Origin: Nitrososphaerota archaeon
GTDB taxonomy: Archaea > Thermoproteota > Nitrososphaeria > Nitrososphaerales > Nitrosopumilaceae
Assembly (NCBI GenBank): GCA_028866895.1
Contig: JAGWHF010000015.1
Location: forward strand, 1-34,425
Direction: 5' to 3'
Length of the DNA: 34,425 nt
Shown: piece by piece, positions 1 to 34,425 of the stretch
How the letters are laid out: every line of letters begins with the position of its first letter
Numbering within the stretch: the stretch's first letter is position 1
Translations under genes and position numbers: made by a program
Notes under the pieces: generated by a model
Seen by the model: the letters and a program-made list of their open reading frames with translations, nothing else
The model's database searches: none
Told to the model about the DNA's origin: nothing

Positions 1-590
<590 letters not shown>

Positions 591-639
591 ACCCAATACA
601 TCAGTACAGTCACATACATAGAGACTATACGCGACGATC

Positions 640-725
640 CTACGTCATTTTTCTATACTTGTATGAACCTAGGCTTAGTGTAAACTAGGCTTTTCCACGG
701 GATGCCGTATTTTTCCGGTATTTTG
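640..725 (+). terminator. T-rich termination zone behind 23S rRNA
   Basis: Several oligo-T runs follow the rRNA (around 647-651, 691-694, 709-714 and 719-722). The second follows a short hairpin-capable repeat, CCTAG at 667-671 and CTAGG at 685-689, and CTAGGCTT itself occurs twice. Archaeal RNA polymerase terminates at U-rich tracts, so this is the likely end of the rRNA transcript. This is read by eye only. Confidence 0.5.
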
Positions 726-838
726 CCTACTGCAAACGGGGTGATGATTCCATGTCGTCCAAAAGGTGCAGATCCTCGGCATTATCACGACGAATTCACT
801 CAGTTTTAAATATCACTTTGACATATCGGATAACAGAA

Positions 839-1096
839 ATGTCCGCAAGAACGATAATAATCATAATGGCTGCGTTTGGCGGTGGTGTTGCCGCCATTGC
901 GTGGGGTATGATTTTCGCAGCAGGTGGACAGACGCCGGGTTCATATGCAGGAATAAGCAATGCAGCGCATACGGTCTCAAGTCCAACGCATTGCTACTCA
1001 TTTCAGACGGGCTGTAAACATGGCACCACTGCCGTACCCCAGTCCCAAATGACAAACGGTGCATACCTCAGCGCTAACTACCAAAGTGGCAAGTAA
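839..1096 (+). CDS. small secreted or membrane-anchored protein (85 aa)
   Basis: Function not recognised. The protein has one N-terminal hydrophobic helix (about residues 5-28, Ile- and Gly/Ala-rich) followed by a polar Ser/Thr/Tyr tail containing two Cys (C52 and C59) and several His. This fits a single-pass membrane protein or an uncleaved signal anchor with an exposed C-terminus. The start at 839 is chosen because a TATA-like TTTTAAATAT lies at 804-813, about 30 nt upstream, a spacing that fits a leaderless or nearly leaderless transcript. The same frame is open further upstream (from 752), but that part lacks such a signal. The gene stands alone between the rRNA terminator and another small membrane protein. 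Confidence 0.6.
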   Translation: MSARTIIIIMAAFGGGVAAIAWGMIFAAGGQTPGSYAGISNAAHTVSSPTHCYSFQTGCKHGTTAVPQSQMTNGAYLSANYQSGK

Positions 1097-1310
1097 TACA
1101 AGCCTGCCAAAATAACACCATCACAACATTATTTTTAATTCTGTTTCCTTACTGGTAATGCCGAAAGTCACGCTGACCTAGCCTCATCTTGGTATTGCCT
1201 GCCTTCTTACACGCTCCGACACCATGCTGATCTCACAATGCACGTCTTCCGCCCTTTGGCCTGACAATCGCCAATCCGTCGCCGTTTGCGGCCGCAGTTT
1301 TTCTGTCCTT

Positions 1311-1333
1311 TGCAGGTTTACAACCTGCAGGTT
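1311..1333. repeat. overlapping palindromes in the 1097-1422 gap
   Basis: TGCAGGTT (1311-1318) and AACCTGCA (1322-1329) form a perfect 8-bp inverted repeat with a 3-nt loop. The right arm also starts a second perfect 12-bp palindrome, AACCTGCAGGTT (1322-1333). These are two mutually exclusive hairpins or a dyad binding site. The rest of the 1097-1422 gap holds a T-rich stretch (about 1131-1140) that could end the preceding gene; nothing else is recognisable. Confidence 0.4.
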
Positions 1334-1422
1334 GCGCCCTTTGTAGGCACTTTTCACTCAGTGCAAGCTCACTTTTAGGAGATATATCCTTAAGAACAAC
1401 GGAAACGGTGGAGCTTTAAGAA

Positions 1423-1593
1423 ATGAAGTGTGTATCACAATGGTACAGACAGATTATGAGCATGCCTCCCAGAAGAAAGAAAGTGCTCCTAGTCTGCCTG
1501 TGGTGTCTTGCCCCGCTTGAGATGGGCGTAATCACCGGCGCCTTTTATCTTGGAAGGCGCCTGCAGCAAGGAGCCTATCTCTCTAGAAAATAA
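1423..1593 (+). CDS. small membrane protein (56 aa)
   Basis: Function not recognised. The reading frame encodes 56 residues: a basic start with PPRRKK, one hydrophobic segment (about residues 21-44: VLLVCLWCLAPLEMGVITGA and on) and a short basic tail. This is the pattern of a single-pass membrane protein with positively charged flanks. A purine-rich GGTGGAG at 1407-1413 lies 9 nt before the ATG and matches the archaeal Shine-Dalgarno core, and a GATATAT box at 1381-1387 would place the transcript start just upstream of it. The convergent TauE gene ends 57 bp downstream. No homology could be tested. Confidence 0.5.
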   Translation: MKCVSQWYRQIMSMPPRRKKVLLVCLWCLAPLEMGVITGAFYLGRRLQQGAYLSRK

Positions 1594-1649
1594 CCGTCAC
1601 GCAGCCCAGCCTGCAGGACCGCGAGCGGCTCTACAATGCGAGGCATTCC

Positions 1650-2468
1650 CTATCCAAGGACCGTCCTAAAAATCATATATCCTGCAACCGCAAACATCAG
1701 CAGCCCGAATATCCGCAGCAGTGCCTGCTGGGGTATCCTCATTACAAGCTTTGTGCCAACAAACGCACCTGCAAGCCCGCCAGCAACAAAAGGGATCGCA
1801 ACCTGCCAACTGATCTGCCCTTCCGCCGTGTACCGTATACCAGTCGAGAACCCAAACATGCTTACGGGAAGAAGTGAGGTTCCTATTGCCCGCACAATGT
1901 CAAGCCCCGCAGAATGCATCAGGGCCGGAACGATGAGGAAGCCTCCTCCTATCCCGAAATACCCGGCGGCAATTCCAACAAGCACCCCCGACACTGCCAA
2001 ATTCCTCCTCCCCGATGTTGCTTGCTGTACGGTCCATGAGGTGCCTGCAGGCTTGGGCTTTCTCGTAAAAACCCTATAGCCCATGACTATCATGAAGATG
2101 GCAAAAAGTAGCAGCAGCTCGCTCGATGGTGTCAGAATGCCAAGCTGTGAGCCTATGAGCGTGCCCGCCACACCTGGAATCCCAAAGGTGAGCCCCTCCC
2201 TAACCCTGAGGTTCCCCTGCGCCCTGTGATTTATCATGCTCGCAGCCGCAATTGCGCCCACGACAAGGGCTGACGTTCCTATCGCCTGATGCGGGTCCTT
2301 GATTCCTATCAGGTAGATGAGAAGTGGGACGGCCAGAATCGACCCGCCGCCACCCGTGAGGCTGAGGCTTGCGCCCACCACAATCCCTGAAAGGACCGGC
2401 AGCAGGATGCCAAGCACACCCTCTAGCAGGGGATCAAGCGGCACTTGTGCTGCACCTGTTGGGCCCAA
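1650..2468 (-). CDS. TauE/SafE family anion (sulfite/organosulfonate) exporter
   Basis: An integral membrane protein of 272 aa with about eight hydrophobic segments in two homologous halves. The Gly-rich SLTGGGGSILAVPLL near residues 36-50 and the second-half counterpart GYFGIGGGFLIVPAL are hallmarks of the TauE/SafE (DUF81) family, whose members export sulfite, sulfoacetate or related anions. It follows a persulfide dioxygenase gene on the same strand and overlaps its 3' end by 35 bp. Persulfide dioxygenase makes sulfite, so export of sulfite or thiosulfate is a natural role (inference). The start at 2468 is TTG; an in-frame GTG about eight codons later is an alternative with a smaller overlap. 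Translational coupling to the upstream gene is likely. Confidence 0.85.
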   Translation of the reverse strand: MGPTGAAQVPLDPLLEGVLGILLPVLSGIVVGASLSLTGGGGSILAVPLLIYLIGIKDPHQAIGTSALVVGAIAAASMINHRAQGNLRVREGLTFGIPGVAGTLIGSQLGILTPSSELLLLFAIFMIVMGYRVFTRKPKPAGTSWTVQQATSGRRNLAVSGVLVGIAAGYFGIGGGFLIVPALMHSAGLDIVRAIGTSLLPVSMFGFSTGIRYTAEGQISWQVAIPFVAGGLAGAFVGTKLVMRIPQQALLRIFGLLMFAVAGYMIFRTVLG

Positions 2469-3852
2469 CCTCCAGGTCAGGCACCTCGCATACTGGAACC
2501 TCCTCCCTCGATTTATTTATCCTGATTATCTTTTCGTAATTCATCGGCTTTGGCACGGTTGAGGAAACAACAGTTTGCACGAACTTTTCCTGATCCATTC
2601 CGAGCATATCAAGCATCCTTGCATCACCTATCGTGGTGAGAAATACGCCCCCCGCAGGTTTGGCTCTGCTCCCATGGTGGGCCGGAAGAACGACCGTCTC
2701 GTCAGGCATTGCCAGTATTTTCTGGTGCAGCGAAGCGTAAAGCTCCGCCGCAAACTTGCCCGCACTGCTTCTAAGGTCTGGCCTTCCCACGTCATCCACA
2801 AAGAGGACGTCTCCTGTGAAGACAAACCTGCCATCGAGCACAAACGACAGACTGCCAGCAGTGTGTCCAGGAGTGTGCAGCGCAGTTATCTCGGATCTTC
2901 CAACCAATATAGTGGCCCCGTCCACGAGCACCTCGCTTTCAAAATCATATCCCTCATACCTGCTCATGTGGAGCCGCGCCCCAGAAACACTTGCAAGGTC
3001 CCGTGCGGCCGAGACGTGATCTGCGTGGTGGTGGGTATCCAGCACCTTTTTTATTTCAAGCCCCTCGCGCGACGCAAATTCTAGGTACTTCTCTACTGGA
3101 TATACCGGGTCTATCACAACCGCCTGTCCCTCCGAGCCTACTATATATGACAGGCAGCCCTTGCCTGTCTTCTCCACCTGAATTATGACTGGCCCTTCCC
3201 TTGTCACGACATGTGATTGCAATACCTGGCCCCATCCTACAAGCCCTCCTGCAAGAGAAAGCGCATCTATTCCGCTTCGTGCCAGCGCAAATGCTCCCAC
3301 CATGGACCTGTTCCCATGGGTACATACCGTGAACACCCTTCCCTTTCCCTGTATCCTGACTATGTTCTCCTTCTTGAAGAGGTCTGGCAGCGGTATGTTT
3401 ATGCTGCCTGGAATGCTAAACTCCTCAAATTCGTCAGGCTGCCTGACGTCGACAACAACCATGTCTTTCCCGCTTCCCATCGCTTCAAGGAGCGCCTCGG
3501 GCTCCACCACCGCCTGAGGGCCTCCCTCGATAACGGGACCGTTCCACCCAGTCATTCCTCCACGTAGGTAGTGCGCATCAAGACCGTATGCCGACATCAT
3601 CTGGGCTGTCTGGGCGGAATGGCTTCCATCCGTGTCAATCAGGATGATTTTTACTCCTTTTGGAATCTTCGGCATTATTGTCTCCTTTGCCTGCGTATCA
3701 CATACTGCATGAACTGAACCCTTGACATGCCCGCGGGAATACTCATCCGCAAGCCTGAGATCAAATACCAAGATTGGCCCGTCACCTGCAAGATCCGTCT
3801 CAAGCTCGTCTGCCCCGATTGCAAGCCCGACTGACCCATGTCCTATGTTCAT
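2434..3852 (-). CDS. rhodanese-rhodanese-persulfide dioxygenase (ETHE1-like) fusion
   Basis: A 472-aa protein with three domains in order. Rhodanese 1 (about 8-108) has Asp where the catalytic Cys should be, in LIDTDGSHS, so it is probably inactive. Rhodanese 2 (about 115-210) has the catalytic loop VCTHGNRS with C177. A metallo-beta-lactamase fold (about 222-420) has THHHADH (H274, H276, D278, H279), TPGH (H330) and TGD (D348). Human ETHE1 binds one iron through the equivalents of H274, H330 and D348 and oxidises glutathione persulfide to sulfite. The likely role is sulfane-sulfur transfer or detoxification in the cytoplasm. The start at 3852 is preferred because a TAAATAC box (3874-3880) lies 25 nt upstream, giving a leaderless mRNA; the frame is open 33 codons further, but that stretch has no signal. 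The TauE exporter overlaps its 3' end. Confidence 0.88.
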   Translation of the reverse strand: MNIGHGSVGLAIGADELETDLAGDGPILVFDLRLADEYSRGHVKGSVHAVCDTQAKETIMPKIPKGVKIILIDTDGSHSAQTAQMMSAYGLDAHYLRGGMTGWNGPVIEGGPQAVVEPEALLEAMGSGKDMVVVDVRQPDEFEEFSIPGSINIPLPDLFKKENIVRIQGKGRVFTVCTHGNRSMVGAFALARSGIDALSLAGGLVGWGQVLQSHVVTREGPVIIQVEKTGKGCLSYIVGSEGQAVVIDPVYPVEKYLEFASREGLEIKKVLDTHHHADHVSAARDLASVSGARLHMSRYEGYDFESEVLVDGATILVGRSEITALHTPGHTAGSLSFVLDGRFVFTGDVLFVDDVGRPDLRSSAGKFAAELYASLHQKILAMPDETVVLPAHHGSRAKPAGGVFLTTIGDARMLDMLGMDQEKFVQTVVSSTVPKPMNYEKIIRINKSREEVPVCEVPDLEVGPNRCSTSAA

Positions 3853-3922
3853 AATATAGTAGGCGGCGAGAAAGTATTTAGCAAATGGGTCTCTATTGTA
3901 CTCAAATGTGTTCTGATGTAAG

Positions 3923-4450
3923 ATGAGCGGCAATAAGACAAGCACATTCACCTTCCGAATCGACAGTGAATACGAGAGGATCCTGCGCCAGGAGGCTCAC
4001 GAGAAGAAGGTTACTGTAAACGCCCTTGCCAACAAGATCTTCGGGGATTACGTGGAGTGGCACCGCTACATGGAGAGATTCGGCACCATCGTGCTAAGCA
4101 GGAACGCCTTCAAGACGATACTTGATGCACTCGATGAGAAGAGTCTCGTAAGACTTGCGGCCGACGTCGGCGAGAAGGCACCGAGGGAGTTCATCCTCTT
4201 CAAGTGGAAGGTACTTGCAGCAGATAACGTGGTAAAATTCATCAAGATGTATTTTGATCACTGCGGGTACGGAGCACATGATGAAAGCAGGACGGGGGGA
4301 ACAGTGACATTCTCGATACACCATGACCTAGGCCAGAAGGGCTCAGTCTTTCTCAAGACGTTCCTTGAGACCATGATAAAATCCACACTTGGGAGATCCT
4401 GTAACTCGACTGTCACGGAGAGCTCGCTTGTCCTAGTTTTCAGAGAATGA
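3923..4450 (+). CDS. ribbon-helix-helix protein with C-terminal alpha/beta domain, paralogue 1
   Basis: A 175-aa protein. Residues about 6-45 (starting TFTFRIDSEYERILRQEA, later VTVNALANKIFGDYVEW) read as a strand-helix-helix MetJ/Arc/CopG-type DNA-binding unit. The remaining ~125 residues form a separate domain with a conserved stretch ending in HHDLG-K-S-FL that is shared with the next gene. It is probably a transcription regulator; the C-terminal domain may bind a ligand or mediate assembly. It is divergent from the persulfide dioxygenase gene with only 70 bp between starts, so it could control that operon (inference). ATG 3923 follows a weak TATA-like TCTATTGTA centred near 3896. No ligand-binding residues are recognised. 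Confidence 0.72.
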   Translation: MSGNKTSTFTFRIDSEYERILRQEAHEKKVTVNALANKIFGDYVEWHRYMERFGTIVLSRNAFKTILDALDEKSLVRLAADVGEKAPREFILFKWKVLAADNVVKFIKMYFDHCGYGAHDESRTGGTVTFSIHHDLGQKGSVFLKTFLETMIKSTLGRSCNSTVTESSLVLVFRE

Positions 4451-4525
4451 TCCGGGACTTCATCCTTAAGCCAAGTATAATCAAAGGTGCGCCCGCTGTC
4501 TGTCCGTTATTCCATGATTCCATCA

Positions 4526-4540
4526 CGTAATGGGATTACG
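4526..4540. promoter_or_regulatory. palindrome, possible RHH operator or hairpin
   Basis: CGTAAT-GGG-ATTACG is a perfect 6-bp dyad with a 3-bp centre in the 292-bp spacer between the two RHH paralogues. It has no T-tract after it, which argues against a simple terminator. Confidence 0.35.
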
Positions 4541-4590
4541 CGGCGAATATCGTCATGAAACAGGCCCAAGTTGCACCTGTTGTTATCCAT

Positions 4591-4608
4591 GAACGGTAGG
4601 GACCGTTC
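4591..4608. promoter_or_regulatory. palindrome next to an AT-rich box
   Basis: GAACGGT-AGGG-ACCGTTC is a perfect 7-bp inverted repeat with a 4-nt centre. It lies directly upstream of AAAATTTAAAAATC (4610-4623), which could be a TATA/BRE element. It may be an operator for one of the flanking RHH proteins or an RNA hairpin. Confidence 0.4.
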
Positions 4609-4646
4609 CAAAATTTAAAAATCTTCTATCCGTATTTTAGAATAAG

Positions 4647-4712
4647 ACGGGATTGTTGTTTGCATGCTTGACGGACTGGCGTTTCTTTAATTGTTAAATA
4701 GATCAATCCCGT
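4647..4712. promoter_or_regulatory. spaced inverted repeat around the promoter of RHH paralogue 2
   Basis: ACGGGATTG (4647-4655) and CAATCCCGT (4704-4712) are perfect 9-bp inverted copies 48 bp apart. The second copy sits just after a TTAAATAG box (about 4694-4701), between it and the inferred transcript start, which is a classic repressor position. Confidence 0.4.
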
Positions 4713-4742
4713 ATCTTTAACTCAAGGCGGTGTGAGAAAGAT

Positions 4743-5309
4743 TTGTCCGTTACCAAAAAAGGCGATGCATTAAGGCATGAAAAGACCAGAAGCATCTCAT
4801 TTAGGCTTCCTGAAGAACTCGTAGATGAGATACAGACGGAGGCGGAGCTGAACGATATATCTACAAGCTTGCTGGTAAACAAGATCCTTGAGAGGTATGT
4901 GCGGTGGGACTCCATGTCCACAAAGGCGGGATTCATTCCCATAACAAAGGGCTTGGTACTGGAGTTTCTGGACAAAGTTTCAGAAAAGGAGATTGCCGAG
5001 ATTGCAGAGCGCGTGGAACGAAAAGAGTTCGCAGACATTGCGCTGATTTTCAGAAACGAGTTTAACATCAAGTCATTCTTTGACATAATCGAGACCAGGG
5101 CAAAGGCCTCGGGCTACCCATACAGGTACTCGGTCAAGGGAAAGCTCCATTCCTTTACAGTGCAGCACGACCTTGGCCCAAAGTGGTCAATCTACCTTTC
5201 GGCACGATACAAGGCAGCTCTTGAAGACCTGGGTGTAACAAATTTCAAATTCCGCGCCGCCCCAAACACCATACAGTTTGACGTCTTCGAACCCAGTCCC
5301 GACAAATGA
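4743..5309 (+). CDS. ribbon-helix-helix protein with C-terminal alpha/beta domain, paralogue 2
   Basis: A 188-aa paralogue of the gene at 3923. Residues about 16-55 (RSISFRLPEELVDEIQTEAE, then STSLLVNKILERYVRW) form the RHH unit; the C-terminal domain shares the QHDLG-KWSIYLS motif with the HHDLG motif of its neighbour. The two proteins could form homo- or heterodimers. The start is TTG at 4743, with a GGCGGTG purine-rich element about 12-18 nt upstream and no better in-frame start nearby. The promoter region contains an inverted repeat (4647/4704), suggesting autoregulation. Probably a DNA-binding regulator; the effector is unknown. Confidence 0.72.
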   Translation: MSVTKKGDALRHEKTRSISFRLPEELVDEIQTEAELNDISTSLLVNKILERYVRWDSMSTKAGFIPITKGLVLEFLDKVSEKEIAEIAERVERKEFADIALIFRNEFNIKSFFDIIETRAKASGYPYRYSVKGKLHSFTVQHDLGPKWSIYLSARYKAALEDLGVTNFKFRAAPNTIQFDVFEPSPDK

Positions 5310-5441
5310 TACCTATGAATCAGGACACCCCTAACTGTGAGGCGGCATGCCATAAACATGTGCCAAAACTTCTTCTGGGATGGAATTATCACAAGCGGCT
5401 AACTTTCCGAGATGCGCGCGCCTCAGTCTTGCATGGACGCA

Positions 5442-6803
5442 CTACACAGCATATGCGGCCCTTGCAACCACCTCGGAGAGCGACGGATGGATGAAAATAG
5501 TCCTTGCAAGACCGTCGATAGTGCCGTCCCCTGCGCGCATGGCGACTAGGACCTCGTGGATTAGTATGGAGGCCTCTGCGCCCATTATGTGGCAGCCAAG
5601 AATCCTCCTTGTTTTTCTGTCCACAAGGAACTTGACAAAACCGTCCTTTTCCTCTATTGCCTCGCCCATCGCCGCACCAGAGTACGGGTAGACCGACCTG
5701 AGATACTCCAAACCAGCCTTGCGGGCATCCTGCTCCGTCATGCCGACACCCGCCACCTGGGGCCAGCTGAAAACGCCATGCGGCATCGCAAAATAGTCAA
5801 CGGGAATTTTTTTATCTGGATGTATCATGTTTGCAAACGCATATTGGGCCTCGTGGTTGGCGCTGTGCTTGAACTGGTACCTTCCAACTGCATCACCAAG
5901 GGCAAATATCCCGCTTGACGTCGTCTCAAGAAAGGCATCTGTTATGATGTGCCCCCTCCCGTCTGTTTTAACTCCTGCCTTCTCGAGGTCAAGCGTGTCG
6001 GTATTTGGAGTTCTTCCGGTTGCCACGAGCAGCTGGTCCGACTCTAGGTCGATTGATCTGCCAGAAGACTCGGCATGAACGCGGAATCTTGTCCCATCCC
6101 TTTGCACGCGGGTTGTCTGAAAGCCGGTATGTACCTTGTACCTTCTTGAAAGCACCTCGGTGATCTTCTTTGAGACATCCTCGTCCTCGTTTGGCAGCAG
6201 CACGTCGCGCCTCTGAACGATGTTTATTGAGGTCCCAAGCGCTCCAAAAAAGTGTGCCATCTCGCAGGCGATATAACCCCCGCCAAGTATTGTGAGCACG
6301 CGCGGCAGCTCCCGCAAGCGCAGCGCCTCATCGCTTGTGATGAACCCGCTTCCAGCAAGCCCCGGTATGGCAGGGATAGACGGCCTTGCCCCGCAGGCAA
6401 TTAGGATCTTGTCGGCAGTAATAGTCTCCTTGCCCACCTGTACGGTGTTCCTGCCGGTAAACCTGCATTGTACCGCAAAGAGCTTGGGGTTGTCGATTCC
6501 ATCAAACGCATCCCTTATCTGTGCAGACTCTCCATCGATGTGCCGCGTGGCCCTCTCTATTATCCGTGCAAAGTCCACCGAGTAGCCCTTGACGTCTATG
6601 CCAAAAATACCGGCGCTCCTTATGGTCTCCGCCACGTCAGCGCTGTGTAGGAGCATTTTGGAGGGGATGCAACCCCTGTTGAGGCATGTGCCTCCCATCC
6701 TATCCTTTTCCACCACTGCCACGCGCAGGCCATGCCCTGCAGCGGCGTTTGCGACATCAAGCCCGGAGCCGCTTCCAATAACTATGAGATCAAACTTTTG
6801 CAT
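5442..6803 (-). CDS. dihydrolipoyl dehydrogenase-like FAD/NAD(P) disulfide oxidoreductase
   Basis: A 453-aa class I pyridine nucleotide-disulfide oxidoreductase. It has an FAD-binding Rossmann motif (DLIVIGSGSG, residues 5-14), the redox disulfide GGTCLNRGCIPSK (C40, C45), an NAD(P)-binding LGGGYIACE near residue 175, a second FAD motif ATGRTPNTD, and the C-terminal HPSLSE that supplies the catalytic His-Glu of the partner subunit. Length is normal for the family. It lacks an N-terminal HMA domain and a C-terminal Cys pair, which argues against classical mercuric reductase. No 2-oxoacid dehydrogenase E1/E2 genes are nearby, so the disulfide substrate (lipoyl group, low-molecular-weight thiol or other) is uncertain. 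ATG 6803 immediately precedes the MQKFDLIVIG start typical of the family; the frame is open upstream, but that part overlaps a plus-strand promoter and mini-gene. Confidence 0.88.
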   Translation of the reverse strand: MQKFDLIVIGSGSGLDVANAAAGHGLRVAVVEKDRMGGTCLNRGCIPSKMLLHSADVAETIRSAGIFGIDVKGYSVDFARIIERATRHIDGESAQIRDAFDGIDNPKLFAVQCRFTGRNTVQVGKETITADKILIACGARPSIPAIPGLAGSGFITSDEALRLRELPRVLTILGGGYIACEMAHFFGALGTSINIVQRRDVLLPNEDEDVSKKITEVLSRRYKVHTGFQTTRVQRDGTRFRVHAESSGRSIDLESDQLLVATGRTPNTDTLDLEKAGVKTDGRGHIITDAFLETTSSGIFALGDAVGRYQFKHSANHEAQYAFANMIHPDKKIPVDYFAMPHGVFSWPQVAGVGMTEQDARKAGLEYLRSVYPYSGAAMGEAIEEKDGFVKFLVDRKTRRILGCHIMGAEASILIHEVLVAMRAGDGTIDGLARTIFIHPSLSEVVARAAYAV

Positions 6804-6914
6804 CTGCCATGGGATTGTATGCCATCGTTGAAAAACTAGCCCAAATTTCCATGCATGGTTATCAGCATTGGGAGATGACTCCCTCCTTAAATAAAAGACC
6901 GGCACACCAACATC

Positions 6915-7040
6915 ATGGCAGAGGAAAAGCCCTGTGACTGCAATGACGAGCACCATAAAAGCAACCGATCCGACCACAAGCACGTAGGCGAGGAGTGTGT
7001 GCACCAGGATGGTAAGCGTCACAAGGTCCATAAGAAATAA
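6915..7040 (+). CDS. 41-aa Cys/His-rich mini-protein
   Basis: A short frame encoding a very hydrophilic peptide with three Cys (CDC near residues 7-9 and one near residue 28), about seven His and many Lys/Asp/Glu. This composition suggests metal binding, though no known zinc-finger spacing is evident. Support for a real gene: a strong TTAAATA box at 6887-6893 lies about 25 nt before the ATG (leaderless), and the stop codon is 2 bp before the UspA start, so both probably form one transcript. It is antisense to a spurious upstream extension of the dihydrolipoyl dehydrogenase frame. Confidence 0.55.
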   Translation: MAEEKPCDCNDEHHKSNRSDHKHVGEECVHQDGKRHKVHKK

Positions 7041-7042
7041 TC

Positions 7043-7474
7043 TTGGCCAAAAAAGTCGCGCGAATACTTGCCCCGCTTGACGGGTCCAAGAACTCGCTCA
7101 AGGCGCTTGACCTTGCAATCTATCTGGCACGTCAGTTTAGAGGTACCGTCACGGGCCTGTTCGTCCTCCCGTTCTACCTGCCGCCTACCGGCCCCCGTGT
7201 TTTCGGACCCTACAGAAAGGAGATGGCAAGTTCTATGCGAAAATTCCTTACCGCTGCCAAGGTAATGTCGGCAAAAAACGGCATTGCGTTCACGGGAAAA
7301 ATAATCGACGGCGACGTAATTTCTGACGACGTTGCGGATTTTGCAAAAAAAGGAAGATTTGATCTCATAGTGATCTCCTCGCACGGCAAGGGTCAGGTGG
7401 GGAGATGGCTTCTTGGAAGTGTAACATATTCAGTCCTCCACAAGTCCAAGGTGCCAGTCCTGGTTGTAAAGTAA
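7043..7474 (+). CDS. universal stress protein (UspA family)
   Basis: A 143-aa single-domain UspA. The N-terminal strand RILAPLDGSKNSLKALDLA contains the nucleotide-contacting Asp, and the C-terminal SSHGKGQVGRWLLGSVTYSV carries the G-x2-G-x9-G-S/T-like ATP-binding signature, followed by the terminal strand VPVLVVK. Likely an ATP-binding dimeric stress protein in the cytoplasm. The start is TTG at 7043; it is only 2 bp downstream of the Cys/His-rich mini-gene and has no promoter of its own, so it is probably co-transcribed and translationally coupled. The inducing stress is not visible from sequence. Confidence 0.88.
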   Translation: MAKKVARILAPLDGSKNSLKALDLAIYLARQFRGTVTGLFVLPFYLPPTGPRVFGPYRKEMASSMRKFLTAAKVMSAKNGIAFTGKIIDGDVISDDVADFAKKGRFDLIVISSHGKGQVGRWLLGSVTYSVLHKSKVPVLVVK

Positions 7475-7498
7475 ATCCTTGCCTCTTGCAAGCTTCCC

Positions 7499-7894
7499 TT
7501 ACGCTGATATCGTGATAAGGTAAGCCAGTACTATGACTCCAAAGACTGCAAGTCCGATGCTTGATGCTACCGCAATGGAACGCTTCGGCCTGTAGGCACC
7601 CGCAGCTATCTCCTTCTGCGCCACAAGGTAGTTTGCCAGCGAGTAGACCATCAATGCAATCCCAAGCCCTATCATGCCCATTCCAAGTACCGTTGAAGAG
7701 AGGTGTGTCGACGGGAGCGTATCTGGAGCCTGCGTCTTTGTTATTATTCCAAACTCCTGAAGGAAGAGGCTGAACCTTGCCACAACGAACCCGAGGCCCA
7801 TCAAGGCTATGCAGGTACGCAGCCAGGCAAGAAATGTTCTCTCGTTCGCTAAATATTCAGTCGTCCTGTTTGGTTTCTGGTCAGGGGCGGACAA
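7499..7894 (-). CDS. DUF202 family membrane protein
   Basis: A 131-aa protein with the N-terminal signature TEYLANERTFLAWLRTCIAL, diagnostic of DUF202 (YidH-like), and three predicted membrane helices (about 28-46, 68-90 and 108-130). Function of the family is not established; members sit in the cytoplasmic membrane. The start is TTG at 7894. A TTATAT box (7919-7924 on the opposite strand) lies about 27 nt upstream, so the transcript appears leaderless. It is convergent with the UspA gene, with about 24 bp between stops. Confidence 0.85.
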   Translation of the reverse strand: MSAPDQKPNRTTEYLANERTFLAWLRTCIALMGLGFVVARFSLFLQEFGIITKTQAPDTLPSTHLSSTVLGMGMIGLGIALMVYSLANYLVAQKEIAAGAYRPKRSIAVASSIGLAVFGVIVLAYLITISA

Positions 7895-7995
7895 CGAGGG
7901 GTGGTTAACATTGTATCAATATAAGGCTCTGGTTTTGTCGAACGCCAGAAGGAGGAATCAGGTACTCCAACAACCGCCTGTTCCCCTGGGTACCG

Positions 7996-8484
7996 TCAGC
8001 ATCCCTGAAACCTTCTAGAAAGAAGCTCGTTTAGTCTCCGAATCTGATCCTTCTTGTGTTCTATATCTTCAAGCAGATCATGCCTGAGCCTCATGAGCAG
8101 CATGTTTGCTGTATCCATCACCTCTCCAATATCGTAAGGCTTGTAGATTATGGCGGATGCGCCAAGATCAAGAAGCCTTCTCCTCGTCTCGTCCCGATTG
8201 TCTGATGTTACCACTATTATCAGGGCATCAGGCTCGATCCTCCTTATCATCTCAACTGCCAGAAAGCCTCCACCCTTGCTCATCAGTACGTCTAGGAATA
8301 CAATGTCGGGCCTGAGGTCTGCATATGAGAGGACCGCATCATTGCCATCACGTGCCTTCCCCACCACTGTGATGCCCTTTAGCTCCAAAAATTCTGACAG
8401 CACATCGGCCGTATCGGCATCATCGTCTACCACCAAAGCAGTAGCATCTGCCATGTCCCTCCTGTCCCGATCCTGTAATGGCAT
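7996..8484 (-). CDS. stand-alone response-regulator receiver protein
   Basis: A 162-aa protein made of one CheY-like receiver: acidic pocket D20-D21 (VVDDDAD), phosphoacceptor D65 (IVFLDVL), switch T93 (VVTSD) and K115 (IYKPYD). A ~40-residue helical tail rich in Arg/Glu (RLRHDLLEDIEHKKDQIRR) could be a coiled coil for dimer or partner binding. There is no DNA-binding or enzymatic output domain. A soluble histidine kinase is encoded at 12196 but not adjacent, so pairing is speculative. The start at 8484 is supported by a TAAAATAT box centred about 26 nt upstream; an internal ATG ten codons later has a good GGAGG sequence and is an alternative. Confidence 0.85.
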   Translation of the reverse strand: MPLQDRDRRDMADATALVVDDDADTADVLSEFLELKGITVVGKARDGNDAVLSYADLRPDIVFLDVLMSKGGGFLAVEMIRRIEPDALIIVVTSDNRDETRRRLLDLGASAIIYKPYDIGEVMDTANMLLMRLRHDLLEDIEHKKDQIRRLNELLSRRFQGC

Positions 8485-8794
8485 TCATTCTATTGACTAT
8501 CGTTGCATATTTTAGGTGGGATGTGTCTCGTCCGAACAGACTGCTTTCAGTCCGCTAGGGGTATGCCAGGCGTGCCTAAACAGCGGGCCGCCATGCCTAT
8601 GCGCTTTGGCACCGGCCCTTTGGATATGCCTACTCCGGGCCGTCTTCTTGACTACTGCTGGGGTAGAATTTGCGGCTATTTTCTATGCTCTTCTGAAGGC
8701 ATTCGTCAGAACAATGCGTGACATGCGGCATGTCTATACTTCTTCCGCAAATTTCGCACTTTTTCAATACGACCTTTACATCTCCCATGTGCGG

Positions 8795-8809
8795 CTCTTA
8801 TAAAAAGAG
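8795..8809 (+). promoter_or_regulatory. strong TATA box without an assigned gene
   Basis: CTCTT-ATAAA-AAGAG combines a TATA core (TTATAAAAA) with 5-bp inverted arms. Transcription would start near 8830-8833, but no convincing coding sequence begins there. A weak inverted repeat CTGATA (8826-8831) / TATCAG (8854-8859) follows. It could drive a small RNA or a long leader for the 34-aa gene at 8923. The rest of 8485-8790 shows no supportable gene. Confidence 0.35.
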
Positions 8810-8922
8810 GACACCGTTATCAAGCCTGATAATTATCCACTGCAGACTGATGCTATCAGAACTGGGAATCATTCCTGAAAATCAAATTCCCGGGATAAAT
8901 AATTTGTACTCCAATCTAGTTC

Positions 8923-9027
8923 ATGAGCCAGATAGTAAAACTCAGATGCTCCGGCTGCGGTTCTGAATTTATCGGATTCCACAGCATGAGGTGCATGGTC
9001 TGCAGGTGCATGGCCTTCTCGCAATGA
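8923..9027 (+). CDS. 34-aa zinc-knuckle mini-protein
   Basis: Very short frame with two C-x2-C pairs, CSGC and CMVC, about 14 residues apart, plus an extra Cys near the C-terminus. This is a minimal zinc ribbon or rubredoxin-like knuckle. A GATAAATAAT box (about 8894-8903) lies 24 nt before the ATG, a leaderless arrangement like that of neighbouring genes. A CCTTTTACCC T-tract just after the stop (9029-9038) could terminate it. Such tiny CxxC proteins are common in this lineage and are usually missed by gene finders. Role unknown; RNA, DNA or protein binding is possible. Confidence 0.58.
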   Translation: MSQIVKLRCSGCGSEFIGFHSMRCMVCRCMAFSQ

Positions 9028-9157
9028 TCCTTTTACCCAAAGGCGGCAGGTGTGGGACGCGAACATGCGGGAGGGCAGCTTGGTATTTCTAATGACATGC
9101 AAATTTCAGTCTCATTTTGCCTTCCACGAAACCTCCTCCAAACAGATCCTATTTACC

Positions 9158-9247
9158 TGGAAAACAAATTTCCACCATGATGGGGCTTTAACCCACCAAA
9201 TGTGGTCTATTTCCCAACGTCTACAAATAATTACTGCAAACTTGCAG
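9158..9247. repeat. two perfect short palindromes in the 9028-9265 gap
   Basis: TGGAAA-ACAAA-TTTCCA lies at 9158-9174 and CTGCAA-AC-TTGCAG at 9234-9247, the second followed by CTTTTTCC. They could be operators or a hairpin terminator. No coding sequence is supported in this gap. Confidence 0.3.
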
Positions 9248-9264
9248 AAATACTTTTTCCTACG

Positions 9265-9420
9265 AGTTTAAATCAAACGCAACTGGTCAGGATATGATCC
9301 TCGCTACAAGATAGTTCTGGTTTTGTTTTAGGGGAGATGTGTCTCCCACGCAAAATCTGCACACGGTCGGTCCTGATCTATCGCATCCTGCCTTTCTCCG
9401 TAAGGACAGGACCGGATTCC
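9265..9420 (+). ncRNA. candidate structured RNA or long 5' leader
   Basis: A TATA-like GTTTAAATC at about 9266-9274 is followed by no gene-sized frame until 9470, but by several stable dyads. GGGAGA (9332-9337) pairs with TCTCCC (9342-9347) around a TGTG loop. CGGTCCTG (9368-9375) pairs perfectly with CAGGACCG (9407-9414) and encloses a nested TCCT (9386-9389) / AGGA (9403-9406) that is contiguous on the 3' side. The transcript would start near 9294-9297. It is either an independent small RNA or the ~175-nt structured leader of the DUF6659-like gene at 9470. No known riboswitch was recognised. Confidence 0.42.
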
Positions 9421-9469
9421 GGGGCGCAAGTAATAAAAAAGATCGGAATGTAGTGGATAGGGAACATTT

Positions 9470-9856
9470 TTGAATCTGGGTGGGTTGGCAGATGAGATTA
9501 TGAAAGTCAGCGATATGGTGCGATTCGTGCTTATTATCGACGGAAAAGGCAGGATCGCAAAAGCCCAATCTGCCAAACCAATTCTTCTGGATGAAGAACA
9601 ATCAGTGCTTCTGGGAACTGACATGCAAGTACTGCGACGCATGCTCAAACTTTATGACGATGCTATAGGCAAGAATACTGCGGTCCATCTTGTACGTGAA
9701 AAGGTCCACGTGCTTATCTTTTATGTGGGTGAGTGGACACTTCTGGCAAGCTGTGAGAGGAAGACCGAGCCCCACAATCTGACTGACATTTCTCTCCAAA
9801 TCGAGTCGCTCGCACGCAAGGCGCTGCAATGCTCAGGCAGTCGGCGGTTGAATTAA
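9470..9856 (+). CDS. DUF6659-like protein, copy 1
   Basis: A 128-aa cytoplasmic protein resembling two others in this window (33521 and 33949). The shared pattern is an N-terminal helix, VRFVLIIDGKGRIAKAQ (compare VRFVGVINERGKLLAGG), a central charged helix, then a KVHVLIFYVG / WTLLASCE strand pair. The layout resembles roadblock/profilin-like domains, and the family name DUF6659 is recalled rather than searched. Function unknown. The start is TTG at 9470, chosen because it gives the same ~16-residue helix before VRF as in the paralogues; ATG at 9500 would remove part of it. A structured upstream region (9265-9420) may be its leader. Confidence 0.68.
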   Translation: MNLGGLADEIMKVSDMVRFVLIIDGKGRIAKAQSAKPILLDEEQSVLLGTDMQVLRRMLKLYDDAIGKNTAVHLVREKVHVLIFYVGEWTLLASCERKTEPHNLTDISLQIESLARKALQCSGSRRLN

Positions 9857-10086
9857 CATCATGGTGGGTTTTGTGTGCAAACTCGGGGAGTGGATGTTGT
9901 GTGACCCAGTTTGGCACAGGTGCGCCCGTAGGAAACCCACGAACCTACCGTCCGATACTTGTCCTGCCTTTCTGATAAACTAGTGGTAAGATTGTTATGG
10001 AAAATTAGGTTGGTTTGGTACTGATGCACGATGGCCTGAATTTTGCTCATTGAAGGTAATTTTTCTAGAATACTTTTAGCATACCA

Positions 10087-10094
10087 TTATAAAT
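10087..10094 (+). promoter_or_regulatory. TATA box in a gene-poor stretch
   Basis: TTATAAAT is a near-ideal archaeal TATA box and predicts a start near 10117. The 9857-10243 stretch contains no frame I can support with confidence, so this may drive the small gene at 10244 or an untranslated RNA. Confidence 0.35.
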
Positions 10095-10243
10095 TAACAG
10101 GTGATCATTCCAAAGGGCACCTGATTTCTCCGGATGTTTTCAAACGTGACCTGTGCCATCACCTCTCCACCTGCGGCAGAAAATTCCTGCCGATTGGTAG
10201 AATCCATGATACGACACGCTTAAATCATTTGGTACGGTACGCA

Positions 10244-10498
10244 ATGCATGCCTCCTGCTCTGCTGCGTATGCACGCCTTGCCTTGTACAGCGATGAGGGG
10301 GGCAACTGTCACGAAACGCATATCGGGCCAGCCCAATCCGCCAAGATGATCTGTATGATGTGCTCATTGCAACCTAGAGGTGCCGGAAAAAATACTCTTC
10401 CAATAGGGCTTGATATCTTGCCGCGTGTTATCGAACATATCTTTCACGCCTCCTGCGTGCTACCATTCCAAAATCGAGGCCTGAAAAACCATGGGTGA
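10244..10498 (+). CDS. possible small Cys/His-containing protein (84 aa)
   Basis: Function not recognised. The frame contains five Cys (C5, C22, C37, C40 and one near 71), including a C-x2-C (MICMMC). Its stop overlaps the start of the phosphoesterase gene in the arrangement ATGGGTGA, which is typical of translationally coupled genes. A TTAAAT box (10220-10225) lies about 22 nt upstream of the ATG, slightly short for a leaderless start. Against it: low compositional resemblance to confident genes here and no visible domain. The same frame is open upstream to 10043. Treat as tentative. Confidence 0.33.
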   Translation: MHASCSAAYARLALYSDEGGNCHETHIGPAQSAKMICMMCSLQPRGAGKNTLPIGLDILPRVIEHIFHASCVLPFQNRGLKNHG

Positions 10499-11627
10499 GA
10501 GGAGATTCTATCTTGCACGCCCGTCAGGAGGTCTTCCTTCAGACGTGCTACTGCCGCACGGCAACCAGAAGTTCCAACCCCTGCCGCGACCTACTGGAAG
10601 AAAACCATACAGATTATCCCTCGAAGAGGTACTTCCTAAGGAAAGAGTTGAAAAAATATCTCAGTCAGGCTCGATTACGTTTCACTCGGTAGGTGATACC
10701 GGAGGCATTGTGAACGGTATCCCGCAGCAGGCTGTGGCCGATGCAATGGAGGCAGACTGCTTCTCCTCCAACCCTGCCTTTTTCTATCATCTCGGGGATG
10801 TGGTATACTTTTACGGCGAGGCCGCAAATTATCACGCCCAGTTCTATGAACCATATGTGCACTATCCGCGCCCCATATTTGCCATCCCTGGAAACCATGA
10901 CGGGGACGTAACTGAGGGTGGGTCTCCATCCCTTGCCGCCTTTGTGGAGAACTTTTGCGCAAAGGGGCCACACCTGACTGTCGAGGCGGGAGACGCCCCG
11001 CGCGACGCCATGACCCAACCAAACGTCTACTGGACTCTGGAAGCGCCATTTGTGACAATGATAGGGCTGTACTCCAACGTCCCGGAAGGAGGCGAGTTCA
11101 GCAAAGACCAGCTGGATTGGCTTGCCGGAGAGCTGTCCTCCGCCCCTGCGGGAAAGGCTGTGATTGTCTCGGTCCACCACCCAGCGTACTCTGCCGACAA
11201 TGAGCACGGCGGAAGCGCCGTGATAGAAAAGTCGCTTGACGGTGCCTTTGAGAGATCAGGCCGCATCGCAGATCTGGTACTTACAGGCCACGTCCACAAC
11301 TACCAGAGGTTTACCCGCGGGTTCATGGGACGGCAGGCTGCCTATATCGTGGCAGGCTCGGGAGGATACCACAACCTGCATGCCCTCAACCAGTACTATG
11401 GTAACCATGTGCGAGTCCCGTACGTAATGCCCAACGCGTCGGGCCTTACGCTTGAGAACTACTGCGTGGACCATTATGGCTTTATGAGGATCGACGTTTC
11501 ACAGGGGGAGATTCTGGGGCGCTATTTTGTGGTCGCAAACCCCGGGGACGGCTGGGGCGAACGGTACCGCCAGCAGGACTCCTTCGCGGTCGATCTGACG
11601 GCCCATGAGGTTTCGACCCGTACCTGA
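10491..11627 (+). CDS. calcineurin-like metallophosphoesterase
   Basis: A 378-aa enzyme with all binuclear-metal motifs in order: GDTGG (68-72), GDVVY (102-106), GNHD (134-137), VHHP (H229-H230) and GHVHNY (266-271). This matches purple-acid-phosphatase-like or calcineurin-like phosphoesterases; the substrate (phosphomonoester, diester or nucleotide) cannot be read. The first ~60 residues precede the catalytic domain and are Pro/Arg-rich without a signal peptide, so it is probably cytoplasmic. ATG 10491 overlaps the stop of a possible upstream small frame by 8 bp. A short palindrome and a divergent set of small genes follow downstream. Confidence 0.9.
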   Translation: MGERRFYLARPSGGLPSDVLLPHGNQKFQPLPRPTGRKPYRLSLEEVLPKERVEKISQSGSITFHSVGDTGGIVNGIPQQAVADAMEADCFSSNPAFFYHLGDVVYFYGEAANYHAQFYEPYVHYPRPIFAIPGNHDGDVTEGGSPSLAAFVENFCAKGPHLTVEAGDAPRDAMTQPNVYWTLEAPFVTMIGLYSNVPEGGEFSKDQLDWLAGELSSAPAGKAVIVSVHHPAYSADNEHGGSAVIEKSLDGAFERSGRIADLVLTGHVHNYQRFTRGFMGRQAAYIVAGSGGYHNLHALNQYYGNHVRVPYVMPNASGLTLENYCVDHYGFMRIDVSQGEILGRYFVVANPGDGWGERYRQQDSFAVDLTAHEVSTRT

Positions 11628-11653
11628 TCGCACTTTCCCCAAAAAGCCTTAAA

Positions 11654-11670
11654 TTCCCATAAAATGGGAA
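11654..11670. promoter_or_regulatory. palindrome upstream of small RHH gene
   Basis: TTCCCAT-AAA-ATGGGAA is a perfect 7-bp dyad 27 bp after the phosphoesterase stop and about 40 bp before the TATA box of the 52-aa RHH gene. It may be its operator or a 3' hairpin of the phosphoesterase mRNA; no T-run follows. Confidence 0.4.
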
Positions 11671-11735
11671 ATGAAATGTCCCGTTCACTATTTTAGTATC
11701 CGAATGATTTATCAACGTACCGTACAATAATAGGT

Positions 11736-11894
11736 GTGCCTCGAAAAGAGTACAAGACAATAACCGTGAAGAACAAGTGCTATGAGCACTTCAAGAGGGC
11801 AGTAAGGGATGCGAAGAAAAAGGACAAATCCCTGGACAACAGCACCTTCCTCAACCTTCTTGTCAGCCACCACGCCAAGGTGAAAAGGCGCTGA
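11736..11894 (+). CDS. 52-aa ribbon-helix-helix-like protein
   Basis: A small basic protein: KTITVKNKCYEHFKRAV (strand then helix), a loop KKKDKSLDN, then STFLNLLVSHHAKVKRR (second helix). This strand-helix-helix order is that of an Arc/CopG-type DNA-binding protein. The start is GTG at 11736, with a TTTATC box at 11708-11713 about 26 nt upstream, fitting a leaderless transcript. The 63-aa gene at 11927 follows after 32 bp and the histidine kinase after about 300 bp. Its targets may include its own promoter, near the palindrome at 11654. Confidence 0.68.
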   Translation: MPRKEYKTITVKNKCYEHFKRAVRDAKKKDKSLDNSTFLNLLVSHHAKVKRR

Positions 11895-11926
11895 CCTGCC
11901 GCGCGCAGAGTCCGACCTTCGAAGAG

Positions 11927-12118
11927 ATGTGGTCGTTCATACAGCGGAGGCTGACATTGAGGGGTTCGGTACCAGACAAGGCAAGTATCGACTACAGGCA
12001 GGCGCGCGAGATTTACGCGGTCCTGCACGCCGAGGAGATGCTGTTCAGGGAGATGGCACAGATTGCTATCCTGAAATGGGAAACGGACGCAATAAAGAAC
12101 CTCGCAGCCACAAGCTAA
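11927..12118 (+). CDS. small helical protein (63 aa)
   Basis: Function not recognised. The peptide is charged and predicted almost entirely helical (RQAREIYAVLHAEEMLFREM and an Ile/Ala-rich end), with an aromatic N-terminus MWSFIQRRL. It follows the 52-aa RHH gene by 32 bp with no promoter of its own, so it is probably the second gene of that operon. It is preferred over the overlapping frame that extends the histidine kinase upstream, because the kinase has its own TATA box and start at 12196. Confidence 0.5.
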   Translation: MWSFIQRRLTLRGSVPDKASIDYRQAREIYAVLHAEEMLFREMAQIAILKWETDAIKNLAATS

Positions 12119-12195
12119 CCCCCAAAAATCATGTTGAAGACCGCAAGATCTTCGATATGATATGTTTTTATTTAGATTGCAAGGAACTAGACCGC

Positions 12196-13137
12196 TTGCC
12201 TATATTCATTGACTGCCACATGGCATCGGGAATTACTCGGGAGCGCCTTGAAACTTTCGGCAATTTCTCCGAGGGCAGGAATGGCGTAAGACCGCTTGAG
12301 ATTTTCTACAACGAGGCAGAGAACGTGGCATACTGCATCCTAGAGGCCCAGAACATCGAGGCAGTCTCGGAATATCACAGGAGGGAGGGCCTGACGTGCA
12401 AGTTCGTCACGGAGGTGGACGAGATCAAGACTGAAAGAATCAGGGTGTCCGAGAAGCTGCAGATACTGGGAGAACTGAGCTCCATGGTTAGCCACGACCT
12501 GAGGACTCCCGTAAGCATAATAAAAAACTCGATAGATATCATTAACCTAAAGTTCAAGGGCGAGATGCCTAAAGAGATGGAGGACTACCTCCAAAAGATG
12601 GACAGGGCAGCCACGTCAATAATAACAATGGTAGAGGACATTGTCAACTTCGCAAGGACGACCCCTCTTAGAATACAGAACCAGCGCCTCCTACCAGTAA
12701 TCCGAAGGTCGATAGAATCCGTCCAAATCCCAGACAACATAAAACTCACAATACAGCAAAACCACGTCGCATTCGACTTTGATGCGGGCAAGCTAGAGGT
12801 GCTCTTTAACAACCTCATTACCAATGCAATCCACGCGATAGGCAGCACTGATGGAGAAGTCTCAGTCACTTTTGGAGAGAGGGACGAGGATCATGTAGAG
12901 ATACGCGTCCAAGACTCAGGACCGGGGATCCCGGAAACCGTGCTGCCGATGATATTTGAGCCGCTGTTTACCACCAAGCAGCACGGTACCGGACTTGGAC
13001 TGCCAAGCTGCAAGAACATAGTGGAACAGCACGGTGGAACAATCTTCGCAACAAACAATCCCACCACAATTACGGTAGTTTTCCCAAAGCGGCAGAAGGA
13101 GGGAACCCCGGAAAGCCTCGGGGTCAAAATTAAGTGA
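12196..13137 (+). CDS. soluble histidine kinase with N-terminal DUF4242-like domain
   Basis: A 313-aa protein. Residues 1-76 (PIFIDCHMA, VRPLEIFYNEAENVAYCILEAQNIEAVSEYHRREG, then a terminal strand) match the DUF4242 pattern, a small ferredoxin-like fold; some bacterial members bind nickel. Residues about 86-160 form a HisKA helix pair with phospho-acceptor H100 (SHDLRTP). The HATPase domain has the N box (NNLITNAIHA, 205-214), G1 (DSGPGIP), F box (FEPLFTTK) and G2 (GTGLGL). There is no membrane helix, so the signal is cytoplasmic. Start TTG 12196 begins exactly at the domain edge, and a TTTTTATTTA box (12165-12174) lies 26 nt upstream. No response regulator is adjacent; the lone receiver at 7996-8484 is a possible partner. 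Confidence 0.85.
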   Translation: MPIFIDCHMASGITRERLETFGNFSEGRNGVRPLEIFYNEAENVAYCILEAQNIEAVSEYHRREGLTCKFVTEVDEIKTERIRVSEKLQILGELSSMVSHDLRTPVSIIKNSIDIINLKFKGEMPKEMEDYLQKMDRAATSIITMVEDIVNFARTTPLRIQNQRLLPVIRRSIESVQIPDNIKLTIQQNHVAFDFDAGKLEVLFNNLITNAIHAIGSTDGEVSVTFGERDEDHVEIRVQDSGPGIPETVLPMIFEPLFTTKQHGTGLGLPSCKNIVEQHGGTIFATNNPTTITVVFPKRQKEGTPESLGVKIK

Positions 13138-13140
13138 AAA

Positions 13141-13200
13141 TGAAACTGTAGGTTGGAGTTCGGATGGGGTTAGGAGAACTCTGTTTCCCCTACAGTTTCA
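13141..13200. ncRNA. 60-nt two-tier hairpin element
   Basis: TGAAACTGTAGG (13141-13152) and CCTACAGTTTCA (13189-13200) are perfect 12-bp complements. Inside, GAGTTC (13156-13161) pairs with GAACTC (13176-13181). It starts 3 bp after the histidine kinase stop and lies between convergent genes. It could be a 3'-UTR stabiliser or terminator, or a small RNA. The remaining 13201-13339 stretch holds T-runs and no supportable gene. Confidence 0.45.
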
Positions 13201-13339
13201 GAAATCCTTTGCATGGCGGCAAATTAAATACTGTGTAAGATTGTTCTGTATTTTTGCGCCATGCTAAATAAGGGAGTTTTTAAGCAAGTTCGCAACATTG
13301 GGCTGCCGGGCAGAGTCTGACACTGGCTCCCAGCGCCGC

Positions 13340-14563
13340 CTAGCTCCAGATCTTTTCCTTGAACGTCCACTTCTTGTTTAGCACAAAGTTTCCTATCGAG
13401 GCAATCGCCACTGAGGCAAATAGCGCAAGGCCGTAGTTCATGTGCTCCGTACCAACTAGTAGGTAGATCATTCCCAGCTGGAATGCCGCCCCTATGCTGC
13501 TGAATCCAAGAAAGGAAATATACTGGACAAGCGTTGTCCTTGCAGCTGTATTTCTATCCTCGAAGGTCCATATCTTGTTTAAAATAAAGTTTGTCGTCAT
13601 GGAGAACGTGATCCCAATCATGGTGGCATAGATGTACCACAGGTTGGGGAATGCGGCACCGAAGAGAAATGAGACCAAATAGTTGACAAGCAGGCCCGAG
13701 GCGCCTACCGTGTAGAACCTCCCAGCCTTTGAGAGGAACCGCACCGACGTCCTTCCCTCCCTTGTGGACTTGCCGTACCTGTAGAGCTTCCAGACCGACT
13801 TGACGTAGTCGCGTATGACAGAGCCGTCCATCTTGCTCGAGCCAGCCCTTCGGTCGGTAAAGTTGTATGGTATCTCCCTTACCCGCGCCCCCCTTGCTTT
13901 GACCAGTATCTCAAGCAGTAGCTTGTAGCCTATAGCGTCAAAACTGATATTTCTTATCACATTGCGCCTGAAGGCAAAGAATCCAGACATGGGATCCTTT
14001 ATCTTTATGCCAAGGCTCCTCTGTGCAATCTTCGTCGCGCCCTTGCTTATCAGCTTGCGCTTGAAGGGCCAACCTGTGATGGAGCCGCCCTCCACATACC
14101 TTGATGCGACCACGATGTCGCAGTCAGATCTCTTAAGCTCCTCAATCATCTTCGTAATTGTCTCCGGGGGATGCGAAAAATCGCCATCCATTACAACAAC
14201 CGCCTCACCTATGGAGGCCCTTATGCCTGCAAGTATGGCGGAGCTCAGACCCTTTGCCCCCTTCCTGCTTATCACCTTTATTTCACAGTCCATCCTTGAC
14301 ATTGAACTGCTGGCATACCGCTTTGCCACCTCAGCGGTGCCGTCGGGTGAGTTGTCGTCCACGACCACAATCTCCGCATCTGCTGCAGGGGGAAGGAAGG
14401 AAGACACCATATCCAACATCTTTGTGATGTTCTGGCGCTCGTTGTATGTTGGAATTATGATGGAAAGAGCTCTTGGACGTGTTGAAACCTCTGTCCTTGT
14501 AAGTGACATTGCTTGCTTCTGCCCTCTCTCGAAGCCCATTCCTATTAATATTTTGTCGTCCAT
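13340..14563 (-). CDS. dolichyl-phosphate mannosyltransferase (GT2) fused to GtrA-type membrane domain
   Basis: A 407-aa protein. Residues about 32-255 form a GT-A family 2 domain with SIIIPTYNER, DDNSPDGT (69-76) and the metal-binding DGD (126-128, VVMDGDFSHPP). This sequence set is typical of dolichol-phosphate mannose/glucose synthases. Residues about 275-400 contain four membrane helices of the GtrA/DPMS C-terminal type, with the repeated motif FILNKIWTF / FVLNKKWTF. Role: transfer of a sugar from a nucleotide donor to a polyprenyl phosphate at the membrane for surface glycan or protein N-glycosylation; sequon-rich surface proteins are encoded nearby. ATG 14563 has an AGGTG element 5 nt upstream; ATG at 14509 is an alternative start. 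Confidence 0.9.
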   Translation of the reverse strand: MDDKILIGMGFERGQKQAMSLTRTEVSTRPRALSIIIPTYNERQNITKMLDMVSSFLPPAADAEIVVVDDNSPDGTAEVAKRYASSSMSRMDCEIKVISRKGAKGLSSAILAGIRASIGEAVVVMDGDFSHPPETITKMIEELKRSDCDIVVASRYVEGGSITGWPFKRKLISKGATKIAQRSLGIKIKDPMSGFFAFRRNVIRNISFDAIGYKLLLEILVKARGARVREIPYNFTDRRAGSSKMDGSVIRDYVKSVWKLYRYGKSTREGRTSVRFLSKAGRFYTVGASGLLVNYLVSFLFGAAFPNLWYIYATMIGITFSMTTNFILNKIWTFEDRNTAARTTLVQYISFLGFSSIGAAFQLGMIYLLVGTEHMNYGLALFASVAIASIGNFVLNKKWTFKEKIWS

Positions 14564-14648
14564 GCCGACACCTTGGATGCGGGGAAAACTAGACGATGTT
14601 TTTCCATGGATTGTCTACATCCAAATTAGGAGACTTTGTCAATGAGGC

Positions 14649-15062
14649 ATGGCGGGACTTTTCAGCAAGAAAAAGGCCTCATGCGCCCTCTGCAAGAAGG
14701 AGATCACGCACACCCACAAGCCAAAGCGCTCGTGGAAGGTGGAAGGCTCCCTCTGCGCTGACTGCTACCTTGACTTGCTGGAGAAGAACTTTGAGGATGA
14801 CCCTGAAGACAGGTGCGCTGTTTGTTCTGCCGAACCCGGTTCGTTTAATCTCTGGAGGCCGAAAAAGGGATGGGGGGTGAAGGGGTTCCTATGCAAGTCA
14901 TGTTTTGAGGAAAGGGAGAGGGAGGATGATGATCTAAGGAATTCTTGCTGCCAATGCGGCTCAAGTACGGGGATTTTTCCTCGGCGCGCCAAAGAAGAAT
15001 GGGGTATGAAGGGGTTTCTGTGCAGGCAATGCTGGAAGAACGCGCAGTCTAGGCAGCCATGA
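14649..15062 (+). CDS. protein with three tandem treble-clef-like zinc fingers
   Basis: A 137-aa protein built from three ~45-residue repeats, each with C-x2-C, a basic linker, a Trp and a Gly, then LC-x2-C. The pairs are CALC/CADC, CAVC/CKSC and CCQC/CRQC, with the shared core W-GVKGFLC or W-MKGFLC. All twelve Cys are present, so three zinc sites are expected. Linkers are Lys/Arg-rich, suggesting nucleic-acid or ribosome contact, but function is unknown. It is divergent from the glycosyltransferase and its 3' end overlaps the convergent two-TM gene by 14 bp. Confidence 0.72.
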   Translation: MAGLFSKKKASCALCKKEITHTHKPKRSWKVEGSLCADCYLDLLEKNFEDDPEDRCAVCSAEPGSFNLWRPKKGWGVKGFLCKSCFEEREREDDDLRNSCCQCGSSTGIFPRRAKEEWGMKGFLCRQCWKNAQSRQP

Positions 15063-15702
15063 CGCCAAAATGTCCCGTACTGCGAGTCTTTTCAATTCCC
15101 TCGTCATCGCACCACCTGATGATGTAGGCAAGTTCCCTTCTCAGCATCTGCGGGTCAAAGTCTATCTCGATGTAAAACAAGACGACTCCGAAGGATAGCG
15201 CATAATATCTTGCAATCTCCTTTGGTATGATTCCGCGCAGGGCAAGATGGGCCATGCGCTCATGGAACTGATAGTACTTCCACCTGTAAAGCTCGACGTC
15301 CTCTATGGTTTCCCGCGGCTGCCTTGAGAGTTCCTCAAATGTCATTGCCACAAACGATCTTAACTGCACCTTGATCTCACCAAGCTTGGTGTATTCCACC
15401 TCGAAATCCTTGAGAATCTGGTAGTACTGGTTCTTGTTTTGGCTTGCCTGCGAGATGGAGCTGAACACCAGGGCCCCGACTGCACTGCAAAGACCGGCGA
15501 CGGAGACTATGACCGTTACGTCATTCCCTACGGAACCCCCAACCACATTCATGCTGGGCAGGTATGAAGTCTGGAGGTTGTACAGGAAGAGACCAACTGC
15601 AACTGACAGCAGGGCAAGTACAAAGAGTCTGCCGGAACGCATGGTGGCGTACAATCTCCTTGACACCCTGCCGGCACTGCCCCCGCTAGTTCCCGGTCCC
15701 AA
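15049..15702 (-). CDS. two-TM membrane protein of unknown function (217 aa)
   Basis: Not recognised as a named family. Two hydrophobic helices lie near residues 25-42 (LFVLALLSVAVGLFLYN) and 60-82 (VTVIVSVAGLCSAVGALVFS), separated by a short loop. A ~130-residue cytoplasmic domain rich in helix-forming residues follows (YYQILKDFEVEYTKLGEIKV, RWKYYQFHERMAHLALRG). The layout resembles small membrane scaffolds or sensors. The annotated start is TTG at 15702; ATG at 15642 just before the first helix is an equally good choice. Neither has a clear TATA box or Shine-Dalgarno sequence at a decisive distance. Confidence 0.65.
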   Translation of the reverse strand: MGPGTSGGSAGRVSRRLYATMRSGRLFVLALLSVAVGLFLYNLQTSYLPSMNVVGGSVGNDVTVIVSVAGLCSAVGALVFSSISQASQNKNQYYQILKDFEVEYTKLGEIKVQLRSFVAMTFEELSRQPRETIEDVELYRWKYYQFHERMAHLALRGIIPKEIARYYALSFGVVLFYIEIDFDPQMLRRELAYIIRWCDDEGIEKTRSTGHFGVMAA

Positions 15703-15706
15703 ATAT

Positions 15707-15851
15707 CAGCCCAGTTTTCCATCCGTGCCTGTGTCATAAAAGACTAGTGCATCCATCCTACCTCTGGTTTATAACAAGACGGCCACGCTGGGTGAGCAAA
15801 GTAAAGGTCCTGTACTAACTCCGTATCTGCCATGCCAGCCCAGTTTTTCCA
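15707..15851. repeat. imperfect direct repeat in the 15703-15962 spacer
   Basis: CAGCCCAGTTTTCCA (15707-15721) recurs as CAGCCCAGTTTTTCCA at 15836-15851, 129 bp away, with one extra T, and the flanks are loosely alike. No convincing gene lies between them. Confidence 0.3.
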
Positions 15852-15962
15852 GCCTGCGGTAACTCGGCCTAGCTCAGGCACTGCGCATGGGAGGGGCCCC
15901 CCGACAAGCCATGGCTGAAACTCCAAGATAAAGCTGAAATTGCCTCAAGAACGACGGATTTC

Positions 15963-17333
15963 ATGAAAAATTTCATAGGGTTTGATCCCATGGAGTTCTG
16001 CGAGGCCTGCTTTCAGAGGCAGAAGACTGTCCTCTGCGAGACCTACAAGGACACCTTTGCAAAGATAACCTCGATTCACTTCTCACAGCAGGCAAAGCTT
16101 GACAGGCTGCTCAACCGACTGGGCTTGCTTCCCCGGATGGTGGAGAGACGCTGGACATGCTCCGTCGGGCCTGAAACAAGGAAGGAGTTTCTTGACTCCC
16201 TGTGGGGTATAGGAATAACAGTCCACACGCTTGAGGACCACCTCAAGATCCTGTCGCGCCTTTACAGGCCGGATGTCCGTCCACTTGGCGAGAAGCTGGC
16301 GGTAGACCTGCCTGCCCAGGGCCTGTGGGAGGAGTTTGATCCAAAGGGCAGGTCGTGGGTCCCACTGGGGGCAATAGGTGGAAACGGCAAATCCTCAACC
16401 GAAGCACGCCTCGGGAACATTCTGAGGAATTCTGGCATCGAGGGGACGAGCTACTTTAGAGCCAACAAGGATGGGGATGCCGTGGCGGCCATCCCGATGG
16501 AGAGGCGCGCAGCGCTCAACATAGCATCCACCATCTCGGAACCAACCTCAGTAACTTGGAAGGCCGATGCGCATGGTGGCCGGGCCGTAATTGATCTCAA
16601 GGATCTGGAGGTGATCCCAGACGAGATCATGAACTTTCTAAAAAGACTGGGAAAGAAGGACAAAAAGTTTGCCGGATTGATAATATTTGAGAACGAGGAC
16701 ATGAGCATGGTCTCTGGGGCACTAGGTTGCATCAAGGTAAGCCTTACCAAGTCCGATGATACAGTTGACCTGGGGGCATCAGGCAGAGCCGACGAACCAG
16801 TTCCGGTCGGTACGATACAGGAGGAAAGGCTTTCCGCCTTTCTTGACGTGATAAAGGAAATTGGCGGCACTGCAGTCTCCACCAAAGACGCGATTGTCAT
16901 ATCGGGAAGCCGCGGCTCTGCTACAGTCACCTTCACGGACAATGACCGGAGCATACAGGATGGTACGTCCATCCAGGTCTCCGCCTCAGCACTGGAAGAT
17001 CCACAGAGATGCTCCGAAGTGCTCTCAACAATGAGGAAGAAGGTGGGACTTCTTGACGTCTCGCTTGACGCCCTTCTTGCATCTCGATGGCCGGTGCTAA
17101 ATGACACTGACTTGCAATACGTAGTCCAGTCGGCAATATCATGGTACGGGTCAAATCCTGCCCTTGCCCAGAAGATAATAGGGGGGCCAGACAAACTTCC
17201 AAAGATCAGGGACTGGCATTCCAGGATAAAAAAAGGGGAGATTAGGTCGGCCCTAGACACTGTCACACTTGGAAAGATAATCAAGCGGCTGGAGGGTGGA
17301 GGAATACAGGCCGCAGCCCGGAAGACCGCCTGA
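15963..17333 (+). CDS. hypothetical cytoplasmic protein (456 aa)
   Basis: Not recognised. No signal peptide or membrane helix is visible. The N-terminus has clustered Cys (C13, C16, C25) that could bind metal. Residues 60-200 are mixed helical with a GAIGGNGKSSTEARLGNIL segment that looks loop-like but is not a proper Walker A. Two regions resemble repeated alpha/beta units: about 195-260 (TSVTWKADAHGGRAVIDLKD, then FAGLIIFENEDMSMVSGALG) and about 295-345 (AFLDVIKEIGGTAVSTKDAI, then ATVTFTDNDRSIQDG). The C-terminal ~100 residues are helical. ATG 15963 has an AAGATAAAG box about 35 nt upstream. Codon use matches neighbours, so a resident gene is likely. Confidence 0.75.
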   Translation: MKNFIGFDPMEFCEACFQRQKTVLCETYKDTFAKITSIHFSQQAKLDRLLNRLGLLPRMVERRWTCSVGPETRKEFLDSLWGIGITVHTLEDHLKILSRLYRPDVRPLGEKLAVDLPAQGLWEEFDPKGRSWVPLGAIGGNGKSSTEARLGNILRNSGIEGTSYFRANKDGDAVAAIPMERRAALNIASTISEPTSVTWKADAHGGRAVIDLKDLEVIPDEIMNFLKRLGKKDKKFAGLIIFENEDMSMVSGALGCIKVSLTKSDDTVDLGASGRADEPVPVGTIQEERLSAFLDVIKEIGGTAVSTKDAIVISGSRGSATVTFTDNDRSIQDGTSIQVSASALEDPQRCSEVLSTMRKKVGLLDVSLDALLASRWPVLNDTDLQYVVQSAISWYGSNPALAQKIIGGPDKLPKIRDWHSRIKKGEIRSALDTVTLGKIIKRLEGGGIQAAARKTA

Positions 17334-17427
17334 CCCGCATATCCTGTCTGCAATCACGGGCATCTCAAAGTGTGGCAATGCAAATCCTACGCATTTCTTA
17401 TTTACCAAAAAACCAAGAAACGTGCAA

Positions 17428-18375
17428 ATGCGAATTCCAGCCGTTGCATCCGTTGCACTTGTGCCAATATTGCTCTCTCTGGGACTGCCATTTGCCTATG
17501 CGGAGTATGACGTAGTTATCCCGCTTGGGGCTTCACATGAGGAGACGGGTGTCTTCTATTCCCCCTCAGTAGTTGACATCGAGCCGGGGCAAACGGTAAC
17601 TTGGAAGAACAACGACGCCACAGTCCATACCGTATCAACCGGCAGCCCAGAACTCGGAGTAGATGGCAGGCTTGACAGCGGACTGATAAGCCCCGGAGGG
17701 TCCTTTTCTTACACTTTTGGCACCGCAGGTGTCTACGGATATTACTGCGTCATACACCCGTGGATGACAGGTACTGTGGATGTCGGCTCGGGCTTTGGGC
17801 AGCAGCCGCCTGTCTCCCTCTCCATCCAGACCGACAAGCAGGACTATGAGGCGGGGGACAACATAACAGTCACGGGCCATGCATCAAGGCTTCTGCCTGA
17901 CACAATGATGACCGTATGGGTCACAGACCTGTCTGGCAACGGCGTTGCATCAAACCACGTTTCCACCGTTACTACTCCAGAGTTCTCAACGACCATAATG
18001 CCCACGGACCTCTGGATTCCGGGTACTGAATACGTAGTCAATGCCCAGTATGGCTCCACGGGAGAGATTGCAACGACCAAAATATGGTACGGGCCAAGCT
18101 CCACCCATCTGCCACGGTGGCTAAAGGAGACGGCATACCAGTGGGAGACTGGCCAGATGACCGACAAGACATTTGCGGCAGGAATACAATACATGATAAA
18201 ACAAGGAGAAATCAGGACAACCCATGCCTATTTTGTTGCCGACCAGAATTACCACATACCGCAGTGGGTCAAAAATACGGCCTCGTGGTGGTATGGCGGG
18301 GAGATATCGGGAAGGGACTTTGCGTCAATCATCCAGTATCTTCTCGCCTCGGGAACGATCGGCGTTTACCCGTAG
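17428..18375 (+). CDS. secreted blue-copper (plastocyanin-like) protein with Ig-like domain and W-rich repeats
   Basis: A 315-aa exported protein. Signal peptide at about 1-25 (ending AYA). The cupredoxin domain at about 26-120 has Cu ligands H67 (TVHTV), C107, H110 and M113 (YYCVIHPWM). A beta-sandwich at about 128-222 (TDKQDYEAGDNITVTG) resembles the domain of the PEFG proteins in this window. Two ~37-residue repeats at about 228-262 and 277-311 (IPQWVKNTASWWYGGEISGR) match a repeat common on thaumarchaeal exported proteins. It is probably an extracellular electron carrier. The start at 17428 is supported by CTTATTTAC (17397-17405) 27 nt upstream; the longer frame overlapping the previous gene is not needed. 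Confidence 0.87.
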   Translation: MRIPAVASVALVPILLSLGLPFAYAEYDVVIPLGASHEETGVFYSPSVVDIEPGQTVTWKNNDATVHTVSTGSPELGVDGRLDSGLISPGGSFSYTFGTAGVYGYYCVIHPWMTGTVDVGSGFGQQPPVSLSIQTDKQDYEAGDNITVTGHASRLLPDTMMTVWVTDLSGNGVASNHVSTVTTPEFSTTIMPTDLWIPGTEYVVNAQYGSTGEIATTKIWYGPSSTHLPRWLKETAYQWETGQMTDKTFAAGIQYMIKQGEIRTTHAYFVADQNYHIPQWVKNTASWWYGGEISGRDFASIIQYLLASGTIGVYP

Positions 18376-18377
18376 TG

Positions 18378-18518
18378 CTAGTTTTCCCAGTACCATTTCT
18401 GAGTAAAACCGTCATGCTTTTGCGGATGCGCGGCCTTGCAATGCCTTTCGAGCCTCACCTGCTCATCAAAAGTCATTCCACACTCCTTGCACCTGAACTC
18501 TTTCTGTTTCGCATCCAT
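18378..18518 (-). CDS. 46-aa C2H2 zinc-finger protein
   Basis: The minus strand encodes a small protein with FRCKECGMTFDEQVRLERH and a following C-KAAH: C-x2-C, Phe, Leu and H-x-C-x3-H positions match a classical C2H2 finger (CKEC ... RHCKAAH). The C-terminal tail is Lys/Trp-rich. Its stop lies 3 bp from the stop of the cupredoxin gene (convergent). A CTTTATTC box near 18558-18565 is about 42 nt upstream, leaving a ~16-nt leader. Single C2H2 fingers are known in archaea and usually bind DNA or protein. The partner is unknown. Confidence 0.62.
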   Translation of the reverse strand: MDAKQKEFRCKECGMTFDEQVRLERHCKAAHPQKHDGFTQKWYWEN

Positions 18519-18751
18519 CCTGGCTTGCAGCCTGAAAACGATGGGTCATCCGCGAGAATAAAGCTTTCTAAAGGCAAGCTGCGGGAGGGCAGAATATATT
18601 TCATTTTCAGCGACGGGATTGGCGGCGATCATAATCTGACCGCCCTGGCACGCGACGGCCTTGGACCATGGTTGGCGCAATCCTCTAGCATGAACCATGT
18701 TCCTTAACAAGGTGTCACAATTTTTTATTAATCGACCGGAAATTTGACAAC

Positions 18752-18877
18752 ATGCCAAGACTGCGACTAATGGTAGGGTCGGTTGTGGTGGCCATGATGC
18801 CATTCTACTCTGAAATTTTTTACGGCATTGCGCAATTCTCTGCAAGGTCAGTCCTGTCGACACTAGGCCTAGCCTGA
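18752..18877 (+). CDS. 41-aa single-pass membrane peptide
   Basis: Function not recognised. The peptide starts with basic MPRLRL, continues with a hydrophobic segment (MVGSVVVAMMPFYSEIFYGI) and ends in a short amphipathic tail. A TTTTATTA box at 18723-18730 lies about 25 nt upstream of the ATG, a leaderless arrangement matching confident genes here, which is the main support. The 18878-19039 stretch that follows holds no recognisable gene. Confidence 0.45.
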   Translation: MPRLRLMVGSVVVAMMPFYSEIFYGIAQFSARSVLSTLGLA

Positions 18878-19039
18878 TTCCAGCAGGTCAGCGTTCCCCA
18901 GGCGTTGGGGTGGTTTCACCGCTGCCAAGGACGCGCACTCCAGTCCGCATTCTTCAGGGATTGGGATCTATGCGCCTTTCATTCTCGGGAAGAAATTCTT
19001 GCCAACAGCCGTTCATTCAAAAATTAACTAAATTTTAGT

Positions 19040-19052
19040 AATTGCTTATATA
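19040..19052 (+). promoter_or_regulatory. TATA promoter shared with the second PEFG gene
   Basis: AATTGCTTATATA occurs here and identically at 31729-31741, 23-26 nt upstream of the starts of two paralogous surface-protein genes. An A/T-rich dyad ACTAAA-T-TTTAGT (about 19027-19039) precedes this copy. Confidence 0.6.
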
Positions 19053-19074
19053 CTGGCAAGAAAACTCGTGTGTA

Positions 19075-20172
19075 GTGAAAATTAGCGCCAAAGGACTTGC
19101 ATTATTAGGCATATTGATCATTGCAACAGGCGTGGTCCCGGCATTTGCCGATACCAATTCTACAAACAGTACAAACTCAACAACGGTATCTGCAGGATCG
19201 GCACCTGCAAACTCCAGTTCGGCCACCAACTCTTCGGTCCAAGTCGCCCAGCCGGCAGCAGGTACCGGCCACCCGGCGACACCGTCACAAACAGGCTCGT
19301 ATGTTGGGACAAACAACCCTGCCACCAATGCAAGGGAACTTCTTGCAAACCAGAGCACCGCCAACCTTACCCCGCCGCCCTACTTGGTTACAAATGCAAC
19401 TGGAAATTCCAGCCAGATAGTGAGCATGGGAACCTCCGCACCCGCCGTGACTGTTACCACGGATAAGACCTCTTACAATGATGGGGACAAGATAGTAATC
19501 TCGGGTACCACGAAAGATTACCTGGGCGACACTCCTCTTACTCTTATACTTAGAAATCCTGACGGGAACGTCGTAAGCATCAACCAAGTACAGATAAATC
19601 CAGACAAGACCTACTCGATAAGCCTGACTGCCGGTGGTGCGCTTTGGCAGGCCGCGGGAAGCTACTCAGTTTATGTCCAATTCGGCGGACCTGACAGATC
19701 TGCAACGACAAAATTCCAGTTCTCAGGATCACACATTGCAGGAAATACCATCATGGTTGACGGCACAAACTCATCCGTAACTTATACCATAACAAACGGC
19801 AAGGTTACGGACATAAAGGCTGACACGATTTCAAAATCATTGATAGTGACGATACAGACCACGGGTGACGGCAACCTTACGATAACAATGCCAAGGGCCT
19901 TGATTGATGCCAAAAAGTCCGACGGTACTGACGACGTGTACTTTGTACTAAATGACGGACAGGAGAACGACCAGTTCGAAGAGATAAAGAACACCACTAC
20001 GGAAAGGACCCTTCAGATCCCGTTCACCGACGGTACATCCCAAATTGAGATAATTGGAACCTTTGTAGTGCCGGAGTTTGGCGCCATGGCAGCCGTCGTG
20101 CTGGTAGTTGCGATAATTGTCATAATCGCAATCTCAAGCAAGAATGGGCTGCGAATCCAGCCAAGGACCTGA
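19075..20172 (+). CDS. PEFG-anchored surface glycoprotein, paralogue 1
   Basis: A 365-aa exported protein. Signal peptide at about 1-25 (LALLGILIIATGVVPAFA), then a Ser/Thr/Asn-rich linker with many N-x-S/T sequons (about 27-110), a beta-sandwich module starting AVTVTTDKTSYNDGDKI (about 125-215), a second beta-rich module (TNSSVTYTITNGKVTDIKAD and on) and a C-terminal PEFG motif at residues 333-336 followed by a hydrophobic helix and basic tail (SSKNGLRIQPR). This tripartite tail is the PEFG-CTERM sorting signal handled by an archaeosortase-type enzyme. The start is GTG at 19075, leaderless from the TATA box at 19045-19052. A close paralogue lies at 31764. Confidence 0.85.
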   Translation: MKISAKGLALLGILIIATGVVPAFADTNSTNSTNSTTVSAGSAPANSSSATNSSVQVAQPAAGTGHPATPSQTGSYVGTNNPATNARELLANQSTANLTPPPYLVTNATGNSSQIVSMGTSAPAVTVTTDKTSYNDGDKIVISGTTKDYLGDTPLTLILRNPDGNVVSINQVQINPDKTYSISLTAGGALWQAAGSYSVYVQFGGPDRSATTKFQFSGSHIAGNTIMVDGTNSSVTYTITNGKVTDIKADTISKSLIVTIQTTGDGNLTITMPRALIDAKKSDGTDDVYFVLNDGQENDQFEEIKNTTTERTLQIPFTDGTSQIEIIGTFVVPEFGAMAAVVLVVAIIVIIAISSKNGLRIQPRT

Positions 20173-20191
20173 CCGGTTCCTGCACAGGTGC

Positions 20192-21619
20192 CTAGTGCCT
20201 CTGCGCGCTCTCCTCGCTTGACTTGGAGGAATATTCAAGAATTGAGGGTAATAGCGATGCAAAGAGAATCGCGGCAGAGATGTAAAACACCAGGTGTATC
20301 GAGTTTACAAACCCGGGACCTATTGAGGCGCCCACCGTCCCGCCCACAAAGACCGCCTCCAGCTCCGAAGGCGGGACCGACCTTGTTATGATGAGGAATG
20401 AGATACCCATGCTTATGAGGTTGCCAAGTGTGACAAGCGTGGTGCTCATGCCCGAAGCAACACCCCTTCTCTTTGCGGGAACCGAATTCATAACCGTAGT
20501 CCTGTTCGGTGCTGCAAACATTCCCATGCCAGCTCCCACCAGGACCAGAGGTACAAGCAAGCCTGCAAAGCTCTCTCGGGGATGGATGGTGGTAAGCAGG
20601 AGGAAACCAACTGCAGACGTCATGAGGCCTCCAACTATGAACTGTCTCGCACCATACTTGTCGGAAAGCCAGCCGCTTATGGGTCCAAATGTGGCCATGG
20701 TGAAGGATATCGGGATTAGGTAAATTCCAGCCTCTAGGGCACTGAGCTTCATTGTCGGACCCTGCAGGTAAAACGACATCACCAGGATGAGTGCACCCCT
20801 TGCAACTGCGTTGAGGAAGACGCTTATGTTTCCCGTGTTGAAGATTCGGATCCTGAACAGCTTCACATCAAACATCGGATCTTCCATCTTGGACTCGACG
20901 TAGACGAATAGCACAAGCATTCCAAGGCCTGACGCGACGAGGAGGATTCCATCAACTGCGGACAACAGGCCTAAGGGTCCGAAGGTGAGGCCAAAGAAGA
21001 GGAAGAGCAGGCCCGACGCAAGTACGCAGTTGCCAAGCCAGTCTATCCTGCCACCCGTCCTAGTCCCGAGCTCCCTGAGCCTTGTAAACGACCAGACAGA
21101 ACCGAAGATTCCTATGGGTACATTTACCCAGAAGATGGACCTCCAGCCTAACGTGTCGGTAAGCAGGCCGCCAAGCACGAGGCCCCCGACGGAGCCGACA
21201 ACTATCGAGATCTGGTTCAATCCGAGCGCCTTTCCGCGCTCGTTGGCCCCAAAGGCGTCCGTGAGAATGGCCGCACTGTTTGAGAAGAGGAAGGCAGCAC
21301 CCAACGCCTGAATTGATCTGAAAAGGATGAGTTCCTGCCCCGATCTTGATAGGCCACATAGCGCGGAGCCCGCCGTAAACACGATGAGGCCTATGTTGTA
21401 CAGCCTTACTCGGCCGAACATGTCTGCAAGCCTGCCAAAACTCAGCAGCACGATTGTTGTCACAAGGCCGAAGCACAGGACTATCCACATAGTCTCAAGA
21501 ACGGACGTGTGCAGGTCCGAGGAGATCTTGGGAAGAGCTATTATCACAATATTGGTGTCAAGGGAGGCCATCAGGATTGCAATCGTGGTGTTTGTCAGGG
21601 CTATCCATTTGTATTCCAT
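20192..21619 (-). CDS. MFS multidrug exporter, DHA2 (14-TM, EmrB/QacA) family
   Basis: A 475-aa integral membrane protein with about 14 hydrophobic segments. The N-terminal LDTNIVIIALPKISSDL is the motif D1 region of DHA2 drug:H+ antiporters, and GRLADMFGRVRLYN is motif A in the loop between TM2 and TM3. The C-terminal half contains the related GWLSDKYGARQ. Expected role: proton-driven export of toxic compounds. ATG 21619 has an AATTATAAT box about 36 nt upstream and a GGAACC element, so a short leader is likely. No regulator is immediately adjacent; a winged-helix gene lies 0.7 kb upstream. Confidence 0.92.
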   Translation of the reverse strand: MEYKWIALTNTTIAILMASLDTNIVIIALPKISSDLHTSVLETMWIVLCFGLVTTIVLLSFGRLADMFGRVRLYNIGLIVFTAGSALCGLSRSGQELILFRSIQALGAAFLFSNSAAILTDAFGANERGKALGLNQISIVVGSVGGLVLGGLLTDTLGWRSIFWVNVPIGIFGSVWSFTRLRELGTRTGGRIDWLGNCVLASGLLFLFFGLTFGPLGLLSAVDGILLVASGLGMLVLFVYVESKMEDPMFDVKLFRIRIFNTGNISVFLNAVARGALILVMSFYLQGPTMKLSALEAGIYLIPISFTMATFGPISGWLSDKYGARQFIVGGLMTSAVGFLLLTTIHPRESFAGLLVPLVLVGAGMGMFAAPNRTTVMNSVPAKRRGVASGMSTTLVTLGNLISMGISFLIITRSVPPSELEAVFVGGTVGASIGPGFVNSIHLVFYISAAILFASLLPSILEYSSKSSEESAQRH

Positions 21620-21747
21620 TCCAGGTTCCTTTTTGCTAGATATCCAATCGGATTATAATTTGAATGGAACGGTCAAGGGATCGGATGGGTGTGTGGCGTC
21701 CTTGCGTCTTGTTAAAACCACTGGTGGGAAATTGCCGCTTGCATCTT

Positions 21748-22290
21748 CTAGTCCTTTCCCAACTCGCTATCTATCTTGTCCTGAGTCTCCTTGTATCTCT
21801 TGTATCTGCTGTTCCACCTTGCAAAGAACCTGTACTCCTTCAGGGCAACAAAGAGCAGTACCGCTGCAAATATCAGGCATATGAATATGAATATCTGGAT
21901 GCCTAGAAATATCGGCCTGTCCTGATGAAGCAACCTCGGATGGGGATGGAAGGGAACCGACCTCACAATGTTGCTGCCGTTCTTTTCAACTATGAAAAAT
22001 TGCGTATTGTTGTGTTCCACGCCGGCTCCAAAAATCATATCGCGGAGCTGATCATGACTTGTTTCCAGGTGAAAGACGCTGTATTTTGGGTGGCCTATCA
22101 GTATCCCGCCCATGACAAGTGCTACGGGGGCAAAGATGAGCGCTGACGCAATAAATATGAGAAATATGCGCCTTGAGCTGTTCGTATGAGCTAGGAGGTC
22201 ATCCAACATCTTGAACATGTTTTCAGGCGCCTCGCTTGATCTGTCTGGCTTTTCGGGTTCCTTGTCATGATTCTCGGGAGGGTTTGACAT
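21748..22290 (-). CDS. two-TM membrane protein (180 aa)
   Basis: Not recognised. An acidic/polar N-terminal tail (about 1-38) is followed by TM1 (about 42-66, IFLIFIASALIFAPVALVMGG), a ~60-residue external loop with N-x-T/S sequons and a His/Pro-rich patch (PFHPHPRLLH), TM2 (about 127-150, IFLGIQIFIFICLIFAAVLL) and a basic helical C-terminal tail. A TTTTATTC box about 30 nt upstream supports ATG 22290. It is likely a membrane protein with both ends in the cytoplasm; the His-rich loop could bind metal (speculative). Confidence 0.68.
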   Translation of the reverse strand: MSNPPENHDKEPEKPDRSSEAPENMFKMLDDLLAHTNSSRRIFLIFIASALIFAPVALVMGGILIGHPKYSVFHLETSHDQLRDMIFGAGVEHNNTQFFIVEKNGSNIVRSVPFHPHPRLLHQDRPIFLGIQIFIFICLIFAAVLLFVALKEYRFFARWNSRYKRYKETQDKIDSELGKD

Positions 22291-22330
22291 TTAGATGATT
22301 AACTCCCTCGGGTACGAATAAAACATTTCG

Positions 22331-22702
22331 CTAACTTTGTTCCTTGTCACTCTTGTTGCTCCTTGGGAAAATTTCCTCGTAAGGCTCTAAGACCATCCGG
22401 CAGAACTGCCTTCCTTTCTCCGTTACTGAATATTTTATTACCTTCTTGTTCCCCCATGGTACTTCGGTCCTCTTGATGAATTCCTTTCTCTCAAGGCTCT
22501 CAAGTATGTCTCGGTGCTTCATCAAGTTTAGGCCGCAATAGCTCAGGAGGTTTGTTTGGTTGAGTTCGCCGTGCTCAGAAAGCTTCAAAAGAATGTCCTT
22601 ACGTATGTAAATTCGATCACGGTATTCATGCGACAAGTTATCGCATTTTTTGGATGCAAAATTCTGTATTAAGCTTTTACATCGGTTAGAGGCTTGTACC
22701 AT
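22331..22702 (-). CDS. winged-helix transcriptional regulator
   Basis: A winged helix-turn-helix of the type abundant in Nitrososphaeria: helix RDRIYIRKDILLKLSEHG, helix-turn-helix NQTNLLSYCGLNLMKHRDILESLERKEF, wing KRTEVPWGNKKVIKYSVTEKG, and a closing helix (RQFCRMVLEPYEEIF). It has MarR/PadR-like proportions and probably acts as a dimer. The frame is open to a TTG at 22744, but a TAAATAAT box sits only a few bases upstream of that codon, so ATG 22702 with a GCAGGGGAAAC leader is preferred. It is divergent from the ABC-export operon and may regulate it (inference). Confidence 0.75.
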   Translation of the reverse strand: MVQASNRCKSLIQNFASKKCDNLSHEYRDRIYIRKDILLKLSEHGELNQTNLLSYCGLNLMKHRDILESLERKEFIKRTEVPWGNKKVIKYSVTEKGRQFCRMVLEPYEEIFPRSNKSDKEQS

Positions 22703-22742
22703 GTTTCCCCTGCAGTAACTTTGTTCATGAACATAGTTTGAC

Positions 22743-22756
22743 AATTATTTAATTGA
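22743..22756. promoter_or_regulatory. near-palindromic bidirectional TATA element
   Basis: CAATTATTTAATTG is almost self-complementary and lies between the divergent winged-helix gene and the frame starting at 22778. It can be read as a TATA box on both strands. Confidence 0.45.
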
Positions 22757-22777
22757 GCCGATTCCAGATGAGACAGC

Positions 22778-23029
22778 ATGGGCATCATTTTGAGTTCCAT
22801 TGGGAAGGAGACAAGAGTTTTCCCGGACCAAATCGATCTTAGCAAAGACCTTTCTGGTGGACATGCCCGAAATTTTCTTTATTGCCACAACCGGATGGTG
22901 CAGGACGTCCGGACGGAAGCCTTTAGGACAGGCAAATTGCTCGATTTTAACCAATTTGATAAAAACTTTAGAAGACCATTTAATTATATGCAGAAGCGCG
23001 GACTTGAGGTTAGTGGGATTGTTGAATAG
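22778..23029 (+). CDS. possible small protein (83 aa) ahead of the ABC operon
   Basis: Function not recognised. The frame has ordinary amino-acid composition (SIGKETRVFPDQIDLSKDLS, later LLDFNQFDKNFRRPFNYMQK) with Phe/Asn/Asp-rich character and two His and one Cys near the middle. A TATA-like ATTATTTAATTG ends about 24 nt upstream. It ends 13 bp before the ABC ATPase start at 23043, so the genes may be co-transcribed. A 12-bp repeat GTCCGGACGGAA occurs in it (22907-22918) and again at the start of the ATPase gene (23079-23090). It could also be just a leader region. Confidence 0.4.
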   Translation: MGIILSSIGKETRVFPDQIDLSKDLSGGHARNFLYCHNRMVQDVRTEAFRTGKLLDFNQFDKNFRRPFNYMQKRGLEVSGIVE

Positions 23030-23042
23030 GGATAAATCAGGC

Positions 23043-23789
23043 ATGAGGCACATCTCCGGCACGATGGTAAGTGAATCGGTCCGGACGGAAAGTAAAGAGT
23101 CAAGCACAACAGCGCTTACCGTGTCGAACCTATCTAAGATATACGACTCGACTGCAGGTAGAGTGATTGCCCTTGACAAGATCAACTTTTCAGTAAAGAA
23201 GGGAGAGTTTGTTTCAATCGTAGGCCCATCTGGAAGCGGCAAGTCTACACTTCTCAACATGATAGGCGCACTTGACAGGCCGACCATGGGCAACGTATAC
23301 ATCAACGGTATAGACATATTCTCACTCGACGATTCCATGATTGCTACGATGAGAAACAACCTTATCGGATTTATCTTCCAGTCATTCAACCTCATCAACC
23401 GGACTACTGTTCTCAAGAATGTCAAGCTGCCAGGAACGATCTCGGGCATGTCAACCGGGAAATCACATGAACGTGCGATGAAAATACTGGAGGCCCTGGG
23501 AATAGGCGACAAGGCAAACCAAAAGCCAGTCAACCTGAGCGGCGGTCAGCAGCAGAGAGTGGCAATAGCAAGGGCGCTGGTGAACAACCCGACAATTGTC
23601 CTTGCCGACGAGCCGACGGGAAACCTCGATACCAAGACAGGTGAGGACGTATTTGACATGCTAAAGACGCTATCCCACAAATACCGGCGCACAATCATAA
23701 TGGTAACACACAATCCGGAGCTTGCCGAGTCCACTGACAGGTCCATCTCAATCAGGGATGGGAGGATAGAAAAAGATGTCACCAATTAA
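23043..23789 (+). CDS. ABC transporter ATP-binding protein (MacB/LolD type)
   Basis: A 248-aa ATPase with Walker A GPSGSGKST (61-69), Q-loop FQSFNLI, signature LSGGQQQR (165-172), Walker B IVLADEPTGNLD (185 on) and H-loop VTHNPE. The sequence pattern is that of the MacB/LolD/FtsE group, which works with FtsX-like permeases and does not pump through the membrane in the classical way. Start: ATG 23043 or ATG 23064; the longer frame back to 22800 overlaps the possible 83-aa gene and adds no domain. The next gene starts 14 bp before its stop, so translational coupling is expected. Confidence 0.9.
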   Translation: MRHISGTMVSESVRTESKESSTTALTVSNLSKIYDSTAGRVIALDKINFSVKKGEFVSIVGPSGSGKSTLLNMIGALDRPTMGNVYINGIDIFSLDDSMIATMRNNLIGFIFQSFNLINRTTVLKNVKLPGTISGMSTGKSHERAMKILEALGIGDKANQKPVNLSGGQQQRVAIARALVNNPTIVLADEPTGNLDTKTGEDVFDMLKTLSHKYRRTIIMVTHNPELAESTDRSISIRDGRIEKDVTN

Positions 23790-25866
23790 GAGCTTGCAAA
23801 GCAAATACTTCGAGGTCTTGGCCATCTTGATGGTGGGAATACTTTTCATGTCCTCCTTTAATGCTCCATCGTACGGCCAGGTAATGCAGGAGAATGACTG
23901 CACCGCACCGCTTACAACTAACATAGATGCCAATTACCAAGGTCCGGTTGCAGTGGATGCATACTGGGTTGATCAGGGCACGACAGATGCGGCAGCAAGC
24001 AATACTACCCCGGTAAAAAAGGAGGTGGGTCCGGGGGAGGGCCCTTCGGTATTTGCCGTTGTGATAAACAACAAGGGTGACAATCCTCTAAACTCCGTGG
24101 TTGGATACCTAAACCTGCCGGATGGTTTTACACCAACTGGTGAGAGCAAGATTCCGCAGCTTTTGCAGCAGTACAATCCTGCATCGAAGGTTGCAAGCAA
24201 CTACGCCCTTGCAAGCTATTATGGGCAGGTGGGAGCCGGAAGCTCTGTTACGCTATTCTTCAACGTAAACGTCCTTCCAACAGCCAAGGTCGGGACGTAT
24301 AGCACGAACATGGTGATAAACTACAAGATAGGGATAGGGGCTGCAGGCCTAAATGTCCAGAGCTGTACCTCAGCACTACTTGAGGTGCCCTTCGTACTTC
24401 CTGGTAAGGTGGTGATGGACGTGACGACGGATACGCCCAACATACTTCCCGCGCATGCGGATCCGATAGCGCTAAGGATTGTCAACAAGGGTTCTGCCAA
24501 CGCGACTGGGGTGATCGCCACAATAACAAACCTCGGCCAAAAGGGGAATTCGGGTTCTAGCGCGACTGGCACACTCACGCTCTCTTCCACCACGACCAAC
24601 GTGGTAAACCTGGGCCCGAACCAATTCAACCTAGGCGACATACCTGCCAACAGCTCAAAAGTGATAAAGACTACGATTTTCCCTGCCACCTCTGCCGCAG
24701 GACAGACACAGGACGTATCCGTCATGTTATCGTACCAGAATGCGTGGGGCAAACAGCTTTCCACGCAGCTTGACACGGGCATCGTGGTCGCACCGATGCC
24801 GCCGGAATCCTTGAGCCTAAGCTATGTGGGAAACTCGACCTCCCCTGTGATAACTTCGGGAAAACTCTCGCCCCTCAATTTTGTGGTCACAAATAACAGC
24901 ACTGCCGAGGCATCAGATGTAGTGGTATCGCTTGTATCACAATCTACGTCGGTCTCGGTTGTTGGCCAGTCTACTTGGACGATACCAAAGCTTGAACCGG
25001 GCCAACAACAATCATTATCGACCAAGGTGTTTGCGGCAAACTCGCTCATTGACACGCCTACTTCCTTCACTCTTACCGGCAACTATGTGGCAAACGGTCA
25101 GACGGAGACCAACTCATTAACACTGGGCGCATTTGTAGTGGGAGACATCAAGCTGCAGATTTACGGCCTCTCGGTAAACTATGTTGGCAACACGCCGCAG
25201 ATTGCAGGCAGCCTTCTGAATCAGGGAAGCACGACGGGATTGTATGGTACCATACAGTTAGCACCTTCGTCACCTCTTCTTGCTGACATCAAGCAGGCAA
25301 GAATATCGGGGGGCAACGGTTCAAGCCTAGAGACATCATTCCAGTCCGCAAACGCGCAGACCCCATCTGGCTCTGCAGGTCCGCAGGGGGGCTTTAGTGG
25401 AGGAAGCCACGGAGGCTATGGAGGTGGAGGCAGGCAGGGAGGGCCAGCAGGAGGACCTGCCGCATCACAACAGTTTCTGGGTGATTTGACATCAGACTCT
25501 CCCATCCCATTTAGCATCCCTCTCTACGGCTTGAACCTTCTCAAGCCGGGATCATATCCAGTCTCCTTCACAGTCGTGTATGCAGACGACCTCAAAAACT
25601 TCCATACAGTGACCATTACCCAGAATCTTGCTGTTGCAAGGGCACCACCGATGCACGTGCAGGTCCAGCAGTCAAGTGTATCGATGATACTGGGCAACCC
25701 GTTCCTCTTGGGTGCAATAGGTGCTGTCTTTGCAGGCGCTCTGGCAGCAGTCATGATTGTCCGGAAGAGAAAGTCGCGCAAAAAGCTGAAGATGCTTGCA
25801 GGAAGCGATACCGATATCGTTTCTGTGCTTGAAGACTCGGACAAGAAGAACAATGAATCCAAGTGA
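23776..25866 (+). CDS. membrane-anchored COG1361/S-layer-like accessory protein of the ABC system
   Basis: A 696-aa exported protein. Signal sequence at about 10-35, then several Ig-like/NEW3-type beta-sandwich domains (for example ADPIALRIVNKGSANATGVI and LSPLNFVVTNNSTAEASDVV), a Gly-rich linker (about 535-562: GGFSGGSHGGYGGGG), another beta domain, a C-terminal membrane helix (about 637-660) and a short basic cytoplasmic tail. Its gene overlaps the ATPase by 14 bp and the permease by 14 bp, so it sits where MacA-like adaptors are found in bacteria. It probably extends the permease outside the cell (inference). ATG 23776 follows GGAGGATAG, a good Shine-Dalgarno sequence. Confidence 0.82.
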   Translation: MSPIKSLQSKYFEVLAILMVGILFMSSFNAPSYGQVMQENDCTAPLTTNIDANYQGPVAVDAYWVDQGTTDAAASNTTPVKKEVGPGEGPSVFAVVINNKGDNPLNSVVGYLNLPDGFTPTGESKIPQLLQQYNPASKVASNYALASYYGQVGAGSSVTLFFNVNVLPTAKVGTYSTNMVINYKIGIGAAGLNVQSCTSALLEVPFVLPGKVVMDVTTDTPNILPAHADPIALRIVNKGSANATGVIATITNLGQKGNSGSSATGTLTLSSTTTNVVNLGPNQFNLGDIPANSSKVIKTTIFPATSAAGQTQDVSVMLSYQNAWGKQLSTQLDTGIVVAPMPPESLSLSYVGNSTSPVITSGKLSPLNFVVTNNSTAEASDVVVSLVSQSTSVSVVGQSTWTIPKLEPGQQQSLSTKVFAANSLIDTPTSFTLTGNYVANGQTETNSLTLGAFVVGDIKLQIYGLSVNYVGNTPQIAGSLLNQGSTTGLYGTIQLAPSSPLLADIKQARISGGNGSSLETSFQSANAQTPSGSAGPQGGFSGGSHGGYGGGGRQGGPAGGPAASQQFLGDLTSDSPIPFSIPLYGLNLLKPGSYPVSFTVVYADDLKNFHTVTITQNLAVARAPPMHVQVQQSSVSMILGNPFLLGAIGAVFAGALAAVMIVRKRKSRKKLKMLAGSDTDIVSVLEDSDKKNNESK

Positions 25867-27124
25867 TATCTTCTCGCTTGCATACGACGCGCTTGTGGAT
25901 AGGAAAGTCAGAACTGTGCTTACTGTCATGATGGTGGTTCTTGGCGCATCACTTGTGGTCGTGATAGACGGCCTTAGCGCGGGCCAGGCGGCCTTTCTTG
26001 CACAGCAGCTCGACTCCCTTGCCACGAACATCATGTACATATCCTCGGGTCAGCACTCCTACCACGGGGATGCATCGTCCTCCGCCTCGCTTATAATAAA
26101 TTCCGCCGTAGTAAACAAGATAAGGGGACTGCCAGACGTCACGGATGTTGTTCCGGAATACAGCGGCGGGGTTACCATTGATTCCTACGGCAACATCCAG
26201 CATGTCTCGGTGACCGGCATGGATCCAACCAAGATAACAGACATGTTGCCTAACGTGCAGTACGTTGAGGGTTCCACCCTCCCGGCTGCAAGCGACAGGA
26301 CTGCCGTGGTAGTTGGGGATTCAATTGCCAATCCTCCTGGCTCGACAACTCCGTTTGTTACGGTTGGTCAGACCCTCACACTTACCTATACATACGCCGA
26401 TTCCTCGGGAAAACAGGAACAGGAGCAAAGGAGTTTCATCGTAGATGCAGTCATGAAGCCTTCGGGCAATCAAAGGATTGACAACGGGCTTATTATCAAC
26501 ACTGATGCTGCAAACCAGCTGTTGCACAAGTCGGGACGATACGACTCGCTGATGGTGCAGACAACCGACGACACGGCCATATCTGCCGTACAGCAGGAGT
26601 TGACAAACCTTTATGGCAAGAGCATGGGAATAATGGTTCCGGCGGCATTCATAGCGGTACGGCAGCAAACGGCCGAGGGAAACGCAATGTTTGTCGAGAT
26701 GATCGGGTTGATAGCACTGATCGTAGGGGCGGTGGGCATAGTGACGACGCTTTACAACTCGGTAAACGAGAGGGTAAGGGAGATCGGCACAATGAAGGCG
26801 ATAGGTGCTCAGAACTCTTCCATAATGGCACTATTCCTTGTGGAGGCGGCTATGATAGGCATCCTTGGGGCTTCAACGGGTCTTGGGATCGGAGTGTTGG
26901 GAGGATATGCCATGACAAGCTTTCCATCACAGCCAGCAGGCCATGGGGGCCCGGGAGGCTTTGGGCCCGCGACCCAAAGCATCAGTTCCTTCCCGCCGAT
27001 ATTTCTCCCGTTGGACCTTGCCAAGGTGTGGCTACTCTCCGTGGCGCTTGCGTTGATGGCTGGGATCTTCCCTGCGTGGAAGGCATCCAGACTCTCGCCA
27101 ATGGTTGCTTTGCGCCGCGAGTAG
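25853..27124 (+). CDS. MacB/FtsX-family ABC permease
   Basis: A 423-aa permease with the FtsX/MacB layout: TM1 (about 20-42), a large extracytoplasmic domain (about 43-275), TM2 (about 283-305) followed by the cytoplasmic NERVREIGTMKAIGAQ coupling helix, TM3 (about 321-356) and TM4 (about 391-413), ending in KASRLSPMVALRRE typical of the family. An unusual Gly/Pro-rich insert (about 359-376: PAGHGGPGGFGPA) lies in the loop between TM3 and TM4. ATG 25853 overlaps the preceding gene by 14 bp. Likely role: mechanotransmission-type export or release of a lipid or envelope substrate with the two upstream gene products. Confidence 0.9.
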   Translation: MNPSDIFSLAYDALVDRKVRTVLTVMMVVLGASLVVVIDGLSAGQAAFLAQQLDSLATNIMYISSGQHSYHGDASSSASLIINSAVVNKIRGLPDVTDVVPEYSGGVTIDSYGNIQHVSVTGMDPTKITDMLPNVQYVEGSTLPAASDRTAVVVGDSIANPPGSTTPFVTVGQTLTLTYTYADSSGKQEQEQRSFIVDAVMKPSGNQRIDNGLIINTDAANQLLHKSGRYDSLMVQTTDDTAISAVQQELTNLYGKSMGIMVPAAFIAVRQQTAEGNAMFVEMIGLIALIVGAVGIVTTLYNSVNERVREIGTMKAIGAQNSSIMALFLVEAAMIGILGASTGLGIGVLGGYAMTSFPSQPAGHGGPGGFGPATQSISSFPPIFLPLDLAKVWLLSVALALMAGIFPAWKASRLSPMVALRRE

Positions 27125-27148
27125 ATCACGTGCTAAAATTTCGTACCC

Positions 27149-27484
27149 TTAGGAACTTAGGATCGTTACTCCTGTTGCCTTTCTTATCTCTTCACGCGGT
27201 AACTTGTTGGCTGCAAGATATACTGCAAGCTTGACGGCATCCTGCCCACCATCTGATATTCTAAGTAGGTTGATTGTTCCAAGATCCTTTGTAGCCTCTG
27301 GGATGGAGTTCAGGCCCTCCCCTACCGGTCTTTCATGGGTCTGCAGGGGCGACACTCTTTTGGCACTTAGGATGGAATCAATCCTGGCAAAGTCGATCTT
27401 CTCAAGCTGTTCCCGCAAGTCCTCCGTATCTCTGAACTCAAGTGTGATCTCCGCAGAGGAAAGCTTGATGTTTATCTTGGCCAT
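27149..27484 (-). CDS. conserved small protein (111 aa), unknown function
   Basis: Not recognised by name. The N-terminal ~35 residues (INIKLSSAEITLEFRDTEDL and a charged helix) look like a short alpha/beta unit; the C-terminal half (INLLRISDGGQDAVKLAVYL, then LPREEIRKATGV) reads as a helical module that resembles a DNA- or protein-binding helix-turn-helix. A CTTTAAT box about 29 nt upstream supports ATG 27484 and a nearly leaderless transcript. It is convergent with the ABC operon and cytoplasmic by composition. Confidence 0.65.
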   Translation of the reverse strand: MAKINIKLSSAEITLEFRDTEDLREQLEKIDFARIDSILSAKRVSPLQTHERPVGEGLNSIPEATKDLGTINLLRISDGGQDAVKLAVYLAANKLPREEIRKATGVTILSS

Positions 27485-27577
27485 ATCTGCTTATGGGATG
27501 GGTTCGGCCTCATTAAAGTTAACCCGAACTTTTCTGACTGGGATGACGTTTGGGTTGGTGCTAAATTGTCAGTTTAA

Positions 27578-27973
27578 TCAGCCGCCAAACCCGTTGTTTC
27601 CAACAAAGGGTGCGTTCGCAGGCTCGTTGTAGGGTTCTGTGACATCGATTCCCTGGTCAGCTGTAACCCTGACGCTTGTTAGGTCGCTGCCGGGGGGAGG
27701 AGAAAGGTCGACCTTCTCGCCAGGGTCCAAAGAAGGGAGCACATCGGGTTTTGCCGTTCCACCATAATCGACCCTGACGTTGGTAAGGGTGTCGATGCCT
27801 ATGTTCTTTATCTCTACGTGGGTCTCCGTATCCATGCTGCCCTTGATTATTATTGGATTGACAGATATGGCATATTTCTCGGTGGGAATTTCCACTATGA
27901 AGCTGAAAACAAGAAATATGACAATGGCCGCAATACCGGCGCCAATTGCAGCTCCGAGTTTGGGGATCTTCAA
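27578..27973 (-). CDS. single-pass membrane protein with external beta domain (131 aa)
   Basis: N-terminal helix (about 8-27, AAIGAGIAAIVIFLVFSFIV) followed by a CARDB-like beta-sandwich (VNPIIIKGSMDTETHVEIKN, then IDTLTNVRVDYGG) and a Pro/Asn/Gly-rich end (APFVGNNGFGG). Probably anchored in the cytoplasmic membrane with the domain outside. The start is TTG at 27973, with a GAAATAAGG box centred about 27 nt upstream, hence leaderless. Function is not known; small beta-domain proteins like this often accompany surface complexes. Confidence 0.68.
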   Translation of the reverse strand: MKIPKLGAAIGAGIAAIVIFLVFSFIVEIPTEKYAISVNPIIIKGSMDTETHVEIKNIGIDTLTNVRVDYGGTAKPDVLPSLDPGEKVDLSPPPGSDLTSVRVTADQGIDVTEPYNEPANAPFVGNNGFGG

Positions 27974-28139
27974 CTGGAGAGTTATGGACTGCTCCTTATT
28001 TCAACGATCCCTTGGCAGGTTGAGTGGAAGGAGCGGGGGCCCATTTGATAATGGCAGGAGCAGGTTCCAGGGCTTGCTTCAGGCACATGGAGCATTTATT
28101 TTTCAAAAAAGACAACAAAATGAGATTAAACTTTTTTAA

Positions 28140-28161
28140 AATATCACCATGTGGTAATATT
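28140..28161 (+). promoter_or_regulatory. 22-bp operator-like palindrome at the J-domain promoter
   Basis: AATAT-n-ACCA (28140-28149) and TGGT-n-ATATT (28152-28161) form a dyad with only two mismatched pairs, including the centre. It overlaps the downstream edge of the TTTTTTAAAA box (28132-28141) and covers the inferred transcript start, the expected place for a repressor. Confidence 0.55.
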
Positions 28162-28162
28162 T

Positions 28163-28681
28163 ATGTCTGAAAACTGCTACCACCTTCTTGGCCTGCGGGA
28201 TGGTGCCTCCATGGATGAGATAAAAACTGCCTACAGGCGGCTTGCACTTCTTTATCATCCTGACAAAAACATCTCAAGGGAGGATGGCGAGAAATTCAAG
28301 GCAATTGCAGAGGCATATAGGATACTCCGTACGAATAATACCTTGACAGGCGCGCGGAGTGGTGATTCTGCATGCGGGTCATGCGTCCCTGCATCTAATG
28401 GCATCTCGGGATGGCTTGGCATTTCACTTGGAAAAATCATTGGTAGTTTGCAGGAATACTGCAGGCGTGCAAAAAAAGCCCAACGTGTGATTTCTGCCTG
28501 CGAGGAACGCATCTTTAGAAACTGTGAGAAAATTGCGAACGGTACAATTTCACATGTGTCTTCGATGGTGGCATCCCAATGCAACCGTGTCCCGTCCTTT
28601 ATTGCCGGATATCTGTACAGGCCCGTAGCGAGGAAGGGGATTGAAACATTCAATGCAAGATTTGGATCGAGAACACGTTAA
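28163..28681 (+). CDS. J-domain (DnaJ-like) co-chaperone, no zinc domain
   Basis: A 172-aa protein. The N-terminal ~60 residues form a J domain (CYHLLGLRDGASMDEIKTAY) with the essential HPD at 32-34 (YHPDKN). The C-terminal ~110 residues carry several Cys (CGSC, and others spaced irregularly) but not the four CxxCxGxG repeats of type I DnaJ, so it is a type III J-protein that would stimulate an Hsp70 partner for an unknown client. ATG 28163 is leaderless from the AT-rich TATA element 25 nt upstream; the in-frame ATG four codons earlier lies inside the palindrome and is not preferred. No DnaK or GrpE gene is nearby. Confidence 0.78.
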   Translation: MSENCYHLLGLRDGASMDEIKTAYRRLALLYHPDKNISREDGEKFKAIAEAYRILRTNNTLTGARSGDSACGSCVPASNGISGWLGISLGKIIGSLQEYCRRAKKAQRVISACEERIFRNCEKIANGTISHVSSMVASQCNRVPSFIAGYLYRPVARKGIETFNARFGSRTR

Positions 28682-28683
28682 AA

Positions 28684-28712
28684 GTATTTTTCTGAAAATT
28701 AATAAAAAAAAG
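28684..28712. terminator. back-to-back T-tract terminators
   Basis: On the plus strand TATTTTTCTG follows the J-protein stop; on the minus strand a run of seven T (complement of 28706-28712) follows the cupredoxin stop. This suits two convergent genes. Confidence 0.5.
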
Positions 28713-28732
28713 GTTGTGGTGTTTCGTACTGT

Positions 28733-29482
28733 TTATCTGCGTCTTGCTGCTGACCAGATTCCAATACCGCTCATTGCTGCTGCCACGATCATTCCTGATA
28801 CCCATGCAACTGATTGCAACGGGCCGATTGGATCGTCAGCCGGAGTGAGTCCTAGCTGCTGGACTACGGCCGATTGATCGGTTGAAGCTGCAGTTGTAGG
28901 CTGTGATGTCTGAACTGGTGCAGTTGTAGGCTGTGATGTCTGAACTGGTGCAGTTGTAGGCTGTGATGTCTGAACTGGTGCAGTTGTAGGCTGTGATGTT
29001 GTAGTGTTTGTCGACGCAGTCGTCATGTTGGACATTCCAGTCATGTTGCTGCTTGGAGCCTGCTGTGTAGAGCTCTGTGTTGGAGCGGCGGCGCCCACTA
29101 TTACCTCGCCAGACATCCACGGGTGGACTTGGCAGAAGTAGTGGTATGTGCCAGGGTTGTTAAAGGTGAACGTAAAGTCATGTCCCGCCGGAATGAGGCT
29201 GCTATCAAAGATAGTGCCTGTCTGGTTGTCCGATGGGTTGCCACTCGTTACCGTGTGGCTGACTTTGTCATTGTTGTTCCATGTTACCGTCGTACCCGGT
29301 GCCACATTTATCACATCAGGGCTGAAGCAGTTGTTTGATTGTGAGCAATCGGGACCAGAACCGGCGCCCGCAGAAATGTTCACAGTCGCACTTGATTCCT
29401 GAGCAAAAGCCGAAGGGGCAATTGCGAGAACCGCAACTAGAGCCAAGACACCAAATAATGCCTTCATTGGTTTTGACTTCAT
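28733..29482 (-). CDS. membrane-anchored blue-copper protein with tandem-repeat stalk
   Basis: A 249-aa exported protein. Signal peptide at about 1-27 (ending AFA), then a plastocyanin-like domain with Cu ligands H76 (VSHTV), C117, H120 and M123 (YFCQVHPWM), plus an extra Cys pair (C46, C52) that could form a disulfide. A Thr/Gln/Pro stalk is made of a 10-residue repeat (TSQPTTAPVQ, three full copies plus a partial) and is followed by a C-terminal membrane helix (about 222-243) and RRR. The copper domain would sit on a flexible stalk outside the membrane as an electron carrier. A consensus TTTATAAAT box lies 26 nt upstream of ATG 29482, so the gene is leaderless and probably highly expressed. 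Confidence 0.9.
   Translation of the reverse strand: MKSKPMKALFGVLALVAVLAIAPSAFAQESSATVNISAGAGSGPDCSQSNNCFSPDVINVAPGTTVTWNNNDKVSHTVTSGNPSDNQTGTIFDSSLIPAGHDFTFTFNNPGTYHYFCQVHPWMSGEVIVGAAAPTQSSTQQAPSSNMTGMSNMTTASTNTTTSQPTTAPVQTSQPTTAPVQTSQPTTAPVQTSQPTTAASTDQSAVVQQLGLTPADDPIGPLQSVAWVSGMIVAAAMSGIGIWSAARRR
28891..28999. repeat. 30-bp tandem repeat inside the cupredoxin stalk
   Basis: Three identical 30-bp units begin at 28891, 28921 and 28951, followed by a 19-bp partial unit to 28999. The identity at DNA level, including third codon positions, indicates recent expansion; each unit encodes ten residues. Confidence 0.95.
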
Positions 29483-29663
29483 AGCCTCAGTAGCAACGAC
29501 ATCAATTTATAAATACTCTGAATTTAGCCATGATCCGTCCGCATCTGGGCATGGTGATCTTTGGACACCAATTTGGACTTTGATTCCTCTCCTTGGGCCG
29601 CCGGGCTGGAAGGGCTTGGCGACAGGAACATGCATTAAATATTGCCGGCTATCTTGTGCAACC

Positions 29664-29804
29664 ATGACAAACATGAAATGCGTTGTCTGCGGGATCGGGT
29701 TCTTTTCTCCCACAGGCTCTGACAAGTGTTCCCGGTGTTCGGGCAAGAAAATTGAGGAATCTGCAGGAGGCCACGATTCCTGCGGTTGTGGTCACCACCA
29801 CTAG
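29664..29804 (+). CDS. 46-aa CxxC mini-protein with His/Cys tail
   Basis: Small protein with CVVC and CSRC pairs 13 residues apart, a minimal zinc ribbon, and a C-terminal HDSCGCGHHH that could bind copper, nickel or zinc. Start ATG 29664 is supported by a TTAAATATT box 25 nt upstream (leaderless); the frame is open further but without signal. A run of six T at 29811-29816 just after the stop is a likely terminator. It is divergent from the cupredoxin gene, so a metal-handling link is conceivable. Function unknown. Confidence 0.7.
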   Translation: MTNMKCVVCGIGFFSPTGSDKCSRCSGKKIEESAGGHDSCGCGHHH

Positions 29805-29914
29805 ATCCTATTTTTTCAGGTCCAACTTACCCCATCTTGGAACCTTTCTTTCTTGAAGGAAAAAATTTTCATTTCTCTTATTCTTAATATTACGATGTTC
29901 TGCATTTTTGATCT

Positions 29915-30985
29915 GTGAAGGCACTAATATACGAAGAATATGCACCAGACGACAATTTTGCTAGGATTCTCACCATAAAAGATGTTCCAGAACCAAAACC
30001 GGAACCTCACGAGGTAGTATTCAAGGTAAAATTTGCCGGCCTAAACCATGACGATATCTGGGGGATGAGGGGAAGGCCAATCGAGATTCCAATGCCGCAT
30101 ATTTCTGGTACTGATGCGGCGGGCGAAGTCGTTGCCATAGGGGATGAAGTTACCTCGGTAAAGGTGGGGGACCGTGTTGTCTCACATGGAAACCTCTCGT
30201 GCAGGATATGTAGGGACTGTACGGAGGGACGTGAATACGACTGCAGGAGCAGAAAGATCTGGGGTTTCCAGACTGGCCCGCTCTGGGGAGGATTCTGCGA
30301 GTATGCCCACCTCCCAGAGGTCAACGTTGTAAAGATTCCGACAGAGATATCGTACGAGGAGGCGGCAGCGGCATCGATGGTGTTGGTGACATCATGGCAC
30401 ATGCTTGTAGGGCGGGCACGGATAAGCCCAGGTCAGATCGTCCTCATCATGGGTGGTACATCGGGGATTGGGACCTTTGGGATCCAGATAGCTAAGCTCT
30501 TCGGATGTAATGTCATAGCTACCGCAAGCCCAGCCAAGCTTGACCAGTGCCTAAAACTCGGTGCCGACTTTGCGGTTGACCACAGGAAGGAGGACTGGGA
30601 CAAGGAGGTCTTCGCCATAACCAAAACCTTGGCAAAAGAAAGGGGGGCAAGACCCGGTGTGGACGTGATATTTGAGCATCTGGGAGGGCGGCATTGGAAC
30701 CAGGAACTTGCACTGCTAAAGTACGGCTCGACAATCGTGACTACAGGAGCTACTACCGGATACGACGTACAAACTGACCTGCGGCACATCTTCTTCAAAG
30801 GGATAAACGTCCTAGGCTCAACTCAGGGATCCCGTGCGGAGCTCATAGATGCATTATATTGGATGTCTAAGCGGAGGATAACCTCAATCGTGGACTCTGT
30901 TTATCCGCTCGAGAACGCGGTCGAGGCCCATACCAAGATGCTCAAGGGGGACTTTGTAGGTAAAATCCTGATGAAGCCGGGCTAA
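29915..30985 (+). CDS. MDR-family zinc-type alcohol dehydrogenase / quinone or enoyl reductase
   Basis: A 356-aa medium-chain dehydrogenase/reductase. The N-terminal GroES-like part includes GLNHDDIWGMRG and GTDAAGEVVAIG. A structural-zinc lobe has CRICRDC and a further Cys seven residues on (REYDC). The catalytic Cys of zinc alcohol dehydrogenases is replaced by Asn in AGLNHDD, as in quinone and acryloyl-/crotonyl-CoA reductases. The Rossmann motif is GGTSGIGTFGIQIAK. NAD(P)H-dependent reduction of an enoyl or quinone substrate is likely. The start is GTG at 29915, leaderless from TTAATATTA about 28 nt upstream. No substrate-defining neighbour. Confidence 0.85.
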   Translation: MKALIYEEYAPDDNFARILTIKDVPEPKPEPHEVVFKVKFAGLNHDDIWGMRGRPIEIPMPHISGTDAAGEVVAIGDEVTSVKVGDRVVSHGNLSCRICRDCTEGREYDCRSRKIWGFQTGPLWGGFCEYAHLPEVNVVKIPTEISYEEAAAASMVLVTSWHMLVGRARISPGQIVLIMGGTSGIGTFGIQIAKLFGCNVIATASPAKLDQCLKLGADFAVDHRKEDWDKEVFAITKTLAKERGARPGVDVIFEHLGGRHWNQELALLKYGSTIVTTGATTGYDVQTDLRHIFFKGINVLGSTQGSRAELIDALYWMSKRRITSIVDSVYPLENAVEAHTKMLKGDFVGKILMKPG

Positions 30986-31069
30986 TCGCTTCCAAATCTG
31001 ATCAATTTCACAATAACGTTAACTGCAGCATATAGAAAGAATGAAAGCGCGGGCTGTGGTCTTTATTCC

Positions 31070-31408
31070 ATGTTGCCATTTCTGCTAGCTCTTTGGGGAT
31101 GTATGCCGGAGCTCTCGCGCGGCTGCACGGACATGAGTAATGCCTCGTCTGCATACCTTGGAATAATAGCTGGTACAATCATAGGTATGGTGGTCTCGTG
31201 GTGGATTTACAACAGGCAGAAGAAGACATCTGACTCTCAGGATCAAATACTCCACAGGATAAAGGAGCTGGATGAAAATCATGACAGAATCCTCAAAAAA
31301 CTGGCCGAATTTGATGATAAGCACGAGTCCTCCCTCAATGCAGTAGGGGAGTTGAACCGGAAGGTTGACTCGCTCTTAAAACAGGGGGATGAAAGCAACC
31401 TCAAGTGA
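31070..31408 (+). CDS. small membrane-anchored coiled-coil protein
   Basis: A 112-aa protein with one hydrophobic helix (about residues 28-47, SAYLGIIAGTIIGMVVSWWI) followed by a long coiled coil in heptad pattern (about 58-104: ILHRIKELDENHDRILKKLA, then VGELNRKVDSLLKQ). It would be tethered to the membrane with a cytoplasmic coiled coil, possibly a scaffold. ATG 31070 is taken because a GCATATAG box lies about 38 nt upstream; ATG 31133, just before the helix, gives a 91-aa form with better composition but no visible signal. Partner unknown. Confidence 0.62.
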   Translation: MLPFLLALWGCMPELSRGCTDMSNASSAYLGIIAGTIIGMVVSWWIYNRQKKTSDSQDQILHRIKELDENHDRILKKLAEFDDKHESSLNAVGELNRKVDSLLKQGDESNLK

Positions 31409-31511
31409 GGGCTGACAATCGCTTTTTATCCCTAATTTATCAAAAATGTGATATTATTGCCAAAAGGCCAAAAATCCTGACTCTTTCTTAAATAGAACTG
31501 TGACCAATATT

Positions 31512-31592
31512 ATGGCGGAGAAAACCCAATTCCAGACACACAAGTACCAAGACCTTGTCGTGGTACTTGGGGTTTTCCTCCCGTTATTGTAA
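31512..31592 (+). other. long hairpin that also encodes a 26-codon frame
   Basis: CAAGTACCA (31541-31549) pairs perfectly with TGGTACTTG (31561-31569) around an 11-nt loop, and GAAAACCC (31520-31527) with GGGTTTTC (31570-31577) as an outer stem. A TTAAATA box (31488-31494) predicts a start near 31516-31518, right at the outer stem. The same stretch reads ATG to TAA as a 26-residue peptide with a hydrophobic C-terminus (LVVVLGVFLPLL). It is either a small structured RNA or a micro-gene. The rest of the 31409-31763 gap holds only the promoter of the next gene. Confidence 0.45.
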
Positions 31593-31728
31593 GGTGATGA
31601 TTCTCAAGACTTGGGTGTGATCCCGCACAAATTCTGGAGGCCTTGAAATGCTATGCCCTGCTTGCGGGCAAATCAAATTCGACGATTTTGCCAATTTCAT
31701 ATGATCTGAAAATAAATTATTTTTTTAC

Positions 31729-31741
31729 AATTGCTTATATA
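31729..31741 (+). promoter_or_regulatory. TATA promoter identical to that of the first PEFG gene
   Basis: AATTGCTTATATA is a 13-bp exact copy of 19040-19052. The TATA core is about 26 nt from ATG 31764, so the transcript is leaderless. Confidence 0.6.
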
Positions 31742-31763
31742 ATGGTTAGATTGTGTTCAATTA

Positions 31764-32708
31764 ATGAGTAATAAATTTGCCGGACTTTTGTTACTTGTAA
31801 TAATTTTCGGTTCTGTGGCAGCCATCCCTGCCTTTGCCGCCACAAACCAGACATCGGGCCAGTCCATGGCATCCTCTGTTGGGAATACGACTGTTCCAGC
31901 AAATCTGCCACCGCCCTCTTACATGCTTAACGCCAACAGCAGCTCGATTCCTGGCATGCCGTCAACGAACCTTCCGGCAGTCACAGTTACCACTGACAAA
32001 TCATCCTATAACGACGGCGACAAAATTACCATCTTGGGAACCACGCGCGACTACATGCCTGACACGCCACTTACGGTAGAAGTGAGGAACCCCGTAGGGA
32101 ACATCATAAAGGTGGACCAGATTCAGGTGGCTAGCGACAAGACATATTCGACCTCAATGACTGCCACCGGATTGCTCTGGTCGGCGGCAGGGACATATAC
32201 TGTGTCAGTCCAGTACGGCAGTCCGGACAGGTCTGCCAAGACCACATTCAGCTTCTCGGGTGCAGCCCCGGCGGGGCCAAGCACTATATCAGTGGACGGA
32301 ACCAATTCATCTGTTACTTATACGATAACCAACGGGAAGGTCATTGACATAAAGGCAAACCCGCAGTCAAAATCACTTATCGTATCTATACAGACAACGG
32401 GCAACGGCCTCCTGACAATCACAATGCCTAGGGCTCTCATTGACGCAAAGAAATCTGACGGCACAGACGACCAGTTCATAGTACTAAACGACGGCCAGCA
32501 GAACAGCCAGGCCAACGAGACCCTTACGACTAGCACCGAGAGGACCTTGGCCATCCCGTTCAAGAATGGAACCTCGCAGATAGAGATAGTCGGAACGTTT
32601 GTGATTCCAGAGTTCGGTCCTGTGGCCGCGCTTGTACTGGCAATCGCAATCGTATCGATAATTGCAATTTCTAGGAGGAACAACCTCCGGTTGCTCCCAA
32701 GATATTAG
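31764..32708 (+). CDS. PEFG-anchored surface glycoprotein, paralogue 2
   Basis: A 314-aa exported protein highly similar to the one at 19075: signal peptide (about 1-25, ending AFA), shorter sequon-containing linker, beta module AVTVTTDKSSYNDGDKI, second module TNSSVTYTITNGKVIDIKAN, the nearly invariant TMPRALIDAKKSDGTDD, and a C-terminal PEFG at 282-285 with membrane helix and basic tail (SRRNNLRLLPRY). It is probably displayed on the cell surface after archaeosortase processing. The main difference from its paralogue is a ~50-residue shorter N-terminal linker. Start and promoter match those of the paralogue. Confidence 0.86.
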   Translation: MSNKFAGLLLLVIIFGSVAAIPAFAATNQTSGQSMASSVGNTTVPANLPPPSYMLNANSSSIPGMPSTNLPAVTVTTDKSSYNDGDKITILGTTRDYMPDTPLTVEVRNPVGNIIKVDQIQVASDKTYSTSMTATGLLWSAAGTYTVSVQYGSPDRSAKTTFSFSGAAPAGPSTISVDGTNSSVTYTITNGKVIDIKANPQSKSLIVSIQTTGNGLLTITMPRALIDAKKSDGTDDQFIVLNDGQQNSQANETLTTSTERTLAIPFKNGTSQIEIVGTFVIPEFGPVAALVLAIAIVSIIAISRRNNLRLLPRY

Positions 32709-32756
32709 GACTGAGAAATTCCCAATCCTTTTTAGACGAATGCTTCAAGAGCTTGC

Positions 32757-32888
32757 ATGGAAAACCTGTTGACCAACGATGAGATTGATTGGCTGTGCAA
32801 GTTTCTGGAGGGAAAGGGCAGCAACAACGAGTTAATCTCGAAGATAGTTGCAGTAACTACGAAGCTGCAAAAGATGAAGCGGAGGTGA
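32757..32888 (+). CDS. 43-aa helical mini-protein
   Basis: Function not recognised. The peptide (NDEIDWLCKFLEGKG, then ELISKIVAVTTKLQKMKRR) is amphipathic, helix-rich and ends in a basic patch, as in small DNA- or protein-binding adaptors. A CTTTTTAG box (about 32728-32735) lies about 25 nt upstream of the ATG, matching the leaderless pattern of neighbouring genes. A GC-rich hairpin CCGCC-TTTC-GGCGG (32889-32902) immediately follows the stop codon. Confidence 0.58.
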   Translation: MENLLTNDEIDWLCKFLEGKGSNNELISKIVAVTTKLQKMKRR

Positions 32889-32902
32889 CCGCCTTTCGGC
32901 GG
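32889..32902 (+). terminator. GC-rich hairpin after the 43-aa gene
   Basis: CCGCC-TTTC-GGCGG is a perfect 5-bp stem with a 4-nt loop, beginning right after the stop codon and just upstream of the next TATA box (TATAAA at 32919-32924). Confidence 0.45.
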
Positions 32903-32949
32903 GATTCTGGTTTAGGATATAAATCAGGGTTCAAGCAAGTCAAGGCTGA

Positions 32950-33453
32950 ATGGAAGACTCGGTAGTCCTATACAGGGAGGCAAACCTCTTCTCGCATGCT
33001 GGCGTCTGGCTTGGATCGTTTGCCCTCATGTTTGCGAGCGTCTACTTTGCACTGCCACAGATCTTCGAGATGGCAAGCGACAAGCCTCCTTCAACGTTGG
33101 TGATTGTCGGCTCATGCCTCTTCATCGCGGTGGGATTCATCTCACCAGCCCTATTGCTTGCCATAAAGCTCAGGATACAGGTGCGAAGCGACGGACTCTA
33201 TGTCGAGTTGGCACCATTCCAGTCCTCCTTTAGGTCGATCCCTCTTGCAGGCCTGAAAGACTGCAAGCCATACATCCCGCAGGGCAAGGAGAACAGGCTG
33301 GACCTGAGGCACGCGTTATCTAAAAATGCCTACTCGCTAGGAGGCAACAAGGGCATCCTAATGGAATTCGGTGACGGAAGGACTGTGTTGCTCGAGACAA
33401 AGCATCCGGAAAAGATCATCGAGGCAATAAATGAAGCAAACAGCAGGACATGA
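32950..33453 (+). CDS. membrane protein with PH-like domain (DUF6141-like)
   Basis: A 167-aa protein. Two membrane helices (about 16-36, VWLGSFALMFASVYFALPQI, and 50-72, LVIVGSCLFIAVGFISPALL) are followed by a ~90-residue cytoplasmic beta domain: IQVRSDGLYVELAPFQSSFR, SIPLAGLKDCKPY, GGNKGILMEFGDGRTVLLET, then a closing helix (PEKIIEAINEA). This is the layout of bacterial/archaeal PH-like membrane proteins; the DUF6141 name is from memory. TATAAA at 32919-32924 lies about 28 nt upstream of ATG 32950. Function unknown. Confidence 0.72.
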   Translation: MEDSVVLYREANLFSHAGVWLGSFALMFASVYFALPQIFEMASDKPPSTLVIVGSCLFIAVGFISPALLLAIKLRIQVRSDGLYVELAPFQSSFRSIPLAGLKDCKPYIPQGKENRLDLRHALSKNAYSLGGNKGILMEFGDGRTVLLETKHPEKIIEAINEANSRT

Positions 33454-33520
33454 CGAAACTTCAATTCTCATGACCGAAGATGTTATCTATCTGCAGATCA
33501 TTCAATGTGGATGATGGGGT

Positions 33521-33892
33521 TTGGGTAGCAGGGAGACGGCGGATCTTGACCTTATATGTGGCAGGGTGATGGATCTTGATCCGAAGATCAGGTTTGTAGG
33601 CGTCATCAATGAACGAGGAAAACTTCTTGCAGGCGGGCTCCGGGAGGGCCTCAGCTCGCTTGAGGAAAAAAAGGATGACGAGATGATGTTTACCGAGGTA
33701 GCTCTGAGGGCCAGGATGAGGAGAGAGTTTGATTCCCAGCTGGGCAGGGTAAGGTTTGCGATGTCACTGCGCGAGAAGGTGATAATCATGAGCTTTCCAA
33801 TAGGGGATTCTGAAATCCTCTATGTCTCTGCAAGCACCGACCTTGATTATGCCAGGGTCCAATCTGCCATCCTTGAGATCTTGGGCTGCTAG
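33521..33892 (+). CDS. DUF6659-like protein, copy 2
   Basis: A 123-aa cytoplasmic protein related to those at 9470 and 33949. It shares the core IRFVGVINERGKLLAGG, a charged helix EEKKDDEMMFTEVALRARMR, and the strands GRVRFAMSLREKVIIMSFPI / SEILYVSAST. The fold looks roadblock-like and may form dimers through the second helix. The start is TTG at 33521, the only in-frame start that keeps the N-terminal helix; TGTTATCTA at 33481-33489 is a weak TATA candidate about 35 nt upstream. It faces copy 3 tail to tail. Confidence 0.7.
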   Translation: MGSRETADLDLICGRVMDLDPKIRFVGVINERGKLLAGGLREGLSSLEEKKDDEMMFTEVALRARMRREFDSQLGRVRFAMSLREKVIIMSFPIGDSEILYVSASTDLDYARVQSAILEILGC

Positions 33893-33948
33893 GTGGATTC
33901 GGACTGCCTCTCACGGCGAGGTAAAGGAATGCGGATAGTACGATAGTC

Positions 33949-34326
33949 CTATTTGTAGCGCTTGACAATGGGAAGGCAACCGTCGATAATCCTGAGGACC
34001 TCCGAGCGTACCACGTTCTTGTCGATGGAAACCCACACCGTGTTTCTCCCAAGACCAAACGAGATGGTCTGCGCCTTCTCCCGTTCCTCCCAGAGGAACT
34101 TTACCTTGCCAAGCTGCCTGTTGAACCTTGCAACCATCCCGCTTTGGACTGCAAGATGGGAAAACTGGTTCCTTGTTTTGCGCTGGTTGAGAAGCGGCCT
34201 CATCCCGGATCTCCTCACATATGCTACAAGCCCTCCCCTGCTGTTTATCACCCCTGCAAACCTGACGTAGCTGCTAATCGCGCCTATGCTCTTGGCAATC
34301 TGCTCAGCGTCTTTTTTGTTCAACAT
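33949..34326 (-). CDS. DUF6659-like protein, copy 3
   Basis: A 125-aa paralogue of the preceding gene on the opposite strand: VRFAGVINSRGGLVAYVRRS, helix NQFSHLAVQSGMVARFNRQL, strands GKVKFLWEEREKAQTISFGL / NTVWVSIDKN, and a C-terminal helix. The central conserved pairs (R-LGKVKF, GVIN-RG) are shared with copy 2. ATG 34326 lies about 23 nt from a TTATATAC box (34344-34352 on the other strand), consistent with leaderless transcription. Function unknown; co-occurrence of several copies suggests heteromeric assembly (inference). Confidence 0.72.
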   Translation of the reverse strand: MLNKKDAEQIAKSIGAISSYVRFAGVINSRGGLVAYVRRSGMRPLLNQRKTRNQFSHLAVQSGMVARFNRQLGKVKFLWEEREKAQTISFGLGRNTVWVSIDKNVVRSEVLRIIDGCLPIVKRYK

Positions 34327-34425
34327 CCAACCTCTGGATTTTTCGTATATAACTGAGAGATGGGCATATTTCCTACCCTGATTTTACCTTGTTCTAAAAA
34401 TCATTTAATGAAAAATGCTTTGGAT

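Follow-up and report, generated by a model that had tools for sequence, protein, structure and literature searches.

The fused kinase gene and its product

The window, by which we mean the entire 34,425-nucleotide stretch analysed here, carries a gene for a sensor histidine kinase in which a small PF14026 domain (SCO4226-like, formerly DUF4242 in Pfam) precedes HisKA and HATPase_c domains (Table 1). Archaeal amoA is present in the genome and in each of seven relatives checked for it, so the host is an ammonia-oxidising archaeon. With hmmscan, PF14026 is found at residues 5-74 of the product (31.0 bits against a gathering cut-off of 28.5, E 3e-7), the match spanning profile positions 2-76 of 76, and is followed by HisKA (39.9 bits) and HATPase_c (89 bits). 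PF14026 scores are higher among the orthologues, reaching about 48 bits, and the window copy is thus a divergent member of the family and not a chance match. The catalytic motifs of a HisKA kinase are all intact - SHDLRTP, NNLITNA, DSGPGIP (G1), EPLFTT and GTGLGL (G2) - and the 313-residue product has no membrane-spanning segment, its 19-residue Kyte-Doolittle mean peaking at 0.83. A first-pass annotation of this DNA had read residues 1-76 as a DUF4242 domain, fused to HisKA/HATPase in a soluble cytoplasmic kinase, and on all three points the profile and motif searches agree with it.

Table 1. Features of the window and of the related loci discussed in the text. Conservation was counted over 89 PF14026 rows, leaving out 78 Streptomyces-type rows; because the rows share ancestry and in a few cases one locus supplies two stand-alone rows, percentages are counts and not independent events.
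Feature	Position	Strand	Remarks
Response regulator, receiver the only Pfam match	7996..8484	-	PF00072, 76.9 bits
TATA-like element TTTTTATTTA, putative promoter	12165..12174	+	T/A-rich block, same distance in nearly all 28 fusion genes
PF14026-HisKA-HATPase_c sensor histidine kinase, 313 aa, TTG start	12196..13137	+	
PF14026 ferredoxin-like input domain, residues 1-74	12196..12417	+	Pfam match, model, best match 4oi6
Conserved Asp6 and His8, FxDxH motif on strand 1	12211..12219	+	Asp 89%, His 92% of 89 rows
Conserved Cys47, strand 3 (Cys51 of SCO4226)	12334..12336	+	99% of 89 rows
Conserved His61, helix 2 (His65 of SCO4226)	12376..12378	+	89% of 89 rows
Cys68	12397..12399	+	28/28 fusions, 25/29 stand-alone archaeal domains
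Short signalling linker	12418..12465	+	Modelled helix 80-119 runs from here into DHp
HisKA (DHp) domain, residues 91-155	12466..12660	+	Pfam; predicted phospho-acceptor His100
Predicted phospho-acceptor His100 in SHDLRTP	12493-12495	+	Sequence motif
HATPase_c domain, residues 196-299	12781..13092	+	N, G1, F and G2 boxes
PF14026-class III adenylate/guanylate cyclase fusion	L185 2125-3594	reverse-strand frame	Actinobacterial
PF14026-class III adenylate/guanylate cyclase fusion	L188:2484-3302		Actinobacterial
PF14026/PLD-like/KaiC-cyclase/ParA cluster	L062:4972-8601, L065:2177-6499, L067:4987-9028, L216, L218, L219, L221		

An AlphaFold model of the full-length protein, built from 39 input sequences, predicts a ferredoxin-like domain and then a helix (residues 80-119) that enters the DHp domain, the DHp helix beginning almost immediately after the last PF14026 strand (pTM 0.60; pLDDT mostly 83-92 over the domain blocks, but 71 at residues 21-30). 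Many orthologues have an 'IKT' motif in this linker. Modelled alone, residues 1-84 reach a mean pLDDT of 86, and the elements are b1 3-9, a1 15-21, b2 31-39, b3 44-50, a2 54-63 and b4 68-74. Foldseek ranks SCO4226 (4oi6) first for residues 1-84 (TM 0.72/0.74), and by VIA-align no other match exceeds Z 8: SCO4226 scores Z 10.2, with an rmsd of 2.9 over 77 residues and 26% identity, and the next match Z 7.5. The window domain thus has the fold of SCO4226 from Streptomyces coelicolor (4oi3/4oi6), but the latter is a stand-alone protein of 82 residues, and where it has a fifth strand, swapped in the dimer, the window protein is predicted to have a helix leading into the kinase. A HMA/copper-chaperone domain, also considered for this fold, was rejected as there is no MT/HCXXC motif, strand 1 being IFIDCHM, and no CXXC in residues 1-84.

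Over residues 66-297 the kinase core of Thermotoga ThkA (3a0r) and of LOV-FixL chimeras (8a3u, 4gcz) aligns with the window protein. Like ThkA-like soluble HisKA-type kinases, the window protein has an N-terminal cytosolic input domain and a helix into the DHp bundle, but that input domain is PF14026 rather than PAS or LOV. The kinase part is ordinary; what we regard as new is the input domain that it carries.

Translation start and promoter

Mechanically, the open reading frame begins at GTG 11929 and has 402 residues, of which the first 89 are not common to relatives. In an alignment, 27 homologues have ATG, GTG or TTG exactly at the residue that aligns with the window TTG at 12196. The centre of the element TTTTTATTTA lies about 26 bases before this TTG, and a T/A-rich element is present at about -31 to -24 in nearly all of the 28 fusion genes, window included; across these 28 upstream regions, the AT content reaches 0.93 at -30 to -28, compared to 0.62-0.76 further upstream. 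Such spacing is what would be expected of a leaderless archaeal transcript made from a promoter of its own. The TTG start, which had been proposed from the domain edge and the TATA spacing, is therefore right and the 402-residue frame too long, and TTTTTATTTA is, on sequence and position, the probable promoter of a leaderless transcript.

Distribution and history of the fusion

A protein search of 250 genomes of the window's family recovered about 40 fusion frames of at least 299 residues in 38 genomes; short stand-alone PF14026 frames are a minority there. To judge by content, this family (f1) resembles Nitrosopumilaceae. The fusion occurs in at least five genera (g1, g2, g3, g7 and g10), all within this family. 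When 200 genomes of the class were searched for PF14026, frames of some 300 residues or more were likewise restricted to the window's family, the other families having short frames of roughly 60-120 residues, and extending the sample to the phylum revealed no fusion outside the family and added only short frames. The fusions are 28 to 59% identical to the window protein, and in an alignment of 28 of them, window included, conservation extends over the full length. PF14026-HisKA-HATPase_c is a real, conserved kinase architecture.

The kinase domains of the fusions fall into several clades, and the kinase tree requires five changes of the fusion label; for a single fusion clade, the AU test gave p = 0.057 with all fusions and p = 0.114 when the long-branched L057 was omitted, neither of which rejects it. 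Separately, a second, weak PF14026-like frame (20 bits) stands directly before a 249-residue kinase frame in genome G083 (L059:4900-5959), perhaps a split or decayed fusion.

The architecture is apparently undescribed, as had been suspected when the fusion was first noted. We found no kinase fusion, characterised or otherwise, described for DUF4242 in the open-access literature, to which our search was confined; of the three papers there that use the term DUF4242, one deals with the family itself and none with a kinase fusion, and PF14026/DUF4242 is not named in the accessible parts of either the 2018 census of archaeal two-component systems (PMC5847659) or a 2019 review of the signals of archaeal kinases. 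Almost nothing is known of what the histidine kinases of ammonia-oxidising archaea sense, and a soluble kinase of 313 residues with a small input domain, from a family with a crystal structure, is unusually tractable.

A conserved set of residues in the input domain

Four residues - Asp6, His8, Cys47 and His61 - are conserved across fused, stand-alone and bacterial PF14026 members. The window has all four, which is the family-residue criterion derived in this analysis; SCO4226 has the equivalent Asp6, His8, Cys51 and His65, as do 78 of 78 Streptomyces-type rows. At the position of Cys68, actinobacteria usually have Ala. The set is not absolute: Asp6 is replaced by Ala in four of the 28 fusions and His61 by Tyr or Leu in four, and the L057 fusion is without both Asp6 and His8. 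From the strand order of the fold, Asp6 and Cys47 would face the helices on neighbouring strands, and His8, His61 and Cys68 would lie at one end of the domain. The Asp-His-Cys-His set may have a metal or redox role.

PF14026 in other signalling contexts

Our bacterial survey covered 198 genomes of the phylum of SCO4226 plus 24 plasmid places. With a 51-residue SCO4226 fragment as query, matches came almost only from Streptomyces and close kin. PF14026 (64 and 69 bits) is fused to a class III cyclase (PF00211) in two of the 198 actinobacterial genomes (L185 and L188). In both fusions PF14026 is N-terminal, as in the window, and Asp6, His8, the Cys and the His are kept, but the output is a cyclase and Cys68 is absent, whereas the window protein has a kinase output and Cys68. 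These two are the only long actinobacterial frames read that have a second signalling domain; other long frames of GC-rich actinobacteria (e.g. L193, L194) resembled fusions but were rejected, as they seem to arise by overlap or chance.

Of 24 archaeal loci with a stand-alone PF14026 gene, 11 have it directly beside a free-standing, kinase-type PLD-like sensory module, and in eight of these 11 the neighbourhood further includes ParA and a gene for a KaiC-like ATPase-cyclase or a cyclase. The 11 loci belong to Nitrososphaeraceae-like genomes (family f3, its name inferred from gene content) and to one member of the window's family, and the PLD-like module is related to the sensory half of local histidine kinases. 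Kinases of this PLD-like type in ammonia-oxidising archaea (e.g. L234, L237, L240) come from the window's lineage and share with the window protein a soluble N-terminal module and a HisKA/HATPase-type core, as read from sequence motifs, but their input module is unrelated (about 360 residues, PLD-like half). In Streptomyces, the SCO4226 gene adjoins phoU-phoR-phoP and falls with these genes under oxidative stress (PMC4991794). Taken together, the cyclase fusions and the stand-alone copies beside a kinase-type module, KaiC-cyclase and ParA support PF14026 as a cytosolic input domain.

As a separate observation, the cluster of stand-alone PF14026, PLD-like module, KaiC-like ATPase-cyclase and ParA-like ATPase that recurs in Nitrososphaeraceae-like genomes looks like an undescribed signalling module.

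A probable sensor role for the soluble kinase, and alternatives

On balance, we think it probable that the protein is a soluble sensor kinase in which a cytoplasmic metal, redox or small-molecule signal acts at the conserved set and is relayed to a receiver encoded elsewhere. The sensor part of this reading draws on the intact catalytic motifs, the fold match to SCO4226, the short link to DHp and the lack of a transmembrane segment, as well as on the full-length conservation, the Asp/His/Cys/His set, the cyclase fusions and the PLD-like neighbours. By analogy with SCO4226, the PF14026 domain probably forms a face-to-face dimer, and in the model only a very short helical linker would separate it from the DHp dimer. 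A metal ion, redox-active species or small molecule would bind or modify Asp6, His8, Cys47 and His61, together with Cys68 in archaea, and the resulting shift of the dimer would turn ATP-dependent phosphorylation of His100 on or off. The phosphoryl group would then pass to a response regulator whose gene lies elsewhere; these archaea have many stand-alone receivers, and one of them would be the likeliest acceptor.

The relay step is suggested by two orthologues (L048 and L057) that have a receiver gene immediately upstream in the same orientation, and by the abundance of stand-alone receivers, which make up about three quarters of thaumarchaeal response regulators according to the 2018 census (PMC5847659). 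The fused kinases are mostly orphans. No receiver gene adjoins the kinase in the window; the nearest that we noticed lies 3.7 kb away on the other strand (7996..8484), and to name it as the partner would be a guess.

A special case of the sensor reading, in which Cys47 and Cys68, with His8 and His61, react with an oxidant or coordinate a soft metal, for example Cu(I) or Zn(II), strikes us as rather unlikely. Cys47 is present in 27 and Cys68 in all 28 of the fusions, and ammonia oxidisers are copper-dependent, both of which would suit a redox or thiol sensor. There is, however, no CXXC motif, and Cys47 is on strand 3 and Cys68 on strand 4, which are not neighbours in the ferredoxin-like fold. 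A joint response of the SCO4226 gene and phoRP to oxidative stress has been reported (PMC4991794), but in place of Cys68 SCO4226 itself has Ala, as actinobacterial members usually do.

We are similarly doubtful that the domain serves only for dimerisation or docking, with a bound partner protein setting the kinase. This would accord with SCO4226 being a stable strand-swapped dimer (PMC4186839), and the ParA, KaiC-cyclase and PLD-like genes next to stand-alone PF14026 genes make it conceivable that several proteins form a signalling complex. Against it, conservation is strongest at His, Asp and Cys residues and not at interface hydrophobics.

A nickel sensor, whose domain would bind Ni(II) as SCO4226 does and whose kinase would control nickel uptake, storage or detoxification, is very unlikely. 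Membership of PF14026 and the shared fold would allow it, and for SCO4226 nickel is both a ligand and an inducer (PMC4186839). The Ni-1 ligands Asp43, Ser46 and His76 of that protein (PMC4186839), however, align with Asn39, Glu42 and Thr72 in the window, and with the other crystal side-chain ligands (His3, His12, His20, His23, Glu38 and Glu74; PMC4186839) also missing, none of the nine is kept; neither is His76 among the residues common to the fusions, and we noticed no nickel gene beside the orthologues. Moreover, SCO4226 binds Ni(II) with a Kd of about 10 uM, at solvent-exposed sites of which two are common to neighbouring dimers in the crystal (PMC4186839), so that the crystal nickel sites may not be the biological ones. 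The first-pass idea of a metal sensor, prompted by nickel binding in some DUF4242 proteins, is therefore not supported for nickel sites of the SCO4226 type, through which, to judge by the alignment, the kinase is not likely to sense nickel.

An artefact of assembly or annotation, in which two neighbouring genes are read as one, has virtually no chance of being correct. In its favour are the divergence of the window copy (31 bits) and the separate PF14026 protein of 78-100 residues found elsewhere in the class, but it is refuted by 27 aligned homologues from five genera, which have one uninterrupted architecture with the same order and start.

Returning to the sensor kinase, we tentatively extend this reading to the family as a whole, though we would not yet bet on it. 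PF14026 may serve generally as a cytosolic input domain and have an Asp-His-Cys-His site of its own, used on kinases in ammonia-oxidising archaea, on cyclases in actinobacteria and in trans with KaiC-cyclase, ParA and PLD-like proteins in Nitrososphaeraceae-like genomes, and the ligand of the family, SCO4226 included, might not be the surface nickel of the crystal. The fused kinase also recasts a family annotated as 'nickel-binding': PF14026 becomes a probable signalling domain in which four residues can be named for testing.

Gene neighbourhoods

The neighbourhoods of the fusions are conserved only among close relatives, and for this reason we name no pathway. Two window genes, one for a small cysteine-rich protein (14649-15062) and one for a 456-residue protein with no Pfam match (15963-17333), also lie beside the fused kinase in the relative L036 and may therefore be linked to it. 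In one subclade of the window's genus (L032, L033, L035, L037 and L038), DUF6659-like genes flank the fused kinase on both sides, and another such gene is found near the fused kinase in L044 (7336-7701). Elsewhere in the window, 19042-20172 and 31764-32708, 11 kb apart, code for paralogous secreted proteins with a PEFG-type C-terminal anchor.
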